Shown: positions 1 to 64,000 of the stretch, piece after piece
Position numbering within the stretch: the stretch's first letter is position 1
Layout: every line of letters starts with the position of its first letter
DNA from: Candidatus Cottocaccamicrobium excrementipullorum
GTDB taxonomy: Bacteria; Bacillota; Clostridia; Lachnospirales; Lachnospiraceae
DNA length: 64,000 bases
Assembly: GCA_018713255.1 (NCBI GenBank)
Contig: DVFL01000021.1
Coordinates: forward strand, 1-64,000
Reading direction: 5' to 3'
The notes under the pieces: generated by a model
What the model saw: the letters and a program-made list of their open reading frames with translations, nothing else
What the model was told of the DNA's origin: nothing
Databases searched by the model: none
Position numbers and translations under genes: made by a program

Positions 1-1
1 T

Positions 2-412
2 GGCCCCACCGGCCCTACCGGAGCGACTGGAGCAACCGGCCCAATCGGACCTGCCGGAGCAACTGGAGCAACTGGCCCCACCGGTCCTACCGGAGCAACT
101 GGCCCTACTGGTCCTACCGGAGCGACTGGGGCAACTGGCCCGACCGGCCCTACCGGAGCAGCTGGAGCAACCGGCCCGACCGGTCCTACCGGAGCAACTG
201 GAGCAACCGGCCCGACCGGTCCCACCGGAGCGACTGGAGCAACTGGCCCGACCGGCCCTACCGGAGCAGCTGGAGCAACTGGCCCCACCGGTCCTACCGG
301 AGCGACTGGGGCAACTGGCCCCACCGGCCCTACCGGAGCGACTGGAGCAACCGGCCCCACCGGTCCCACCGGGGCAACCGGAGCAATTGGTCCAACTGGC
401 CCCACCGGGGCG
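2..412 (+). repeat. Tandem 9-bp-based collagen-coding repeat
   Basis: Imperfect 9-bp units (GGNCCNACC and GGAGCNACT types) are arranged in larger alternating blocks. They encode Gly-Pro-Thr and Gly-Ala-Thr triplets. Such tracts change length by slippage or recombination and can recombine with other collagen-like genes, so assembly here could be collapsed. Confidence 0.9.
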
Positions 413-496
413 TTTACAATAAGAATTCTTCTGCTGTCGGCAGTCTTTTCTCCTTATTCATTTGATTATGCATTGGACAATCAAGCTTTGTCATAA
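2..496 (+). CDS. Collagen-like protein, 5' portion (open at window edge, disrupted 3' end)
   Basis: The reading frame enters from the left edge and is an uninterrupted run of Gly-X-Thr/Ala triplets ([13 protein letters not shown] style) to about position 412. This is the collagen-like rod of BclA-type surface or exosporium glycoproteins. The triplets then stop abruptly and 27 unrelated residues follow before TAA, so the natural C-terminal domain is missing. A matching rod end plus C-terminal domain lies on the same strand at 4225-4704. I infer that this is the N-terminal part of one gene interrupted by the recombinase-bearing segment. The true start and any N-terminal targeting sequence lie outside the window. 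Thr in the Y position is a usual O-glycosylation site in such proteins. An alternative is that the two pieces come from two different collagen-like paralogues. Confidence 0.85.
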
Positions 497-559
497 ATAT
501 TGGTAACGCCTTACGGTTTGGTTTAATGACCGTTGAATGACGAAGGAGCATAATAGAAA

Positions 560-835
560 ATGGGAATTTCTGAATGTGAAAGAAATGGAGCGAATAGAAA
601 AGCTGAGAAATCGGGGAATCCCCAATGTGATGAAAGAAAAGAAATCGGAGAATTGATTCTTGATCATTCTGTTCCTATGGAAGAGAGAGTTTTTAAATTA
701 TTTGGGCAGGAGGAGATTCCCTGCTGTTTTCGGGCGGGAGATTTGATGGTTGATCTGGAATTTTCTCCAGATGGACCTGGGATTCAGGAGATTTTTGACG
801 GCTATCTGCGCAGAAAGAAAAGCGGTATTGGTTAA
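560..835 (+). CDS. Small acidic protein upstream of serine recombinase (91 aa)
   Basis: I do not recognise a named family with confidence. The central part, from MEERVFKLFGQEE through CCFRAGDLMVDLEF, resembles short proteins often encoded directly before serine recombinases in clostridial elements. The preceding AAGGAG is about 11 bases from the ATG. The gene ends 30 bp before the recombinase start, in the same direction, so the two are probably cotranscribed. Two adjacent Cys and a short acidic N-terminus are visible; there is no signal peptide or membrane segment. A role as accessory or directionality factor is only a guess from position. The N-terminal 25 residues are polar and look poorly conserved. 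Confidence 0.6.
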   Translation: MGISECERNGANRKAEKSGNPQCDERKEIGELILDHSVPMEERVFKLFGQEEIPCCFRAGDLMVDLEFSPDGPGIQEIFDGYLRRKKSGIG

Positions 836-865
836 TCGTTTAAATTTCCGGAAAAGAGGCGAGGG

Positions 866-2530
866 ATGACGAGAATAGACCGCAGCAAGGAAGGAAGAAG
901 GGTTCAGAAAGAGGAGGAAAGAAACCAATGGAAACCGGCATGGCGGATAGGAGTCTATATCCGGCTTTCCAAGGAGGACGGGCGCTGTCTGGATGAGTCA
1001 GAAAGTGTGACCAATCAGCGGGAAATTAACCTGGAGTTCATTCGGGAAAAGTTTTTGGGGGAATCATACCGGATTGTGGGGGAATATGTTGATGACGGCA
1101 GAACAGGAACGTCAGAGGAGGCAAGACCAGAGTTTAAACGGCTTTGCAGGGATATTGCTTCCGGCAAAGTGAATTGTGTGGTATGTAAAACCTTGTCCAG
1201 AGCATTTCGCAATTATGCAGACCAGGGTAAATTTCTGGAACAGTTTCTTCCGGAGCATAACTGTCGTTTTATTGCAGTGGGGAGTCCATTTGTGGATACT
1301 TATAAGGATCCGGCGCTGCTTTACAGCCTGGAAGTGCCGATAAACGGGCTGATGAACGACCGGTATGCAGCCAGAACTTCGGAAGATGTGCGGAGAACAT
1401 TTCAGACGAAGCGAAAAAAGGGGGAATTTATTGGAGCTTTTGCTCCTTATGGATACAGCAAAAAAGCAGGAGATAAGAATGCACTGGTGATTGATCCGGA
1501 AGCTTCTGCAGTTGTACGGGGAATTTTTGAAAAATTTCTTGCTGGAGAAAGCAAAGGAGAGATTGCCGCCTGGCTGAATGCCCAAGGAATTCTTTGTCCT
1601 ACCCGGTATAAGCAGGAACAACTGAGACAGAATTATCAGAATCCCAATGTACTGCCAGGGAGCAGGACTCTTTGGAGCACCGGCACCATAAGGGAAATTT
1701 TAAAGAACCGGATGTACTGCGGAGATATGGTCCAGGGGCGGTACCGGATTAAAAGTTATAAAGTACATATTCAAGAGAGAATGCCGGAAAGAGAATGGTT
1801 TGTGGTGGAAAATACACATGAACCGATTATTGACCGAGACATGTTTTGTCAGGTGCAGAATCTCCTGGAACGGGAGACCAGGAGGCCGCCGGGGAAAACC
1901 GCTGTCTGTCTGTTCAGCGGGTTATTGTGGTGCGGCGACTGTAAACACTCTATGAATCGAAGCAGGACAAAGGATAAAATTTATTATTATTGCGGAACTT
2001 ACAAAAAGCGTTCCAAAAGAGCTTGTTCTAAACATATGGTTCGGCATTCTTCTTTGGAGGCTGCTTTGCTGCAGATTCTAAGATTGTTTGTGTATTTAGG
2101 GATAGATTGGGAAGAAACAAATGGAAAATTGTGCCAGAGTCCGGTGGAAAGTACTCTTGAACAATGTATAAAGGCTGCGGAAAGGCATCAAATACAGCAG
2201 ATGGAACGGATCGGCAGGTATCAACGTTTGGCTTATGAAGATTGGAAGGAAGGCCGGATTACGCAGAGGGATTTTGAGAGAATAAAGACGGAATATGATC
2301 ATCAGGCAGCTTGGTTAGAACGGGAGAGCGGGAAAGGGGAAGATAAAGCCTCTGAAGAAAAAGAGGATGAAGAGGAGTGCAGTGGAGGGTGGCGGGAAAT
2401 CCTGCAGAAGCAAACGCTCCTCAAACTGTCAAGGGATAGTTTGCTGGAGCTGGTGGAAGGAATTCGGATTTATGAGGAGGGCAGGATTTGCATTGTTTTC
2501 CGATTTCGAAAATTGAAAGGAGAAGGATGA
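866..2530 (+). CDS. Large serine recombinase (resolvase/integrase type, 554 aa)
   Basis: This enzyme cuts and rejoins DNA at att-like sites through a phosphoserine link. The N-terminal resolvase domain (about 28-170) contains YIRLSKEDG with the probable catalytic Ser35, then the recombinase domain (about 190-300, GYSKKAGDKNALVIDPEAS and IREILKNRMYCGD). A zinc-ribbon domain follows (CGDC near 354, and YYYCGTYKKRSKRACSK), then a polar, coiled-coil-like tail. About 550 residues is usual for the SpoIVCA/TnpX-like group. Start ATG follows GAGGCGAGGG. It lies wholly inside the segment that splits the collagen-like gene and is the obvious candidate for moving it. The zinc ribbon and catalytic region look intact, so it may be active. 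The exact target site cannot be read from sequence alone. Confidence 0.93.
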   Translation: MTRIDRSKEGRRVQKEEERNQWKPAWRIGVYIRLSKEDGRCLDESESVTNQREINLEFIREKFLGESYRIVGEYVDDGRTGTSEEARPEFKRLCRDIASGKVNCVVCKTLSRAFRNYADQGKFLEQFLPEHNCRFIAVGSPFVDTYKDPALLYSLEVPINGLMNDRYAARTSEDVRRTFQTKRKKGEFIGAFAPYGYSKKAGDKNALVIDPEASAVVRGIFEKFLAGESKGEIAAWLNAQGILCPTRYKQEQLRQNYQNPNVLPGSRTLWSTGTIREILKNRMYCGDMVQGRYRIKSYKVHIQERMPEREWFVVENTHEPIIDRDMFCQVQNLLERETRRPPGKTAVCLFSGLLWCGDCKHSMNRSRTKDKIYYYCGTYKKRSKRACSKHMVRHSSLEAALLQILRLFVYLGIDWEETNGKLCQSPVESTLEQCIKAAERHQIQQMERIGRYQRLAYEDWKEGRITQRDFERIKTEYDHQAAWLERESGKGEDKASEEKEDEEECSGGWREILQKQTLLKLSRDSLLELVEGIRIYEEGRICIVFRFRKLKGEG

Positions 2531-2560
2531 AAAGCGCTGCCTGCCGAGAAAGAATAGAGG

Positions 2561-2597
2561 CGGCCCAGGAATATAACTTCATTCCTGGGCCGTTTTT
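2561..2597 (+). terminator. Strong Rho-independent terminator after the recombinase
   Basis: A perfect 12-bp stem (CGGCCCAGGAAT with ATTCCTGGGCCG) and an 8-base loop are followed by TTTTTGC. It closes the recombinase transcript before the convergent permease gene. Confidence 0.9.
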
Positions 2598-2661
2598 GCT
2601 TTTTATGTATTCCCTCTTTTGCGCATTCCCCCTTCCGGATGAGCGTCAGACAGGGTTAGGG

Positions 2662-4080
2662 TTATTGTTTCGCTTTTTCTTCCGCTGACGGATCAGAAGG
2701 AAGAATGAGACTTAAAAACAGGGCGATGACAAAAACTCCTGCGACTGCGTTTCCGTTAAAAATATCTCCAACTGCCTGGGGGAAGGCGGCGAAAAAGTTT
2801 CCGGAAGTCTGCGTCAGTCCCACGCCGATAGCGAAGGAGAGGGAAACGATGGTCATAGTCCGATCATTGAAGGGACATGATTTAAGCATTTTAATCCCTT
2901 CATAAAGAATGGAACCGAACATTGTCACAGTGCAGCCGCCCAGTACAGGCTGAGGCAGAGAATTAAAGAAGGCACCTAAGGGCGGAAACAGGGATGAAAT
3001 GATCAGAATCAATGCTCCCATTAAAATAGTAAATCGGTTAATGACTCCAGTCATGGTAACCAAGCCTACGTTTTGACTGAAGGAAGTAAGAGGAAGGCAG
3101 CCAAAGCAGCCGGAAATGGCGCTGGAAAAACCATCTACTGCAAGAGAACCCTGAAGTTCCCTCATTTTAATCTCGCGGTTTAAGGCTCCGGTACACACGG
3201 CAATGGTGGCACCGGTGGTTTCTGCCGCAGAAACCAGGAAAACGACGGCGATGGTGAAAAATGCACCTAAATCAAATATAGGTTTATGTTCAGTGAAAAA
3301 CACCAGCTTCGGCAGACTGAATATTCCTACTTCATTGATGGTTTGGGAGATTCCGGAAAAATCAATCAGGGGAGCAATCCCGGCTGCAGTAAAAACAGCA
3401 GAGGCGATGTAACCGGCGATCAGTCCAATAAGGATATTCAGATTTTTATAAATCCCCTTTAGGAAATGGCGGGATAAAAGGCATATAAACAAGGTGAAGG
3501 CGCCGATCAACAGGTGGTACCAAGCGCCGAAATCACTGACTCCGCTTCCGCCTCCCCAGGAATCCATGCCTACCGGAAGGAGAGAAAGTCCAATGGCGAT
3601 GACCACGCAGGCCGATACCACAGGAGTAAGAAAACGTCTCCAGTATTTTGCGCTCAGGCCCACAACACCCTCGAAAATACCGCCAAGAATCACGGCGCCT
3701 ACCATTCCTTCATAGCCAAGCTGCGGGTTAGTGGCAATGACTAAAAGACTTCCTAAAAAGGTAAAGCTTACTCCCATTACAATGGGCAGTCCAGAGCCGA
3801 TTACACCGATGGGATAAAGCTGCATGCAGGTGCCGATTCCGGCAGCAAACATGGCGCACTGCAGAAGCTGTGTAATCTCGGCGGAAGTCAGATGCTGTCC
3901 GCTGTCTCTGACAATGGCTGCGCTGCATACAATCAGAACAGGCGCAAGATTGGACACAAACATGGCCAGTACGTGCTGCAGGCCGAAGGGAATGGCTCTG
4001 CTGAGAGGAACCCGGCCATTGAGCTGGTAAACATTTTCCGCGCATACGGAGGCTGTTGTTTTCTCTTTGTTTTTCATCAT
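2662..4080 (-). CDS. NCS2 (NAT) family purine permease, xanthine/uric acid type
   Basis: A 472-residue polytopic membrane protein of the nucleobase-cation symporter-2 family, which imports purines with H+ or Na+. The NAT signature is visible as QNVGLVTMTG, preceded by an acidic AAETTG helix segment, and the N-terminus has the typical FGLQHVLAMF. About 12-14 hydrophobic segments fit the family. Start ATG follows AAAGAGG. The 5' region (4081-4200 on the minus strand) contains a short CGGCTG/CAGCCG hairpin but no purine riboswitch that I can recognise. It points toward the recombinase and lies within the segment that splits the collagen-like gene, so it is either cargo or evidence of a second rearrangement. 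Xanthine against uric acid specificity cannot be settled. Confidence 0.88.
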   Translation of the reverse strand: MMKNKEKTTASVCAENVYQLNGRVPLSRAIPFGLQHVLAMFVSNLAPVLIVCSAAIVRDSGQHLTSAEITQLLQCAMFAAGIGTCMQLYPIGVIGSGLPIVMGVSFTFLGSLLVIATNPQLGYEGMVGAVILGGIFEGVVGLSAKYWRRFLTPVVSACVVIAIGLSLLPVGMDSWGGGSGVSDFGAWYHLLIGAFTLFICLLSRHFLKGIYKNLNILIGLIAGYIASAVFTAAGIAPLIDFSGISQTINEVGIFSLPKLVFFTEHKPIFDLGAFFTIAVVFLVSAAETTGATIAVCTGALNREIKMRELQGSLAVDGFSSAISGCFGCLPLTSFSQNVGLVTMTGVINRFTILMGALILIISSLFPPLGAFFNSLPQPVLGGCTVTMFGSILYEGIKMLKSCPFNDRTMTIVSLSFAIGVGLTQTSGNFFAAFPQAVGDIFNGNAVAGVFVIALFLSLILPSDPSAEEKAKQ

Positions 4081-4200
4081 TAAACCTCTTTCTTTTTATT
4101 CCGGCTGCTTTTTCACAGCCGCCACAGTAAAAACCTATCCTATCATACCTATTTTTTCGTCCTGTGTCTACTAATCTGTAAAAATTATTCCATTTATATT

Positions 4201-4704
4201 TTGTTATATTTGGCAAAAGCACAGGGCTCCACCGGTCCAACCGGCCCAACCGGCCCAACTGGTCCGGCATCATCAGCAGCGGCGGCCAATTATCTTTCGG
4301 CATATTCCATCCCGGCAGCTACCGGAGCTTCAGGTCAGTCTTTGGTATTTGACCGGAACGGGCTGTCTGCAGGGAATGCAATTTCCCACTCGGCAGGAAG
4401 CGGCACCTTTACGGTAAATCAGCCTGGAGTATATATGGCTGCTTTTCAGGGAAACTTTTCTCCTGCAGGGGATACCACTTTGCCCTATACCATTACCATC
4501 TCTCTGAATGTAAATGGAAGCATGTCTCAAAGCGGAATCGCTTCTCAGAAGTTTAATTTATCTTCTGACAATCAGAGCCTTGCCTTTTCTGCGCCCTTTA
4601 CGGTTTCTTCCGTGCCGGCTGCCGTCAGCATACAGAGTTTGGGAGGTCCTTTTTTATATAATACAACAGGGCTGACGATTTATCGCCTTGGAGATCTTTC
4701 ATGA
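4201..4704 (+). CDS. Collagen-like protein, 3' portion with BclA-like C-terminal domain
   Basis: From 4225 the frame reads four Gly-X-Thr/Pro-type triplets followed by about 145 residues with the alternating hydrophobic/polar beta pattern of the trimeric, TNF/C1q-like C-terminal domain of BclA proteins. Examples are SGTFTVNQPGVYMAAFQGN and FLYNTTGLTIYRLGDLS. The stretch before 4225 (TTG at 4201, then LLYLAKAQ) has no ribosome binding site and does not look collagenous. I therefore see this as the displaced 3' end of the gene that begins at the window's left edge, silent unless the intervening segment is removed. Its stop overlaps the start of the glycosyltransferase by 4 bp (ATGA), a typical operon join. 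Confidence 0.8.
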   Translation: MLYLAKAQGSTGPTGPTGPTGPASSAAAANYLSAYSIPAATGASGQSLVFDRNGLSAGNAISHSAGSGTFTVNQPGVYMAAFQGNFSPAGDTTLPYTITISLNVNGSMSQSGIASQKFNLSSDNQSLAFSAPFTVSSVPAAVSIQSLGGPFLYNTTGLTIYRLGDLS

Positions 4705-5792
4705 AGATTGTTGTCTATGGAATTTGCAAGAATGAGGCGTCTTTTGCAGATCGATGGATGGATTCTATGGGAGAGGCTGACAAGGTGGTTGTTTTAGATA
4801 CTGGATCAGAGGACGGCACAGCAGAGAAACTGAAAAAACGTGGGGCTGTGGTGGCGGAGGAAAGGATTGTGCCGTGGCGGTTTGATACGGCTAGGAATCG
4901 TTCTCTTGAATTGGTGGATGAGGATGCAGATATCTGTGTATGCACAGACCTGGATGAGGTTTTCGTACCCGGTTGGCGGAACCGTTTGGAGAAGGCCTGG
5001 AGTCAAGGAACCACCAGAGTCAGTTACCGCTATACCTGGAGCTTTCTTTCTGATGGGAGAGAAGGAGTGGTGTTCTGGATTGATAAGATTCACAGCCGGA
5101 AGGGGTACCGGTGGAGTCATCCTGTTCATGAGGTACTGGAGTGGACGGGAGAAATGGGGCAGGAAAAAATAGCGGCGGCAGAGGGGATACAGCTGAATCA
5201 TTTTCCTGATCCTTCAAAGTCCAGAGGGCAGTATCTTGAGCTTCTGGAACTCTCGGTAAAGGAATCGCCGGAGGATGACCGGAACATGCATTATCTGGGA
5301 AGGGAATATTTATATCGGGGAAGATGGGATGAGTGTATTGCTGTGCTGAAGAGGCATCTTGCCATGCCTGCAGCGGTGTGGAAGGATGAGCGGGCGGCGT
5401 CCATGCGGTATATTGCCAGGGCTTATGCACAAAAAGGGGAGAGGCAGGAAGCCAGAAATTGGTATTTGAGGGCCATTGCCCAGGCGCCTTATCTTCGAGA
5501 ACCTTATCTTGATCTTGCTTTTTTGCTGTATGAAGAACAGCAGTGGGATGGAGTGCTTTATTTTACCGGATGTGCTTTGGAAATTAAGGAAAGGCCGAGA
5601 ACTTATATCAGCGAAGCTGCTTCCTGGGGGAGCCTTCCCTATGATCTGCGTGGCTTGGCCTATTATTATACCGGCCGCTTGGAGCAGGGCCTTGCATTAG
5701 CCAGAGAGGCTCTCTCCAGAGAACCAGGAAATGAACGTTTGAAGAAAAATGTAAAACTGATGGAACAAAAGGCCGGAAGCAGAGAAAAATAA
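4701..5792 (+). CDS. GT2-family glycosyltransferase with C-terminal TPR repeats
   Basis: The N-terminal domain (about 1-110) is a GT-A fold of family 2: ICKNEASFADRWMDSM, VVLDTGSEDGT and the metal-binding CTDLDEVF. The middle (HSRKGYRWSHPVHEVLEW) fits SPBc2-type spore or surface glycosyltransferases. From about residue 190 to 350 there are helical tetratricopeptide-like repeats (YLGREYLYRGRWDECIAVL; YIARAYAQKGERQEARNWY; YDLRGLAYYYTGRLEQGLAL). It overlaps the collagen-like gene's stop codon by 4 bp, so it probably glycosylates Thr residues of that rod. If the upstream gene is truly interrupted, this gene also loses its native promoter unless one exists within the segment. Sugar donor unknown. 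Confidence 0.85.
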   Translation: MKIVVYGICKNEASFADRWMDSMGEADKVVVLDTGSEDGTAEKLKKRGAVVAEERIVPWRFDTARNRSLELVDEDADICVCTDLDEVFVPGWRNRLEKAWSQGTTRVSYRYTWSFLSDGREGVVFWIDKIHSRKGYRWSHPVHEVLEWTGEMGQEKIAAAEGIQLNHFPDPSKSRGQYLELLELSVKESPEDDRNMHYLGREYLYRGRWDECIAVLKRHLAMPAAVWKDERAASMRYIARAYAQKGERQEARNWYLRAIAQAPYLREPYLDLAFLLYEEQQWDGVLYFTGCALEIKERPRTYISEAASWGSLPYDLRGLAYYYTGRLEQGLALAREALSREPGNERLKKNVKLMEQKAGSREK

Positions 5793-5856
5793 AAAATCCT
5801 GGACAGTGCAGGAGCCAAATCGGCGGGCGCCTTGTCTTTGGCTCCTGTCTATCCAG
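5791..5856. terminator. Bidirectional terminator between convergent operons
   Basis: Nested stems CAGGAGCCAAA/TTTGGCTCCTG and outer CTGGA/TCCAG. The run of A at 5791-5796 gives a U-tract on the minus strand, so it chiefly ends the ABC exporter transcript; the AATTTT on the plus side is weaker. Confidence 0.75.
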
Positions 5857-5860
5857 AATT

Positions 5861-7750
5861 TTATGCAACGAAGTTTCCAGTATACAGCTGATAATATTTT
5901 CCCTTTGCGGCGATCAGCTGGTCGTGGGTACCTCTCTCGATAATCCGGCCCTGCTCCATTACCATGATGCAGTCGGAATTTTTTACGGTGGACAGACGAT
6001 GGGCGATGACAAAGGTGGTACGGCCTTTCATCAGTGCATCCATGCCTGCCTGTACCAGTTTCTCAGTACGAGTGTCGATGGAAGAAGTGGCCTCATCCAG
6101 AATCAGGGCGGGAGGATCTGCCACAGCGGCCCGGGCGATGGCCAAAAGCTGTCTTTGGCCCTGGCTTAAGTTGGCTCCGTCGCCGGTAAGCATTGTCTGA
6201 TATCCATCGGGAAGCCGGCGGATAAAGCCATCGGCGTTTGCCAGTTTCGCGGCGTTGATGCATTCTTCATCGGTAGCGTCCAGCTTTCCGTAACGGATAT
6301 TGTCCATTACCGTTCCGGTAAACAGATGGGTATCCTGAAGCACCATACCCAGCGAGCGCCGCAGGTCCGCCTTCTTGATTTTATTAATATTAATTCCATC
6401 GTAGCGGATCTTGCCGTCGGCAATATCATAAAACCGGTTGATCAGATTGGTGATCGTGGTTTTGCCTGCGCCGGTGGCGCCTACAAAGGCGATCTTTTGT
6501 CCAGGCTTAGCCCAGAGACTGATATTGTGCAGAACGATTTTGTCTTTGGTGTAGCCGAAGTCCACATCATCAAAGACAACGCCGCCCTCCTGCTTCGTGT
6601 AGGTTACTGTTCCATCGGCTTTATGAGGATGCTTCCAGGCCCACAGATTGGTCCGCACCGGAGACTCGGTAAGCTGACCATTTTCATCTTCTTTGGCGTT
6701 GACCAGTTCTACATATCCCTCATCTGCCTCAGGTTCCTGATCCATCAGGTTAAAGACACGGCTGGCGCCGGCAGATGCATTCACCACAAAGTTGATCTGC
6801 TGGCTGACCTGGGTGATAGGATTGGTGAAGCTTTTGTTTAAGCCGACGAAGGTGATTACCGTGCCTACGGTTACGCCTGCTAAACCGTTGATTCCCAGGA
6901 TTGCGCCGATAATGGCGACTAAGGCGTAGCTGATCCAGCCGATGTTGGCATTAACCGGCATCAGCAGGTTGGCGTAGCCGTTTGCCTTGTCTGTACTGTT
7001 TCTCAGCTCTTCATTGACTTGATGGAAATCATCCATGGCTGCCTGTTCGTGGCAGAAAACTTTTACCACTTTCTGACCGTCCAGCATCTCTTCAATAAAG
7101 CCGTCTACAGCGCCGAGATCGATCTGCTGGCGGATAAAGTATTTTCCCGACAGCTTTGAAAAATTGGCGGTGACCACCAGCATCACAACTGCGGTGAGAA
7201 TGGAGATTACGGTTAAAGCCGGATTCAGGATGATCATGGTGACCAGGGTGGCTGTCATGGTGATGACAGAGTTAATAATCTGAGGGATGCTCTGGCTGAT
7301 CATCTGCCTTAAGGTATCCACATCATTAGTATAGACAGACATGATGTCGCCATGGGCGTGAGTGTCGAAATAGTTAATAGGCAGAGATTCCATTCTGCTG
7401 AACAGATCTTCCCTTAAATGAAGCATGGTGCCCTGGCTTACATTTACCATGATTCGGTTATAGGTGAAGGCGGTGATTACGCCCAGGGCCATAATGCAGG
7501 CCAGCTGGATCAGATCGGTTTTCAGGCTGCTGAAATCATCAGAACCAGTAGAAAGCATGGGCAGAATATAGTCGTCCACCAGTTTCTGGGGGAAGGTGGC
7601 GCCCACAACAGTTGCAACTGCAGTGATCAAAATACAGGCAATCACCAGCAGAAACGGATACTTATAATAATGAAGCATATACCGGACCACGCGGCTGATG
7701 GGATCAGCGATTGCCGATATTGCAGCTTTTTTCTTTGTTTCACTATTCAT
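5861..7750 (-). CDS. ABC exporter subunit with canonical ATPase site (629 aa)
   Basis: One half of a heterodimeric multidrug/lipid-type ABC exporter. A six-helix type I exporter membrane domain (about 25-330) is followed by a nucleotide-binding domain: Walker A GATGAGKT, Q-loop MVLQDTHLF, signature LSQGQ, Walker B ALILDEATSSID with the catalytic Glu, and switch His in IAHRLST. About 50 extra residues precede the NBD (after residue 345), typical of the larger partner of BmrCD/LmrCD-like pairs. I chose the ATG at 7750 because GGAAGGAGG lies just before it; a TTG at 7777 would put that site inside the gene. It follows the other subunit with only 23 bp between them. Substrate unknown. Confidence 0.93.
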   Translation of the reverse strand: MNSETKKKAAISAIADPISRVVRYMLHYYKYPFLLVIACILITAVATVVGATFPQKLVDDYILPMLSTGSDDFSSLKTDLIQLACIMALGVITAFTYNRIMVNVSQGTMLHLREDLFSRMESLPINYFDTHAHGDIMSVYTNDVDTLRQMISQSIPQIINSVITMTATLVTMIILNPALTVISILTAVVMLVVTANFSKLSGKYFIRQQIDLGAVDGFIEEMLDGQKVVKVFCHEQAAMDDFHQVNEELRNSTDKANGYANLLMPVNANIGWISYALVAIIGAILGINGLAGVTVGTVITFVGLNKSFTNPITQVSQQINFVVNASAGASRVFNLMDQEPEADEGYVELVNAKEDENGQLTESPVRTNLWAWKHPHKADGTVTYTKQEGGVVFDDVDFGYTKDKIVLHNISLWAKPGQKIAFVGATGAGKTTITNLINRFYDIADGKIRYDGININKIKKADLRRSLGMVLQDTHLFTGTVMDNIRYGKLDATDEECINAAKLANADGFIRRLPDGYQTMLTGDGANLSQGQRQLLAIARAAVADPPALILDEATSSIDTRTEKLVQAGMDALMKGRTTFVIAHRLSTVKNSDCIMVMEQGRIIERGTHDQLIAAKGKYYQLYTGNFVA

Positions 7751-7773
7751 AGAAGATTTTCCTCCTTCCCGGA

Positions 7774-9513
7774 TCAAGCAGGCTGATCAAAGTCGCCGTT
7801 GCCTTCAAGCTGTGAGTTGTAGATTTCCTGGTAAATGGCATTGGTTTTCAGCAGATTTTCATGGGTGTCGAAGGCGTTGATCTTTCCTTCATCCAGCACC
7901 AATATCCGGTCTGCAGACTGTACGCTGGAAATACGCTGGGCGATAATGATCTTGGTTGTGCCAGGAATCTGTTTGGCAAAGGCCGCCCGGATTTTTGCAT
8001 CAGTGGCAGTGTCTACAGCGCTGGTGGAATCATCCAGGATAAGAATCTTAGGCTTTTTCAGCAAAGCCCGGGCAATGCACAGACGCTGTTTTTGTCCGCC
8101 GGATACATTGGTGCCTCCTCGGGTGATTTGAGTGTGGTATCCATTGGGCATCCGGTCAATGAATTCATCAGCACAGGCCGCTTTGCAGGCATTAATGCAT
8201 TCTTCATCAGTAGCGTCAGGATTTCCCCAGCGGAGATTATCCAGAATAGTGCCGGAAAACAAAGTATTTTTCTGCAGAACCACGGAAACCTGATTTCTCA
8301 GAACTTCCGTATCGTAATTGCGGACGTCTACGCCGCCTACACAGACGGAGCCGCTGTCCACATCATAAAGCCGGCAGATCAGATTCACCAGACTGCTTTT
8401 TCCAGAACCGGTGCCGCCGATGACGCCGATGGTTTCTCCGCTTTTAATATGAAGATCAATATCGGACAAGGCGTTTTTGCCGCTGCCCCGCTTATAGGAA
8501 AAGTTAACATGGTTAAAATCAATCTGTCCGTCAGTCACTTCTGTTACCGGATTTTCCGGGTCCGTAAGGTCTGCTTTTTCATTTAACACTTCGCCGATAC
8601 GGCGGATGCTGGCCATTGACATGCTGATCATAACGATCACCATTGACAGCATCATGAGGCTCATGAGAAGAGACATAATGTAGCTGAACAGGCTGGTAAG
8701 ATCGCCGGTGGTCATGGTGCCGCCTACAATGTATTTTGCGCCGAACCAGGACACGGAAATGATGCAGAAATAAATGGCTACCATCATTGCCGGGTTGTTG
8801 AACGCCAGAAGTCCTTCTGCTTTTACAGAAAGATCATAAAGCATTTTTGAGGCTTTGGAGAATTTCATGTTTTCATAGGCCTCCCGAACGAAGGCTTTTA
8901 CCACGCGGATTGCAGTGACATTTTCCTGTACGCTGGCATTTAAGTCATCGTATTTACGGAATACCTGTTTAAAGATTTTCAGGGTGATCACCATGATTGT
9001 GCCGATGACAATCACCAGAAATACTACAGCGATTAAAAACATGGAGCTTAAATGGGGGCTGATAATCAGGCACATAGCAAAGCTGAAGATCAGATTCAGC
9101 GGCGCCCGGACAGCCACTCGGATGATCATCATGAAAGCGTTCTGTACATTGGTAATATCCGTGGTCATACGGGTAACCAGGCCGGGAACGCTGAACTTGT
9201 CAATATTGGAAAAGGAAAAGGTTTGGATATTTGCATAGATTCCTTCCCGCAGATTGGCTGCCAGTCCGGAAGAAGCAGTGGAGGCATTCCTTCCTGCCAG
9301 CCCGCCGAAAATCAGGCTGAGAAAGGCCATGACGACCATTAAAGTTCCGTAGCGGTAAACTACGGAAAGGTTGCTGACCTCAAGTCCTCTGTCAATGATA
9401 ATAGCGGTGACAAAGGGCATCAGGATTTCCATAATTACTTCCAGGGTGGTAAATCCAATGCATAAGAAGGTGTTTCGCTTATACTGCTTGAGTTGTTGTA
9501 ATACTTTCTTCAC
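7774..9513 (-). CDS. ABC exporter subunit with degenerate ATPase site (579 aa)
   Basis: The partner subunit: membrane domain (about 1-300) plus NBD with Walker A GGTGSGKS and signature VSGGQKQR. Its Walker B ends ILILDDSTSAVD, with Asp where the catalytic Glu should be, and the switch region reads IIIAQRISS, with Gln in place of His. This is the usual pattern of asymmetric heterodimeric exporters in which only one composite site hydrolyses ATP efficiently. The start is GTG, with AGGAGG 8 bases upstream. The gene begins inside the last 35 bp of the MarR gene, so the three genes form one operon. Loss of either subunit should abolish export. Confidence 0.93.
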   Translation of the reverse strand: MKKVLQQLKQYKRNTFLCIGFTTLEVIMEILMPFVTAIIIDRGLEVSNLSVVYRYGTLMVVMAFLSLIFGGLAGRNASTASSGLAANLREGIYANIQTFSFSNIDKFSVPGLVTRMTTDITNVQNAFMMIIRVAVRAPLNLIFSFAMCLIISPHLSSMFLIAVVFLVIVIGTIMVITLKIFKQVFRKYDDLNASVQENVTAIRVVKAFVREAYENMKFSKASKMLYDLSVKAEGLLAFNNPAMMVAIYFCIISVSWFGAKYIVGGTMTTGDLTSLFSYIMSLLMSLMMLSMVIVMISMSMASIRRIGEVLNEKADLTDPENPVTEVTDGQIDFNHVNFSYKRGSGKNALSDIDLHIKSGETIGVIGGTGSGKSSLVNLICRLYDVDSGSVCVGGVDVRNYDTEVLRNQVSVVLQKNTLFSGTILDNLRWGNPDATDEECINACKAACADEFIDRMPNGYHTQITRGGTNVSGGQKQRLCIARALLKKPKILILDDSTSAVDTATDAKIRAAFAKQIPGTTKIIIAQRISSVQSADRILVLDEGKINAFDTHENLLKTNAIYQEIYNSQLEGNGDFDQPA

Positions 9514-9976
9514 CGTTAAAACCTCCTGTCTGTTGTTTTGCAGCGGCAGAATAATTCAGAATTTTTTGGCCAAGTTTCCACAGTTCTCTTTGTTCTTGTT
9601 GACTCAATATATTGTTAAATTGGGCCTCCAGCTTGTCTGCTTTTTGCAGAAATTCTGACTGCTCCGCTAAAAGTTTTTTGGTTGGGCATACCTTCTTTTT
9701 CCTGGCATCAACAGGATTCTCATAAAAGCACAGGTAATCATTTTTCCGCGCTTTTTTAATTAAAGCGGAAAGCGTTGCCTTGGACACGCCGATTTCGTGA
9801 GATAATTCTGTTAAGTAAGTTCCATCTGGATGATGCCGCAGAATGTATACTAAAAAGTAAACTTGATTTCCGCTCATGTTTTTGATTTTTAAATTTCGTT
9901 CCAGCTGTGCCGTCAGATCGCAGTTGATTCTCTTAATGACCGAAACCAGTTCATCTGCTCTGAGTGCATCTCCCAT
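9479..9976 (-). CDS. MarR-family transcriptional regulator (165 aa)
   Basis: The winged helix-turn-helix is visible at about residues 45-105: YFLVYILRHHPDGTYLTEL, then HEIGVSKATLSALIKKARK as recognition helix, and a wing with NPVDARKKKVCPT. Helical ends form the dimer interface. Length is normal for the family. Start ATG follows AAAGGAGGCGG. It is the first gene of the ABC exporter operon and overlaps the next gene, the standard arrangement of an autoregulated repressor that is released by an exporter substrate. A palindrome TGAACTGTTCA at 10024-10034 lies in its upstream region and is a candidate operator. The inducer cannot be inferred. Confidence 0.9.
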   Translation of the reverse strand: MGDALRADELVSVIKRINCDLTAQLERNLKIKNMSGNQVYFLVYILRHHPDGTYLTELSHEIGVSKATLSALIKKARKNDYLCFYENPVDARKKKVCPTKKLLAEQSEFLQKADKLEAQFNNILSQQEQRELWKLGQKILNYSAAAKQQTGGFNGEESITTTQAV

Positions 9977-9997
9977 TTTCTTATCCGCCTCCTTTAA

Positions 9998-10045
9998 TTG
10001 TTGTTCATTTAATAATTTTAGGGTGAACTGTTCAATAACTTATCA
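9998..10045 (-). promoter_or_regulatory. Probable promoter and MarR operator
   Basis: On the minus strand a TTGAAC box is followed after about 17 bases by TTAAAT. The -35 box lies within the palindrome TGAACTGTTCA (10024-10034), and a further GTTCA half-site lies near 10003. A separate wider inverted repeat, CACATTTC (10044-10051) with GAAATGTG (10078-10085), sits between the divergent genes. Confidence 0.45.
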
Positions 10046-10243
10046 CATTTCATACAGCATTCTAATTCAAAAATTGGGAAATGTGAAATCGAAAATCTAA
10101 ATAACCCATAAAAAATTTTTATAGATAATAATTAGGCTTAACTATCGGTTCCCCGGATTGATCTTGCCTGACTTGGGGAAGTAGATTATAATGGATAAAT
10201 CTGATTTAACTGTAGTTTTGCATTTGAGTTTGGAGGGATTACT

Positions 10244-11116
10244 ACGAATACAGTACAATTAGAATGCTTTATTGCTGTGGCGGATTATCTGAATTTTTCC
10301 AAAGCATCCAGTATCTTAAAGATTACCCAGCCTGCAGTGAGTCATCAGATTCAGACTTTGGAAGAGGAATTAGGGGTAAAGCTGTTTAATCGTACCAGCA
10401 AAAATGTATCCCTTACTCAGGAGGGGATGCTGTTTATTGCCGATGCTAAGCTTATTTTGAAGACGGCCAAGTCCGCCAAAAAACGTTTGGGGGAGCATAA
10501 GGAATTTATTCCTTTTGAAGTGGGATGTCATAATTATCTGGAAATGAATTTGCTGCCCTCTGTTTTGAAAAAGCTTGCAGAAGAATTTCCTCTTCTCAGG
10601 CCTACGCTTCATTTTGTTCCGTTTCCGTCCCTTCTGGGGTTGGTGGAAAATGGACAGATCCATGCTGCATTCGGGACCAAAGACGAGCAGAAAGATTCTT
10701 CTCTTTACTTTAAAGAGCTGTGCACGGTTCCCATGGCATGTATCTGCTCTCCGGATCATCCTTTGGCCAACTATCAGACCTTGACCAAAAGGCAGTTGTC
10801 AGGCAGTTTTATTGCTTGTGCTCCGCGGCATCTTTCCGATGCTGTATTTACGATTCAAAATAATGTGCTGCTTAACCAGCCTTTGGACCAGCGTTTTCTT
10901 ACGGAAAGCATAGAAAGTGCTCTTGCCCTGGCAAAAGCAGGGCTGGGATACACGTTGTATCCGGATATTCCCATGTCCAGGGAACCGGGACTGTGTTATA
11001 TTCCTGTCACAACGCTGCCGAAAATGTCCTTTGGCATTTATTGCCGAAGCGACCGCAGTCATCCGGTGTTGAAAGAATTCCTAGGATTGATGGGACAAAG
11101 CTTTTCTCAGCGTTAA
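10244..11116 (+). CDS. LysR-family regulator with apparent ACG start codon
   Basis: The N-terminal winged HTH reads NTVQLECFIAVADYLNFSKA then ITQPAVSHQIQTLEEELG and LFNRTSKNVSLTQEG; a periplasmic-binding-like effector domain follows (about 90-290). The full first helix of the HTH is encoded only if translation begins near 10244. There the sequence is ACG AAT ACA GTA, 6 bases after GGAGGG (10232-10237), exactly where ATG is expected. No ATG, GTG or TTG exists in frame between the upstream stop (10202-10204) and the GTG at 10277, which would delete the start of helix 1. Either ACG (or ATT at 10238) is used, or a T-to-C change crippled the start. Neighbouring genes do not reveal a target. Confidence 0.8.
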   Translation, partial: TNTVQLECFIAVADYLNFSKASSILKITQPAVSHQIQTLEEELGVKLFNRTSKNVSLTQEGMLFIADAKLILKTAKSAKKRLGEHKEFIPFEVGCHNYLEMNLLPSVLKKLAEEFPLLRPTLHFVPFPSLLGLVENGQIHAAFGTKDEQKDSSLYFKELCTVPMACICSPDHPLANYQTLTKRQLSGSFIACAPRHLSDAVFTIQNNVLLNQPLDQRFLTESIESALALAKAGLGYTLYPDIPMSREPGLCYIPVTTLPKMSFGIYCRSDRSHPVLKEFLGLMGQSFSQR

Positions 11117-11241
11117 AGACTGTTTTCGCAGAATTTTCACATATTTTACAAGGCCTCAACACATTTTGGGGATATTTTATCCATGTGACACAAAAACAAA
11201 ATCAGCCAAGCCGGCAGATGCCGGGGAAGTCAGGAGGCAGC

Positions 11242-12969
11242 ATGAAAAAAACGGATAAAATAAATTTGGCGAAAGGAGCGGCGGCGGTTCTGGCCGGCAG
11301 TATGATTCTGCAGCTGGCAGGCTGCGGAAAATCTGTTTCCCAGCATGAAGAAAATCAGGAAAGCAGGGTGGAATCTCAGTCCGGCGAGGAAAATCAACCT
11401 GAGCAGGAGACGGCAGAGGCAGAATCAGCGGAAGAACAGAAAGGAGAGCAGGAAGCGGCAGGGGGGATTTCGGGAGAATATGATGAGGATGATCTGAACA
11501 CTGAATGGTCTGAGGGAGAAGGAACTCTCGTTGCCTGCAGCGGAACTCAGGCTGAGATTCAGGGAGAAGGGATTGCTGCCGGAGATAATGGCCTGATCAT
11601 CAGCCAGGAGGGAACGTATGTGTTTCGGGGAGATTATCAGGGGCAGATTAAGATTGATGCGGGAAAGGAGGATGTGGTCCGGCTGGTGTTTGATGGATTT
11701 TCCATTTCCTGTGAAAATACCTCTCCCGTTTATGGCGCTCAGTGCAAAAAGTTGATTGTGACATTGGCCGAGGGTACAGAAAACAGGATTTCCGATGGCG
11801 CACATTATGTGTTTGACCAGGAGGATGAGGACGAGCCGGATGCAGCTTTGTTTGCAAAGGATGATTTGACCATTAATGGCACGGGAAGTCTTGCCGTAGA
11901 AGGAAATTATGCTGATGGGATCCGAGGAAAAGATAATGTAAAAATTATTTCCGGAGAGATTGCGGTGACGGCTGTGGATGACGGAATTAAGGGTAAGGAT
12001 TCTCTTACGGTTAAGGACGGGAATATTCAGGTCACCAGCGGAGAGGACGGACTGAAATCCAATAATGACAGCGACCCGGAGAAAGGATATGTGATTATTG
12101 AAGGGGGGCAGATTTTGATTCAGGCCGGAGATGACGGAATTCATGGGGAATCCTGGCTCACCATTCATGATGGAGTCATTAATATAGAAGAAAGTTATGA
12201 AGGGCTTGAAGCGATGAGAATTGACATTAACGGAGGAGTGATTTCTGTGACGGCAGAAGATGATGGAATCAACGGCGCCGGCTCTTCCGAGAGTGAAGAT
12301 GATGGGGGAGAACTCGATAAAAGGCAGGCAAATCCGGATATTTATGTCAGGATTGCAGGCGGACAGGTGGATGTGGATTCTGGAGCGGACGGGATCGATT
12401 CCAATGGAGATCTGTATGTAACCGGCGGAACAGTCCGTATTAGCGGGCCAGAGTCAAATGGAGATGGAGCGCTGGATTATAATGGAACAGCCCAGATCAG
12501 CGGAGGCAATTTTGCGGCAGCAGGAAGCGCGGGAATGATGCAGACGTTTTCTGAAGAATCTTCCCAGTCTATGATTATGGTTTATTACGAAGAAGCCCAG
12601 GCCGGAGGAACGGAAATTTCGCTTATGGATGAGAGCGGGGGAGAACTGTTTTCCTGGATGCCGGAGAAAACTTATGAATGTCTGCTGTTAAGTCTGCCTG
12701 AGCTTGAAGAGGGGAGTACATATACGCTTCTTTCTGGTGAAGAGAGCCAGGAAATTACCATAGAAGGAATCATTACTCAGTCTGGCGAAAGGAGCGGAGG
12801 TTTTGGCGGCGGACGAGGCGCAGGCGGCCCCAGGGAAGATGGCCCAGGAGCAGGCGGTCCAGGTGAGGGCGGCGGACCTGGAGGCGCTCCTGGAAATAGG
12901 CGCCGGGGAGGACCAGAACAGGAAACCCGGTCTTCAGAATCTCAGCCTTCAGAAGCAGAATCATATTGA
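11242..12969 (+). CDS. Lipoprotein with carbohydrate-binding (DUF4353-type) beta-repeat domain
   Basis: The signal peptide ends in lipobox LAGC (Cys near residue 28), so it is anchored on the outer face of the membrane. A 75-residue Glu/Gln/Ser-rich spacer follows. From about residue 100 to 470 there is a repetitive beta-structure with recurring DGIRGKD, DGIKGKDSLTVKDG, EDGLKSNN, DDGIHGE, DDGINGAG and ADGIDSNGD units, the pattern of the Firmicutes carbohydrate-binding domain DUF4353. The C-terminus is a Gly/Pro/Arg-rich low-complexity tail (GGGRGAGGPREDGPGAGG). The ATG was chosen because CAGGAGG precedes it by 5 bases and because it gives a proper signal peptide. Ligand unknown. Confidence 0.85.
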   Translation: MKKTDKINLAKGAAAVLAGSMILQLAGCGKSVSQHEENQESRVESQSGEENQPEQETAEAESAEEQKGEQEAAGGISGEYDEDDLNTEWSEGEGTLVACSGTQAEIQGEGIAAGDNGLIISQEGTYVFRGDYQGQIKIDAGKEDVVRLVFDGFSISCENTSPVYGAQCKKLIVTLAEGTENRISDGAHYVFDQEDEDEPDAALFAKDDLTINGTGSLAVEGNYADGIRGKDNVKIISGEIAVTAVDDGIKGKDSLTVKDGNIQVTSGEDGLKSNNDSDPEKGYVIIEGGQILIQAGDDGIHGESWLTIHDGVINIEESYEGLEAMRIDINGGVISVTAEDDGINGAGSSESEDDGGELDKRQANPDIYVRIAGGQVDVDSGADGIDSNGDLYVTGGTVRISGPESNGDGALDYNGTAQISGGNFAAAGSAGMMQTFSEESSQSMIMVYYEEAQAGGTEISLMDESGGELFSWMPEKTYECLLLSLPELEEGSTYTLLSGEESQEITIEGIITQSGERSGGFGGGRGAGGPREDGPGAGGPGEGGGPGGAPGNRRRGGPEQETRSSESQPSEAESY

Positions 12970-13241
12970 TTCCCTTTTTCTGGAATTTAAAGTATTTTTT
13001 CGGAAAAAATATACATCAACTGAAATACCGTAAGAAAATGTTAGATTTCTGTAAAAAACCGGAGTTATCGTAAGAGACGGACATTCCTTGTAAAAAAACT
13101 GAAAGATGGGTTTATGATTCGTTTATCTGTGTTTTATTGCCCTGTTATTTTTCGCCTGTATGCTGTAGATATCCGAAAGGAAAGCAGTTGTTTTTCATGG
13201 CTGCGAAAAAGATCTTCAGAAAATTGCAAGGAGTGAGGAAC

Positions 13242-14714
13242 ATGACGAAAAAAACGAAATTGGCAGTTGCTTTTGGAGGCGCTTTCCTGCTTTCAGCAGG
13301 AGCCTCCATGACGGCCATGGCTGACTGGGTACAGCAGGGCAATGACTGGATGTATCTGGACGGTTCTGGAAATCGGGTGACAGATGAATGGAGACAGTCC
13401 AACGGATATTACTTTTATCTGGACAATGACGGCATTATGGCCAGAGACCGGTGGGTAGACGATGAATATTACGTGGACATTAACGGCGTCAGAGTAACTG
13501 ACCGGTGGATTTATTCGGAAGACGGCACTGATGGAGCGCCGGATTCTGACGGCGGCTGGTTTTACGTAGGAAGCAACGGGCGTGTACTTTCAGATGAGTG
13601 GGCCACAATCAACGGCCAGCGTTACCGTTTTGATTCTGACGGTTCTATGCTGTACGGCTGGTATACCGACAACAACAATCTTTATTATCTGGGCGGTCCT
13701 CATGACGGCGCGGCGAAAACCGGATGGCTGTGTCTGTTCTATGATCCTGAGGATGATGACCAGGAAGACGGATCGGTATATGAAGTGGATGAGAGCGGAT
13801 ACGGCACCTGGTTTTATTTCAGCAGCAATGGCCGGGCTGTCAAGGCTGATGAGGATGAGACTTACGTTAGCCGGAACATTAACGGCTACCGATATTACTT
13901 TGATGAAAACGGCGTAATGGCTACTGGATGGGCCAGCGTAGCGAATCAAGCGTCGGATGATGTTACCGGAATCAGCACATTGAAGTACTTTGGAGCGCCT
14001 AACCAGGGACAGATGGCGGAAGGATGGGTATATCTTTACGATGACCCGGAAGATTCTGACGATGACAACAATTTCAGTTTCAATACCGCTTCCGCCAGCA
14101 ACGCGCAGCGGAATGACTGGGGAGACGGAGCCTGGTACTATTTTGACAGCAGCGGTGTTCCGGTTTATCTGGAGTTCGATGCTTCCACACTGACGGAAGC
14201 CACCACCCGGATTAACGGGGAACGTTACTTCTTCGACGAATATGGGCGGATGCAGAGCGGTCTGCTGGGAATTCAGCTGTCTGACGGAACTGTGGTCAGC
14301 GCGTATTTTGGAGCGGATGATTCTGACGGAGCCATGAAGACTGGACGGGTGACTAATGTGGTGGAAGAAGACGGAGAGATTTCTACCTTCTATTTTACTA
14401 CCGCCACGGGAGGTCAGACCGGCGTCCGCAACGGTTATCTCTACAGCAATGGAAAGCTGGTTCAGGCGGAGGACGGAGAGGACTACCAGGTATTTAATAT
14501 TAATGGAACTCTGTACCTGGTAAATGAATCCGGACGTGTTCAGGATTCCAATCGGACTTATCGGGTAGACGGAGAATACCGCTACGAGTACGATAACGGA
14601 ACGATTTATTACATTAACGATGACAGAGAGCGGCTGGGGCAGGTAACCAGCGGATCCAGAGCGCCTTATATTGCTTATGAGGCAATCTATCAGTTGAGTG
14701 GGCAGACGGAATAG
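13242..14714 (+). CDS. Secreted cell-wall-binding repeat protein (490 aa)
   Basis: A signal peptide (MTKKTKLAVAFGGAFLLSAG, cleavage after MTAMA) is followed almost directly by choline-binding-like repeats. Aromatic/glycine units such as WVQQGNDWMYLDGSGN, WYYFDSSG, YRYYFDENGVMATGW and YFFDEYGRMQSG recur about every 20-45 residues through the whole protein. Such repeats bind teichoic acid or peptidoglycan and hold proteins on the wall. No catalytic domain is visible, so the protein seems to be repeats only, with acidic inserts (DPEDDDQEDGS; DPEDSDDDNN). The chosen ATG follows AAGGAGTGAGG and starts the signal peptide. An upstream ATG at 13137 would add 35 implausible residues. Partner unknown. 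Confidence 0.88.
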   Translation: MTKKTKLAVAFGGAFLLSAGASMTAMADWVQQGNDWMYLDGSGNRVTDEWRQSNGYYFYLDNDGIMARDRWVDDEYYVDINGVRVTDRWIYSEDGTDGAPDSDGGWFYVGSNGRVLSDEWATINGQRYRFDSDGSMLYGWYTDNNNLYYLGGPHDGAAKTGWLCLFYDPEDDDQEDGSVYEVDESGYGTWFYFSSNGRAVKADEDETYVSRNINGYRYYFDENGVMATGWASVANQASDDVTGISTLKYFGAPNQGQMAEGWVYLYDDPEDSDDDNNFSFNTASASNAQRNDWGDGAWYYFDSSGVPVYLEFDASTLTEATTRINGERYFFDEYGRMQSGLLGIQLSDGTVVSAYFGADDSDGAMKTGRVTNVVEEDGEISTFYFTTATGGQTGVRNGYLYSNGKLVQAEDGEDYQVFNINGTLYLVNESGRVQDSNRTYRVDGEYRYEYDNGTIYYINDDRERLGQVTSGSRAPYIAYEAIYQLSGQTE

Positions 14715-14934
14715 AATCCTTGATTTTTAGGTAAAAGGGGTAAATATATGATATTTTCATGAATAATAGCGCTCACACCCTGGTAGTTTATCTATGTAGA
14801 TTCGGGCTCTGCAGCCACCTCCAATTTTCATCTAATAGAAGCGCCAAAGTCGTAAAGTTCTCTTTTCTTTGCCAGTGCGCCGTTTTCTATTCCGTAAGAT
14901 GTAAATACGCCCATGTTTTCCAAGCCAAGATAGG
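14715..14934. other. Non-coding or gene-remnant stretch
   Basis: No complete gene. On the minus strand a frame ending near 14828 reads LGLENMGVFTSYGIENGAL and looks like the tail of some protein, but I cannot assign it. It abuts the broken acetyltransferase fragment. No terminator is evident after the cell-wall-binding gene. Confidence 0.4.
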
Positions 14935-15202
14935 TCAAGGAAATGTTACCACCGCTTCGGCGGCCACGATGGCACCGCCGCTGATGGTTGCGCCTGGGGT
15001 GGCTGTTGCGTTTGCCCCGATCCACACATTCTTGCCGATCACGATCGGGGCCGGATTGGTGTGTTGGCGGCGCTCTGGATCTATCTCGTGGTTAAGAGTC
15101 GCCAGTACGATGTTGTGGCCAATAAGAGTGCCGTCTCCAGTCGTAATGCCGCCCTGGTCCTGAAAGTGGCAGCTTGTGCTGAGAAATACATCCTTCCGTT
15201 CA
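14935..15202 (-). pseudogene. Sugar O-acetyltransferase fragment (left-handed beta-helix)
   Basis: The frame encodes hexapeptide-repeat sequence of the maltose/galactoside acetyltransferase type: CHFQDQGG, GDGTLIGHNIVLATLNHEID, PIVIGKNVWIGANATATPG and GGAIVAAEAVVT. The N-terminal third is absent, because the frame runs straight out of the aldo/keto reductase C-terminus. The usual ending after VVTKDVP is replaced by FP and a stop. A single deletion joining this gene to the reductase, plus a second lesion at the 3' end, would explain it. It is not expected to make an active trimer. It belongs to the decaying minus-strand module that includes the next two genes. Confidence 0.75.
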
Positions 15203-16000
15203 GTACCAGCCAAATAAAGAACGTCTTTCATTCATGCGGCTGATCTCGGTCATATCATCCTGCGTCAAAGTAAAGTCCATGCTGTGAAGATTCTGCTCCA
15301 TGCGTTCCCGGTGAATGGATTTCGGGATGACTGCGATCCCATTCTGGGTCAGATAGCGCAGCGCCACCTGTCCGGCGGTTTTGCCGTATTTCGTTCCGAT
15401 TTGGTTTAGCAGCGGCTCGGCAAAGATGTTCCTCCGCTCTTCGGTAAAGGACGCCCAAGACTGCATCTGCGTACCGTGGCTGACAAGCTGCTCTTTCAGC
15501 TCCAGCTGCGGATAATAAACATGGGATTCCACCTGATCGACGGCAGGAACGACACCGCAGTGTTGCAGGAAGCGGTCATATTCCTTCTGCCCAAAATTAG
15601 AAATACCGATGGCCCGCACTGTGCCCGTTTCATAGGCTTCTTTGAGCGCATCGTACATTTTCTGTGCGTTCTCATAGGGCTCGTGGATCAACAGCAGGTC
15701 AATGTAGTCGGTCCGCAACACTTGCAGAGATTTCTCAATGCCGGCCTTCGCCTTTTGATAGCTGGCGCTGGGCCGGTACAGCTTGGTTGTGATAAAAATC
15801 TCCTGCCGGGGCAGGCCGCTCTCCTGGACGGCCTGCCCTACGATTTCTTCATTGTCGTACATCTGAGCGGTGTCAATTAGACGATAGCCCAGTTCCAATG
15901 CAGTCAGAATTGCGTTTTTACCTGCTTCGCCACGCACATCCCAGGTGCCAAAGCCAACAGCCGGTAACTTTACACCATTGTTCAAAGTAAAGTATTCCAT
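15200..16000 (-). CDS. Aldo/keto reductase, slightly truncated C-terminus (266 aa)
   Basis: An NADPH-dependent carbonyl reductase with a TIM-barrel fold. Catalytic residues are visible: GYRLIDTAQMYDNEE (Asp and Tyr), ITTKLY (Lys) and LLLIHEPY (His); the cofactor region is IPKSIHRERMEQN. Family members usually run about 10-15 residues further after the SLF segment; here the protein ends SLFGWY where the acetyltransferase fragment begins. The missing tail normally helps shape the substrate pocket, so activity is uncertain. It lies 10 bp after the flavoprotein gene in the same direction, with AAGGAGG before its ATG. Composition is more GC-rich than its neighbours, in keeping with transfer. Confidence 0.85.
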   Translation of the reverse strand: MEYFTLNNGVKLPAVGFGTWDVRGEAGKNAILTALELGYRLIDTAQMYDNEEIVGQAVQESGLPRQEIFITTKLYRPSASYQKAKAGIEKSLQVLRTDYIDLLLIHEPYENAQKMYDALKEAYETGTVRAIGISNFGQKEYDRFLQHCGVVPAVDQVESHVYYPQLELKEQLVSHGTQMQSWASFTEERRNIFAEPLLNQIGTKYGKTAGQVALRYLTQNGIAVIPKSIHRERMEQNLHSMDFTLTQDDMTEISRMNERRSLFGWY

Positions 16001-16010
16001 TTATTCCTCC

Positions 16011-16637
16011 TTACCGGACGAAGTTAGTCCAGTGGGCTGTTTCAGGGGTGGCGGGAACAATCCCTTTTTCTTTGCCTGCCTCCAGGCATTTCAAAATCCA
16101 CGCCATGTTATGTCCAAGGTTCCGCATCGTCTGTAACCCTTCCTGGTCCTGTTCCAGTTGCTCCGGGGCATTACCGTGAGCCATATTCCAGTATGTGGAG
16201 GATACTACAGGCATACAGGCATCTGTGAAATACTTATTCAAAACGTCCAGGGATGCAGTGGTTCCCGCACGGCGGGCTGTCACCACAGCGGCGCCTGGCT
16301 TAAACTGGAAATACTCCCCTCCGGCGTAGAACATCCGATCCAGCAGGGATAGGAACTGGCCTGCAGGGTGAGCGTAATAGACTGGAGAGCCAAAGACGAA
16401 GCCATCCGCTTCAGTGGCTTTTTCCAGCCAGTCATTGACCATGTCCTCATGGACGCACCTGCTATTGCCGCCATTGTGGCAGAAATCACAGCCCATACAG
16501 TCCCAAATGGGCTCGGTTCCCATTTGCAAAATCTCCGTATCAATGCCTTCTCGATTGAGCGCTGACGCTACCTCAGACAAGGCCCGGTAAACACAGCCGT
16601 CTTTTGTTGTGCTTCCATTAAATAAAAGAACCTTCAT
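16011..16637 (-). CDS. Iron-sulfur flavoprotein-like FMN reductase (208 aa)
   Basis: A flavodoxin-like fold: LLFNGSTTKDG is the phosphate-binding loop for FMN, and FGSPVYYAHPAGQFLSLLDR the second flavin contact. Between them Cys47, Cys50, Cys53 and Cys61 form CX2CX2CX7C, the compact cysteine cluster of iron-sulfur flavoproteins, so it may carry a [4Fe-4S] cluster as well as FMN. Such enzymes transfer electrons from NAD(P)H or ferredoxin to quinones or other acceptors. It heads the short minus-strand operon with the aldo/keto reductase. Only a regulator stub (LysR, opposite strand) and a short minus-strand remnant lie upstream. It looks intact. Confidence 0.85.
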   Translation of the reverse strand: MKVLLFNGSTTKDGCVYRALSEVASALNREGIDTEILQMGTEPIWDCMGCDFCHNGGNSRCVHEDMVNDWLEKATEADGFVFGSPVYYAHPAGQFLSLLDRMFYAGGEYFQFKPGAAVVTARRAGTTASLDVLNKYFTDACMPVVSSTYWNMAHGNAPEQLEQDQEGLQTMRNLGHNMAWILKCLEAGKEKGIVPATPETAHWTNFVR

Positions 16638-16659
16638 TGCAATAACCTTCTTTCTAAGT

Positions 16660-16755
16660 TTATGTCATTTCTTTTTCCCATTTCCGCAGGGTATCCACAC
16701 CGACCTCATCGCCCAGCTTCTCCAGGCGGAGCATCAGGTATTCCAGACAGTCTTA
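16660..16755 (-). pseudogene. C-terminal remnant of an unidentified protein
   Basis: After an in-frame stop the minus strand encodes about 30 residues (CLEYLMLRLEKLGDEVGV and then a basic/acidic end) before TAA, 23 bp upstream of the flavoprotein gene. It looks like the tail of a small regulatory protein whose front is deleted. A 12-bp direct repeat, ATTCCAGACAGT, at 16740-16751 and 16764-16775 sits at its broken edge. Confidence 0.35.
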
Positions 16756-16874
16756 TTATAGGGATTCCAGACAGTGATGTAAAATATTTGATTTCTATTC
16801 CGAGTTATTTTTTGTATGAATATCTGGCGTGCGCTATACTGATTTTAATCCAAAATGGAAAAGGAGGCAGAGAA

Positions 16875-16922
16875 ATGGAACTGCACGTATTGTGTTACTT
16901 TTTGGAGGTTGCAAAGGAATAA
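16875..16922 (+). pseudogene. LysR regulator stub (N-terminal 15 residues)
   Basis: AAAGGAGG precedes an ATG that encodes MELHVLCYFLEVAKE and then TAA. This is the beginning of a LysR DNA-binding domain (usually followed by ENITRAAEALH), cut off by a stop. Position and divergence from the flavoprotein/reductase operon suggest that it was the operon's regulator. The remaining sequence to about 17030 has only short unrecognised frames. Confidence 0.6.
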
Positions 16923-17114
16923 AGAGCGGCGGACAGGAGGGGCCATGGAGAAATTTTGGATGGTAGACTGGACAGAGCTGAATGAAAAATATGGCTTAAT
17001 TGGCGCTGACTTTTTTCCTGTTCCCAATTAAAAACTTGCATTTTCCTGCCGTTCAGAGTATATTTTTCACGAAGAATAGTATATTCATAGTGATTAAAGC
17101 AAGGAGAATGGAAG
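16923..17114. other. Degraded intergenic sequence before hydrogenase
   Basis: A short frame (ATG at 16945, 28 codons, MEKFWMVDWTELNEKYG) is preceded by GACAGGAGG but matches nothing I know; it may be the 3' debris of the LysR locus. AT-rich sequence with an imperfect repeat GTATATT/AGTATATTC near 17058-17085 may contain the hydrogenase promoter. Confidence 0.35.
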
Positions 17115-18638
17115 ATGAGAGGAGTAGAAACACGTATCCAGCAGATTCGTCACTGGATTTTCCGTGAGGTAGCGCGTATGGCTTATCATACGGAATGGCC
17201 CATTGACAAGAGAATTGAGGAGCTGCCTTACAAGATTATCCCTGGAGAGGTAGGAAATTTCCGAAATGACGTATTTCTGGAGAGAGCCATTGTTGGAGAA
17301 CGATTAAGGCTGGCCATGGGACTGCCCTGCAGAGGCGCGGGAGAGCATGCCCCCTTATCCGATAATATTGAAGCGGCAGATAAGCCGGAGACTTATTATA
17401 CGCCGCCGTTAATTAATGTCATTAAATTTGCCTGCAACGCCTGTCATGAAAAGCGGGTTTTTGTAACGGACGGCTGTCAGGGCTGTCTGGCTCATCCTTG
17501 TGAGGAGGTATGTCCCAAGGATGCAGTTAAATTAGACAGAACCAACGGACGGGCAAGAATTAACGATGAGAAATGCATCCGCTGCGGAAGATGTGCTGAT
17601 GTTTGCTCCTATAAAGCGATTATTGTCCAGGAGCGTCCTTGTGCGGCTGCCTGTGGAGTAGATGCCATTCATTCAGACGAAAATGGAAAGGCAGAGATTG
17701 ATTACGATAAGTGCGTTTCCTGCGGCATGTGTCTGGTTAACTGTCCTTTTGGTGCAATTTCGGACAAGTCCCAGATTTTCCAGGTGATTCGTGCGATTCA
17801 GGCTGGAGAAAAAGTTTATGCAGCAGTTGCTCCCGCTTTCGTAGGCCAGTTTGGTCCTAAGGTAACCCCGGGAAAACTTCGTGCGGCCATGAAGGCCTTA
17901 GGATTTACAGATGTACTTGAGGTTGCCATCGGCGCTGATCTCTGCGCTACCCAGGAAGCAATTGATTTTGTAAAAGAGGTGCCGGAGAAAATTCCGTTTA
18001 TGGGTACTTCCTGCTGTCCGGCCTGGTCAGTGATGGCTAAGAAGATGTTCCCGGAATATGCCAACTGCATTTCCATGGCTTTAACGCCCATGACGCTGAC
18101 CGCCCGACTGATTAAAAACCGGAATAAAGACGCCAAAGTAGTGTTTATCGGTCCCTGCGCTGCGAAAAAGCTGGAGGCTATGAGAAAAGACATTCGAAGC
18201 GATGTGGATTTCGTTCTGACCTTCGAAGAGATGGCAGGTATTTTTGATGCCAAACATGTGGACATTGAAAATATCGAGGAAGATCCAGACGGCTTGAATG
18301 ATGCATCCACCGACGGACGTAATTTTGCCGTTGCCGGAGGTGTTGCAAAATCTGTGGTAGATGTGATCCATGATCGCTTCCCGGATAAAGAAATCAAGGT
18401 GGTTAACGCGGAAGGACTGAAGGAATGCCGGAAGATGATGACCATGGCGAAAAACGGAAAGTATAACGGTTATCTGCTGGAGGGCATGGCTTGTCCTGGA
18501 GGCTGTGTAGCCGGAGCAGGAACGATGCAGCCTATTAAAAAATCTCAGGCTGCAGTTAACCTCTATGCATCCAAGGCAAAGCATAAGACTTCTAATGAGA
18601 CGGAGCATGTAAAAGAGCTGGATAAGCTGGTAGATTAA
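17115..18638 (+). CDS. hydA: Monomeric [FeFe]-hydrogenase (507 aa)
   Basis: The enzyme interconverts protons and H2 with ferredoxin electrons, disposing of excess reductant in fermentation. The N-terminal part has ferredoxin-like clusters: CNACHEK...CQGCLAHPCEEVCP, CIRCGRCADVC and CVSCGMCLVNCP. The H-cluster domain carries all three signatures: L1 GTSCCPAW, L2 IGPCAAKK and L3 EGMACPGGCVAGAG. The arrangement without the long multidomain N-terminus fits the group B monomeric clostridial enzymes. The start ATG follows AAGGAGAATGGAAG. It appears monocistronic, with a strong terminator afterward. Maturation proteins are not in the window. Confidence 0.95.
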   Translation: MRGVETRIQQIRHWIFREVARMAYHTEWPIDKRIEELPYKIIPGEVGNFRNDVFLERAIVGERLRLAMGLPCRGAGEHAPLSDNIEAADKPETYYTPPLINVIKFACNACHEKRVFVTDGCQGCLAHPCEEVCPKDAVKLDRTNGRARINDEKCIRCGRCADVCSYKAIIVQERPCAAACGVDAIHSDENGKAEIDYDKCVSCGMCLVNCPFGAISDKSQIFQVIRAIQAGEKVYAAVAPAFVGQFGPKVTPGKLRAAMKALGFTDVLEVAIGADLCATQEAIDFVKEVPEKIPFMGTSCCPAWSVMAKKMFPEYANCISMALTPMTLTARLIKNRNKDAKVVFIGPCAAKKLEAMRKDIRSDVDFVLTFEEMAGIFDAKHVDIENIEEDPDGLNDASTDGRNFAVAGGVAKSVVDVIHDRFPDKEIKVVNAEGLKECRKMMTMAKNGKYNGYLLEGMACPGGCVAGAGTMQPIKKSQAAVNLYASKAKHKTSNETEHVKELDKLVD

Positions 18639-18680
18639 AGAAATCAGGCTGTCGGGGAAACGATGGTTTCAAAAAGGGGA

Positions 18681-18721
18681 GCCGGTGTGATTGATGCAGG
18701 TCACGCCGGCTTCTTTTTTTT
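18681..18721 (+). terminator. Rho-independent terminator after hydA
   Basis: Stem GCCGGTGTGA with TCACGCCGGC around a 10-base loop, followed by TTCTTTTTTTT. Confidence 0.9.
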
Positions 18722-18753
18722 GAAAAAGATGAGAATTTTTATGGATAATCATC

Positions 18754-18805
18754 TTGACAATAGAGGGGGAGAGGAGTATCATACATATGAACGATGATTC
18801 ATATG
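18754..18805 (+). promoter_or_regulatory. Promoter and ArsR-type operator of the metal-resistance operon
   Basis: TTGACA (18754-18759), a 17-base spacer and TATCAT (18777-18782) form a near-consensus sigma-A promoter. Directly downstream lies CATATGAA-N6-TTCATATG (18784-18805), a perfect inverted repeat of the type bound by CzrA/CadC/SmtB-like sensors. It covers the probable transcription start, so a bound repressor would block initiation. The ArsR gene it precedes is the likely ligand-controlled repressor. Confidence 0.85.
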
Positions 18806-18859
18806 AAAAAATGAACAAAGAATTTAAACGAAGCAAGAGGCTGAAAAAGGAGTGGTTGT

Positions 18860-19219
18860 TTGGCAGTTAAAGATGTGGAGTGCTGCGATGTTTATCAGGT
18901 TCATCGGGAATTAGTAGATGAAGTGAATTCCAGGATGCCTGACGAAGATGAGCTGTATGATTTGGCGGAACTGTTTAAGGTATTTGGAGATTCTACCAGG
19001 ATACGTATTTTATATGTGCTTTTTGAGGCGGAGCTTTGTGTCTGCGATATTGCCCAGACATTGAATATGACCCAGTCGGCGATTTCACATCAGCTGAAGA
19101 TCTTAAAACAATCCAGGCTGATTAAAAACCGCAGAGAGGGCAAGCAGGTGTTTTATTCTCTGGCTGATGATCATGTTCGAACAATCATTGCCCAGGGCAG
19201 AGAGCACATTGAGGAGTAG
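18860..19219 (+). CDS. ArsR/SmtB-family metal sensor, CadC-like (119 aa)
   Basis: A winged-helix repressor that leaves DNA when it binds metal. The recognition helix is TQSAISHQLKILKQS. The metal box ELCVCDIAQTL matches the alpha-3N site (Cys-X-Cys) of CadC/ArsR, and an N-terminal ECCD could supply further thiolates as in CadC (Cd, Pb, Zn). A C-terminal DDHVRTIIAQGREH resembles the alpha-5 zinc site (Asp, His, His). The start is TTG with AAAAGGAG 6 bases upstream. It heads the operon with the HMA protein and P1B ATPase and has a clear operator, so autoregulation by a toxic or excess soft metal is likely. The exact metal is unresolved because both site types seem present. Confidence 0.92.
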   Translation: MAVKDVECCDVYQVHRELVDEVNSRMPDEDELYDLAELFKVFGDSTRIRILYVLFEAELCVCDIAQTLNMTQSAISHQLKILKQSRLIKNRREGKQVFYSLADDHVRTIIAQGREHIEE

Positions 19220-19286
19220 ACTGCAGGGAAGCCTTGCAGAGAGGATATCCCTTTAGTTCAGAAAATAAAAAATGGAGGATAAGATC

Positions 19287-19505
19287 ATGAAGAAGAAATT
19301 TAAACTGCAGGATTTGGATTGCGCAAACTGCGCGGCAAAAATGGAGGATGCCATCAAAAAGATTGCTGGAGTTAATGATGCCAGCGTAAGCTTTATGATG
19401 CAGAAAATGACCATTGATGCAGAGGATGACCGGTTCGACGCGATTATGGACCAGGTGGTGGCTGCCTGCGCTAAGGTGGAGCCGGACTGCAAGATTTTGC
19501 GGTAA
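19287..19505 (+). CDS. Stand-alone HMA metal-binding protein (72 aa)
   Basis: A single heavy-metal-associated domain: DLDCANCAAKMEDAIKKI carries the CXXC metal-binding loop, followed by VSFMMQKMTIDAE. It is CopZ-sized, but sits between a CadC-like sensor and a zinc/cadmium-type ATPase that lacks its own N-terminal HMA domain. I infer that this is the detached N-terminal domain of the pump, delivering metal to it. GGAGG 8 bases before this ATG decides the start; the ATG 15 bp upstream overlaps the binding site. The gap to the ATPase is 57 bp. Confidence 0.9.
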   Translation: MKKKFKLQDLDCANCAAKMEDAIKKIAGVNDASVSFMMQKMTIDAEDDRFDAIMDQVVAACAKVEPDCKILR

Positions 19506-19562
19506 TCATCATGTGCCGCCGGGCATTTCCGGCAATATTTCCAGGAGAAAGGAGAATGAGTG

Positions 19563-21431
19563 ATGACGAAGAATCACAAAAAAATGCTGGTGCGAATTAT
19601 TGTCACGTTCATATTATTTGTGGTGCTGATGATTTTCAGCCACAGCGGAAATTATCCATGGATGAGCCAGTTCCCTGGCGGCTTTGTTCTGTTTTTAATT
19701 CCATATCTGATTATCGGGTATGACATTATCTGGAAGGCGGCAAGAAATATCCGAAACGGGCAGGTGTTTGACGAGAATTTCCTGATGATGATTGCAACCT
19801 TTGCAGCCTTTGGCGTGGGAGAGTATTCGGAAGGCCTGGCGGTGATGCTGTTTTACCAGGTAGGAGAGCTGTTTCAGAGCTATGCGGTGGAGCGGTCCAG
19901 AAATTCCATTGCTGACATGATGAATATCTGTCCGGAATATGCCAATATTGAAGAGGATGGACAGCTAAAGCAGGTTGATCCAGATGAAGTGGAGCCGGGA
20001 GCGATTATTGTCATTAAGCCGGGAGAAAGGATTCCTCTGGATGGAGTGGTGACAGAGGGCGAATCCATGATTGATACAGCGGCTCTTACCGGCGAATCTG
20101 TGCCGAGACGAGCAGTCCCGGGAGATGAGGTGATCAGCGGCTGTGTAAACGGAAGCGGAACCCTTAAGGTTCAGGTAACGAAAATGTTTGAAGATTCCAC
20201 CGTGTCGAAAATTCTGGAACTGGTGGAAAATGCCAGCAGCAAGAAGGCAAAGCTGGAGAATTTTATCACAAGGTTTGCCAAGTATTACACTCCGGTGGTT
20301 ACCATCGGCGCAGCAATTCTTGCGGTGATTCCTCCCTTGTTTCTGGGCGGAGACTGGAGCGACTGGATTCAAAGAGCCTGTATTTTCCTGGTAATTTCCT
20401 GTCCTTGTGCTTTGGTAATTTCTGTGCCCTTGGGCTTTTTCGGCGGAATCGGGGCGGCTTCCCGCATTGGCGTGCTGGTAAAGGGGAGCAATTACCTGGA
20501 AGCTGTGGCAGAGATGACAACGATTGTCTTTGATAAAACCGGCACGCTGACTAAGGGAGAATTTAAGGTTACAGACATTATTCCTGCACAGGGAACAAAA
20601 GAAGAGCTCCTTCATCTGGCAGCTTTTGCAGAAGGTTATTCTACTCATCCTATTTCAAATTCCATTAAAGAGGCTTACGGAAGACCTGTGGATATGACCA
20701 AGGTGGAAGAGGCCAAGGAAATGGCAGGCCACGGCATCAGCGCCCGGGTTGAGGGCCGTCTGGTGCTTGCAGGAAACAGTAAATTAATGGAGGAAAACGG
20801 CGTTGCCTATACGCCGGTAAAGAGCAGCGGAACGGTAGTTTATGTGGCGGCAGATGGAATATTTATGGGGACCATTGTGATCTCTGATACCGTGAAGGAA
20901 GGAGCGAAGGAAGCTATCCGTGAGATGAAGCGGGTAGGCGTGAAGAAATGCGTGATGCTGACGGGAGACCGGAAAGAAGCTGCCCAGGCAGTGGCAGACG
21001 AGCTGGGGATTGATCAGGTTCATGCAGAGCTTCTTCCTGGAGATAAGGTAGATCAGGTAGAAAAACTTTTAAAGGAACAGCCGCCTAAAGAACGTCTTGC
21101 CTTTGTGGGAGACGGAATTAACGATGCTCCGGTGCTTACCCGGGCAGATGTGGGCATTGCCATGGGAAGCATGGGATCTGATGCGGCGATTGAGGCTGCA
21201 GATGTGGTGCTGATGGATGATGATGTGAGAAAAATAGCATCCATAGTCCGGATTTCTCGGAGAACCTTAAAGATTGTGAAGCAGAATATCGTGTTTGCTC
21301 TGGCTGTAAAAGCCATCGTGCTTCTGATGGGCGCCTTCGGCGCAGCAAATATGTGGGAAGCCGTGTTTGCAGATGTGGGCGTTTCTGTGATTGCCATTTT
21401 AAACTCCATGCGTGCGCTGAAAATCAAATAA
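19563..21431 (+). CDS. P1B-type ATPase, Zn/Cd/Pb exporter type (622 aa)
   Basis: It pumps divalent soft metals out of the cytoplasm with ATP. Motifs in order: TGES (176-179, actuator), CPC in SCPCALVIS (280-282, membrane metal site), DKTGTLT with phosphorylated Asp324, HP in STHPIS, GHGIS, TGDRKEAAQ and GDGINDAP. The C-terminal DVGVSVIAILNSMRAL is typical of the ZntA/CadA subgroup (P1B-2). No N-terminal HMA domain exists; it starts in a membrane helix, consistent with the separate HMA gene before it. ATG was preferred to a GTG one codon earlier because of AAAGGAGA spacing. It is the last gene of the ArsR operon. Confidence 0.93.
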   Translation: MTKNHKKMLVRIIVTFILFVVLMIFSHSGNYPWMSQFPGGFVLFLIPYLIIGYDIIWKAARNIRNGQVFDENFLMMIATFAAFGVGEYSEGLAVMLFYQVGELFQSYAVERSRNSIADMMNICPEYANIEEDGQLKQVDPDEVEPGAIIVIKPGERIPLDGVVTEGESMIDTAALTGESVPRRAVPGDEVISGCVNGSGTLKVQVTKMFEDSTVSKILELVENASSKKAKLENFITRFAKYYTPVVTIGAAILAVIPPLFLGGDWSDWIQRACIFLVISCPCALVISVPLGFFGGIGAASRIGVLVKGSNYLEAVAEMTTIVFDKTGTLTKGEFKVTDIIPAQGTKEELLHLAAFAEGYSTHPISNSIKEAYGRPVDMTKVEEAKEMAGHGISARVEGRLVLAGNSKLMEENGVAYTPVKSSGTVVYVAADGIFMGTIVISDTVKEGAKEAIREMKRVGVKKCVMLTGDRKEAAQAVADELGIDQVHAELLPGDKVDQVEKLLKEQPPKERLAFVGDGINDAPVLTRADVGIAMGSMGSDAAIEAADVVLMDDDVRKIASIVRISRRTLKIVKQNIVFALAVKAIVLLMGAFGAANMWEAVFADVGVSVIAILNSMRALKIK

Positions 21432-21483
21432 AAAAGGCTGCTGCCTCATTTTTCTCAAGGGGCAGAGAAATCAGCAAAAGGAA

Positions 21484-21512
21484 TTGTATTTCCCAAAGAA
21501 ACCCGGTATAAT
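21484..21512 (+). promoter_or_regulatory. Sigma-A promoter for leader RNA
   Basis: TTGTAT, 17 bases, TATAAT. It predicts a transcript start near 21518-21520, at the first base of the leader hairpin arm described in the next entry. Confidence 0.75.
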
Positions 21513-21517
21513 ATGAG

Positions 21518-21602
21518 CACTTGGTAAGAATTTCAGCCTGGTGCAAAAATGCCTGTCTTCTTAACAAGTGAGTCAAGCTGTTTAAGAAGACAGGCTTTTT
21601 TT
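21518..21602 (+). ncRNA. Leader or small RNA with mutually exclusive hairpins (attenuator-like)
   Basis: A perfect 14-bp terminator stem, GCCTGTCTTCTTAA (21551-21564) with TTAAGAAGACAGGC (21582-21595), is followed by seven T. Its 5' arm can instead pair with the RNA's own 5' end: CACTTGGTAAGAA (21518-21530) complements TTCTTAACAAGTG (21558-21570) at 12 of 13 positions. The two pairings exclude each other, the design of an antiterminator/terminator switch. A second hairpin, AAGACGCG/CGCGTCTT (21617-21639), follows before the next gene's ribosome binding site. It may control the peptide-binding lipoprotein or simply be an 85-nt terminated RNA. I recognise no known riboswitch class. Confidence 0.65.
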
Positions 21603-21670
21603 GCGAAGTATCCAGTAAGACGCGCCAGTGACGCGTCTTGTCGGATTGTTGAAGAAGATGGAGGATTTTT

Positions 21671-23323
21671 TTGAACGGGAAACATAGAATTTTTTTTGCT
21701 GCATTGGCGGTCTGCCTGCTTTTGGCCTTGGCAGCCTGCAGCAGAGAACAGGAAGAGAGGGATGAGGATGAAGCTGTGCTGAATCTTCAGCTAGATGCGG
21801 AAGTTTCCACCTTGGATCCTCAGGCGGCGATGGACAGCGCTTCTTTCGAAGTGATTGCCCTGCTGATGGAAGGGCTCTATGAAATTGATGAAAACGAGCA
21901 GCCGGTTCCGGCCATGGCGGAGTCGGTTCAAGTGCTGGATGGGGAAAAAACTTATCAATTTACGCTGCGTCAGGCGGTATGGTCCGACGGCACTCCAGTA
22001 AGAGCCCAGGATTTTGTGTATGGCTGGCGAAGGGGGATTGATCCGGAAAATGGAAATGAGAATGCAGGGCTTTTTGCTGCTGCGGGGATCGAAAGCGCAG
22101 ATGAAATTCTGGCGGGAGAGTGCAGAACAGAAAAGCTGGGAATTGAGGCGGCAGACGATCGGACTCTGGTGGTCAGATTAGAGGAGCCGGTGCCTTATTT
22201 TCTGTCGATGTTGTCTCTCCCTGTATTTTATCCTATGAATGAACGTTTTTGTGAGAATGCGGGAACTGCCTATGGCTCTTCTCCAGATACGGTTCTGTCT
22301 AACGGGGCCTTCTGCCTGGCAGAATATGAACCTGCAGCTCAGGAGATTCTTCTGGAGAAGAATTCTTCTTATTGGGCCAAAGATGCGGTAGAACTGGACC
22401 GAATTCATTATCAGGTGATCAAGGATTCCCAGACAGCGGTGATGGCTTATGAATCAGGACAGATGGATATGGCTCTTTTGTCCGGGGATCAAGCCAGAAA
22501 CTGCAGAAGCCGTCAAGATTTCCGTTCTATTCCTTTAGGCTCACTGTGGTATCTGGTGCCCAATCTGGAGGTGGAAGAACTGGCGAATCAAAACCTCCGG
22601 ATGGCTCTGGCCCTTTCTTATGATAAGGAAGAGGCTGCTTCTCAGGTGTTGGGGGACGGATCGCGTCCTGCCTGGGGAGCGGTTCCCTCCGGCGCCATGT
22701 ACGGCCCTGACGGCCGGGATTTTCGGGATCAGGCAGAAACTTATCTTAAGACGGATAAATCCCTGGCGGCCGAGTATTTGAAGGAGGCTCAGAAGGAATT
22801 GAATCAGGAAAAGTTTTCCTTTACTTTGCTGATTGAAGATACAGACGCAGCCCAGAATTTGGGGCAATATCTTCAGGCTCAGATTAGTTCTGCTCTGCCG
22901 GATATTGAAATTGAGCTCGAGTCGGTGCCTAAGAAGATGCGGCTGGAGCGGATGGCCCAGGGGGAATTTCAGATTGGCCTTACCCGCTGGGGAGCCGATT
23001 ACCAGGATCCCTTGGCGTTCCTGAATCTGTGGACTGGAGAATCCGCCTTTAATTATGGCGCCTGGAGCAGCGAAGCGTATGATGAGCTGATCCGCCAGGC
23101 TCAGAGGGAAGAAATGATGAGCCAGCCTGAGACTCGCTGGGATCTTCTCCATCAGGCAGAAGGGATTTTGATGAATCAAGCCGGGATTTTTCCCGTATGT
23201 GAAAAGGCGAATGGAATTCTCCTTTCTCCCAAGGTGATGAACGCACAGTTTCATGCTGTGGGCATTAATCGGGTATGGAAATACGTTCGTCTGGCTGAGG
23301 CCGGAAAACTTAATGAGGAATGA
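21671..23323 (+). CDS. Peptide-binding lipoprotein, SBP_bac_5 (OppA/DppE) family
   Basis: A signal peptide with lipobox LAAC (Cys near 24) places it on the outer membrane face as the substrate-binding part of a peptide ABC importer. The family pattern is clear: STLDPQAAMDSASFEVIALL, LMEGLYEID, YQFTLRQAVWSDGTPVRAQD FVYGWRR (split here), and a C-terminal WGADYQDPLAFLNLW. The 550 residues are normal. Start TTG lies 6 bases after GGAGG. No permease or ATPase genes adjoin it, so it is an orphan binding protein that would have to share a transporter elsewhere, or act as a receptor for peptide signals. The preceding leader RNA could attenuate it. Confidence 0.9.
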   Translation: MNGKHRIFFAALAVCLLLALAACSREQEERDEDEAVLNLQLDAEVSTLDPQAAMDSASFEVIALLMEGLYEIDENEQPVPAMAESVQVLDGEKTYQFTLRQAVWSDGTPVRAQDFVYGWRRGIDPENGNENAGLFAAAGIESADEILAGECRTEKLGIEAADDRTLVVRLEEPVPYFLSMLSLPVFYPMNERFCENAGTAYGSSPDTVLSNGAFCLAEYEPAAQEILLEKNSSYWAKDAVELDRIHYQVIKDSQTAVMAYESGQMDMALLSGDQARNCRSRQDFRSIPLGSLWYLVPNLEVEELANQNLRMALALSYDKEEAASQVLGDGSRPAWGAVPSGAMYGPDGRDFRDQAETYLKTDKSLAAEYLKEAQKELNQEKFSFTLLIEDTDAAQNLGQYLQAQISSALPDIEIELESVPKKMRLERMAQGEFQIGLTRWGADYQDPLAFLNLWTGESAFNYGAWSSEAYDELIRQAQREEMMSQPETRWDLLHQAEGILMNQAGIFPVCEKANGILLSPKVMNAQFHAVGINRVWKYVRLAEAGKLNEE

Positions 23324-23366
23324 AAGAAAAAGCAGATAAAACCAAAAGAAAGAGAGGAAGAAAACA

Positions 23367-23702
23367 ATGGCAGAAAACAATAAAAATACGAAGGAGAGCT
23401 TTAACGAGGACTGGGATATTTCGCCTGATTTTTATCGGGAGAATGAAGAGAAAAAAGAGCTTAAGCTGGAGGATTTTATGAGTCCTGGAGATGAAGGCGT
23501 GTTTTCCATTGACGGCGACATTGAAGTGGAGAAAACGGCGGAGGATGTGCGTCAGGTTCTTAAGCTTGCGGAAGAAGGAAAAACGATTCAGGAAATCGCT
23601 GCAGCTCTTTTGCTGGAAGAAGAGTATGTTTATCGGATCCAGGTTTGTGCTTTAGGTGACGGGGATCCTGTTTCTGTGGCGCATTTAGTGTTGATGGGAT
23701 AG
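23367..23702 (+). CDS. Conserved-looking small acidic protein (111 aa)
   Basis: Not recognised. The N-terminal 65 residues are strongly acidic and polar, probably disordered. The C-terminal half (about 65-100) contains EEGKTIQEIAAALLLEEEYV, a helix-turn-helix-like pattern similar to those in sigma or small DNA-binding proteins. There is no signal peptide. It lies 43 bp after the peptide-binding protein and 21 bp before the ZIP transporter, so it is probably cotranscribed with them. GAGAGGAAG precedes the ATG. A regulatory role is possible but is not shown. Confidence 0.7.
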   Translation: MAENNKNTKESFNEDWDISPDFYRENEEKKELKLEDFMSPGDEGVFSIDGDIEVEKTAEDVRQVLKLAEEGKTIQEIAAALLLEEEYVYRIQVCALGDGDPVSVAHLVLMG

Positions 23703-23723
23703 GAAAGACAAAGGAGAGAGAAA

Positions 23724-24500
23724 ATGAATTTGTTGTTTGGGGTATTTCTCCCATTTGCCGGCACCTGTGCAGGGGCGGCGTGTGTGCTTTTCGTAAAGGA
23801 CAAAATTCATCCCGGGGTACAGAAAGCGCTGCTGGGCTTTGCTTCTGGAGTAATGGTGGCGGCCTCCGTGTGGTCTTTGCTGATTCCTTCTATGGACATG
23901 GCAGAGGGGCTGGGGCGCCTTGCTTTCTTTCCGGCGGCAGCGGGGTTTTTGCTTGGCGTTTTGTTCCTTCTGGTGCTGGATGGGCTGGTTCCTCATCTGC
24001 ATATCAATGAAGACCAGCCGGAGGGGCTGAAAGCTTCACTGGCCAGAACGACTATGCTGGTGCTGGCGGTTACTCTTCATAATATTCCAGAGGGAATGGC
24101 AGTGGGCGTGGTATTTGCCGGGGCCTTGGCAGGAGAGACAGATATTACCTTGATGGGGGCTTTTGCCTTGTCCATCGGTATAGCTATTCAGAATTTCCCA
24201 GAAGGAGCCATTATCTCCCTGCCCTTAAAAAGTGAAGGAGCAGGAAAAGGAAAGGCTTTTTTCTACGGTGTAATGTCAGGAATTGTAGAACCGGCAAGCG
24301 CTTTGCTTACGGTGGCGTTGTCCGCATATATCACTGCAGTGCTTCCGGTTCTTTTAGCATTTGCCGCCGGCGCCATGATTTACGTGGTGGTGGAGGAACT
24401 GATTCCCGAGGCTTCTCAGAGTCCTCATTCCAATATTGGAACCATTGGTTTTGCCGCAGGATTTACGGTAATGATGATTTTAGATGTGGCGCTGGGGTGA
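23724..24500 (+). CDS. ZIP-family metal transporter (258 aa)
   Basis: An eight-helix membrane protein that moves Zn2+ or other divalent metals into the cytoplasm. The conserved metal-site helices are present: LHNIPEGMAVG (TM4) and IQNFPEGAIISLPL (TM5), with a His-containing loop PHLHINED between TM3 and TM4. The C-terminal VVEELIPEA is also typical of the GufA/ZupT-like group. AAAGGAGAGAG precedes the ATG. It lies downstream of the small acidic protein. Together with the P1B exporter upstream (19.5-21.4 kb) it suggests that this region handles zinc-type metals, though the two are separate transcription units. Confidence 0.92.
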   Translation: MNLLFGVFLPFAGTCAGAACVLFVKDKIHPGVQKALLGFASGVMVAASVWSLLIPSMDMAEGLGRLAFFPAAAGFLLGVLFLLVLDGLVPHLHINEDQPEGLKASLARTTMLVLAVTLHNIPEGMAVGVVFAGALAGETDITLMGAFALSIGIAIQNFPEGAIISLPLKSEGAGKGKAFFYGVMSGIVEPASALLTVALSAYITAVLPVLLAFAAGAMIYVVVEELIPEASQSPHSNIGTIGFAAGFTVMMILDVALG

Positions 24501-24552
24501 TAAAGACAGATTTATGTATAGAAAAAAGATCAATTTTTATAGGAATACCCTG

Positions 24553-24582
24553 TTGAAAGCTCTTCTGACAGAATGTTATAAT
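24553..24582 (+). promoter_or_regulatory. Promoter of the PPC/DUF296 gene
   Basis: TTGAAA, 18-base spacer, TATAAT, about 25 bases before the start codon's AGGAGGG. Confidence 0.65.
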
Positions 24583-24607
24583 AATTTTGAACAGGAGGGA
24601 AAGCATT

Positions 24608-25036
24608 ATGGAATATCGTAAATTTGATCGTTACTATGTTGTCAGAGTGGATAAAGGAGAGGAAGTATTAAGCTGTCTGAAAAAGCTGTGCAAGGAGGAG
24701 AATATTCGTGCCGGTCTGGTCAGCGGACTGGGCGCCGCCGACCGGGTGGTGGTAGGACTCTTTGACACAGAAAAGAAGCAGTACCGAAAGACAGAGATTA
24801 CTGGCATGATGGAGATTACATCACTGACGGGAAATATTTCCCGGATGTCCGGGGAGCCTTATCTTCATTGCCATATTACGGTGTGCAATGAAAAAATGGA
24901 AGTGATGGGAGGCCATCTTAATGAGTGCCATATTTCCGGCACCGGCGAGATCACCGTTACCTGTATTGAAGGCGAGATAGGCCGGAAATTCAGCGATGAA
25001 ATTGGGCTGAACCTTTATGAATTCGATTCCATCTGA
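24608..25036 (+). CDS. PPC (DUF296) domain protein (142 aa)
   Basis: A single PPC domain: VRVDKGEEVLSCLKKLC, then AGLVSGLGAADRVVVGLFD, a central MEITSLTGNISRM and the metal-site-like PYLHCHITVCNEKM followed by GGHLNECHIS. In bacteria, members are trimeric proteins with a conserved His cluster (here His-Cys-His plus GGHL); plant relatives bind AT-rich DNA. The function in bacteria is unsettled. The ATG was chosen for AGGAGGG 6 bases upstream. It has its own promoter and terminator and is monocistronic. Confidence 0.85.
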   Translation: MEYRKFDRYYVVRVDKGEEVLSCLKKLCKEENIRAGLVSGLGAADRVVVGLFDTEKKQYRKTEITGMMEITSLTGNISRMSGEPYLHCHITVCNEKMEVMGGHLNECHISGTGEITVTCIEGEIGRKFSDEIGLNLYEFDSI

Positions 25037-25040
25037 TGAA

Positions 25041-25093
25041 AAAAGCAGAAGGCTGGTTTGAGAAGATATCTTCTCGCAGTCTTCTGCTTTTTT
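25041..25093. terminator. Bidirectional terminator
   Basis: Stem AAGCAGAAG with CTTCTGCTT, with an inner GAGAAGA/TCTTCTC hairpin, bordered by A and T runs on both sides. It separates convergent genes. Confidence 0.85.
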
Positions 25094-25110
25094 GGGTTAG
25101 AGGGGAAAAA

Positions 25111-26529
25111 TTATTCTGAGGCTTTCTGCCGTTCAAATTCTTCCAGGGCGCCGAGGGCTTCTTTCGCCAGGGGAAAGAGGGCGATCATATTGAAAATAGT
25201 CATCAGTCCTACGCCTAAATCTCCAAGATCCCAGACGAAGGTGTAAGCTGCCAGGCCGCCTGCGAACAGCATGATCAGAGCCAGGACTTTATATAAGGTT
25301 TGCGACAGCCAGTTATCCCCAAAAAGATAAGCGATATTCGGCCTTGCATAAAACAGTATTCCGATAAACGTGGAAAAGCTGAACAGCCACAGGATGATGG
25401 CGATGAACGTTGTCCCAAAGGCTCCCAGATGATAATTCATGGCAGTTTGAAGCAGGTCCATGCCGGTCAGGCCTTGTATCTGTTCTGCCGGAGTCAGGAG
25501 CATGATCATGGCTGTGCAGCTGCAGATCACCAGCGTATCAATGAATACTCCCAGAGACTGGAGAAGGCCTTCTTTAGCTGGATGGCTGATATCAGCGGCT
25601 GCTGCTGCACAAGGGGCAGAACCGGAACCGGCTTCATTAGAAAATAATCCCCGCTTTGCGCCGTTCATGATGACCGCTCCAAGTCCGCCGGCAGCGGCCT
25701 GGCGCAGCCCAAAGGCTTCTTCCAGAATTTGACGGAAAACAGATGGAAGCTGTCCGGCATTGGTGATAATGATAAATAAAGTGATGAGAAGGTAAAAAAC
25801 TGCCATAACTGGGACCAGGAAATCCAGAACCTTTACAGTAGCATTTTTTCGGAGCACAATGACTGCTGCCAAACACACCAAAATAATGGTGGTGTAAATG
25901 GGAGGAATCTGAAAAGCATTCTGAAAAGCCGAAGAAACGGAATTTCCGATTACCTGGCTGATTCCGCACCAGCAGATCAGACCGGAGAGGGCAAAAAGAC
26001 ATGCGATCAGAGAACGTTTCTTTTTGCTTCCTTTCCGAAGAAACAGGTGGTGCAGATAATAGGCGGGACCGCCTCGGTATCCTCCATAAAGAGGATCTTT
26101 TTCTTTGTAAATCTGAGCCAGAGTAGCTTCAATAAAGGCGGTGGAGGAGCCAAACAGGGCGATTATCCACATCCAGAATACGGCTCCGGCGCCGCCGGCG
26201 GAAATGGCGGCCACAACCCCCACCAGATTTCCCATCCCAACCCTGGTGGCGGTGGAAATGATTAAGGCCTGGAGTCCGGAAATTCCTTCTTTTTCTTTCG
26301 CAGATCTGTTTTCTGCCGTTATGCGAAGCATATCTGGAAAAAGGCGAAAGGGGAGAAAACGGGTGCGGACGGTAAAGTAAATACCGGAGGGGATCAGGAT
26401 CAACACCAGGAGGGAGAGATTCAGAGTAATTCCTCCAGGAAGAGGGAGGGAAATAAAGTCTCCCCACAATAGATTGTACATGGCTTTGATCAGTCTGGTA
26501 ATGGTGTTGGCTAAGTAGGAAAAAAACAT
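25111..26529 (-). CDS. Sodium:alanine symporter (AGCS family, 472 aa)
   Basis: Imports alanine or glycine with Na+ (or H+). Characteristic stretches: GIYFTVRTRFLPFRLF near the N-terminus, then TRVGMGNLVGVVAAISAGGA, WMWIIALFGSSTAFIEATLAQ, GGPAYYL and RGLFSNEAGSGSAP, the family's core binding region. About 11 membrane helices. I place the start at MFFSYLANTIT, behind AAAGGA; the frame is open 23 codons further upstream but that extension is polar and basic, and lacks a ribosome binding site. It stands alone, convergent with the DUF296 gene. Confidence 0.92.
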   Translation of the reverse strand: MFFSYLANTITRLIKAMYNLLWGDFISLPLPGGITLNLSLLVLILIPSGIYFTVRTRFLPFRLFPDMLRITAENRSAKEKEGISGLQALIISTATRVGMGNLVGVVAAISAGGAGAVFWMWIIALFGSSTAFIEATLAQIYKEKDPLYGGYRGGPAYYLHHLFLRKGSKKKRSLIACLFALSGLICWCGISQVIGNSVSSAFQNAFQIPPIYTTIILVCLAAVIVLRKNATVKVLDFLVPVMAVFYLLITLFIIITNAGQLPSVFRQILEEAFGLRQAAAGGLGAVIMNGAKRGLFSNEAGSGSAPCAAAAADISHPAKEGLLQSLGVFIDTLVICSCTAMIMLLTPAEQIQGLTGMDLLQTAMNYHLGAFGTTFIAIILWLFSFSTFIGILFYARPNIAYLFGDNWLSQTLYKVLALIMLFAGGLAAYTFVWDLGDLGVGLMTIFNMIALFPLAKEALGALEEFERQKASE

Positions 26530-26697
26530 AGCAAGGATATCCTTTCTGCTGAATATGATTTCATTTTTATTTTTTGGAAGACAGCGGCGGCAGGCCAAAG
26601 TTAGTATATAGTATAAGAACCAATCTGTAAAATGAATAATGATTAAAAATCTGGAATTTACCGTCAGTTATTGATAAATGTTGCATCACTGCCCACC
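26530..26697. other. Divergent intergenic region
   Basis: AT-rich sequence between the alanine symporter and ahpC. I saw no gene. A TTGAT-type -35 and partial -10 elements occur but none is convincing for the symporter. Confidence 0.4.
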
Positions 26698-26750
26698 TTG
26701 TTTTCTTTTTGCGGTTCTGATAAGATAAATGCAAGTTAGTAAAAACTAAC
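26698..26750 (+). promoter_or_regulatory. ahpC promoter with adjacent palindromic operator
   Basis: TTGTTT (26698-26703), 17 bases, TAAGAT (26721-26726). Just past the expected start site is GTTAGT-AAAA-ACTAAC (26735-26750), a perfect inverted repeat. It does not match the PerR box. It could be a repressor site or a 5' hairpin stabilising the mRNA. Confidence 0.55.
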
Positions 26751-26793
26751 CAACTATTGCCAATGATTTTGCTGGGAAAACAAGGAGGTTTAT

Positions 26794-27357
26794 ATGTCAT
26801 TAATCGGAAAAGAAATCAGTGAATTTACGGTACAGGCCTTTGCAGCGGGAGAATTTAAGGAGATTTCCAAGAAGGATGTACTGGGAAAATGGTCGGTGTT
26901 TTTCTTCTATCCTGCGGATTTTACGTTTGTTTGCCCTACGGAGCTGGAGGATTTGGCCAATCAGTATTCTGAATTTAAGGCGGCGGGCTGTGAGATCTAC
27001 AGCGTTTCCTGCGACAGCCACTATGTGCATAAAGCATGGCATGACGCATCAAAAACCATCCAGAAAATCCAGTATCCTATGCTGGCTGACCCTACAGGAA
27101 AGCTGGCCAGGGATTTTCAGGTGATGATTGAAGAAGATGGTATGGCGGAAAGAGGCACTTTTATTGTAAATCCGGAGGGAAAGATTGTGGCTTATGAAGT
27201 GATTGCCGGAAATGTAGGACGCAATGCTGATGAGCTGTTCCGCCGTCTTCAGGCTTCTCAGTTCGTAGCAGAACATGGAGATCAGGTGTGTCCGGCCAAG
27301 TGGAAGCCAGGAGCAGAGACGTTAAAGCCCAGCCTGGATCTGGTGGGGCTGATTTAA
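26794..27357 (+). CDS. ahpC: Alkyl hydroperoxide reductase C (2-Cys peroxiredoxin)
   Basis: Reduces H2O2 and organic peroxides. The peroxidatic Cys47 lies in FVCPTE and the resolving Cys166 in VCPAKW; SLIGKEISEFTVQAF at the start and RGTFIVNPEGKI are typical of the AhpC/Prx1 class. At 187 residues it is full length. AAGGAGG precedes the ATG. It is followed 16 bp later by the flavoprotein reductase that should recycle it, making a two-gene peroxide-defence operon fit for an anaerobe. A palindrome beside the promoter suggests control by an unidentified regulator. Confidence 0.96.
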   Translation: MSLIGKEISEFTVQAFAAGEFKEISKKDVLGKWSVFFFYPADFTFVCPTELEDLANQYSEFKAAGCEIYSVSCDSHYVHKAWHDASKTIQKIQYPMLADPTGKLARDFQVMIEEDGMAERGTFIVNPEGKIVAYEVIAGNVGRNADELFRRLQASQFVAEHGDQVCPAKWKPGAETLKPSLDLVGLI

Positions 27358-27373
27358 GGGTAAAGGTGACGAG

Positions 27374-29029
27374 ATGAAAACCTCAGACAAGCTGTATGAT
27401 GTGATCATTGTGGGGGGCGGTCCGGCGGGACTTTCGGCAGCCATCTATATGGCCAGGGCGAAATATAAGGTTCTGGTAATGGAAAAGGAAAAGTTCGGCG
27501 GTCAGATTACCATAACTTCGGAAATTGTGAATTATCCAGGAGTGGAAAAGACCAGCGGAAAAGCCCTTACCCGGTCCATGAAAAAGCAGGCGGAAGATTT
27601 TGGGGCAGAGTTTATCCTGGCGGAAGTTCTTGATTTTGATCTGGAACAGGAAATTAAACTCCTTCATACTACCGCCGGAGAGTATAAGGCGCTGGGAATA
27701 ATACTGGCGACGGGAGCGAATCCCAGAAAGCTTGGATTTAAGGGTGAAAAAGAGTTTCAGGGACGAGGCGTGGCTTACTGCGCCACCTGCGACGGAGAGT
27801 TTTTTACCGGGATGGATGTGTTTGTAATCGGCGGCGGATTTGCGGCGGTGGAGGAGGGAATTTTTCTTACACGCTACGCGAAAAAGGTGACCATGATTGT
27901 TCGGGAAGAGGACTTTACCTGTGCCAGGACCGTGGCGGATCAGGTAAAGGATCAGCCGAAAATCCAAGTGAAGTTTTCCACGGAGATTGTAGAAGCCGGG
28001 GGAGAACAGTATTTAACTTATGCAAGATTTAAGAACAACAAAACGGGAGAAGAATGGACCTATGAAGCCCCGGAAAAAGAAACCTTCGGCATTTTCGTAT
28101 TTGCCGGCTATGTGCCCAGCACGGAATGGCTTGAAGGCAAAGTGGAACTGGATGCCCGGGGATATTTGGTTACTGACCGAAATCAGAAAACCAGTGTTGA
28201 CGGAATTTATGGAGCAGGGGATGTGTGCATTAAAGATCTCCGCCAGGTGGTAACGGCCGTTTCTGACGGAGCGTCAGCGGCCACATCTCTGGAAAAATAT
28301 GTGTCCGGGCTCCACGAAAAGTTGAATATTCCTCAGCTTATTCAGCCGGAGAAAAAAGAGATTCTGGCAGACGGCGAAAGGGAAAATGGAGATCATGGAT
28401 TTTTCTCTGAAGAAATTCGCCGTCAGCTGGAAAACGTATTCCCCAAATTTACAGGAAAAGCGGTGGTCCGCGCCATTTTAGATGACAGTCCTTTGGCTGG
28501 CGAGATGGAAGGCTTTTTAGGGGAGCTGGAAGATCTGACTGATCGGATTATCGTAAAAAAGGAACGCGTCGGCAAGGAAGAAAAAGAGCGGCGCCAGGCC
28601 GAGGGACAGCTTCTTCCTGCCTTCGTTCTGGAACACGAGGACGGAGGAGGAAAGAATATATCCTTCCATGGAGTTCCTGGCGGTCATGAGTTTAATTCCT
28701 TTATTCTGGCGCTGTATCAAGTGGCCGGTCCCGGACAGCCCACAGATGAGAATATTCAAAAGACAATCCAGGCGATTCATAAGGAGCTGGAGGTAAAAGT
28801 GATGGTCTCCCTTTCTTGTACCATGTGTCCCCAGGTAGTGATGGGGGTACAGAGAGCGGCGTCCTTAAATCCGAAAATTACCGGCAGAATGGTTGATCTG
28901 ATGCATTACCCGGAGCTGAAAAAGAAGTATGCCATCATGAGCGTTCCCTGTATGGTGGTAAACGACGATCAGGTATATTTCGGGAAAAAGAGCTTGGAAG
29001 AAATCGCAGAAATTCTGGCCAAAGCTTAA
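27374..29029 (+). CDS. Thioredoxin reductase-like flavoprotein fused to tandem glutaredoxin fold (AhpF function, permuted)
   Basis: Residues 1-310 form an FAD/NAD(P)H module like TrxB: GGGPAGLSAAIYMARAKYK (FAD), redox CATC at 136-139, VIGGGFAAVEEGIFL (NAD(P)H) and GIYGAGDVC. Residues about 345-551 form a tandem thioredoxin/glutaredoxin fold with CTMC at 482-485 and a cis-Pro segment SVPCMVVND. AhpF has the same parts in the opposite order (tandem fold first), so this is a permuted arrangement known in some anaerobes. It should pass electrons from NAD(P)H to AhpC. The gene is cotranscribed with ahpC; the ATG follows GTGACGAG. The FAD site and both CXXC pairs are intact. Confidence 0.92.
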   Translation: MKTSDKLYDVIIVGGGPAGLSAAIYMARAKYKVLVMEKEKFGGQITITSEIVNYPGVEKTSGKALTRSMKKQAEDFGAEFILAEVLDFDLEQEIKLLHTTAGEYKALGIILATGANPRKLGFKGEKEFQGRGVAYCATCDGEFFTGMDVFVIGGGFAAVEEGIFLTRYAKKVTMIVREEDFTCARTVADQVKDQPKIQVKFSTEIVEAGGEQYLTYARFKNNKTGEEWTYEAPEKETFGIFVFAGYVPSTEWLEGKVELDARGYLVTDRNQKTSVDGIYGAGDVCIKDLRQVVTAVSDGASAATSLEKYVSGLHEKLNIPQLIQPEKKEILADGERENGDHGFFSEEIRRQLENVFPKFTGKAVVRAILDDSPLAGEMEGFLGELEDLTDRIIVKKERVGKEEKERRQAEGQLLPAFVLEHEDGGGKNISFHGVPGGHEFNSFILALYQVAGPGQPTDENIQKTIQAIHKELEVKVMVSLSCTMCPQVVMGVQRAASLNPKITGRMVDLMHYPELKKKYAIMSVPCMVVNDDQVYFGKKSLEEIAEILAKA

Positions 29030-29124
29030 ACCGGTTCGTTGTCATCAGGCTGCAGGGGGAGGGTTACCAGAAAACAGGAACCCTCCCCTTCTTTGCTCTC
29101 TGCTGAGATGGTTCCGCTGCAGAG
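29026..29124 (-). pseudogene. C-terminal remnant of a sensor histidine kinase
   Basis: The minus-strand frame reads SGTISAESKEGEGSCFLVTL then PLQPDDNEPV and stop. That is the end of a HATPase domain (usually HGGTISAES, GEGSxFxVTLPL). The upstream part is missing. Its stop codon overlaps the preceding flavoprotein's stop. It lies directly before an intact, oppositely oriented two-component system, suggesting an old deletion. Confidence 0.65.
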
Positions 29125-29290
29125 AAAGCATCTTTCAGAAGCAGCCCTTAACACCGCTGATCTAAGCCTTTTCCAGGCCCTTGAAACTTATGATTGGGCG
29201 AAAGCGGGAATATTAGTGCTGGACACAGATTAAGGGGTATGATAGAATAAGTCCACTAATTCAGGCTGTGCCGGAAAAGGAGGACAAATC

Positions 29291-29995
29291 GTGTCATATG
29301 TTGTACTGATCGCTGAAGATGATGCTGATATCCGGGTGCTGCTTAAGCTGTACTTAGAAAACAGCGGCTACCGCACTATTCAGGCGGACAATGGTGATGA
29401 TGCCCTGTCTGTAGTGCGCAATGAGCATGTTGACCTAGCGCTTCTGGATATTATGCTGCCTGGTCTTGATGGATTCCGTCTTACCAGGGAGATTCGCAAA
29501 TTCACCAATATTCCTGTAGTGATTTTATCCGCCAAGGATCAGGATTGTGATAAGATACTAGGCTTAAATATTGGAGCGGATGATTACCTTACAAAGCCGT
29601 TTAATCCCCTGGAGGTGGTGGCGCATGTACAGTCCTGTCTCCGCCGCTATTACCAGCTGGGGTCTGGAAAAGACAAGGAAATCAGGGAGAAGAAGCTGCG
29701 GATTGGAAAGCTGTGCCTTGACGTCTATCAGATGAAATTAGAGAAGGATGGGGTTCCCATTGATTTGACGGCTACGGAATTTCGGATCCTTTCCCAGATG
29801 ATGAAGGAGCCGGGGAGAGTATTTACCAAGTCTCAGCTTTACGGACAGTCCGGCGGATACTTTGGGGAGAGCGATGACAAAACCATGATGGTTCATATTT
29901 CAAAGCTCCGGGAAAAGATTGAGGATAATCCGAAGGAACCGAAATACATAAAAACCATAAGAGGACTGGGGTATAAAATTGAATACAGGGAGTAG
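29291..29995 (+). CDS. OmpR/VanR-family response regulator (234 aa)
   Basis: The receiver domain (1-120) has the acidic pair in AEDDADIR, phospho-acceptor Asp in LALLDIMLPGLDG (about residue 53), Thr/Ser in VILSAKD and Lys in LTKPFNP. The C-terminal winged helix (135-230) shows LTATEFRILSQMMKEPGRVF and the wing KYIKTIRGLGYKIE. Start GTG follows AAAAGGAGG. The kinase gene begins inside its last codons, so the two are translationally coupled. It resembles VanR-type regulators of cell-envelope stress genes; the targets are not known, although a lipoprotein gene follows. Confidence 0.94.
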   Translation: MSYVVLIAEDDADIRVLLKLYLENSGYRTIQADNGDDALSVVRNEHVDLALLDIMLPGLDGFRLTREIRKFTNIPVVILSAKDQDCDKILGLNIGADDYLTKPFNPLEVVAHVQSCLRRYYQLGSGKDKEIREKKLRIGKLCLDVYQMKLEKDGVPIDLTATEFRILSQMMKEPGRVFTKSQLYGQSGGYFGESDDKTMMVHISKLREKIEDNPKEPKYIKTIRGLGYKIEYRE

Positions 29996-31622
29996 AAAAA
30001 AGCGAAAGGAAAGGCTGGCTATTTTCCTGGCCAAAAGTTATTTTTGGTTTACCATCTTGATGCTTCTGGCGTTTGTGGGAATTTATGGAGCCTATGATTT
30101 TTGGATGCGCCGGGGCGCTCCTATACCGGATCCAGTTTTTTATCTTGAACAGGCGATGGAAATGGGAGATGAAGGGTTTCGCAGTCTGCACCAGGAGAAA
30201 TTTCTGGGAAAGGGGGCGAAGGTTACAGTTCTGGATCAGGAAGGAAATCTGGTATTTTCCAGCGATCCAGGAGAAAGAACGTCTTATTCCCGGCGCCTTT
30301 TAGAGTGCATTCCTGGATTGCAGGGAGACAGCTGGTTCAGAGGAGCTGCCTTGCCGGAGGATTCTCAGGGAGAGCGGTACTTGATTACCAGGATTCAATA
30401 TGATGAAAGTGGGTGGGCTCAGGTGACAGGATATCTGCTGCTGAATAAGGAGCTTCAGGTAGTGGAGGGAAATTTGTTCCCGGGCCGTTCCTTCTTTTCT
30501 CCAGAAGAATTTCAATACCTTCAGGGAAAAGATTCCTCAGGCCGGGAGATTTACCGTCAGGAGTACAAAAACGGGGATGGAGAGAACCGAATTCTGCTCC
30601 TTCACTTTTTTCAGCCTGGAAATGAGGAATATCAAAAGGTTTATGAGGAGGGAAGCCGCCTGTGGTGGCTGATGCTTCCGGCTTATCTTCTGATTGTTTC
30701 TTATTCTATTTTTCGCCTGAGCAAAAAAACGAAAAAGCTTCTTAATCCCTTTCTTTCTGGCATTGGGAAGATGGCAGAGGGAAAGCAAAGCGGACTGGAG
30801 ACTTATGAGGGGCCAGAGGAGTTTAAGGCGATCGCCCGCCAGCTGGTTTCTATGGAGACGCAGCTGAAGGAGAGTGAGAAAGAACGGCAGCGTTTGGATC
30901 AGGAGAAGCGTAAGTTTTTAACAGACATCTCCCATGATTTAAAAACCCCTGCTACGGTGATCAGAGGTTATGCAGAGGCCATGCGGGATGGGCTTGTGCC
31001 GGAGGAGCAGAAAGGGGCAGTGTGGGAGACGATTATCCGAAAAGCTCAGCAGGTAAGCACTCTTCTGGTTTCGTTTCACGAGTACAGCAAGCTGGAGCAT
31101 CCTCAGATGCCGGTGAGCCTTGTGTCTGCTGATCTTGGAGAGCTGGTGCGGGATTATTTTGCGGGCAGGTATCAGGAGCTGGAACTAAAGGGATTTTTGC
31201 CAGAGGCAGATATTCCGGAAGAACCCATGTACGCTATGGTGGATCACCGGCTGATGGTCCGTGTGCTGGATAATCTGATCAACAATGCGGTCTCTTATAA
31301 TCCGCCGGGAACCAGGATTTTGGTGGCTGTGAAAAGAGAGGGGGAAATGATCCGTCTTTTAGTGGCGGACAGCGGTTGCGGAATTCCCAAGGAGATGCGG
31401 GAAACCTTGTTTCAGCCTTTTGTTACCGGCGATGAGGCCAGGACAGGGAGCCATGGATCCGGCCTTGGTTTGGCTATTGTTAAGAAGATTGTGGAGCTTC
31501 ATGGAGGAAACATTACGGCGGCAGAGGATCCTCCGGAAGGATTTAAGACAGAATTCAGGATTTTACTTCCGGCAGAAAACCGCCGTTTTACAGTTTCTTC
31601 TGAACAAGAATGGGAAAAATAA
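29979..31622 (+). CDS. Membrane sensor histidine kinase (547 aa)
   Basis: One N-terminal membrane helix (about 17-40), an extracytoplasmic sensor region of about 180 residues, a second helix (about 228-245), a HAMP-like linker, then the DHp domain with DISHDLKTPATVIRGYAEAM (phospho-His near residue 317) and HATPase_c with LDNLINNAVSYN (N box), DSGCGIP (G1) and GSGLGLAIVKKIVELHGG (G2). All catalytic boxes are intact. Start TTG overlaps the regulator's end by 17 bp. The sensor domain shows no family I know, so the signal is open. Confidence 0.92.
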   Translation: MNTGSRKKRKERLAIFLAKSYFWFTILMLLAFVGIYGAYDFWMRRGAPIPDPVFYLEQAMEMGDEGFRSLHQEKFLGKGAKVTVLDQEGNLVFSSDPGERTSYSRRLLECIPGLQGDSWFRGAALPEDSQGERYLITRIQYDESGWAQVTGYLLLNKELQVVEGNLFPGRSFFSPEEFQYLQGKDSSGREIYRQEYKNGDGENRILLLHFFQPGNEEYQKVYEEGSRLWWLMLPAYLLIVSYSIFRLSKKTKKLLNPFLSGIGKMAEGKQSGLETYEGPEEFKAIARQLVSMETQLKESEKERQRLDQEKRKFLTDISHDLKTPATVIRGYAEAMRDGLVPEEQKGAVWETIIRKAQQVSTLLVSFHEYSKLEHPQMPVSLVSADLGELVRDYFAGRYQELELKGFLPEADIPEEPMYAMVDHRLMVRVLDNLINNAVSYNPPGTRILVAVKREGEMIRLLVADSGCGIPKEMRETLFQPFVTGDEARTGSHGSGLGLAIVKKIVELHGGNITAAEDPPEGFKTEFRILLPAENRRFTVSSEQEWEK

Positions 31623-31722
31623 AGAAATCTTTAGATTGTCTGAAGGATGAATTTAACAGAGGACGCTATACTTTCCTTTGTATCAAACATGAATCAAGTA
31701 TGAAAAAAGGAGAGCAAATCAA

Positions 31723-32268
31723 ATGAAAAAGAAAGCGTTATGCATGCTGGCAGTTTTTACGATGACAATCTGGGGAAGCATTGGGTTAACCGGCTGCGCC
31801 TTAAAAGAAAAGGTGCTGGGAAAGAGCGAGGAATCTGCTTCTTATGTCAGCACCACAGCAAAGGAGGAGGAAACAACAGGGGAAAGCCTGCAGGAAGAGG
31901 AGACTTCCCTTTCTCAGGATGAAGAAGATGTGGAAATCAGTCTTTTCAAAAGCACCGCCTCTGTAGTGCAGATGGAGATTACCACAGGACTGACAACAGA
32001 ATATCTGGATCCTTTGCTGAATTATCCGGTTCTTGTCGTTGGGCCAAAAGGAGAGGAAACCATAGAAGATTACAGTCAGCTTGAGGCCATGGGAATTGAG
32101 AAACTGTATACACCTGAACTGCTGGAAGCAGTGGGCAAAGCGGATCCGGAAAATCTTCAGATACAGGACTGGAAGGCTGTTTTAGGGGATTTAAATGAAG
32201 CCTATGTAGTGCTGGAGCGGGATGAGAACGGAAATACAGGAATTACGGAGTTCCATTACAGTAAATAG
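31723..32268 (+). CDS. Small lipoprotein of unknown function (181 aa)
   Basis: A signal peptide ends in LTGC (Cys near 25), a lipobox. A Glu/Thr/Ser-rich linker follows to about residue 75, then a folded domain of about 105 residues: TASVVQMEITTGLTTEYLD, PVLVVGPKGEETIEDYSQLE and AVLGDLNEAYVVLERDENGN. No family recognised. It follows the two-component system by 100 bp in the same direction with its own AAAAAAGGAGAG site, and may be a target or an accessory of that system. A strong terminator closes it. Confidence 0.75.
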   Translation: MKKKALCMLAVFTMTIWGSIGLTGCALKEKVLGKSEESASYVSTTAKEEETTGESLQEEETSLSQDEEDVEISLFKSTASVVQMEITTGLTTEYLDPLLNYPVLVVGPKGEETIEDYSQLEAMGIEKLYTPELLEAVGKADPENLQIQDWKAVLGDLNEAYVVLERDENGNTGITEFHYSK

Positions 32269-32284
32269 ACGGCGGGAAAATCAG

Positions 32285-32333
32285 AAAAATACGCATTGAA
32301 CACGCTTTTTCGTTGTGCTCAATGCGTATTTTT
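32285..32333. terminator. Bidirectional terminator
   Basis: AAAAATACGCATTGA pairs with TCAATGCGTATTTTT, extended by an inner ACAC/GTGT-type stem. A and T runs lie on both sides, between convergent genes. Confidence 0.9.
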
Positions 32334-32353
32334 GTTTGTCGGGAAAATTTTGA

Positions 32354-33649
32354 TTATAGAGACAGCCTGCCCTTTGCTCTCGCCCGGCGGTCGCGGATGG
32401 ATTGGATCACCGGAACCAGGAAAATGGCAACGATGCCTCCGGCAAAGCCATTGTTATACAGGTTCATGCCTCCGTAAACAATTCCCACATTAAGGGCTAC
32501 GGAAGAGTGAAGGTATCCGGCCAAAAGACCTGCCAAAACACCGAATTCTCCGGCTACCGGAGCCAGAGTAGTGGAAAAGAGAAGGGCCAGAAGGGGAGAT
32601 GGATCGTTAATTGCCCATTCTTTGGTAAAGCTGCCCAAAAGAACGCCTGCCATAATCGGGGCGATATTGCGCAGGTGTTTTCCTGTGGCGGAAAAGCCTA
32701 CAATCGTGAGAATGCCGCCGATGGTGGGACCATTTAAGTCTCCGCCCACTGCCAGGACGAAGCAGACGGCGAAGATGCCGTTTATTCCCATGTTCAGCAT
32801 TACTGGGGAGTGCCCGAATTCTTTTAGATAATCGGTGCCGGAAATGCCGCTGCTGCGAAGAATGGCTCCATAGTTTTTCAGAACCTGCCTGGGGCCTTTC
32901 AGAAGGCCAAGAAAGATCATGAGACCGAAAAGCAGGAAAAGAAGCCCGGCAAAAAGCCGGTTTCCTCCGGTATACCAGATCTGCCGGGAGGCGATTTCTA
33001 TGCCGAAGGAACGGAAAAGGGAAACGATCACAGTGGCAATAATGCCGGAGGCAAAGCCCACATTGTACAGAGAGTATCCCTTATGGGCGTAGTGAACATG
33101 GGTAGACAGAGGAGGCAGAACGAAGCCAATGATCACACCGGTAATGATGGAGAAAATAAATGCTGCCCATACAGGAAGGTCGGGAAGCTGCATTACCTGG
33201 GTGATAATAGGAGACAGACTGGTCCCATATAGTCCAATGTAGAGATAACGCCGGACAGAGGTCTTGTGATAGTGGGAATACAGGAAAACGCCTGCCAGAA
33301 TTGCCCAGATGTTAATTAGGTTTTTGCCGAAGAGAGAGAAGCCCAGCATGAGAAAGCTGGAGGTAATGGTATGCCCGCTCATATCCATGCCAAGAAAATA
33401 TACCAGGGCAATGCTCATGAGGGTCAGGGCGCCGGCATTAATGAAAGCAGCGCTGATGCCGCCGATCACGAAATAGTCAGTAATCAGAAAATCCGGCTCG
33501 CGGAAAATTCGAAGAATCCCCTCAAGAATTTCTCCGGGAGGCTGCAGGATCAAACCAGCCGCCATAAAGTAAAGGGGGACGGCAGAAAGCAGAAGAAAGC
33601 GCTGCCCTCTGGTCAGCTTGATCGGGGAACAGTGGGAATCATTTTTCAA
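32354..33649 (-). CDS. DUF1576-family integral membrane protein (about 431 aa)
   Basis: A duplicated membrane protein with about 12 helices. Two similar halves are suggested by repeated Gly-rich segments: FINAGALTLMSIALVYFLGM with GHTITSSFLMLGFSLFGKNL in the first half, and GDLNGPTIGGILTIVGFSAT with GKHLRNIAPI in the second; also YNVGFASGIIATV against YNNGFAGGIVAIF. I recognise it as DUF1576; its function is unknown, though the layout resembles a transporter or channel. The start is uncertain: I chose TTG preceded by GAAGGAG; an ATG 21 bp further out and the frame to 33733 are alternatives without a ribosome binding site. No operon partner. Confidence 0.75.
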   Translation of the reverse strand: MKNDSHCSPIKLTRGQRFLLLSAVPLYFMAAGLILQPPGEILEGILRIFREPDFLITDYFVIGGISAAFINAGALTLMSIALVYFLGMDMSGHTITSSFLMLGFSLFGKNLINIWAILAGVFLYSHYHKTSVRRYLYIGLYGTSLSPIITQVMQLPDLPVWAAFIFSIITGVIIGFVLPPLSTHVHYAHKGYSLYNVGFASGIIATVIVSLFRSFGIEIASRQIWYTGGNRLFAGLLFLLFGLMIFLGLLKGPRQVLKNYGAILRSSGISGTDYLKEFGHSPVMLNMGINGIFAVCFVLAVGGDLNGPTIGGILTIVGFSATGKHLRNIAPIMAGVLLGSFTKEWAINDPSPLLALLFSTTLAPVAGEFGVLAGLLAGYLHSSVALNVGIVYGGMNLYNNGFAGGIVAIFLVPVIQSIRDRRARAKGRLSL

Positions 33650-33788
33650 GTATAATAAATCTCCTTCCATATTGTCTATATTTACTATCATAACGGATAA
33701 TTTTAGGTTTGAAAAGAACAAAATGGAGTACATGCCAGATGAATCCCCAAAAGTGATTGAAAAAAACGTAAATTAAATGTAAAACTGG

Positions 33789-33816
33789 TTTGAAAAAACG
33801 AAAAAAATTGCTAAAA
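33789..33816 (+). promoter_or_regulatory. Promoter before the AbrB/MraZ-like gene
   Basis: TTGAAA, 16-base A-rich spacer, TAAAAT. The A-tract spacer is typical of low-GC promoters. Confidence 0.55.
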
Positions 33817-33854
33817 TAAGAGAAAGAAGCCAAAGGGAAAGGGGGAGGCAGCGC

Positions 33855-34145
33855 ATGTTTGCGATTGGCTCGGCAGAGGAAAAGGTATCCGGCACTAAGC
33901 TTAGGATTCCCAAAGAATATAACTTAAATAAAAAAGGCAGAAAGATTTACGGATTATGGTCTGGAGAGAATACGTTGTATTTATCTGATGAGAAAGAACC
34001 TTTAAAGGCAAGAGCCGGGCGGACGGGAACGATTTTTGATGTAAAGGTACATCTGGATTCGATTATTGAAGTTCCCCAGCGCCTGGATGGAAAAACCGCG
34101 GAAATCAGCGGAAGAATTTCAGCGATCCGGGTACGATTCCGGTAA
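33855..34145 (+). CDS. Small protein with possible AbrB/MraZ-like fold (96 aa)
   Basis: No firm family. Two segments recall swapped-hairpin AbrB/MraZ repeats: GTKLRIPKEYNLNKKG near the start and VHLDSIIEVPQRLDGK near the end, with a basic, glycine-containing middle. There is no signal peptide. Basic residues are plentiful, in line with nucleic-acid binding, but this is inference from pattern only. AAAGGGGGAGG lies before the ATG. The gene stands 110 bp before the small membrane ORF of the ATPase cluster and could belong to it. Confidence 0.6.
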   Translation: MFAIGSAEEKVSGTKLRIPKEYNLNKKGRKIYGLWSGENTLYLSDEKEPLKARAGRTGTIFDVKVHLDSIIEVPQRLDGKTAEISGRISAIRVRFR

Positions 34146-34257
34146 TCGATAATCTTTCTCAATAAAGAGAGTTGCCATTGACCAATCTGAAACCGACTGG
34201 TAGTATCGAATTTGCAGAAACGTTAAAAGAAAAGCGACATAATGAAAGAAGGAAGTG

Positions 34258-34344
34258 ATGAAAGTGAAGCAGCATAGAGTTTGGGCGTGGGCTGCCGTTT
34301 TCTGCTTTTTCATGACGATTTATACCGGATACCGGCATAAATGA
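34258..34344 (+). CDS. 28-residue single-helix membrane peptide
   Basis: ATG AAA GTG ... TGA encodes MKVKQHRVWAWAAVFCFFMT followed by IYTGYRHK: basic ends around one aromatic membrane helix, containing one Cys. AGAAGGAAG sits directly before it. It lies 19 bp upstream of the DUF6110 gene and shares direction with the P-type ATPase. Small one-helix proteins often act as subunits or regulators of P-type pumps; that role here is inferred from position. Confidence 0.6.
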   Translation: MKVKQHRVWAWAAVFCFFMTIYTGYRHK

Positions 34345-34363
34345 CAACCAGGAGGATGATCAA

Positions 34364-34657
34364 ATGTTTGAGAAAGAATTTGTAAAGAAAGCAGGTATTT
34401 TTGCAGGCGGCGTGCTGTTTGGCACCGCAGGCGTAAAAATTTTGGGAAGTGCAGATGCCAAAAAGTTCTATGTGAACTGTCTGGCTGCAGGCTTAAGGGC
34501 AAGGGACAGCGTAATGACTTCCGCTTCCAACCTTCAGGAGAATGCGGAGGATATTCTTGCCGAGGCTCAGGAGATTAACCGGCAGAGAGAAGAAGAGATT
34601 CTGGGAGAAGAGACGGAAGAATCCTCCTGCTCTGAGGAGAAGGAAGCAGAAGAATGA
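34364..34657 (+). CDS. DUF6110-family protein (97 aa)
   Basis: The N-terminal hydrophobic glycine-rich helix FVKKAGIFAGGVLFGTAGVK is followed by LGSADAKKFYVNCLAAGLRA and an amphipathic helix; the last 25 residues are very acidic with one Cys. I recognise DUF6110, usually encoded next to heavy-metal P-type ATPases in clostridia. Its stop overlaps the ATPase start by 4 bp (ATGA), so the two are translated together. CAGGAGG precedes the ATG. It may be a membrane-anchored partner of the pump; no biochemical role is established that I know of. Confidence 0.8.
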   Translation: MFEKEFVKKAGIFAGGVLFGTAGVKILGSADAKKFYVNCLAAGLRARDSVMTSASNLQENAEDILAEAQEINRQREEEILGEETEESSCSEEKEAEE

Positions 34658-36729
34658 AACTGGTAATTAAGCACGAAATCAGAGGAAGGATCAGAGTTCA
34701 TTTCTGCCGGAAGGCATTGTCTATCCATGAGGCTGATGTGCTGGAGCAGCATCTGTTGTCTCTTCCTGGAGTAAAGAAGGCCAAGGTATATGACCGTACT
34801 GCCGATGCAGCGGTGGAATACCAGGGGGACCGCAATGCGGTGCTTCGCAGTCTGAAAGATCTTTCTTTTCCCCAGCTGGAACGGACGGTACAGGTTCCTG
34901 GAGATACAGGCCGGAAGCTGAACCGGGAATATAAAGAAAAATTGATCCAGAAAGTACTGGCCAGGGCTGCCATGAAGGTTTTTTGCCCGGCTCCGGTGAG
35001 GGCCCTTTGTTCTCTGGCACGGTCTGTGCAGTATGTGGCCAAGGGAGTACGCTGCCTGTTGAAAGGAAAGCTGGAGGTGGAGGTGCTGGATGCTGCCGCC
35101 ATCTCTGTTTCTTTGTTTCGCAGGGATTTTGATACGGCAGGTTCCGTTATGTTCCTTTTAGGGATAGGAGAGCTTTTGGAAGAGTGGACCCATAAAAAAT
35201 CTGTGGGAGATCTGGCGAGAAGCATGTCGCTGAATATTGACAAGGTATGGCTTAATGCGGATGGAAAAGAAATTCTGGTGCCTGGATCCAAAATCAAACA
35301 GGGTGATCTGGTAACGGTTCATATGGGAAACGTTATTCCCTTTGACGGAGAGGTCCGCTGGGGAGAAGCCATGGTTAATCAGGCGGCGCTGACTGGGGAA
35401 TCGATGCCGGTAAAAAAGGAGACAGAGTCTTACGTATATGCAGGTACGGTGGTGGAAGAGGGAGAGATTACTTTCTGCGTAAAAACTGCGGCGGGAGATA
35501 CCCGATTTGAACGGATTACGTCTATGATTGAGGAGTCGGAGAAGTTAAAATCCTCTTTAGAAGGAAAGGCGGCCACGCTTGCAGATGCATTAGTTCCCTG
35601 GAGCCTGGGAGCCACAGGGCTGACATGGCTGTTAACCCGGAATGCAACTAAGGCGATTTCTATTCTTATGGTGGATTTTTCCTGCGCGCTTAAGCTGGCT
35701 ATGCCTCTGGCCGTGCTGTCGGCGATGCGTGAATCGGGGAGCCATCACATTACAGTAAAAGGCGGAAAATATTTGGAGGCGGTTGCTCAGGCGGAAACCA
35801 TTGTATTTGACAAAACCGGCACGTTGACCATGGCCTGCCCGGTGGTGGCAAAGGTGGAAGCCTTTGGCGGCCGTAAGGAAGAGGATATGCTTCGGCTGGC
35901 AGCATGTCTGGAAGAACATTTTCCCCATTCTATGGCAAAAGCTGTGGTAGATGAGGCCAGAAGAAGAAAGCTGGACCACGAGGAAATGCATTCCAGGGTA
36001 GATTATATTGTGGCACACGGCATCGCTTCTTATGTGAAGGATGAGCGGGTGATTATCGGAAGTTATCATTTCGTTTTTGAGGACGAGAAGTGCCAGGTTC
36101 CTGAAGGAGAGATTGACCGGTTCAATGCTCTTTTGCCGGAATATTCCCATCTTTATTTAGCCATCGGCGGAGAACTGGCGGCGGTGATCTGCATAGAAGA
36201 CCCACTTAGGCCGGAGGCAGCTCAGATTATCCAGGAGCTGAAAAAGCTGGGAATCAAAAAGACCGTGATGATGACTGGAGACAGTCAGCGGACGGCCCAG
36301 TCGGCAGCCCTTCGGGTAGGGGTGGATGAATACTATTCTGAGGTGCTTCCGGAGGATAAGGCCAGATTTGTGGAGGAAGAGAAGAAAAAAGGGCGGAAAG
36401 TGATTATGGTAGGAGATGGAATCAATGATTCTCCTGCTCTTTCTGCTTCTGATGCAGGAATTGCCATCAGCGAAGGGGCGGCTATCGCCAGAGAAATTGC
36501 CGATATTACCATTTCGGAAAATGATTTGTATCAGCTGGTAGTATTAAAAACCATCAGCAACTGTCTGATGAAGAGAATCCATCAGAATTATCGCCAGGTG
36601 ATTGGATTTAACTTGGGGTTAATCCTTCTGGGAGTAACGGGGGTTCTTCAGCCGGCAACTTCAGCACTTCTGCATAATACCTCTACCCTGGCCATCAGTC
36701 TGAAAAGCATGACAAATTTATTAGGATAA
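34654..36729 (+). CDS. P1B-type ATPase with SCA in place of the CPC metal motif (691 aa)
   Basis: A heavy-metal-type P-type ATPase. Present are TGES (247-250), DKTGTLT (Asp386), HFPHS in place of the usual HP box, GDGINDSP and AHGIAS. The transmembrane metal motif that is CPC in Cu/Zn pumps reads FSCALKLAMPLA (343-351), so only one Cys remains and the Pro is lost. The N-terminus (about 1-75) has an HMA-like ferredoxin fold (RGRIRVHF, LPGVKKAKVYDRTADAAVEY) without CXXC. This subgroup's metal is uncertain; iron, manganese or another ion is possible. Coupled to the DUF6110 gene. C-terminus LLHNTSTLAISLKSM is typical of this group. Confidence 0.88.
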   Translation: MKLVIKHEIRGRIRVHFCRKALSIHEADVLEQHLLSLPGVKKAKVYDRTADAAVEYQGDRNAVLRSLKDLSFPQLERTVQVPGDTGRKLNREYKEKLIQKVLARAAMKVFCPAPVRALCSLARSVQYVAKGVRCLLKGKLEVEVLDAAAISVSLFRRDFDTAGSVMFLLGIGELLEEWTHKKSVGDLARSMSLNIDKVWLNADGKEILVPGSKIKQGDLVTVHMGNVIPFDGEVRWGEAMVNQAALTGESMPVKKETESYVYAGTVVEEGEITFCVKTAAGDTRFERITSMIEESEKLKSSLEGKAATLADALVPWSLGATGLTWLLTRNATKAISILMVDFSCALKLAMPLAVLSAMRESGSHHITVKGGKYLEAVAQAETIVFDKTGTLTMACPVVAKVEAFGGRKEEDMLRLAACLEEHFPHSMAKAVVDEARRRKLDHEEMHSRVDYIVAHGIASYVKDERVIIGSYHFVFEDEKCQVPEGEIDRFNALLPEYSHLYLAIGGELAAVICIEDPLRPEAAQIIQELKKLGIKKTVMMTGDSQRTAQSAALRVGVDEYYSEVLPEDKARFVEEEKKKGRKVIMVGDGINDSPALSASDAGIAISEGAAIAREIADITISENDLYQLVVLKTISNCLMKRIHQNYRQVIGFNLGLILLGVTGVLQPATSALLHNTSTLAISLKSMTNLLG

Positions 36730-36784
36730 GTTTGCCGACAGATGGGCGGCATCAACGTAACAGGGATTCAGGGGAGCGATTCAT

Positions 36785-36837
36785 AAGCTTCGTTCTGGCG
36801 GGAAAGCTGAGGCTTTCCGCCGGGGCGAAGCTTTTTT
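36785..36837 (+). terminator. Rho-independent terminator after the P1B ATPase
   Basis: Outer stem AAGCTTCG/CGAAGCTT enclosing an inner GGCGGGAAAGC/GCTTTCCGCC hairpin, followed by TTTTTT. Confidence 0.88.
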
Positions 36838-36967
36838 GCGGAAAACCTTTTTGCAGAAAGACTTTTTCCTCGTCAAATGCCCCAGGTTCTGTTATGATAT
36901 ACAATGAATGCCTGCCGGTGAGATTCAGGCAGAGACAGCAAAAATCAGCAGGAAGGCAGGGAAAAGA

Positions 36968-38155
36968 ATGCGTTTTTTTCATTTGTCAGATCTTCATATT
37001 GGAAAGCAGTTATATTCTTATAATCTCAAGGATAATCAGCAGCATATCTTAAAACAGATCATCAGCCGGGTGAGGGAATACCGGCCGGATGCGGTGCTCA
37101 TTGCCGGGGATATTTTTGATAAATCCATTCCTTCTGGAGAAGCATATACGGTATTTGATGAATTTTTAACTGAACTTTCCGATATCCATCCCCAGATTCC
37201 AGTCATGATGATTGCAGGCAATCATGATTCGGCAGAGAGACTGAATTATGCCAGCGCGTTTCTGGAAAAACATAAGATTTATATTTCAGTGATGCCTCCC
37301 AGCCGGGAGGAGGAGAGGCTGAAACGGGTTACTTTAACAGATCAGTGGGGACCGGTGGACTTTTACCTCCTTCCCTTTACCAAGCCAGGATATGTGCGCT
37401 TTTTGTTTCCTGAGGGAAAAAGCATCAGCTATGATCAGGCAATAGCAGCGTTGATTGAACGGGAAAATCTGAAAAAAGACCGAAGAAATGTGATTCTTTC
37501 TCATCAGTTTTATGTGTCCGGAGGCCAGAAGCCGGAGACCTGCCAGTCGGAATTGGCTTATCTTTCCGTGGGCGGCATTGACAGCGTGGAGGCGGAGCGG
37601 CTTAAGGATTTTGATTATGGAGCCCTTGGCCATCTCCATGGAAGCCAGTGGGTTGGCAGAGAGCAGGTGCGCTACTGCGGAACACCGCTGAAATATTCGG
37701 TCAGTGAAAGCCGCCAGGTAAAGTCTATTACCATGGTGACTTTGGAGGAGAAGGGAAAGCCTCCGGTGATTGAAACCATTCCCCTGACACCTCTTTGGGA
37801 TGTGCGCAGAATATTGGGAACAATGGACGAGATTCTGCAACAGGGCCGAGAAGAAACGGAAGAGAGGCGGCAGGACTTCATCAGCATTACCCTTACTGAT
37901 GAAGGTGAGATTTACCACCCCAGAGAACGGCTTCAGGAGCTTTATCCCAACCTGCTGGAAGTGCGGGTGGATAATGCAAGAACCAGAGCAAAACTTGCCG
38001 GCAGGGAAGATGCCGGCGATATTGCTCTGGCCCTTGACCCTTTTCAGGCCTTCTGCCGGTTTTATGAAGAAATCCAGAAAACTCCCATGAGCAGCCAGGA
38101 GGAACAGGTGCTGAGGCAGGTGATTGAACAGGTGTCTTTGGAGGGTGATTCATAA
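36968..38155 (+). CDS. sbcD: Exonuclease SbcD (395 aa)
   Basis: The Mre11-type nuclease subunit that, with SbcC, opens DNA hairpins and trims blocked ends. The metallophosphoesterase motifs are all visible: HLSDLHIGKQ, IAGDIFD, AGNHDS, SHQF and GHLHGSQ. A C-terminal capping domain follows (about 280-395). The ATG is preceded by GGCAGGGA and starts exactly at MRFFHLSD; the frame is open further upstream but carries no homologous residues. sbcC begins 28 bp later, the usual gene order. Confidence 0.95.
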   Translation: MRFFHLSDLHIGKQLYSYNLKDNQQHILKQIISRVREYRPDAVLIAGDIFDKSIPSGEAYTVFDEFLTELSDIHPQIPVMMIAGNHDSAERLNYASAFLEKHKIYISVMPPSREEERLKRVTLTDQWGPVDFYLLPFTKPGYVRFLFPEGKSISYDQAIAALIERENLKKDRRNVILSHQFYVSGGQKPETCQSELAYLSVGGIDSVEAERLKDFDYGALGHLHGSQWVGREQVRYCGTPLKYSVSESRQVKSITMVTLEEKGKPPVIETIPLTPLWDVRRILGTMDEILQQGREETEERRQDFISITLTDEGEIYHPRERLQELYPNLLEVRVDNARTRAKLAGREDAGDIALALDPFQAFCRFYEEIQKTPMSSQEEQVLRQVIEQVSLEGDS

Positions 38156-38183
38156 AAGCCAGAAGGAGAATGGAGGGAAGAAA

Positions 38184-41100
38184 ATGAAGCCAGTTTGTTT
38201 AACCTTAAGCGCCTTCGGTTCTTATGCCGGAGCAGAGGAGATTGATTTTTCGCAGATGGACCATGGAGTCTTTTTGATTACTGGAGATACCGGAGCGGGG
38301 AAAACTACGATTTTTGATGGAATTACTTACGCGTTATACGGAGAAACCAGCGGCGGAAAACGGGACGGAGAGATGATGCGCAGTCAGTACGCTTCCGAAG
38401 AGGCGGTTACTTATGTAGATTTTTCTTTTCAGTATCGGGGACAGATTTATCGGGTTTATCGCAGTCCCAGACAGCTTCGAAGGAGCAGAAGGCGCGGACG
38501 GGACGGGGAATATTCCTTGGTGGAAGAGGCGCCGAAGGTGGAGTTGACCCTCCCGGACGGGAAAATCTATCCGGGGAAAGCAAGGGAAACCAATCAGAAG
38601 ATTGTGGAAATTCTGGGACTGGACTGCGCCCAGTTTACTCAGGTTGCCATGCTGGCCCAGGGAGATTTTCTGCGGCTGCTGTTAGCTCCATCAAAAGATC
38701 GAAAGGAAATTTTCTCCCGCATTTTTGACACCAGGATTTACAGCCGGATTGCAGAAGAGCTGAAAAATCGGGGGAAGGATCACAGTTCTGCTTTGGAGGA
38801 AAATAAGAAGGCCATTCAGACTTATCTTGATCAGGTACATCCTTTTTCAGAAAGCGCTCTTGCTGGGGAATGGCAGGAGCGGAAGCAATTTTCCGAGGAT
38901 CGGGAAGAAGAGATTCTGGAAGTTATTGATCGGATCGTGAAGGAAGGCGTTCAGAAAGAGAAAGAATTCTCTCAGAAATTAAGAGAAAATCAGCAGGAAC
39001 AGGAACATCTTCGAATTGTTTTGGAGCAGGCCAGGGAGAGAAATCAGTTATTTGCCGGGCTTGAAAAGGCACTTCGGGAGGAGGCGGAATTAAATAGCCG
39101 GGAAAAGGAAATTTTACTGGTAAAACAGCAGGCAGAAGAAGCGAGAGCCGCCGCTGCAGTAAGACCCAAAGAGGAAAATTACGTTCAAAGGAAAGGAGAA
39201 CTGGAAAACTGTCAAAAGGATATTCAGGAGACGGAGACTTTGATATATGCTTTGCAGGAAAAGGAAGAGAAGCTAAAAGCGGACAGAGACAAGGCACGAA
39301 ATCTTTTTCAGGATAAAGGAGCGGCGCTCCAGGTAAAAATGAATCAGATTCAGGAGCAGAAAAAGAAGTACCAGGTCTTAGAGCAGAGAAAAAAAGAGTT
39401 TTCTGAGGCTGAGCTTCAAGAGAAAACCATGGCGGAAAAGATTGCCCAGGGTGAACAGGAGCAGAAGGAGAAAGAAGAACGGAAAAAAACTCTGGAGGAA
39501 CAGCTGATCCAGGAACGAAGTCTGGTTCAGGAAGGCTCTTTTCTCCAGGAAAAGATTGAACGAATCCAGGAACGCATGGGCAGTCTTAAGAACCTGGGAA
39601 ATAGCTTAAAGGAATTCAGACAAGCCCGGGAGGAAGAAAGAAGGAAGGACAAAATTTGCCAGACTCTTTTAGAACAGTGGGACAGATTAAAGACAGAATA
39701 TGAAGAAGCCTGCCATTCCTTTATGGAAGGGCAGGCGGGGATGCTTGCAGCTTCGTTGACCGAAGGTCAGCCTTGTCCTGTGTGCGGAGCTCTTCACCAT
39801 CCTTCTCCGGCTGCCCATGCAAAGACTTTAGTCAGCCGCAGCTTGTTGGAGGAGAAAAAGAAAACCCTGGAAAAAGAGGAGGAAAAAGCAAGACAGGCTG
39901 AAGAAGAAAAAAATAGAGCACAACGAAAAAGGGAAACCTTCCAGGCCTTGGGAAGCCGGGAAGGAGAGCGGCTTTTCGGGAAGGCTGACTTGACGCCGGA
40001 TGAATTAAACGAGGAAGGAAAGGCGGAATGGCTTAAGTCTTCGGAGGAGCTTAAAAAATATCAAGCCAGATTAATTCAGGCGAAGAAGGCAGAAGAAGGA
40101 CTTGCTGGACGGGAGAAAGAGGCCGGGGATCTGGAAGCAGAACTTCATGGCCTGATAGAAAGACTGGAAAAACTGAAGGGAGAGCTTGAAGAGCAAAGAA
40201 AAGAAAAAACAAGAGTTCAGGCAGAGATTGCCCTTTTGGAAAACAGTCTGACCTACCCAGGCTGGAAGCAGGCCGAGGAAGCGTTTAACCGGGCCGGACA
40301 GGAATTTGCACAGCTGAAAGAACATGCTGACGCGGCAGAAACAGATTATGAAATGTTAAGCAGGAAGCTTCAGGAGAGCCGGGGAAGACAGAATATGCTG
40401 GAAAAAACCTGCCGGTCCGCCAAAACGGCTTTAGAAAATGCTGAGAAGGAGCTGAAAAGCCAGCTTAAGGAGCAAGGATTTGATAAATTGGAAGATTACC
40501 GACGGGCTTTTCGTGATGATGAAAAACGACAGCAGATGGAAAAAACCATATCAAATTACCGGGAACAAGTGGTAAAGAATCAAACGGAAATACAGCATTT
40601 TTCCCGGCTGACAGAAGGAAAGCGGCCGGTGGAAACAGAAGGGGCGGATCAGAAGCTTAAGGAACTGAAAGATTGTCAGGCAGAACTGGAAGACAAAAGC
40701 CGGCAGATTTTTGCTCTCCGCCGGCAGAACCAGCAGGCACAGGAAGCCTGCCGGCAGCTTTGGAAAAAAAGAAAAGAGCTTCGTTCAGCTTATGAAATCA
40801 TAAAACGTTTGGATGATACAGCCAATGGCAGAGTGAGCCAGCTGCATATGAATTTCCAGACTTATATTCAGAGAAGCTATTTTTCTATGATGCTTAATGA
40901 AGCCAATAAGCGGCTGATAAAAATGTCCCGGGGCCAATTTATTCTGCAATGCCGTCAGCTGAAGGATTTAGGCACTCAGGGAGAAGTAGGACTGGATCTT
41001 GATGTGTACAGCCTGGTTAACGACCAGACAAGAGATGTGAAAACTCTTTCTGGAGGAGAATCCTTTATTGCCGCCCTTGCTATGGCCCTGGGAATGGCGG

Positions 41101-41342
41101 ATATCATTCAGAATACAGCGGGAAGCATACAGATCGATACGGTCTTTATTGACGAAGGCTTTGGATCTCTCAGTGAAGAAACCAGGATGGAAGCGATCGG
41201 AGTTCTCAATGAATTATCTGAAGGAAGGCGTTTGGTTGGAATCATTTCTCATGTAACAGAACTGAAAGCGCAGATAGAACCTAAACTTATTGTGACGAAA
41301 AATGAAAAAGGCAGTCACGTTCACTGGGAGGGAATCCTGTAA
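38184..41342 (+). CDS. sbcC: Exonuclease/SMC-type ATPase SbcC (1052 aa)
   Basis: The Rad50-type ATPase partner of SbcD. Walker A GDTGAGKTT lies at 34-42; two very long Glu/Lys/Gln-rich coiled coils flank a zinc hook, CPVC near residues 531-534, which joins two molecules. The C-terminal half has the ABC signature TLSGGES and Walker B VFIDEGFGSL (near 987), followed by SHVTELKAQI. The start is ATG in MKPVCLTLSAFGSY, after GGAGGGAAG. The last codons form part of a terminator hairpin. The length is normal for clostridial SbcC. Confidence 0.95.
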   Translation: MKPVCLTLSAFGSYAGAEEIDFSQMDHGVFLITGDTGAGKTTIFDGITYALYGETSGGKRDGEMMRSQYASEEAVTYVDFSFQYRGQIYRVYRSPRQLRRSRRRGRDGEYSLVEEAPKVELTLPDGKIYPGKARETNQKIVEILGLDCAQFTQVAMLAQGDFLRLLLAPSKDRKEIFSRIFDTRIYSRIAEELKNRGKDHSSALEENKKAIQTYLDQVHPFSESALAGEWQERKQFSEDREEEILEVIDRIVKEGVQKEKEFSQKLRENQQEQEHLRIVLEQARERNQLFAGLEKALREEAELNSREKEILLVKQQAEEARAAAAVRPKEENYVQRKGELENCQKDIQETETLIYALQEKEEKLKADRDKARNLFQDKGAALQVKMNQIQEQKKKYQVLEQRKKEFSEAELQEKTMAEKIAQGEQEQKEKEERKKTLEEQLIQERSLVQEGSFLQEKIERIQERMGSLKNLGNSLKEFRQAREEERRKDKICQTLLEQWDRLKTEYEEACHSFMEGQAGMLAASLTEGQPCPVCGALHHPSPAAHAKTLVSRSLLEEKKKTLEKEEEKARQAEEEKNRAQRKRETFQALGSREGERLFGKADLTPDELNEEGKAEWLKSSEELKKYQARLIQAKKAEEGLAGREKEAGDLEAELHGLIERLEKLKGELEEQRKEKTRVQAEIALLENSLTYPGWKQAEEAFNRAGQEFAQLKEHADAAETDYEMLSRKLQESRGRQNMLEKTCRSAKTALENAEKELKSQLKEQGFDKLEDYRRAFRDDEKRQQMEKTISNYREQVVKNQTEIQHFSRLTEGKRPVETEGADQKLKELKDCQAELEDKSRQIFALRRQNQQAQEACRQLWKKRKELRSAYEIIKRLDDTANGRVSQLHMNFQTYIQRSYFSMMLNEANKRLIKMSRGQFILQCRQLKDLGTQGEVGLDLDVYSLVNDQTRDVKTLSGGESFIAALAMALGMADIIQNTAGSIQIDTVFIDEGFGSLSEETRMEAIGVLNELSEGRRLVGIISHVTELKAQIEPKLIVTKNEKGSHVHWEGIL

Positions 41343-41376
41343 TGGGATTCTCTCTCAGTGACGGGACTGCCTTTTT
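41305..41376. terminator. Long bidirectional terminator overlapping the sbcC 3' end
   Basis: AAAAAGGCAGTC (inside sbcC) pairs with GACTGCCTTTTT, with further pairing of the CACTG and GGAATCC arms. It serves both sbcC and the convergent regulator gene. Confidence 0.85.
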
Positions 41377-41382
41377 AAACAA

Positions 41383-43173
41383 TCAGGGAAGTTTGCGCAG
41401 CATCCGCCAGAGCGTAGAGCGGCTGATTCCCAGACGTTTGGCGGCAGCGCTTTGATTTCCGCTTTCCTCAGATAAAACGCGGCAGAGGATTTCCAGCTGA
41501 ATCTCTTCCATGGTTTTGGTAAGATCCGGCCAGTTTGAAGAGATGCTGTTCTGAGGAGAAGGTTCTTCTTTCAGCAGGATCCTGGAAACGGCAGATGCCT
41601 TAAGATAAGGAGCTTCTGCTGTGAGCACCAGTTCTTTCATCACTCGGAAAAATTGATCATAGTTCTGCGGCCAGCTGTAGCTTTGAAGAATTTGCAGCGC
41701 CTCAGGTTCTGTGCCTACTACTTCAGTGGCCAGCTGCATGTTCAGCGCCATAATAGCCAGACTGACCAAATTGGGGATTCCTTCCTTTAATTCCCTGAGC
41801 GGCGGGATGAATAAAGGCAGGCATGAGATGGCATTCATGATTCTTTTTCCGGACTCAGGAATACTCCCATTTTTGTCCAGAGTGCAAGAAAAGATCATCC
41901 GGTTCTTTTTGTGCAGATTTAATCCTTGGATGATAGAGAGCAGCTGATCGGACTGTTCTGGGGTCAGCAGTTCCATCTTCCAGATAAAAATAGACGTCCA
42001 TGTGTCACTGAAGGGAGAGTTGGTATGGCTGACCAGAAAATCCCAGCTATTTTGCCGAATTTGGGAACAGTTGATAATGGCCAAAGGTTTATTCTGGTAC
42101 TTGCTTTGCATATAAACCAGTCCGGCAAATTGATCTGCCTGGATCCCTTCTTCGCCCAGAATCATAACGGGATCGTTGGCCTGGCTGATTTTGCGCAGTT
42201 CGTTTTGCACTGGATTTTCTGGATTGGCGATTCCAAAAAAGCTGGAGTATAACGGATTCATGGCCTGCTGAGCTTGTTCACGGTCAAAGTAACGGATGCC
42301 GTTTTTCATTAAAGAGAGGGGGACTTTTCGGGTGTTGACATAGTAGGCCACATAGGTCTGCTTGTGAATAACCTTTTTTAAGCCCCTTACAGCCACCAGA
42401 AGTCCGCCCTCATCCCGGTAGAATTTTTTGTCTCCCTTAGATAAAATATCAGGAACATAATTTTTCATGGCAGTCATAATAGCGGAGGAAAAAAGATAAT
42501 TACGGGATGAATAGACCATTTCGCCCTGCTCATCGTATACAAAAATATGGTACAGATAGTCTTCTAGAAGGGTGCGGAAAAATTCTGTTTTGGAGACTAG
42601 AGCCTGGTAAGTTTCAGCTGTTTTTACTGCCTGATCGAAGGCAGATTCGATGCTTTCCGCGCCGGAAGTAAATAAGATAACCTGCATTCCCAGGCTGAGA
42701 GCATGGGTGTTTGTTACGGCATCACAAAGGACCAAACGACATTGCTCGCTGATCAATTTCTGGAGAGTGGACTGAACTTCCTCTACGTTGTGGACGGTAT
42801 AAATATCGATTTTGTATTGAAGCACATCGCAGAGAAGCTGAGCGTTTTTGGTGATGGCTGGAAATCCTACAATGGCATAGCGGTCGGTATAGTTTTCAGC
42901 GAGCTTGATTGCCCGGAGAATATCGTAGACGGACAGCTGAACTTCAACTACGGGGATAGGCGAGAGAGAAGAAATCAGTTCTGCGGTGCCTCCTCGGGAG
43001 AGGATAACGTCAAAGTCCTGTAAGGTATGCTTGGAGGCGATGGATGCGCCTTCGTTTAAATCTCCCACATAGACGGTCAAATCGATGTTGCTGCGTTTCT
43101 GTGCTAGCTGCTGCATTAAAGACTGCATTCCCTCATAGGGGGCTATTCCTAAAATTTTAATCTTTTCTTTCAT
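41383..43173 (-). CDS. PrpR-type regulator with degenerate sigma-54 AAA+ domain (596 aa)
   Basis: Residues 1-180 form a PrpR_N sensor domain (VILSRGGTAELISS, PVVEVQLSVYDILRAIKLA), followed by a PAS-like region with DYLYHIFVYDEQGEMVYSSR. The central part aligns with NtrC-type AAA+ domains, but Walker A reads ILGEEGIQADQF instead of GETGTGKE, Walker B reads IFIWKMELL instead of a DE pair, and GAFTGA is absent. The C-terminal Fis HTH is intact: NQSAAAKRLGISRSTLWRML. So it probably cannot activate sigma-54 and acts as a ligand-responsive DNA-binding protein. It is divergent from the sugar-acid operon, its likely target. The ATG follows GGAGGAG at a 12-base gap; a GTG at 43197 is possible. Confidence 0.9.
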   Translation of the reverse strand: MKEKIKILGIAPYEGMQSLMQQLAQKRSNIDLTVYVGDLNEGASIASKHTLQDFDVILSRGGTAELISSLSPIPVVEVQLSVYDILRAIKLAENYTDRYAIVGFPAITKNAQLLCDVLQYKIDIYTVHNVEEVQSTLQKLISEQCRLVLCDAVTNTHALSLGMQVILFTSGAESIESAFDQAVKTAETYQALVSKTEFFRTLLEDYLYHIFVYDEQGEMVYSSRNYLFSSAIMTAMKNYVPDILSKGDKKFYRDEGGLLVAVRGLKKVIHKQTYVAYYVNTRKVPLSLMKNGIRYFDREQAQQAMNPLYSSFFGIANPENPVQNELRKISQANDPVMILGEEGIQADQFAGLVYMQSKYQNKPLAIINCSQIRQNSWDFLVSHTNSPFSDTWTSIFIWKMELLTPEQSDQLLSIIQGLNLHKKNRMIFSCTLDKNGSIPESGKRIMNAISCLPLFIPPLRELKEGIPNLVSLAIMALNMQLATEVVGTEPEALQILQSYSWPQNYDQFFRVMKELVLTAEAPYLKASAVSRILLKEEPSPQNSISSNWPDLTKTMEEIQLEILCRVLSEESGNQSAAAKRLGISRSTLWRMLRKLP

Positions 43174-43420
43174 ATCAAATCTACACTCCTCCTTCACAAT
43201 ATCACGAATATTTGATTTTGAAACAATTATACGCTATATTTGATGATTATACAATAGTTCTACAAAAATGTTTCAAATCACAACAATAAAAAGGGAAATA
43301 ATCCATAATTTAAGTTGAAAATACGAAACTTTATTGGTATTATTAGATAAACAAAAGAGATGGAACAAAACAAGTGATGGGAATATGTACTAATATGAAA
43401 CATAACGATGGGGAGAGTGT
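43174..43420. promoter_or_regulatory. Divergent control region with inverted repeat
   Basis: GATTTTGAAAC (43214-43224) and GTTTCAAATC (43270-43279) form an inverted pair 45 bp apart; related TTGAAA/GAAAC words occur at 43315-43330. These are candidate binding sites for the PrpR-like regulator. I saw no sigma-54 -24/-12 promoter. AT-rich -10-like boxes occur on both strands. Confidence 0.5.
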
Positions 43421-44767
43421 ATGAAGCTTCTGGTAATTGCGGATGATTTTACTGGTGCGCTGGACACTGGAGTACAATTTGCTGAACAGGGCATTACCAC
43501 ACATATTCTGTATCAGCCGGACTTAACGGCAGATCAACTTAGAGAAGCTGATGGAGAGGTGTTGGTAATTGATGCGGAAACCAGACATTTGAACGGCGAT
43601 CAGGCGTATAAAACAGTGTACAGCATTGTGAAAGCTGCTACAGAGAATTCCGTTCCTTATATTTACAAGAAAACAGATTCTGGGCTTCGGGGCAATATTG
43701 GTGAAGAACTGCAGGCGGCTTTAGATGCCAGCGGATTACAATATCTTACCTTTATTCCAGCCCTTCCGGCAATGAATCGGATAACGGTAAATGGGATTCA
43801 TTACATTGATAAAATTCCTGTGAGGGACAGTGTGTTCGGCGCAGACTTATTTAATCCGGTGCCGACGTCAAATGTTAAAGATCTGTTTCAGCAGGCAGAC
43901 TGCCCAGTGAAGGTTTACCGGGCAGGAGAACAGAGAATACCTGGGCAAACCAGGGAAATCGGGATTTTTGATGCGAAAACTCAGCAGGATATTGTGCAGA
44001 TTGTAACGGAACTTCAAAAAAAGAATACCCTGGGGGTTATGGCAGGCTGTACAGGTTTTGCCGCTGTACTTGCAGATCATTTAAATTTGAGCAGGAGGAA
44101 AGTGGAGATTCCGTTTACCGCGGAAAAATTGTTTATTTTGTGCGGCAGTATTAATGATATCAGCAGGAGACAGATCGAATACGCGGAGCAGCAGGGGATC
44201 AGACGGGTGACAATGAAGCCTTTTCAGCTTGCACCCAGATATTTGGAGTCAGAGGAAGGGATCCAGTGGCTTGCATGGCTGAAGGATTACTGCAGCAGCG
44301 GAAGAACTTGCGTGGTAGAAACGGGAATCTCTGATCCAGAACGGGTTCGTGCATATATGCGTGAGAAAGGCATTTCTCTGGAAGAAAGTCGATTAATGAT
44401 TGCAGATACCATGGGATTAATGTTAAAGCGGCTTTTAGATATGGGGCTTAAGGCTGCGGTAATGGTTATTGGAGGAGATACTCTTAACGGGTTCTTTCAT
44501 CAAATTCAGGCTCGTGAGATTACCATCTGCCGGGAATTAGAACCGGGAACAGTACTTTCTTATATCAGCTATCGTGGACAGCGCCAATGGATTATTTCTA
44601 AATCCGGAGGCTTTGGCCGTTCTGATCTTTTGGTGGATCTGGAAAATAACATAAAGGGAGGAAAGGAACAGAATGGAACAATATGTGATGAAGATGCCCA
44701 AAGCAGTGTACAGCGGATCCAATGCTCTGAAAAGTATTTCCGGGATTGTGAAGGGAAAATATCATAA
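43421..44767 (+). CDS. Four-carbon acid sugar kinase family (DUF1537, DtnK/OtnK-like)
   Basis: ATP-dependent kinase family that phosphorylates sugar acids such as D-threonate or erythronate at C4. The signature ADDFTGALDTG (7-17) and KKTDSGLRGNIG bind the substrate, and GGDTLNGFF with SKSGGFGRSDLL form the nucleotide half. A member of this family paired with a PdxA-type enzyme is the known D-threonate/erythronate route. At 448 residues it is about 25 longer than usual: the frame runs 95 bp into the next gene without a stop, adding a polar tail. GATGGGGAGAG precedes the ATG. First gene of the operon. Confidence 0.88.
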   Translation: MKLLVIADDFTGALDTGVQFAEQGITTHILYQPDLTADQLREADGEVLVIDAETRHLNGDQAYKTVYSIVKAATENSVPYIYKKTDSGLRGNIGEELQAALDASGLQYLTFIPALPAMNRITVNGIHYIDKIPVRDSVFGADLFNPVPTSNVKDLFQQADCPVKVYRAGEQRIPGQTREIGIFDAKTQQDIVQIVTELQKKNTLGVMAGCTGFAAVLADHLNLSRRKVEIPFTAEKLFILCGSINDISRRQIEYAEQQGIRRVTMKPFQLAPRYLESEEGIQWLAWLKDYCSSGRTCVVETGISDPERVRAYMREKGISLEESRLMIADTMGLMLKRLLDMGLKAAVMVIGGDTLNGFFHQIQAREITICRELEPGTVLSYISYRGQRQWIISKSGGFGRSDLLVDLENNIKGGKEQNGTICDEDAQSSVQRIQCSEKYFRDCEGKIS

Positions 44768-45842
44768 GGCAGCAGTTTTTACCGATCAAGGAATAACTGC
44801 TGCAGGGCTCCTTGGACTGGTAACAGATCACTTGAAGGAGGGCGGCCTGGAAATAGAGGTTCTTGACAATCTTGCAGCAGAGCCAAGTTATCATGAGGCC
44901 CAGGAGGCAGTAAATTGGTTCCGAAAAACCGGGGCAGATCTGATTGTGGCAGTAGGCGGCGGAAGTGTAATGGACGCGGCAAAGCTGGCTTCCATAGCGG
45001 CGGAAGGAGAAAATGGCGTGGCTCGCCTGCTGGATGATCCTCTGAAGGGGCGAAAGCTGGTGGAAACCATGATGGTTCCTACCACGGCGGGAACTGGATC
45101 AGAGGCTACGCCAAACAGTATTGTGGCAGTGCCGGAGAAAGAATTAAAGGTGGGCATTGTGAATGAAGCGATGCTGCCGGATTACGTGGTTTTGGACGGC
45201 GCAATGATAAAAAAGCTTCCTAAAAAAATTGCTGCTTCCACTGGCGTGGACGCTCTGGCCCACGGAATTGAGTGTTTTACTTCGAAAAAAGCGAATCCCT
45301 TCAGCAATCTTTTTGCTATGGAAGCGCTGAAACTGATTTTCCCGAATATAGAAAAAGCCTGCTGTGATGAGAATGCTATGGAAGAAAAAAACAATATGCT
45401 TTTGGCGGCCTTTTACGCAGGTGCAGCGATTACCGCTTCTGGAACCACGGCAGTTCACGCTCTTTCTTATCCCTTAGGAGGACGTTATCATATTCCTCAT
45501 GGAGTGGCCAATGCCATGCTCCTTCTTCCGGTAATGGAATTTAACCGGCCGACCTGCCTGAATGAGTTTGCTGCGGTTTACGATGAGCTGAAGCCTGGGG
45601 CGGGAGCAGAATCTAAAGAAGAAAAAGCGGACTGGGTTCTGGGGAGGATGGAAAGAATTATTAAAAATTTGGAAATCCCCACATCTTTGACTGAGTTTGG
45701 AATCGGCATGGATGATCTGGATGACCTGGTAAAAGCCGGAATGGAAGTGAAACGGCTGCTGAATAATAATAAGCGAATCGTCACAGCGGAAGATGCCAGA
45801 AAACTTTATTTTTCCATTATGAAAACAAAACAAGGGAACTAG
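44673..45842 (+). CDS. Iron-containing (group III) alcohol dehydrogenase
   Basis: NAD(P)-dependent oxidoreductase of the Fe-ADH type. Cofactor loop GGGSVMDAAK at 95-104; TTAGTGSEAT; metal ligands Asp193 and His197 in GVDALAHG, and His262 and His276 in the VHALSYPLGG/HIPHG segment. 389 residues is standard. It begins inside the kinase frame behind AGGGAGGAAAGG, so the two are tightly coupled. In the pathway it could oxidise or reduce an aldehyde or hydroxyacid; the substrate is not clear from sequence. The next gene follows after 9 bp. Confidence 0.92.
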   Translation: MEQYVMKMPKAVYSGSNALKSISGIVKGKYHKAAVFTDQGITAAGLLGLVTDHLKEGGLEIEVLDNLAAEPSYHEAQEAVNWFRKTGADLIVAVGGGSVMDAAKLASIAAEGENGVARLLDDPLKGRKLVETMMVPTTAGTGSEATPNSIVAVPEKELKVGIVNEAMLPDYVVLDGAMIKKLPKKIAASTGVDALAHGIECFTSKKANPFSNLFAMEALKLIFPNIEKACCDENAMEEKNNMLLAAFYAGAAITASGTTAVHALSYPLGGRYHIPHGVANAMLLLPVMEFNRPTCLNEFAAVYDELKPGAGAESKEEKADWVLGRMERIIKNLEIPTSLTEFGIGMDDLDDLVKAGMEVKRLLNNNKRIVTAEDARKLYFSIMKTKQGN

Positions 45843-45851
45843 GAGGCGCTT

Positions 45852-46745
45852 ATGATGGAAATCAAAGGAATTATTCCTCCGGTGATTACTCCCATGAATG
45901 AAGATGAAAGTATCTGTCTGCCGGAGCTTCGCCGGCAGGTAAGCCGGCTGATTCAAGCCGGAGTCCACGGAATTTTCGCTCTGGGAACCAATGGGGAAGG
46001 CTATATTTTATCAGAAAAGGAAAAGGAACAGGTATTGGATGCAGTGATTGAGGAGACCGGAGGAAGGGTTCCTGTTTACGCGGGAACGGGCTGCATCAGC
46101 ACCAAAGAAACCATTCGGATGTCTCTGCTGGCGGAATCTCTGGGGGCGGACATTCTTTCCATTATCACCCCTTCCTTTGCAGCGGCTTCACAAGAAGAAC
46201 TTTATGAGCATTATCGGAGAGTGGCAGAATCGGTAAAATTGCCTATTGTTCTTTACAATATACCTGCGAGAACAGGAAATGCTATTTTGCCGGCTACCGC
46301 AGCCCGGCTGGCAGAGATTGATAATATTGTTGGAATTAAGGATTCTTCAGGTAATTTCGACAACATGCTGCAGTACATTGAATTGACAAGACACCTGGAC
46401 TTTAAGGTTCTTTCTGGAAATGATTCTTTAATTCTCTGGAATTTACTGGCAGGAGGAGCAGGAGGAATCGCTGGCTGTGCCAATGTCTATCCCAGAAATA
46501 TGGCGGCAATTTATGACCGTTTCTGTGCTGGCGATCTTGATGGAGCGAGGAAGGCTCAGGATGCTATTCGTTCGTTCCGTAATTGTTTCCGGTACGGAAA
46601 TCCGAATACCATTGTGAAAGCGGCAGTTGCCATGCTGGGATATCCTGTAGGGCCGTGCCGTGCCCCCTTCAACCGAATTTCGCCGGAAGGGCGTCAGGCT
46701 TTGGAAGAAGTGCTTAGGGCGAATCAGGAACTGGGAATGGAATGA
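45852..46745 (+). CDS. DHDPS/N-acetylneuraminate lyase-family aldolase (297 aa)
   Basis: A TIM-barrel class I aldolase. The Schiff-base Lys163 lies in VGIKDSSG and the catalytic Tyr135 in LYNIPARTG. The loop that binds the alpha-keto acid reads GTNGEG (45-50), with Asn where biosynthetic DapA has a second Thr. That change, and the catabolic neighbours, argue against lysine synthesis and for cleavage of a 2-keto acid or a 2-keto-3-deoxy sugar acid to pyruvate plus an aldehyde. AGGAGG precedes the ATG pair. It overlaps the next gene's frame by 4 bp. Confidence 0.88.
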   Translation: MMEIKGIIPPVITPMNEDESICLPELRRQVSRLIQAGVHGIFALGTNGEGYILSEKEKEQVLDAVIEETGGRVPVYAGTGCISTKETIRMSLLAESLGADILSIITPSFAAASQEELYEHYRRVAESVKLPIVLYNIPARTGNAILPATAARLAEIDNIVGIKDSSGNFDNMLQYIELTRHLDFKVLSGNDSLILWNLLAGGAGGIAGCANVYPRNMAAIYDRFCAGDLDGARKAQDAIRSFRNCFRYGNPNTIVKAAVAMLGYPVGPCRAPFNRISPEGRQALEEVLRANQELGME

Positions 46746-46765
46746 TGAAAATGGAGGATGGAAGA

Positions 46766-47824
46766 ATGAGACCGTTAATCGGAATTACCATGGGAGATCC
46801 AGCCAGTATCGGGCCGGAGATTACTGCAAAGACGTTTCATCATTCGGAGTTGTTTCAACGGTGCCGGCCTTTGGTGGTCGGTGACGCCTCCATGATGGAA
46901 GAAGGGATTCGCAGTGCAGGGGTCCAGGAAATGTCTGTTCATCCGATTCACAATCCTGAGGAAGGAATTTATCGCCCTGGAATCATTGATGTGATCGATT
47001 TGAAATTGGTGGAGCGAGGAAGTCTGGAAATCGGGAAGGTATCGGCTCAGGCCGGAGAGGCGGCATTTCAATATGTCAAGAAAGTGATTGAGCTGGCCAT
47101 GGCAGGAAAAATAGATGCCACAGTTACCAATGCATTAAATAAAGAAGCAATGAATTTGGCGGGTCATCATTTTTCCGGCCATACGGAAATCTACGCTTAT
47201 TATACAGGAACCAGGAAATATTCCATGATGCTGGTTCATGAAAACCTCCGGGTAGTTCATGTATCTACCCATGTATCGCTGCGGGAGGCCTGCGATTTGG
47301 TGAAAAAGGAACGAGTGCTGGAAGTAATCCGTATTGCATGGAACGCCCTGCGGCAAATGGGAATAGATCATCCTAAAATCGGCGTGGCTGGATTAAATCC
47401 TCACTGCGGAGAACACGGGCTTTTTGGCAGGGAGGAGATTGATGAAATTGAACCAGCTGTAAAACTGGCCAGAGAGGAAGGAATTCTGGCCGATGGTCCC
47501 ATTCCGCCGGATACGGTTTTTTCCAAAGCAAGAGGCGGATGGTATGACGCGGTGGTGGCAATGTATCATGATCAGGGACATATCCCCTTAAAAGTGGTGG
47601 GATTTGTGTATAATCAAAAGAATGGCTGCTGGGATGCAGTGGAGGGAGTGAATATTACCCTGGGACTTCCCATTATCCGCACCAGCGTGGATCATGGCAC
47701 AGCCTTTGATCAGGCGGGCAAAGGAACAGCAAGTGAGAAAAGCCTTCAGAATGCGATTGATTATGCCATAAAAATGGCAGAAGGAAAACGAAGAAAAAAA
47801 CCAGACCAGTCCTTTATGCGGTAA
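46766..47824 (+). CDS. PdxA-family (PdxA2-like) 4-phosphate sugar-acid dehydrogenase
   Basis: NAD-dependent dehydrogenase that oxidises and decarboxylates a 4-phospho acid. Metal-binding His residues lie in GHTEIYAYY, GLNPHCGEHGLFG and MYHDQGHIPLK; substrate contacts are in ITMGDPASIGPE. In D-threonate or D-erythronate catabolism, PdxA2 converts the kinase product to DHAP and CO2. Being next to a DUF1537 kinase and far from pyridoxine genes supports that role over vitamin B6 synthesis. The ATG has GGAGG 8 bases upstream and begins right at MRPLIGITMG; an ATG 24 bp earlier overlaps the aldolase stop. Confidence 0.92.
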   Translation: MRPLIGITMGDPASIGPEITAKTFHHSELFQRCRPLVVGDASMMEEGIRSAGVQEMSVHPIHNPEEGIYRPGIIDVIDLKLVERGSLEIGKVSAQAGEAAFQYVKKVIELAMAGKIDATVTNALNKEAMNLAGHHFSGHTEIYAYYTGTRKYSMMLVHENLRVVHVSTHVSLREACDLVKKERVLEVIRIAWNALRQMGIDHPKIGVAGLNPHCGEHGLFGREEIDEIEPAVKLAREEGILADGPIPPDTVFSKARGGWYDAVVAMYHDQGHIPLKVVGFVYNQKNGCWDAVEGVNITLGLPIIRTSVDHGTAFDQAGKGTASEKSLQNAIDYAIKMAEGKRRKKPDQSFMR

Positions 47825-47888
47825 TTCATAAGAAGATGGATATGTTTGATAAACAAAGTTTACATAGAAGGATAAAAGGAGGATCAAC

Positions 47889-49511
47889 ATGAAGAAAAGA
47901 TGGTTATCAATGGCAGCGGTATTGACAGCAGCCGGCATTTTGCTGGCAGGATGTGGAACGAGCGGAGGAACATCAACTACCGCAGCTCAAGGACAGGGCG
48001 GAGAAGCTCAAGAATCAGGAACGGGGGAAACTCAGGCGGCAGAGGGGACGAAGACCTATACCATGTTTATGAGAGGAACCTTTATTGATTGGATCGGTGA
48101 GCTTAAATGGTATGACGAGGCAGAAAAACGGACAGGCGTTCATGTTGAATACGTAAAGGGACCAAATGATCAGGAAGATGCCTATGCAGAAGTAGATCAG
48201 CGGCTGATTTCTGGAACATTGCCGGATGCTGCCATGTGCCGTCAGGCTCAGGCCAATGTATATGGATCTCAGGGAGCTTTCCGGGATCTGGCGCCGCTGA
48301 TTGAGGAATATGCCCCCAATATTCAGGCTTACCTGGATGAAAATCCAGATTATGCGGCGTTGGTTACAAATGATGACGGTACGATTTACGGGCTGTTGAA
48401 CGAAACACCAAAGCTGGCGGACTTCGTGTTCTATCGGGCAGATCATTTCAGAAAAGCTGGAGTTGACCCCTCTCAGATTAAGACGGTGGATGATTTTACC
48501 CAGGCCATGAAAACATTGAAAGAGTATTATGGAAAGGACAACCCTAACTATTATCCTTTATGCGGACGGGATACTTTCTTCCGCTACGCTGCTTGGTTTG
48601 ACTGTGCCAACAATATTTCGGCGGAAGAGTCTAACGGAATTTACTATAACGCGGCAAAAGATGGTATGGATATTTATGCGGATAATTTCTACCATATGAT
48701 GGAAGTGCTCAAGGGCTGGTATGATGACGGTCTGGTAAATCCTGAGTGGGTGGCAGGAAGCTACAGTGAAGGAGACTGGGAAGCCGCTATGCTCAACGGC
48801 GACTGCTCCATTGGTTATGATTTTATGACCAGGCCTCAGTGGTTCTTGGACAATGGCGGACCGGACATTGATCCGGATTATGAGATCGCTGTCCTTGACA
48901 ATATTGAAGATGAAAATGGAAACATTAAAAAGTACCAGGTGGATTTCCCGTACAATGAGCAGCGGGCAACGGTAATCAATGCTGCCACGGATGACGAGAC
49001 GGCCCAGACGATTATCCAGTTTATTGATTATTTCTGGGGTGAGGAAGGACAGACTCTTTGCAGCTGGGGCGTAGAAGGCGAAAGCTATCAGGTAGTTGAC
49101 GGCAAAAAGGAATTTATTGTGGATTACTCTACAGAGGAATCTAAGCCTGCAGGAGAGAAGAAGTGGTCCTTCTTAAATGACCGTTATACGGTGTGCAAGC
49201 CTGTTGATGATGAAGCGTTTTATGCTTGGAACGGAGATGTAGTAAAAGACGCGGCAGCAAGGCTGTTTGATGAAGATCATTTGATGGATGCTTACAATAT
49301 TAAATATACAGAGGATCAGCTGGAAGAACTGAGCACTTTGACTGCAACCTTAAATGAGCAGGTAAAATCCAATCTTACTGGATTTGTGACAGGAAGAACC
49401 GAGCTGAACGAAGCAAATTGGCAGGCTTTCTTGGATGATATGGACAGCAAGGGCTACAGCAGAGTGGAGGAGATTCAGCTGGAGGCTTTCCGCAGCACTT
49501 ATGATGAATAA
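47889..49511 (+). CDS. Extracellular sugar-binding lipoprotein of ABC importer (LplA/LipO type)
   Basis: Signal peptide with lipobox LAGC (Cys near 22) and a Gly/Gln/Ser/Thr spacer, then a large binding domain of SBP family 1 (540 residues in all). LplA-type features: VEYVKGPNDQEDAYAEVDQR, PDAAMCRQAQAN, GTIYGLLNETPK and a C-terminal TGRTELNEANWQAFLDDMDS. These large binding proteins work with LplB/YtcP-type permeases on oligosaccharides. AAAGGAGG precedes the ATG. The first transporter gene, it is followed by a hairpin that probably raises its level relative to the permeases. Confidence 0.93.
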   Translation: MKKRWLSMAAVLTAAGILLAGCGTSGGTSTTAAQGQGGEAQESGTGETQAAEGTKTYTMFMRGTFIDWIGELKWYDEAEKRTGVHVEYVKGPNDQEDAYAEVDQRLISGTLPDAAMCRQAQANVYGSQGAFRDLAPLIEEYAPNIQAYLDENPDYAALVTNDDGTIYGLLNETPKLADFVFYRADHFRKAGVDPSQIKTVDDFTQAMKTLKEYYGKDNPNYYPLCGRDTFFRYAAWFDCANNISAEESNGIYYNAAKDGMDIYADNFYHMMEVLKGWYDDGLVNPEWVAGSYSEGDWEAAMLNGDCSIGYDFMTRPQWFLDNGGPDIDPDYEIAVLDNIEDENGNIKKYQVDFPYNEQRATVINAATDDETAQTIIQFIDYFWGEEGQTLCSWGVEGESYQVVDGKKEFIVDYSTEESKPAGEKKWSFLNDRYTVCKPVDDEAFYAWNGDVVKDAAARLFDEDHLMDAYNIKYTEDQLEELSTLTATLNEQVKSNLTGFVTGRTELNEANWQAFLDDMDSKGYSRVEEIQLEAFRSTYDE

Positions 49512-49530
49512 ACGCAACGGTTACCAGTAA

Positions 49531-49572
49531 GAGAGCAAGGGGGATTGGAATATCCTTCTCCCCCTCTCTTTT
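49531..49572 (+). terminator. Intra-operon attenuating hairpin after the binding-protein gene
   Basis: GAGAG and GGGGGA pair with TCCCCC and CTCTC, followed by TTTT. Partial termination or mRNA stabilisation here would give excess binding protein over permease, as is common in sugar ABC operons. Confidence 0.7.
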
Positions 49573-49683
49573 ACCGCAGCAGCTTAATGGTCCGGCAGAG
49601 CAGATGCGCTGCCGGCTGCAAAGAATAACGCCGCAAAGATGCCGGATTGTTATGCAGCAGCAAAAAGAAGGGGGAATGGTTCA

Positions 49684-50652
49684 ATGCCCAGAATGTTAAA
49701 AAAAGCATCGGCAGAAGCAGTGCCGAGAAAGCCGCTGAAGCAGCGGATCATAAAAGACATACGAAAAAATTATTTGTTGTATCTGCTCTTGATTCCTGGA
49801 ATAATTACGCTGGTGTTGTTTAAATTAGGACCCTTGGGCGGTATGGTAATTGCCTTTGAAGATTTCAGTGCTTTTCAGGGAGTCTTTGGAAGCAAATGGG
49901 TAGGACTGGAAAATTTTAAAAGAATTCTTCAAGATCCTTATATGATTACTCTGGTGAAAAATACAGTGATCCTGGCCGTGCTGTCTATTGTGGTAGTATT
50001 TCCTATTCCGGTACTGTTTTCTTTGTTTTTAAATGAAGTAAGGCAGGCCAGAATCAAAAACAGCGTACAGACCTTAAGTTTTCTGCCCTATTTTATTTCT
50101 TCAGCCGTTATGGTTTCCATTTTATATACTTTGGTTTCGCCTTCTTACGGACTGATTAATAATATCATCAAATTTTTCGGCGGGACGCCTATATATTTTA
50201 TGGCCGAACCAGAGTGGTTCAGACCCTTGTATATTATTCTGCAGATCTGGCAGACTTTTGGGTATTCTTCTATTATTTACCTGGCTGGGATTACTTCTAT
50301 TGATCAGACATTGTATGAGGCAGCTGAAGTAGATGGAGCTAATCGCTGGCAGAAAATGTTCAAGATTACCCTGCCTCAGATTTCCAGCTCCATCGTTGTA
50401 ATGCTGATTATCAGTATCGGAAACATTTTCTCTGTGGACCTGGATCGGATTTTGCTGATGTATAACCCCAGCGTTTATGAGACAGCAGATGTAATCCAGT
50501 CTTATGTTTACCGGATTGGTTTTGAGTCTACTGGATTTCCGGATTACAGTTACGGAACTGCTGTGAATATCCTGAAATCGATCATTGCATTTGTGCTGGT
50601 TATCATTGCAAATAAGCTGGCTGCAAAATATTCCGAAACCAGGCTGTTCTAG
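49684..50652 (+). CDS. ABC sugar permease, LplB type (322 aa)
   Basis: One of two membrane subunits of the importer. Six helices; the first begins YLLYLLLIPGIITLVLF. The conserved EAA loop that docks the ATPase reads LYEAAEVDGANRWQKMFKIT. C-terminal YSYGTAVNILKSIIAFVLV is typical of LplB. I chose the ATG in MPRMLKKAS, behind AAGGGGG. No ATPase gene is present in this operon, so a shared MsmK-like ATPase elsewhere is expected, as is usual for LplABC systems. Confidence 0.92.
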   Translation: MPRMLKKASAEAVPRKPLKQRIIKDIRKNYLLYLLLIPGIITLVLFKLGPLGGMVIAFEDFSAFQGVFGSKWVGLENFKRILQDPYMITLVKNTVILAVLSIVVVFPIPVLFSLFLNEVRQARIKNSVQTLSFLPYFISSAVMVSILYTLVSPSYGLINNIIKFFGGTPIYFMAEPEWFRPLYIILQIWQTFGYSSIIYLAGITSIDQTLYEAAEVDGANRWQKMFKITLPQISSSIVVMLIISIGNIFSVDLDRILLMYNPSVYETADVIQSYVYRIGFESTGFPDYSYGTAVNILKSIIAFVLVIIANKLAAKYSETRLF

Positions 50653-50681
50653 CTGGGAAGAGGAGAAAGGGAAGATGAATC

Positions 50682-51560
50682 ATGAAGAGAAAGAAGATCA
50701 AATTATTCGACGTTATCAATAATACGGTGCTGATTCTCATTGCGGCCATATGTGTATATCCATTTTTGTACATTTTCTTTGTGGCCTGCAGCGATGGTGC
50801 CTTTCTTGCCAGAGGACAGGTAACTTTTTTCCCGAAAGGGTTTAATCTGGAAGCCTTTAAGTATGTTTTAAACAATAATGATCTAAATGTATTCGGCGGA
50901 TTGCTGAATTCCTTCATTTATACGGCAGCGGGAACTTTTGTGGCGATTGCAGCTACATACATTACGGCCTATGCTCTGTCTCGTCCACAGTTGAAGCAGC
51001 GTTATGTACTGATGGGGCTGTTTACCATAACATGGGTGTTTGAAGCAGGAATTATTCCTCAGTATATTATTTACAGCGCCTGCGGATTTGTAAATAATCC
51101 TCTGGTAATGATTATTCCTAGCATGATTAATACACAGTTTTTGATTATCTGCAAAACTTATCTGGAGGGAATTCCTTTGGAACTGGAAGAAGCTGCTGTA
51201 GTAGACGGCGCCAACCAGTTTCAGATTCTTGCAAAAGTGTTTATGCCAATCTCCAAGCCGATTCTGGCAACAATCGGAACGTTCTATGCAGTGCAGATCT
51301 GGAATCAGTACCTGGTTCCGCAAATGTACTTAAAGGATGAACAGTTTCAGACTATTCAGCAGGTATTAAAGCAAGTTGTTATTACCAGCGGAGATTCTTC
51401 CACTACATTCCGAAATGTGGTGCAGAACGGTATTCTTTTAAATCAGCAGAATTTGAAGGCTGCCGCAATTTTTGTGGCTATGGTGCCCATTATCTGTGTA
51501 TATCCTTTTGTGCAAAAATATTTTAAGAAAGGCATTCTGATTGGATCAGTGAAGGGATAG
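50682..51560 (+). CDS. ABC sugar permease, LplC/YtcP type (292 aa)
   Basis: The second membrane subunit. Helix starts: NTVLILIAAICVYPFLYIFF and FLNSFIYTAAG-like segments; the EAA loop reads LEEAAVVDGANQFQILAKVF, with the downstream FMPISKPILATIGTF. 292 residues is normal. AAAGGGAAG before the ATG. It is 29 bp after LplB and 29 bp before the first beta-propeller gene, so enzymes and transporter share one transcript. Confidence 0.93.
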   Translation: MKRKKIKLFDVINNTVLILIAAICVYPFLYIFFVACSDGAFLARGQVTFFPKGFNLEAFKYVLNNNDLNVFGGLLNSFIYTAAGTFVAIAATYITAYALSRPQLKQRYVLMGLFTITWVFEAGIIPQYIIYSACGFVNNPLVMIIPSMINTQFLIICKTYLEGIPLELEEAAVVDGANQFQILAKVFMPISKPILATIGTFYAVQIWNQYLVPQMYLKDEQFQTIQQVLKQVVITSGDSSTTFRNVVQNGILLNQQNLKAAAIFVAMVPIICVYPFVQKYFKKGILIGSVKG

Positions 51561-51589
51561 ATGATCTGAGAACAAAAAGGAGGAATTCC

Positions 51590-52762
51590 ATGAGAGAATA
51601 TATTGAATTGCCGGTGATGGAAGAAAATGGAGCGTTGTATCACAACGGTCTTCTGGACACAGTGGAGGCGCTGATTCCTAATCGGCCTTTTCAAAGCTGT
51701 CACGCAGCAGATTTGCTGGAACTGCCCTGCGGAGATCTTCTTTGCTGCTGGTTCGCCGGTTCTGATGAGGGAAATGCGGACATCAGTATAGTGATGTCAA
51801 GGTTAAAGCAGGGAGAAAGTGTCTGGTCGGATCCAATAAAGATTTCAGATGATCCTACCCGTTCGGAACAGAATCCTTCTCTGTTTCTTGCTCCTGACGG
51901 AGAGCTGTGGGTAATGTATACCGCCCAGGAAGCCAGGACTCCTGAAATGAATCCTAAATTTAATCTGCAGTATACGGCGGAGATTCGCTGCCGTAAATCA
52001 AAGGATAATGGCTATACTTGGGGACCGGTGGAGGTAATGTTTTCTAGACCAGGATCTTTTTGCCGGCAGAAGATACAAGTGTTGTCCAGCGGCCGGTGGA
52101 TTTTTGGAAACTGGATTTGCTTCCCAGATGAGACACGGAATGGAAGCGATATTACGGTAATGCAGATTTCGGATGATCAGGGGAAATCCTGGCGAAGCGT
52201 GGAAGTACCGGAGAGCCGGGGGCGCGTTCATGCTAATGTGATTGAAACAGAGCCAGGGAAGCTGGTTGCTTTATTCCGGAGCCGTTTCGCAGATAATATT
52301 TATCGGTCGGTATCTTTAGACAATGGTGACACCTGGTCTGTGCCGGTGCGGACTGAGCTCCCGAACAATAATTCCAGTATTTCCGCTATCCGGCTTCAAA
52401 GCGGAGCGATCGCTCTGGTTTACAATCCAGTTCGGTTTAACGATGATATCACAAGAACTGTATGGCCGGCTCAGCGATGCCCGGTGACAGTTGCCATTTC
52501 TGAGGATGAAGGGATAACTTGGCCTTACCGCAGAGTAGTGGAGCCGGGAGAAGGGTTTACAGGACCATGGAATGATATCAATAACCGCCGTTATGAGTAT
52601 CCGGTGATGATCCAGGGAAAAGATGGAATGATTCACATCGCTTATAGCTGGGGAAGCCGTCGGTGTGTAAAGTATGTGTGTTTCAATGAAGCATGGGTTC
52701 GAGGAGAAAAAAAGGAATTGGGTGCGGAAAACAATCCTACGCTGCCTTGCCAAAGAGGCTGA
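51590..52762 (+). CDS. Cytoplasmic sialidase-like (BNR/Asp-box) beta-propeller enzyme (390 aa)
   Basis: Asp-box repeats (Ser-X-Asp-X-Gly-X-Thr/Ser-Trp) recur: SKDNGYTW, SDDQGKSW, SLDNGDTW and SEDEGITW, marking a six-bladed sialidase-like propeller (BNR_2). Other conserved-looking parts are FAGSDEGNADISIVMSRLK, SEQNPSLFLAPDGELWVMYT and HIAYSWGSRRCVKYV. There is no signal peptide, so it acts inside the cell on imported material. True sialidases have an Arg triad that I cannot confirm here; relatives annotated as sialidases include lyases and other glycosidases. AAAGGAGG before the ATG. The next gene starts at its stop codon. Confidence 0.85.
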   Translation: MREYIELPVMEENGALYHNGLLDTVEALIPNRPFQSCHAADLLELPCGDLLCCWFAGSDEGNADISIVMSRLKQGESVWSDPIKISDDPTRSEQNPSLFLAPDGELWVMYTAQEARTPEMNPKFNLQYTAEIRCRKSKDNGYTWGPVEVMFSRPGSFCRQKIQVLSSGRWIFGNWICFPDETRNGSDITVMQISDDQGKSWRSVEVPESRGRVHANVIETEPGKLVALFRSRFADNIYRSVSLDNGDTWSVPVRTELPNNNSSISAIRLQSGAIALVYNPVRFNDDITRTVWPAQRCPVTVAISEDEGITWPYRRVVEPGEGFTGPWNDINNRRYEYPVMIQGKDGMIHIAYSWGSRRCVKYVCFNEAWVRGEKKELGAENNPTLPCQRG

Positions 52763-54670
52763 ATGAAAAATAACAGCGAACCGTTCTTTGGATTGGAGAG
52801 AGAAATGGAAGAAAAAAATATGACATATAGAGAAGTACGCTTACAAGAAGACGATATCCGCTGCCATAATCAGGAAAGAGCAGATATCCGTTTTCAGGAC
52901 GGCGGCCTTCGTCATATACAAGGAGCCAGCTGCTATCAAGTTGTTCGCGGAGCAAAAAATCCGGCGATATCGCCAGAGGGGAGGGGGGTCACTTATAATC
53001 ATGCACCTATGCTTGCATGGTTTAATGGAAAATTTGTTTTGGAATACCTAGGGGGACCGTCTGGAGAACATGAACCTCCTTCTGCGGCATTTGTGGTTTT
53101 TTCTGAAGATGGAAAACATTGGGGAAAACCGGTGGAAGCGTTTGCGCCCATCGAATTGCCTTCTGCCCCTTACTGCGGACCAGGGAAAGAGGCGATTTCG
53201 GGAGACACTCTCCCTTGTATTGTTCACCATCGCATGGGGTTTTACACTTCCAGCAGCGGACGTCTCCTGGTAATGACTTTTTACGGTTTTTCTCCTGACC
53301 GTCATATGGCTCCGAATAATGGTTATGGTGCAGGCAGGGCGGTACGTGAAATTTATTCAGATTTTACGTTTTCTCCTGTTTATTGGCTCCGCTGCAATGA
53401 AAGGGCAGGATATAGCAGAGAAACAGCTAAGGTGTATCCCTGGTATGAAGAGTCGGAGGATATGGAGTTTGTGGAGGCCTGCCGTGAGCTGTTGAAGAAT
53501 CGCCTGGTAACCCAGCAATGGTGGGAAGAGGAACGGCTGGATGCAGAATTTTTTACTCGGTCTGGAGGCCGTGCTCTTTCCTATTATACGCTGCCCTCTG
53601 GACGGGTGATGGGGGTGTTTAAGGATTCCCTTACCAGCTGGAGCGATGATGGGGGAGAGACTTGGAGTCCATTAAAAAAATCCGCGTCTATTGTTACTGC
53701 AAGCGGAAAGGTGTGGGGACAGAGAACGCCAGATGGAAGATATGCTTTAGTTTATAATCCTTCACCAGATGGGGCGCATCGCTGGCCCTTGGCTATGCAG
53801 ACCGGGGACAATGGAATAGATTTTTATGGATTAGCTGCACTGGTTCCGGAAATTTCTCCTTGCCGTTATGAAGGGAAGTTGAAGAATTTAGGCGCTCAGT
53901 ATGTGAGAGGAATCACTGAGGCGAATCAAAAACCAGAAGATCAGGCAATGTGGATTACTTACAGTGTAAATAAAGAAGACATCTGGGTATGTCGGGTTCC
54001 TGTTCCTGCTGAGATGGTTTGCCGGGAGATGGTTGTGGATGATTTGAGTCAGATAAATGAAGAGAAGCTGAATCAAATCTGGAATTTCTATGTTCCTTCT
54101 TGGGGAGAGGCTGCTCTTGTAAAAGATGAGGAAGGCAGACAGTGGCTTTCTCTTTCAGACAGAGATCCCTGGCAAAGAACTAGAGCCATGAGGATGATTA
54201 AGCCAGGAAGCAGGGTGGAAATTGTTCTGGAACTGAGAGTTACTCAAGTGAGCAGACAGCCGGCGGCGGTGATGCTCCAGGATGGCTCCGGACAAAATCC
54301 TGTGATTATTTTGTTTAGACCTGATGGGAAGTTGGCTCTTCGTTGTGGAGGTGCAGATCGTGTTTTGGGAGATTATCTCCTGGATCGGCCTTTGACGATG
54401 GAAATTACAGCAGATGCTGTGGAAAATCGAGCCTGGATAAAAGCGGAAGGCCAGGGGGTTAGGGGAATTCTTGAAGGTGAAACCGCCTTTGCCGCTTCGG
54501 TAGAACAAATTGAGCGGGTGCTTTTCGTCACTAAATATTATTTGCCTTTCCAAAATTTAGAAATTAATGGGAAAAAGGGAGATATAGGAAATCTCCCTAG
54601 AGCCGATGAACCGATTCCTGAAACTGGATTTAACATTAGCAGGCTGGAAGAGCGGTCTGTGTGGGAGTAA
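52763..54670 (+). CDS. Second beta-propeller (sialidase-like) enzyme with C-terminal jelly-roll-like region (635 aa)
   Basis: The first 430 residues look like a propeller: TYNHAPMLAWFNGKFVLEYL, FVVFSEDGKHWGKPV, one clean Asp-box SWSDDGGETWSPL, and WGQRTPDGRYALVYN. From about 450 to 635 a beta-rich region (VEIVLELRVTQVSRQPAAVM, ILFRPDGKLALRCGG) resembles a concanavalin-like accessory domain. No signal peptide is present. The start could be the ATG directly after the preceding stop (AAAGAGG, 5-base gap) or the ATG at 52805. I do not know the substrate; the family is often labelled exo-alpha-sialidase but the sequence is far from characterised sialidases. Last gene of the operon. Confidence 0.78.
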   Translation: MKNNSEPFFGLEREMEEKNMTYREVRLQEDDIRCHNQERADIRFQDGGLRHIQGASCYQVVRGAKNPAISPEGRGVTYNHAPMLAWFNGKFVLEYLGGPSGEHEPPSAAFVVFSEDGKHWGKPVEAFAPIELPSAPYCGPGKEAISGDTLPCIVHHRMGFYTSSSGRLLVMTFYGFSPDRHMAPNNGYGAGRAVREIYSDFTFSPVYWLRCNERAGYSRETAKVYPWYEESEDMEFVEACRELLKNRLVTQQWWEEERLDAEFFTRSGGRALSYYTLPSGRVMGVFKDSLTSWSDDGGETWSPLKKSASIVTASGKVWGQRTPDGRYALVYNPSPDGAHRWPLAMQTGDNGIDFYGLAALVPEISPCRYEGKLKNLGAQYVRGITEANQKPEDQAMWITYSVNKEDIWVCRVPVPAEMVCREMVVDDLSQINEEKLNQIWNFYVPSWGEAALVKDEEGRQWLSLSDRDPWQRTRAMRMIKPGSRVEIVLELRVTQVSRQPAAVMLQDGSGQNPVIILFRPDGKLALRCGGADRVLGDYLLDRPLTMEITADAVENRAWIKAEGQGVRGILEGETAFAASVEQIERVLFVTKYYLPFQNLEINGKKGDIGNLPRADEPIPETGFNISRLEERSVWE

Positions 54671-54729
54671 TTCCTGTACACATGAACAAATGTTTAAAAC
54701 ATAAAAAAGAATTCAGATGCAAGAAGAAG

Positions 54730-54767
54730 GGAACATTTCCAGAAAAGCAATGGAAATGTTCCTTTTT
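54730..54767 (+). terminator. Terminator at the end of the sugar-acid island
   Basis: GGAACATTTCC pairs with GGAAATGTTCC around an 11-base loop, followed by TTTTTC. Confidence 0.88.
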
Positions 54768-54791
54768 CTTAAAAAACAAAATCAATATCGG

Positions 54792-55880
54792 TTAATTTTG
54801 TGAATGGGATGAACAAGAACGTGCTCGCCAGGCTTGAAAGCCTTCTAATTCTTCGGGAGTAAAATTTAAAATAGCAATGGATTGCTCTTTGGTAAAGTTG
54901 CCTTCTGTAATTAACTGGTTGAAAATTTCATATCGAGCTTCTGCGTGCCCTTCTGCGCGCCCTTCTGCGTGCCCTTCTGCGCGCCCTTCTGCAAGTCCTT
55001 CTGCATGCCCCTCTGCAAGTCCTTCTGCATGCCCTTCTGCAAGTCCTTTTTCATGGGCTTCTTCAAAGATCATGTCAAATAATGAACGCATATTTACAGA
55101 TTCTCCTTTCGTTGCTTGAGTGATGAGATGAGATTTAAATTCCTGGAAATAGAGATTTCCTGCAAAGACGCTGAAAAATTCTAAAAGTTCTTCCACGTGG
55201 ACCCAGGGTTTAGGACTTTTCAGCAGTTCATGAGTACTGCCCAGGCGCTGAGCGCGGAACCATTGGGCGATAATTTTGAAATCGCTGGTGAATTGGTTTA
55301 TGGTTTCTGGAGGCAGAAATGCGATTTCTGTCAGATTAAGGGTATAGTTGGGGACGAACTGCTTTAATTCATCAGGGACTTCAATGAGTTCATGAAGGGA
55401 ACGGGGACCGTCCCAGGGCTTCAGTCCGAAGTATAGGACAAGGGTAATAACTGGATGAAGGAGTTGTCCCGGATGAAGTTCCAAGGCGTAATCCGCTTCA
55501 TTGTTTTCCAGTTTATTTTTGGCTTTTAACTGGCGTACGGTTCGCTCGTAGGAGGCATAATCGTACCCCATTACTCTGACTGGAGCTACTTGGCTGACTT
55601 TTGTTTGGTTCTCCAGGCCGTAGATGACCCGCACGGAGAAAGGAGCATCTCCCCACATGGCCAGGTCCCGATCCTTTTGATTAATGTATCCTTCAGCTGC
55701 CTTATACATGGCAGCAGAAGGATAATCTGTTAAATTCGCAGGATTAACTACAGATTTTCCGTGATAAATCAAAACATTAATAATATCTGCAAAAATATCC
55801 GGACAGGATTCTAATATTTTTTCTACGGCATCAGGGCGTGAGATCCTTTTTCCACGTTCTCTTTTTGTTCGTTGGTTCAT
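54792..55880 (-). CDS. Rpn-family recombination-promoting nuclease / putative transposase (362 aa)
   Basis: A PD-(D/E)XK-type nuclease of the Rpn group. The N-terminal half resembles these proteins: VEKILESCPDIFADIINVLI, AMWGDAPFSVRVIYGLENQT (an E-X-K-like segment), LHPVITLVLYFG and SLHELIEVPDELKQFVPNY. Residues about 280-318 are nine tandem four-residue repeats (Gly-Leu/His/Arg-Ala-Glu) forming a probable helical linker, followed by a short C-terminal helical region. AGGAGG lies before its ATG. It is a single gene between two islands. Rpn proteins are mobile, multicopy nucleases that stimulate RecA-independent recombination; relatives have been tied to phage defence. The exact role is unknown. 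Confidence 0.85.
   Translation of the reverse strand: MNQRTKRERGKRISRPDAVEKILESCPDIFADIINVLIYHGKSVVNPANLTDYPSAAMYKAAEGYINQKDRDLAMWGDAPFSVRVIYGLENQTKVSQVAPVRVMGYDYASYERTVRQLKAKNKLENNEADYALELHPGQLLHPVITLVLYFGLKPWDGPRSLHELIEVPDELKQFVPNYTLNLTEIAFLPPETINQFTSDFKIIAQWFRAQRLGSTHELLKSPKPWVHVEELLEFFSVFAGNLYFQEFKSHLITQATKGESVNMRSLFDMIFEEAHEKGLAEGHAEGLAEGHAEGLAEGRAEGHAEGRAEGHAEARYEIFNQLITEGNFTKEQSIAILNFTPEELEGFQAWRARSCSSHSQN
54938..55045 (-). repeat. Nine 12-bp tandem repeats inside the Rpn gene
   Basis: Repeats of the type GGNCATGCAGAA encode Gly-Xaa-Ala-Glu with Xaa alternating Leu, His and Arg. The unit preserves frame, so expansion or contraction changes linker length only, in steps of four residues (just over one helical turn). 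Confidence 0.9.
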
Positions 55881-56332
55881 GGGAAATCCTCCTTTTCTTC
55901 ATGTGCTTTGCGCTCAGAACAGCAGATCGCATTTCAGGAGAAGGCAATGCAGAAAACAGATTACCTATTCCGGTATTGCAGCAAGATGAAGATTTAGGAT
56001 CTCTGCCCTGATTATATGATATATCGACCTAAAAGTAAAGAAAAATAAGGAAATAAAAATTTACAATTATTTCCAGATATAACATAAATATACCTTATCT
56101 ATTCTTGAAATGCAAGAGAAAAACTGGAATATTTTTGCGAAAAAGCGTCATTTAAAAAGCTATTTTTATAAAACAGCAAGTCTATGAAATGCTTTTTTTA
56201 ACATATTGTATGATATACTGTCTTCATCGAGTAAACAGTTAAAACGCTGGGTGTCAACTAAAGTATACTTTGCTTTACACTCCAAGTTTGCAAAAAAAAA
56301 CGAAATAGAAGCATAAAGAGGGGGGATAAGTA
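55881..56332. other. Intergenic region before the SARP-like regulator
   Basis: No gene seen. AT-rich. A possible extended -10 (TGATATACT, 56210-56218) lies about 115 bp before the regulator's start; the -35 is poor. The left part carries the Rpn ribosome binding site on the minus strand. Confidence 0.4.
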
Positions 56333-57649
56333 TTGGAAGAACGGCCATATACTCAGTTTTATGCCAGGCTCCTGGGAGGATTTTCTCTAAGCTTTAATGG
56401 CGAGAAACTCCAGCTGGCCGGCCATATTCAAACGAAATATATGCAGCTGATGCTTATGCTCCTGAAGGCGGGGAAATCAGGAATTGAACAGAAGAAATTG
56501 ATCCAGTTTCTCAGGCCGGATGAAGCTGATCTAGGAAAGGGTTTGAACAATCTGCGGCAGCAGGTTTATCTTTTGCGTCGGGTATTGGATAAATCGGGGC
56601 TTCCGCCGGGAAAGTATATTGTTCCAAAACAATCCTTGTATTTCTTTTCCCTGGATTATGAAGTGGATACGGATACGGCGCGTCTGGACAGGTTATCTTA
56701 CCGAATCAGAAATGAGACCCTGGATGAAGAAACGCGGAAACAGCTGCTGCTGCAGTTTTGCCGCCTATATGGCGGGGAATTTCTTCCCATGCTGGGGGGA
56801 GAAGAGTGGGTAGCACTGGAAAGCGCATACTATCAGAAACTGTATTTTGACTATTTGACAGATTTGTGCGGGATTTTAAAAAGACAAGGGGAGACAGAAA
56901 AGCTTTTGGAGCTATGTACCATAGCCAGTCAGCTTCATCCATACGATGAGTGGCAGGCGGTTCAGATTGATTGTCTGATGTCCATGCACCGGTATAAGGA
57001 AGCTCTCAAGGTTTATGAAGAGGCAACGGGGATTTTTTATCAAGAACTGGGACTTTCTTCAATGGATCAGGTGATGGCGAAATATCGGAATGCAGAAGGT
57101 CAGCTGTATTATGCAGCCAGCGCAATAACCGGCATTAAAGAAGCGCTGCAGGAAGACAATATATTTGACGGCCCATATTGCTGCAGCTACCCCAGTTTTG
57201 TGGATATATACCGAGTTCTGGTAAGAATGGAAGAACGGTCCAAACGAGTACATACGCTGATGATTTGTACTCTGGATTATTCCTGGGAGGACGCTGGAGG
57301 GCAGGGCAATGCAGAGAAAGATCATTTATCTGATTTTACGCCTGGCGTTAATCAGGAGCTCCCTCCCGAATTAGAACGGAAGATGGAGCTTCTTCGTCAG
57401 ACGTTGCTCAGTGGAATACGGTCGGAGGATGTTTATACCCGATACAGCGGAAATCAATTTCTTGTACTCCTAATCGGAGCAAATGAAACAAACGGACGGA
57501 TGATTGCAAAACGGCTGGAAAATAACTGGCTGAGAATCAGCGGGGACGGCAATACAAAAATTGAATTCACAGTGCAGCAGGCAGATGGTCCGAAAATAGA
57601 GGAGTGGAAACATGAGGAAAAAGGAAAGCTTCATTGTCCGTGTTGTTAG
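56333..57649 (+). CDS. SARP-like (BTAD) transcriptional regulator with degenerate GGDEF-like tail (438 aa)
   Basis: Residues 8-108 form an OmpR-type winged helix of the SARP kind (ARLLGGFSLSFNGEKLQL, ALNNLRQQVYLLRRVLD-like). Residues 115-265 are the BTAD helical repeat domain (YGGEFLPMLGGEEWVALES; HPYDEWQAVQIDCLMSMHRY; KALKVYEEATG-type helix). The C-terminal 150 residues resemble a diguanylate cyclase fold, with RYSGNQFLVLLIG where RYGGDEFLVLL would be, so the active site is lost. Start TTG follows AGAGGGGGG. It overlaps the next small gene by 38 bp and lies before the pilus-like genes, its probable targets. Confidence 0.82.
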   Translation: MEERPYTQFYARLLGGFSLSFNGEKLQLAGHIQTKYMQLMLMLLKAGKSGIEQKKLIQFLRPDEADLGKGLNNLRQQVYLLRRVLDKSGLPPGKYIVPKQSLYFFSLDYEVDTDTARLDRLSYRIRNETLDEETRKQLLLQFCRLYGGEFLPMLGGEEWVALESAYYQKLYFDYLTDLCGILKRQGETEKLLELCTIASQLHPYDEWQAVQIDCLMSMHRYKEALKVYEEATGIFYQELGLSSMDQVMAKYRNAEGQLYYAASAITGIKEALQEDNIFDGPYCCSYPSFVDIYRVLVRMEERSKRVHTLMICTLDYSWEDAGGQGNAEKDHLSDFTPGVNQELPPELERKMELLRQTLLSGIRSEDVYTRYSGNQFLVLLIGANETNGRMIAKRLENNWLRISGDGNTKIEFTVQQADGPKIEEWKHEEKGKLHCPCC

Positions 57650-57791
57650 CCAGGAAAACTCCACTTGGCAGGGACAGATCACCTGGCTGAACGATCATCG
57701 GACAAGCAGTTTCCGAAGTTTGCTGGAATTGATTAAGTTAATGGATGAGGCTTTGGAAGAAGAACAGAACAACAGCATTCTAGAGGACTAA
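57612..57791 (+). CDS. Small protein between SARP regulator and surface protein (59 aa)
   Basis: ATG preceded by GAGGAGTGG, ending at TAA. It encodes MRKKESFIVRVVSQENSTWQ followed by GQITWLNDHRTSSFRSLLEL and an acidic helix (KLMDEALEEEQNN). It starts inside the SARP gene in another frame and ends 61 bp before the large surface protein. The beta-then-helix pattern is that of a small globular domain; no signal peptide. I recognise no named family. Its tight position suggests a partner of the regulator or a modulator of the pilus operon. Confidence 0.75.
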   Translation: MRKKESFIVRVVSQENSTWQGQITWLNDHRTSSFRSLLELIKLMDEALEEEQNNSILED

Positions 57792-57852
57792 AGAGAGTAA
57801 AAGACAGGACTAGAAGTTATGAATGGTACAAAAAGGAAAGAGAGGATGGAGT

Positions 57853-60800
57853 ATGGAGGGTAGAAAAAGGTCACGGAAAAATACCCGCCAAGAATGGAAG
57901 CGGCGCGTAAGCTCAGCGCTGGCTGTTGTGCTGACAGCAGCCATGGTGCTGAATACGCCATTGTCCATTGACGGCCTGGGCGGCCTGCATATTTCCAACG
58001 CGTTTGCATCGGGAAGCAACGCAGAACGGGAAAAAAAGGTCTGGGCGACAGCCAGCAACGCCAAATACAAACGCGGCGAAAGTCAAGAGGTGGATATTTA
58101 TGTGATCGCCGAAGATAACGAGGCGGTCCCGGATAACAGTACATTTTTAACTTTATATTTAAGAAATAACACGGGTCAGATGATCACAGAAGGTTCTCTG
58201 ACATTTAAAGGAAACCACATCGGCCAGAAAGACGGATATTTCCAGGACATGGGAATGTCGGGAACAGATTTCCCGGCGATTGTAGTTGAGGGGGAAGAAA
58301 GGGAAACGTCTCAGGATGGACAGATTGCCCCAGAAGAACCTTCCGGCGAAGGAATGATTTATCAGGAGCCGGAGATGGAAGATCAGAACCAGGAGATGGT
58401 ACTTCTTCCAGAGGAAGAGGCCCAACCGGATATCGAGAATCTGCCGGATGACCTTGAGACGGAAGAATCCGAAGAGATCCAGGATGATGAAGATGAAGAT
58501 GAGAATGAAGCCTATGAGCTTACTGGCATTGACCTGCAGCCTGGAGAAATGCGGGAGATTCAGTTTGAATTCTATACGGACGAAGATGAGGACTCCACGA
58601 AAGCTTATGTAGAATTCACCTTCCGCGGGGATAAAGAAGATGGAAACCGGGTAAAGAGCGATTCCAAATTTTATTACAGCATCGGACTTCCCTTCGTTGA
58701 TCTTTCTTTAGAGGAAGGAACAAAGATCGAAAGCGGCGTATCCAACGATATGGAGATTTGGATGAACGAACCCACCTGGGTAGATGCGAACCTGGAAGAA
58801 CGGATCGAAGCCCAGGAGGAGAAAGAAGCCGAAGAAGAATATGAGGCCCTGGAAGAGGCGGAGGAAGAAGACGAGGTTATTGCTTCCGGCTCCAATGCCG
58901 AGAAGAATAAAGATCAGTCTTTAACCGAAGGAAAGGGCGCTGGTCAGGAAACCGCTTCTCCATCAGACGCAGACCGGGAAGAAATTTCCCAGGAGCAGAA
59001 GGACCAGGAGAAGATCAATCAGTATACTCAGGAAGCCATGAAGATCTCCGAGTCTAAGGTTTCTTACGAGATTGAGATTTACGGTGCGGAGTTCGAACGC
59101 TTCAGCCCCAGAAAAGCCGAAGAGGCAGAAGGGCTTGGCTGGATCAGCTGCGTATACGAGGTGGCCAATCACACAGAGCCTGGATTGTACTACGGAAAAG
59201 TAAGAGCCAACGGACGCTGGAACAATGAGAAGTTCACCAGCGAGCAGGGATTCTTCTTTGAAGTAACAGGAGAAGGAAAGACCGGACAGGAGTACACCGC
59301 GGACTTAAACAACATGACGGTGCACGCCTACGCGGAAGAAGGTGTTCTTCCAGAGAACGTACAGCTTAAGGTAACGGAGCTTTCCGAAACCAACGCGGAG
59401 ACGGCAGAGCAGTTCCAGAAAGCCGTAGACGCCCTGAATCAGGAAGGCGCCGCCTACGACGGCATGATGGCCGTGGACATTACCTTCGTTGACGAAAACG
59501 GCGAAGAGATCGAGCCGGAAGGCGAAGTTCAGGTATCCATCGAAATGAAAGAAGGAGCCCTTCCCGAAGGCGTAGACTTATCCACCGTGGAAGTTCATCA
59601 CCTGAAAGAAGTAGATGAAGAAACCGTAGAAGTAGAAGCCGTAGCCGATGGAGCAGACAAGACCGACGGCACCGTAAGAAGCGCCGAAGAGATCGTAACC
59701 GAGCTGGAAGAAGCCGAAGCCTCCCAAGAAGAGATCCAGGCGGCAGTCAGCGAGGACGCGGCAGCGGTGGCGGAGTTCAGTGTGGCGAGTTTCTCAATTT
59801 TTACAGTTACATGGAGCGGCAACTATGGTGGAGCAAATCATTCTGTAAAGGTTCGGTATGTTGATACAAACGGAAAGGAAATTTATGCAGCAAATGCACC
59901 AGAAGTTCCTTCATTATCAAATAATAAATGGCTTGGTCTAACGCAATTTGCAGTTAACATTGAGGGATTTACTTTTCAGAATATTCAACTTGGTGGATAT
60001 AATTCTGGGCTTTCTGCAAATTGGATAATGTATAGACAATCCAAATATGGTAGTGGATGGAGATATCATACCGATCAAAATCAGCCTTCAAATACAGATA
60101 ATGGGGAATCATGGGGCAGTGCTGGAGAGACGCCGAACATTTATATAGTGTATGAATTAGATTCAAAGGAACCCTTAGAAGCTGTATCTACAGTAGATAG
60201 TGAGGCTCTGGGGGTACATATGTATATGTTCGATTATCCCAAGCAACAATTCTATGGTGGTGAATATGGGACTGAGACTGGTTCAACAAAGCAGGGAATT
60301 GCATCAGATACAGTGAATGAATATGATTGGCCTGAATTTACTGGTACGTTGTTTGGCAAAGAGAGTGCATCTTCGGCTGGGGATTTATGGGTTCCTGAAG
60401 AGGGTGATTCATTTAAAGAACTTTTTGGCGGTACAGATCATGCTGATAATTTAAGCGGTAGCTTAAATTATGATGGAGAGGAAGTAAATCATCTATTTCT
60501 GCAAAGCTATTATGATGCTAATGGTCAGTTTTATTACAATAGTGCGGAAAATTTCGCTTCGCTAGAGGATGATGGCGATTTTACAGTTTATAAGCAGCTG
60601 GGAACACCCAGTGCCAGTACTGATGATAGTCATTATTTTTATCGTCGAGGGAATTTCCTTCCTTACAATGATTTAGATACAGATCAAATATGGAATTATA
60701 ACTTATATGATGATACTGGGGAACCATTAACTTCGGAGGATGAGCGCGTTAATGAGCCGTTGTATGGAGTAAAGGGTTCAGTAAATTACCAATTCGGTAT

Positions 60801-62823
60801 GTATATTTGGGCTGATTTTTACCAGCCTCAAGGCGGTCTGGTTGAAAGTAATGATGGGCAGACTTCTTCAGACATGGTTTTCGAGTTTACCGGCGATGAT
60901 GATATGTGGGTATATATTGACGGAGTGCTGGTACTTGATCTTGGTGGAATTCATGATGCGCAAAGCGGAAGTATTAACTTTGCAACCGGCGAAGTCAAAT
61001 GGACGGATACACAGACCGGAGCTGATCCCAATTGGGAGGATTCAACTTTAAGAGAGATCTTTGAGGATATTCAAGGGGAGGGTTCAACAAACTGGAATAA
61101 TGATACTTTTGTAGATGGTTCCTATCACCGTATCCAGGTGTTTTATATGGAACGAGGCAGTGGCGCTTCCAATTTAAAGATAAGCTTTAATCTTAAAACT
61201 ATCCCAGATGGACAGTTAGCTGTTCGAAAGGATGTAGAGAATTACTATGCACCGCAGCTGAAAGATATTGAGTATACGATGCGAGTGGAAGTATACGATG
61301 AAACACAAGGGAAATATGTTCCATATGCAAATAAAGAATACAAATATTTTGAACAGGAAACAACAGAAACTCCTTTGAAAACCGATGGAAATGGTCAGTT
61401 TGATCTTACTTACAATCAGACCGCAGTATTTTCTGGTATCGAAGTTGGAACTAGTGTCAGAGTTACGGAGGTAGCAACTTCAGATGCTCCGGTTGGTGCT
61501 CAAATTAAAGAGGGATATGTTATGTCTTACGTAGTCACCGACAGCAGCGGTAATGAGATTGATGAAGCTACAACGGACCAAGAGGCAATAGCATCAATGC
61601 CGGCGTATGGAAGCATTAATGTGGAAGTTACCAATACAGCAACCTTCACACGTCCGCTGAAGCTGGTAAAGAATTTCTCTGGTACGGAAGGTAATTCTGC
61701 TCCTGCAGGTTTTGAGGCAACCTATACTCTTTATGAAATAAGTGATCAAGAGAAAATTGAAATTGGAAGCGTCAAATATTCTGACATGGTTTCTGAGGAT
61801 AATTCTGAACCCAGTTATATTTTCTGGTTGGACGTGGGAAAGAATTATACCATTGAAGAAACATTTAGCGATGGAGATAATAATGGTGGCACAGAAGAAT
61901 TACCATGGAAGGGGGCTTCCATTGCTGATAATGAAATTAGTGATAGTGTATATGGCACTATAAATAAGGATGAAGGAATTGTTTTCCTGGATCGGTCGGA
62001 TCTTACCACAAATGATATCTATGGTAATTCCATTAATACGATCACCATTACCAATGACTATGGAAAAGCTACAAAAGGTGTATTAACAATCATTAAGAAC
62101 ATATATGGACTTGATGAGGATGAGATTCGAGAATGGGTTGAAAATGAAGATCGGAATTCTCGACTGCGCTTTGATGTAGATTATTTCGAAAGTATAGATG
62201 AGCTTATCCAGGATGAAAAAGTCGATGACAAAGTTGACCGAAATATTGGCGATTGGACTTTCGATGTACAAGATACCTTGGATGAATATGGCTTTAATGA
62301 TGGTCTTTGGAGAGGGGAGATTACGGGGTATGATTCCGATGATAGCATAAGAGAAGATGAAGTAGAAAATTATATCGATTCTTCTCTGGAGAAAATTGAG
62401 AGCGAAGAAACGCCGTATTATCAGTACAAGGTTACAATTCAGGATGTTGATTTGAATTATTGGTATCGTGTGTGGGAACTCCATACTACAGTAGAAGGCT
62501 ATACGTTGACTTCAACAGTAGATGAATATTTGACGGATCAGGATGAAGAAAGTTTAGATAATGCTCTGACTGAGGAAGAGGTTATGAATGAAACCGGACA
62601 GAGAGGCGATCATGGCGGAAAAGCAACAGCGTTTTTAATGGATGCAGATCATTCAGATGTAACAGTGGAATTTACTAATATTTATAAAGCGGCAGTAGAA
62701 CTCCCTGAAACTGGTGGTCCAGGATTAATAAGGTTTAAGCAGATTAGCTGGATACTTCTTCTGACAGCATTTGTTGGTGTCGATATTCAGATGATGAGCA
62801 GGAAAAAGCGGAAAAGCAATTAG
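57853..62823 (+). CDS. LPxTG-anchored surface protein with fibro-slime/PA14-like domain (1656 aa)
   Basis: An N-terminal basic signal sequence (RRVSSALAVVLTAAMVLNTP) is followed by Glu/Asp-rich linkers with ASGSNAE, TASNAK, IASGSNAE and TASPSDAD motifs, then beta-rich modules to about residue 650 ending SVASFSIFTVTW. A PA14/fibro-slime-like domain (about 900-1120) contains VFEFTGDDDMWVYIDGVLVL and DLGGIHDAQSGS. Cna-B/SpaA-type domains follow. The end is LPETGG, a hydrophobic helix and a basic tail, the sortase signal. Such proteins sit at pilus tips and bind glycans or host matrix. The ATG follows AAGAGAGGATGGAG; a start 30 bp earlier lacks a clear site. Sequence becomes markedly more AT-rich after about 59.8 kb. 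Confidence 0.88.
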   Translation: MEGRKRSRKNTRQEWKRRVSSALAVVLTAAMVLNTPLSIDGLGGLHISNAFASGSNAEREKKVWATASNAKYKRGESQEVDIYVIAEDNEAVPDNSTFLTLYLRNNTGQMITEGSLTFKGNHIGQKDGYFQDMGMSGTDFPAIVVEGEERETSQDGQIAPEEPSGEGMIYQEPEMEDQNQEMVLLPEEEAQPDIENLPDDLETEESEEIQDDEDEDENEAYELTGIDLQPGEMREIQFEFYTDEDEDSTKAYVEFTFRGDKEDGNRVKSDSKFYYSIGLPFVDLSLEEGTKIESGVSNDMEIWMNEPTWVDANLEERIEAQEEKEAEEEYEALEEAEEEDEVIASGSNAEKNKDQSLTEGKGAGQETASPSDADREEISQEQKDQEKINQYTQEAMKISESKVSYEIEIYGAEFERFSPRKAEEAEGLGWISCVYEVANHTEPGLYYGKVRANGRWNNEKFTSEQGFFFEVTGEGKTGQEYTADLNNMTVHAYAEEGVLPENVQLKVTELSETNAETAEQFQKAVDALNQEGAAYDGMMAVDITFVDENGEEIEPEGEVQVSIEMKEGALPEGVDLSTVEVHHLKEVDEETVEVEAVADGADKTDGTVRSAEEIVTELEEAEASQEEIQAAVSEDAAAVAEFSVASFSIFTVTWSGNYGGANHSVKVRYVDTNGKEIYAANAPEVPSLSNNKWLGLTQFAVNIEGFTFQNIQLGGYNSGLSANWIMYRQSKYGSGWRYHTDQNQPSNTDNGESWGSAGETPNIYIVYELDSKEPLEAVSTVDSEALGVHMYMFDYPKQQFYGGEYGTETGSTKQGIASDTVNEYDWPEFTGTLFGKESASSAGDLWVPEEGDSFKELFGGTDHADNLSGSLNYDGEEVNHLFLQSYYDANGQFYYNSAENFASLEDDGDFTVYKQLGTPSASTDDSHYFYRRGNFLPYNDLDTDQIWNYNLYDDTGEPLTSEDERVNEPLYGVKGSVNYQFGMYIWADFYQPQGGLVESNDGQTSSDMVFEFTGDDDMWVYIDGVLVLDLGGIHDAQSGSINFATGEVKWTDTQTGADPNWEDSTLREIFEDIQGEGSTNWNNDTFVDGSYHRIQVFYMERGSGASNLKISFNLKTIPDGQLAVRKDVENYYAPQLKDIEYTMRVEVYDETQGKYVPYANKEYKYFEQETTETPLKTDGNGQFDLTYNQTAVFSGIEVGTSVRVTEVATSDAPVGAQIKEGYVMSYVVTDSSGNEIDEATTDQEAIASMPAYGSINVEVTNTATFTRPLKLVKNFSGTEGNSAPAGFEATYTLYEISDQEKIEIGSVKYSDMVSEDNSEPSYIFWLDVGKNYTIEETFSDGDNNGGTEELPWKGASIADNEISDSVYGTINKDEGIVFLDRSDLTTNDIYGNSINTITITNDYGKATKGVLTIIKNIYGLDEDEIREWVENEDRNSRLRFDVDYFESIDELIQDEKVDDKVDRNIGDWTFDVQDTLDEYGFNDGLWRGEITGYDSDDSIREDEVENYIDSSLEKIESEETPYYQYKVTIQDVDLNYWYRVWELHTTVEGYTLTSTVDEYLTDQDEESLDNALTEEEVMNETGQRGDHGGKATAFLMDADHSDVTVEFTNIYKAAVELPETGGPGLIRFKQISWILLLTAFVGVDIQMMSRKKRKSN

Positions 62824-62870
62824 GAACTTTGATGCAGAAAGTGAAATAACAATTCATGTCTAGGAGGAAA

Positions 62871-62927
62871 ATGAGGATGAAAGTAAGAATTACGATTAGG
62901 GGGCATCCGATTAGAAAATGTGTATAA
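62871..62927 (+). CDS. Possible 18-residue basic peptide
   Basis: A strong TAGGAGG sits 5 bases before ATG AGG ATG; the frame (MRMKVRITIRGHPIRKCV) ends after 18 codons. It may be a leader peptide or the remains of a gene between the tip protein and pilin. Support is the ribosome binding site only. Confidence 0.25.
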   Translation: MRMKVRITIRGHPIRKCV

Positions 62928-62969
62928 CAGAGAAATGTGGAAAAAAATAAAGGGAAAGGATAAACGAGC

Positions 62970-64000
62970 ATGAAAAAATTTAGAAAACTTTTAAGCTTAG
63001 TTTTGACAGTTATTATGGTGTTTGCAATGGCAGCACCAACGTTTGCAGATGACACATACACATTGACAATCGATAATGGTAGTACCAGTCATAGTTATAT
63101 AGCGTATCAAATTTTTAAAGGTACTTTATATAATACAGCAGCAGAAGGCGCGACGCCGGTATATGGCTTGACTAATATTGAATGGGGAGATGACGTAGCA
63201 GACAGTGATGCATTATTGAGTGCATTGAAAGTCAACGAAGCATTTGCTAATTGCGTAGACGCTTCTACTGTTGCTGATGTTTTAGTTGGATTTAACGATA
63301 ACTCTGATCAGATCAAAGATTTTGCAGATTTAGTTGGAGAAAGCAGCGATAATGGATTTTTATATTTAGGCACCTCAAATAAAATTTCCAGTATTCCCGA
63401 AGGCGAAGAAAAGCATCAAATTTCTGGGTTAAGCGCCGGTTACTATTTGGTAATGGATGTTTATCAGGAAAATGTTACTGTAGAATCTTATTCAGATTTT
63501 ATGCTGAAGATTGTTGGTAATGTTGAGGTAACACCGAAGGAGGATGATATTCCTCAGGCAGATAAGGAAATTGGAACCCAGCCGGCAACCGAAGGAAGCG
63601 AAGTAACTTCGGGGGATTATAATATTGGTGATACGATTGATTATGTATTAACTGCAAAATTGCCAGATGCAACAACTTTTGCTGAATATGAGACATATTA
63701 TTTGAAATTTAAAGATGAATTAAGTGATGGCCTTGAATATGTTGAAGGCTCCCTTCATGTATATTTAAACTCTGTTGCAGACAGTAATGAAATAACGACC
63801 AGTGCGGATGAAATCGTATATCCAAATGAAACAAGTAATATATTAACAATTGAATATGAAAACATTAAAAGTAATTCGAACATTAATGGTGGGGATACGA
63901 TTATTGTAACCTATCAGGCTGAATTAACTACAGATGCTTTAGTTGGAGCTGATGGTAATGATAATACACTGACTTTAGAGTATTCTAATAACCCCAATGG
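62970..64000 (+). CDS. SpaA-type isopeptide-forming major pilin, 5' part (runs off window)
   Basis: A signal peptide MKKFRKLLSLVLTVIMVFAM cleaved after APTFA precedes TYTLTIDNGSTSHSYIAYQI, the usual first domain of SpaA/FimA-like shaft pilins. ISGLSAGYYLVMDVYQENVT and DFMLKIVGNVEVTPKEDD are the typical end of the N-terminal domain. The next domain (KEIGTQPATEGSEVTSGDYN, IGDTIDYVLTAKLPD) starts with a Lys candidate for isopeptide bonds and continues to the window edge (YQAELTTDALVG). About 343 residues are visible. GGGAAAGGA precedes the ATG. With the LPxTG tip protein upstream, this makes a sortase-assembled pilus operon; the sortase should lie just beyond the right edge. Confidence 0.9.
   Translation, partial: MKKFRKLLSLVLTVIMVFAMAAPTFADDTYTLTIDNGSTSHSYIAYQIFKGTLYNTAAEGATPVYGLTNIEWGDDVADSDALLSALKVNEAFANCVDASTVADVLVGFNDNSDQIKDFADLVGESSDNGFLYLGTSNKISSIPEGEEKHQISGLSAGYYLVMDVYQENVTVESYSDFMLKIVGNVEVTPKEDDIPQADKEIGTQPATEGSEVTSGDYNIGDTIDYVLTAKLPDATTFAEYETYYLKFKDELSDGLEYVEGSLHVYLNSVADSNEITTSADEIVYPNETSNILTIEYENIKSNSNINGGDTIIVTYQAELTTDALVGADGNDNTLTLEYSNNPN

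What the first reader, a model, noticed from the sequence alone, without database searches (positions are those of the whole stretch)
405..4228. Collagen-like surface gene split by a serine-recombinase segment that could be excised in frame
Seen: Gly-X-Thr coding stops at 412 and resumes at 4225 on the same strand, followed by a BclA-like C-terminal domain and an operon-linked glycosyltransferase. Between them lies an apparently intact large serine recombinase. The two halves are in different frames, yet joining at GG 407-408 / 4225-4226 restores a perfect rod. Known: sporulation genes of Bacilli and Clostridia (sigK, spoVFB, spsM) are interrupted by recombinase-bearing elements removed in the mother cell, and BclA-type proteins are exosporium components. 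Inference: this may be a programmed-excision switch for a spore or cell-surface glycoprotein. A plain, irreversible insertion is the main alternative.
Basis: partly seen in the sequence, partly recalled or inferred. Interest (0 to 1): 0.75.

Follow-up and report, generated by a model that had tools for sequence, protein, structure and literature searches.

The report
Sporulation-timed recombinase element in spore-collagen gene
A small mobile DNA element sits inside a bacterial collagen-like, probably spore-surface gene; related elements in dozens of Clostridia sit in the same kind of gene at the same kind of spot with a sporulation-type switch, suggesting that they cut themselves out in the dying mother cell so that the spore coat can still be made.

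Summary
In detail: a collagen-like (Gly-X-Thr) gene is split by a 3.8-kb element with DUF6870, an intact large serine recombinase (LSR) and a xanthine permease. Relatives move the joint to AC 404-405 / 4231-4232, in a Thr codon; in-silico joining restores the rod in frame. The gene's start, with a sigma-K-type promoter, ends contig C8, which overlaps window 1-31. The LSR belongs to a collagen-targeting clade: 50 of the 80 best named LSRs adjoin a collagen rod (0 of 15 other LSR ORFs). AttP arms lie 23 nt from the core, usually AC, as an intact attP on a circular record confirms. DUF6870-LSR operons carry a sigma-E-type motif like spoIVA's (28/54 against 78/1185 genes); collagen heads a sigma-K-type motif (18/54 against 36/1185). 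Uninterrupted homologues exist. Best reading: a skin-like intervening element, excised in the mother cell under sigma-E before sigma-K transcribes the repaired gene. Excision is not shown, and the window's own att arms match each other poorly. New: an LSR clade specialised to spore-collagen rods, up to three stacked in one gene, with a sister clade apparently in ABC-transporter Walker-A sequence.

The parts
1..405 (+). 5' part of the collagen-like gene (Gly-X-Thr rod); start codon, Cys-rich head (MMCDEFSSNRFKRNCCCRG...) and sigma-K-type promoter are on contig C8 of the same genome
   Evidence: (Pfam Collagen 3.1e-22); that C8 adjoins C1 is inferred from a 31-base overlap
404..405 (+). attL core AC (first two bases of a Thr codon)
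   Evidence: same spacing and codon phase as in relatives
406..428 (+). attL element-side arm P' (contains AATAAGAA as in L093/L094)
470..502 (+). sigma-E-type promoter-like sequence (GCATTGGACAATC-N9-CATAAATAT), ending 57 bases before the DUF6870 start
   Evidence: 20.6 bits with a matrix built without the window; 0 of 2000 shuffles and 0 of 1185 ordinary gene upstreams as high
560..835 (+). DUF6870 protein (91 aa), candidate recombination directionality factor or LSR partner
   Evidence: PF21757, 1.3e-7; upstream on the same strand of the LSR in 40 of 54 elements examined
866..2530 (+). large serine recombinase, 554 aa, intact
2662..4080 (-). xanthine/NCS2 permease, cargo
   Evidence: PF00860 6.2e-74; NF037981 over its cut-off; TIGR03173 under its cut-off
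4208..4230 (+). attR element-side arm P (ATTTGGCAAA..., as L167)
   Evidence: (L167)
4231..4232 (+). attR core AC
4231..4704 (+). 3' part of the collagen-like gene: end of the rod plus weakly BclA-like C-terminal domain
   Evidence: dN/dS 0.17 and 0.28 against the G001 and G002 copies
4701..5792 (+). glycosyltransferase-like/TPR protein overlapping the collagen gene's stop; its G002 homologue passes the Glycos_transf_2 cut-off
   Evidence: glycosyltransferase-like ORFs beside 7 of 16 homologues, one tested

Best explanation
The 3,827-bp segment is an integrated LSR element occupying an attB in the Gly-X-Thr rod of a mother-cell spore-surface glycoprotein gene. Shown by sequence: LSR and DUF6870 genes, att-like junctions with an AC core in a Thr codon, in-frame rod after in-silico removal, membership of a collagen-targeting LSR clade, sigma-E-type motif before the recombinase operon and sigma-K-type motif before the collagen gene head. 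Inferred: during sporulation sigma-E (perhaps with SpoIIID) turns on DUF6870-LSR in the mother cell; DUF6870 acts as directionality factor; the LSR recombines attL with attR and releases a circle; sigma-K then transcribes the repaired gene. The forespore keeps the element, so the germ line is unchanged.
For: Collagen beside 50 of the 80 best-scoring named LSRs against 0 of 15 other LSR ORFs in loci L044-L062. Window LSR in a group of six, support 100 (SH-aLRT), all collagen-linked. AttP arm at fixed 23-nt spacing above the best shuffled score in 59 of 92 LSR loci, core AC 35, GT 9, TT 9, other 6. Circular 72,574-bp record with full attP 23-2-23 and the same promoter-like motif. All 19 joins made keep the rod register; the phase was imposed or chosen for 17. 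Sigma-E-type motif 28/54 against 78/1185 genes, p=1e-17; stricter form 22/54 against 5/1185; spoIVA control 17/23. Sigma-K-type motif at collagen heads 18/54 against 36/1185, p=5e-13, and at the window gene's head. SpoIVA in G000 and its 10 congeners. Uninterrupted homologues. C-halves dN/dS 0.17-0.28.
Against: No excised gene or circle of this element was seen; no reads or expression data were available. Promoter calls are motif matches; the stricter sigma-E form was noticed in the same data, and its [AT] was allowed after seeing the window. The window's site has ATT at the -35 and fails the plain ATA pattern. The window's P and P' arms match each other poorly (12, like mismatched pairs, mean 12.9), its unconstrained best pairing is out of frame, and its LSR ends 1.7 kb from attR with no arm behind it (1.9 bits), unlike most relatives; it may be rearranged or no longer excisable. 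30 of the 80 named LSRs are not beside a recognised rod, and two pairs of identical LSRs differ in this. The DUF6870 role is a guess. Synonymous sites are near saturation (pS 0.59-0.71).
Confidence: 0.7

Rival explanations
1. Plain mobile element: the LSR clade simply uses abundant, repetitive collagen rods as integration sites; insertion inactivates the gene and any excision is incidental.
For: Some relatives sit near conjugation genes (relaxase PF03432 in L221; relaxase and VirD4-type genes on CP141730.1); a sister clade sits in what reads as ABC-transporter Walker-A sequence; several contigs hold more than one collagen-like gene or fragment.
Against: The sigma-E-type motif is in 28 of 54 collagen-linked operons but in 0 of 5 deduplicated sister-clade upstreams and 0 of 10 distant LSRs; interrupted C-halves have dN/dS 0.17-0.28; gene heads on contigs with a clade LSR keep sigma-K-type motifs in 9 of 33 cases.
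Confidence: 0.2
2. Rod-shuffling system: because the cores found are mostly AC in the same codon phase, attL and attR of different elements could recombine in frame, changing rod length or swapping segments of the spore-surface protein.
For: Three elements in one gene in G002 and at least two in L107, all in the same phase; removing the three in silico leaves one 484-aa ORF.
Against: The three G002 elements have different arms and two of their LSRs are only 44 and 47% identical to the window's, so cross-recombination may not occur; no alternative joints were seen.
Confidence: 0.06
3. Assembly artefact or two separate genes joined by chance in repeats.
For: The window begins at a contig break inside the repeat.
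Against: The same arrangement with matching att arms recurs in independent assemblies, including a complete genome (ASF356); the right half resumes exactly at an att-like site.
Confidence: 0.02

Closest known systems
skin of Clostridioides difficile and Bacillus subtilis (sigK-intervening element)
   Same: LSR-bearing element splits a mother-cell gene; recombinase (B. subtilis) or directionality factor (C. difficile) under sigma-E and SpoIIID; in C. [quoted passage not shown]
   Different: Target is a structural collagen-like gene, not a sigma factor; small element; att site in a coding repeat; an LSR clade spread over several families; excision unproven here.
gin element in gerE of Bacillus cereus ATCC10987
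   Same: Non-prophage intervening element with serine recombinase (GirC) and small directionality factor (GirX) (PMC5595907, passages seen).
   Different: 28.6 kb with three recombinases, regulatory-gene target; the word 'collagen' does not occur in that paper's main text.
SPbeta prophage in spsM of B. subtilis
   Same: Target is a polysaccharide gene needed for the spore envelope (PMC4191935, start of abstract seen); its recombinase YokA (SprA, name recalled) is the best match among solved structures (3.5e-17).
   Different: Full prophage, recombinase only distantly related, no repeat-coded att site.
yin element in yabG of Clostridium botulinum
   Same: Intervening element in a sporulation gene of a clostridium (PMC10747680, start of abstract seen).
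   Different: Prophage-like; other target; compared by abstract only.
LSR-bearing conjugative and mobilisable elements of C. difficile (CTns, Tn6104)
   Same: LSR-mediated excision, 2-bp repeat for Tn6104 (PMC3158075, passages seen).
   Different: The window element has no transfer genes; 'collagen' in that paper refers to a Cna-type binding protein.

Membership tests
Large serine recombinase | Resolvase catalytic domain with YxRLS serine motif, Recombinase domain, zinc ribbon | tested here: met
   (S35 invariant in the six aligned; catalytic role recalled)
Sporulation gene-intervening element (skin type) | Element with its own LSR splits a coding sequence; precise removal restores the frame | tested here: met
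   for the window; for relatives (in silico)
Sporulation gene-intervening element (skin type) | Interrupted gene is a mother-cell sporulation gene | tested here: inconclusive
   sigma-K-type motif on the window gene's head and on 18 of 54 collagen heads; expression not measured
Sporulation gene-intervening element (skin type) | Recombinase or directionality factor under a mother-cell sigma factor | tested here: inconclusive
   sigma-E-type motif, window 20.6 bits; spoIVA control; expression not measured
Sporulation gene-intervening element (skin type) | Directionality factor encoded in the element | tested here: inconclusive
   DUF6870 linked to the LSR but no functional test; it is also linked to LSRs that are not in collagen genes
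Sporulation gene-intervening element (skin type) | Excision occurs during sporulation | not testable with these tools
   no reads or cultures
BclA exosporium glycoprotein | BclA_C domain above Pfam cut-off | tested here: not met
   22.4 bits against 38
BclA exosporium glycoprotein | Collagen-like Gly-X-Thr rod | tested here: met
Integrative conjugative element | Relaxase and transfer genes inside the element | tested here: not met
   only DUF6870, LSR and permease were identified between attL and attR; some relatives do lie near such genes

The most novel reading that the evidence does not exclude
Collagen-like spore-surface rods act as a sporulation-gated docking platform: their repeated in-phase Gly-X-(AC)N codons let several LSR elements with sigma-E-type promoters stack in one gene at no cost to the germ line, all leaving in the doomed mother cell. 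Circles released there when the mother cell lyses could also serve dispersal, and in-phase cores could let elements swap rod segments.
Probability: 0.2. Interest if true: 0.92.

Novelty: new variant of a known kind. Interest (0 to 1): 0.8.

Why it matters
Programmed excision in sporulation is known from a handful of genes. Here a clade-wide rule (LSR, core mostly AC in a Thr codon, sigma-E-type recombinase promoter, sigma-K-type target) links mobile elements to probable spore-surface glycoproteins in many Clostridia and predicts att sites base for base. It explains why some collagen-like genes look broken in these genomes, offers LSRs with coding-repeat targets, and raises DUF6870 as a testable directionality factor. 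The sister clade, if truly in Walker-A sequence, would show how an LSR changes target from a GPTG to a GPNG coding site.

Tried and rejected
GG 407-408 / 4225-4226 as crossover: rejected because arms of relatives place the core at AC 404-405 / 4231-4232. Multi-LSR arrays as the same system: the LSR ORFs counted in those loci are not beside collagen. Two-gene and assembly-chimera readings: see rivals. A palindrome test alone is weak: mismatched arm pairs score up to 20 because arms are shared in the family, so fixed spacing was used; its background was one shuffle per locus. SpoIIID box GGACAAG: recalled only; two paper searches did not confirm it. L100 carried a wrong collagen label in the tree (frameshifted LSR) and is not in the strict count. 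Pairs L099, L109 and L127 (20 pairs) had no convincing arm match and were not joined. The Walker-A reading of the sister clade is by eye; Pfam found nothing in the two short fragments tried. The DUF6870 fold was not predicted.

Literature: eight searches for prior reports; searches returned no paper; in the listings of the others (20 of 26 shown, 15 of 138) I saw none on LSR elements in bacterial collagen-like genes. The library lacks most subscription journals, so this is not proof of absence.

Regroupings after seeing data: 'other LSRs' scored 4 of 15 for the sigma-E-type pattern; the hits were L104 and L106, which lie in the collagen clade, and L163 and L170. The '0 of 10' leaves out these four and L157 (no hit). 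L108, L131, L158 and L139 were removed from the linked set but are among the 54. In one search three of 26 spoIVA loci (L228, L249, L250) were not found by the script and are not in the 23.

On re-reading, confidence in the best explanation went from 0.72 to 0.70, because the window's own arm match and pairing are weaker than first written.
Full report
Observation. Gly-X-Thr coding runs to 412 and resumes at 4225 in another frame; between lie a 91-aa DUF6870 ORF (560-835), a 554-aa LSR (866-2530) and an antisense xanthine/NCS2 permease (2662-4080); a glycosyltransferase-like/TPR gene overlaps the end of the second half. The C-terminal domain resembles BclA_C only weakly, under the Pfam cut-off, and the glycosyltransferase domain is just under its cut-off, while the G002 homologue passes.

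The rest of the gene. A DNA search of the same genome found collagen matches only in C1 and at the end of contig C8. The last 31 bases of C8 equal window 1-31, so the contig break is in the repeat. C8 holds the start codon (8183), a Cys-rich head and a sigma-K-type sequence AACC-N15-CATAAGATA. That C8 and C1 are neighbours is inferred from this overlap.

Relatives. In the genus (11 genomes including this one) the closest C-terminal halves, in G001 and G002, also follow att-like junctions of other elements. G002 has three elements in one collagen gene, of 4,094, 4,947 and 2,061 bp; removing all three in silico leaves one 484-aa ORF, open at the contig edge, ending in the C-terminal domain. In the family, 17 of 299 genomes have the C-terminal domain at E 1e-10. 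Of the 16 other than the window's, fetched, 13 show rod and C-terminus in one continuous ORF (G256 touches a contig edge; the G056 match has a stop flagged), G069 is interrupted by an element with an LSR and response-regulator-like genes, and G141 and G267 are cut by contig ends. A glycosyltransferase-like ORF lies beside 7 of the 16 by eye; the one tested passes.

A collagen-targeting LSR clade. Of these 80, 50 have a collagen run of at least four triplets beside the LSR (46 within 300 bp of its 3' end, 4 within 560 bp of its 5' end); 0 of 15 other LSR ORFs in loci L044-L062 do. Four more (L113, L123, L134, L142) have shorter or filtered runs at the core. Hosts of linked LSRs include [Clostridium] methylpentosum, Hungatella hathewayi, Clostridium fessum, C. 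sporosphaeroides, Oscillibacter, Flavonifractor and a Peptococcaceae MAG. In a quick maximum-likelihood tree of 92 LSRs (59 labelled collagen-linked, L100 wrongly) the label needs 13 changes against 27.1 for shuffled labels, 0 of 500 as low; the window LSR lies in a group of six collagen-linked LSRs with support 100, on a long branch.

Att sites. A 23-nt arm matrix, started from eight arms I chose, scored the LSR 3' region of 92 loci; 59 exceed the best shuffled score, and the next two bases are AC in 35, GT in 9, TT in 9 and other in 6. The window is not among the 59, since its att sites do not lie behind its LSR. Forty of the 44 AC/GT cases read as collagen (recount from the table); the exceptions are L139, L158, L108 and L131, and L144 has GT in a Val codon instead. 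The nine TT cases form, with L150 and L171, a sister group in the tree; the reading behind the core ends in G(F/L)(L/I)G-(P/R/E/A)-(K/N), which I take by eye for the start of an ABC Walker-A motif, unconfirmed by Pfam on two short fragments. Without any phase constraint, 16 of 20 best attL/attR pairings were in frame and 15 of 20 used AC; L128, L042, L099 and the window were out of frame by that score, though in-frame AC pairings exist for L128, L042 and the window. With AC cores, 19 of 19 joins keep the rod register at the joint (17, two); for the 17 the phase had been imposed or chosen by eye, for the two AC was imposed but not the phase. L099, L109 and L127 were not joined. In some joins the start or stop lies off the contig, and L151's joined ORF ends without a C-terminal domain. 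The best complete attP in all sequence held is on CP141730.1 (35.8 bits; next 20.0 with an AA/TT core), a 72,574-bp circular record with ParAB, MobP3 relaxase and a VirD4-type gene: GTTTTCCTAATAATAGTGCACCG|GT|GGGGGCACACATATAAGGAAAAC, just after its LSR. It was not used to make the matrix. It shows that a member of the clade exists as a circle with the predicted att site; whether it is an excised element or a plasmid that integrates is open.

Timing signals. DUF6870 lies upstream of the LSR on the same strand in 40 of 54 elements examined, within 144 bp in 37; four of the 54 are not in collagen. DUF6870 also precedes LSRs outside collagen genes. Upstream of collagen-linked operons the sigma-E-type pattern ATA-N16-18-CATA occurs in 28 of 54 deduplicated cases (300 shuffles: mean 2.9, maximum 9), and CAT[AT]-N17-CATA in 22 of 54 (mean 0.5, maximum 3). 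Among 1185 ordinary upstreams from the fetched loci, taken at mechanical ORF starts, the figures are 78 and 5 (Fisher p=1e-17 and 7e-28). The sister clade has 0 of 5 and other LSRs 4 of 15. The ATA pattern marks spoIVA in 17 of 23 genomes, the window's included. The window's own site fails the ATA pattern (ATT) but scores 20.6 bits at 470-502 with a matrix built without it; no shuffle (2000) and no ordinary upstream (1185) reaches this. Collagen-like heads carry the sigma-K-type pattern in 18 of 54 (shuffles mean 0.96, maximum 5; ordinary 36 of 1185, p=5e-13): 9 of 33 on contigs with LSRs of the scan and 9 of 21 elsewhere. Some of the 54 heads are probably false ORF starts. An earlier graded scoring with recalled consensus sequences gave sigma-E z=7.1 and sigma-K z=4.6 for recombinase operons and sigma-K z=14.3 for collagen heads. 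Sigma consensus sequences are recalled; that skin recombination genes are under sigma-E and SpoIIID comes from passages of PMC5025042.

Selection. The three interrupted C-halves of the genus give pairwise dN/dS 0.17, 0.28 and 0.19, with pS 0.59-0.71 near saturation. This fits a gene still in use, but would also fit recent insertion.

Mechanism and verdict. The simplest account is the skin logic applied to a spore-surface gene: sigma-E makes recombinase and DUF6870 in the mother cell, the element leaves, sigma-K transcribes the repaired gene, the forespore keeps the element. Excision, the role of DUF6870 and the protein's place on the spore are inferred. The window's element is atypical (weakly matching arms, LSR 1.7 kb from attR), although its sister in the tree, L107, has the same order of LSR, cargo and attR. 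Novelty is a new variant of a known kind: sporulation gene-intervening elements, here as a clade with one class of structural target.

Noticed in passing
L110-L112, L114, L115, L117, L118, L124, L152 (LSR 3' junctions): Sister LSR group inserted, by eye, at the Walker-A GPN codons of ABC-transporter-like genes, core TT/AA in the Asn codon: apparent retargeting from GPTG to GPNG coding sequence.
   Followed up: partly
L036:1867-3565, L107:11532-13146, L289:5335-6946: A MerR regulator plus YitT membrane-protein gene pair (Pfam-confirmed in L289; the others by eye) lies inside collagen-gene elements in G002 and L107 but outside, upstream of the collagen gene, in the window's genome: cargo seems to be exchanged with the neighbourhood.
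   Followed up: partly
L290/L293 (CP141730.1): The 72.6-kb circle carries genes annotated rpsI, rplM, Rex, Ku and DNA ligase besides its LSR, unusual for a plasmid.
   Followed up: no
L139 and L158, LSR 3' junctions: LSRs identical over the aligned part to collagen-linked ones (L138, L156) sit beside other sequence (GTGALAAV, MATE-like by eye; an unidentified gene), so target choice is not absolute.
   Followed up: no
G000 contigs C9, C37, C41 (L046, L045, L048): Other LSR ORFs in this genome run into or close to contig ends, suggesting more repeat-bounded LSR elements that the assembly could not resolve.
   Followed up: no
L144, LSR 3' junction: Core is GT in a Val codon of GAV, in the forward sense: a possible core-dinucleotide switch within the clade.
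   Followed up: no
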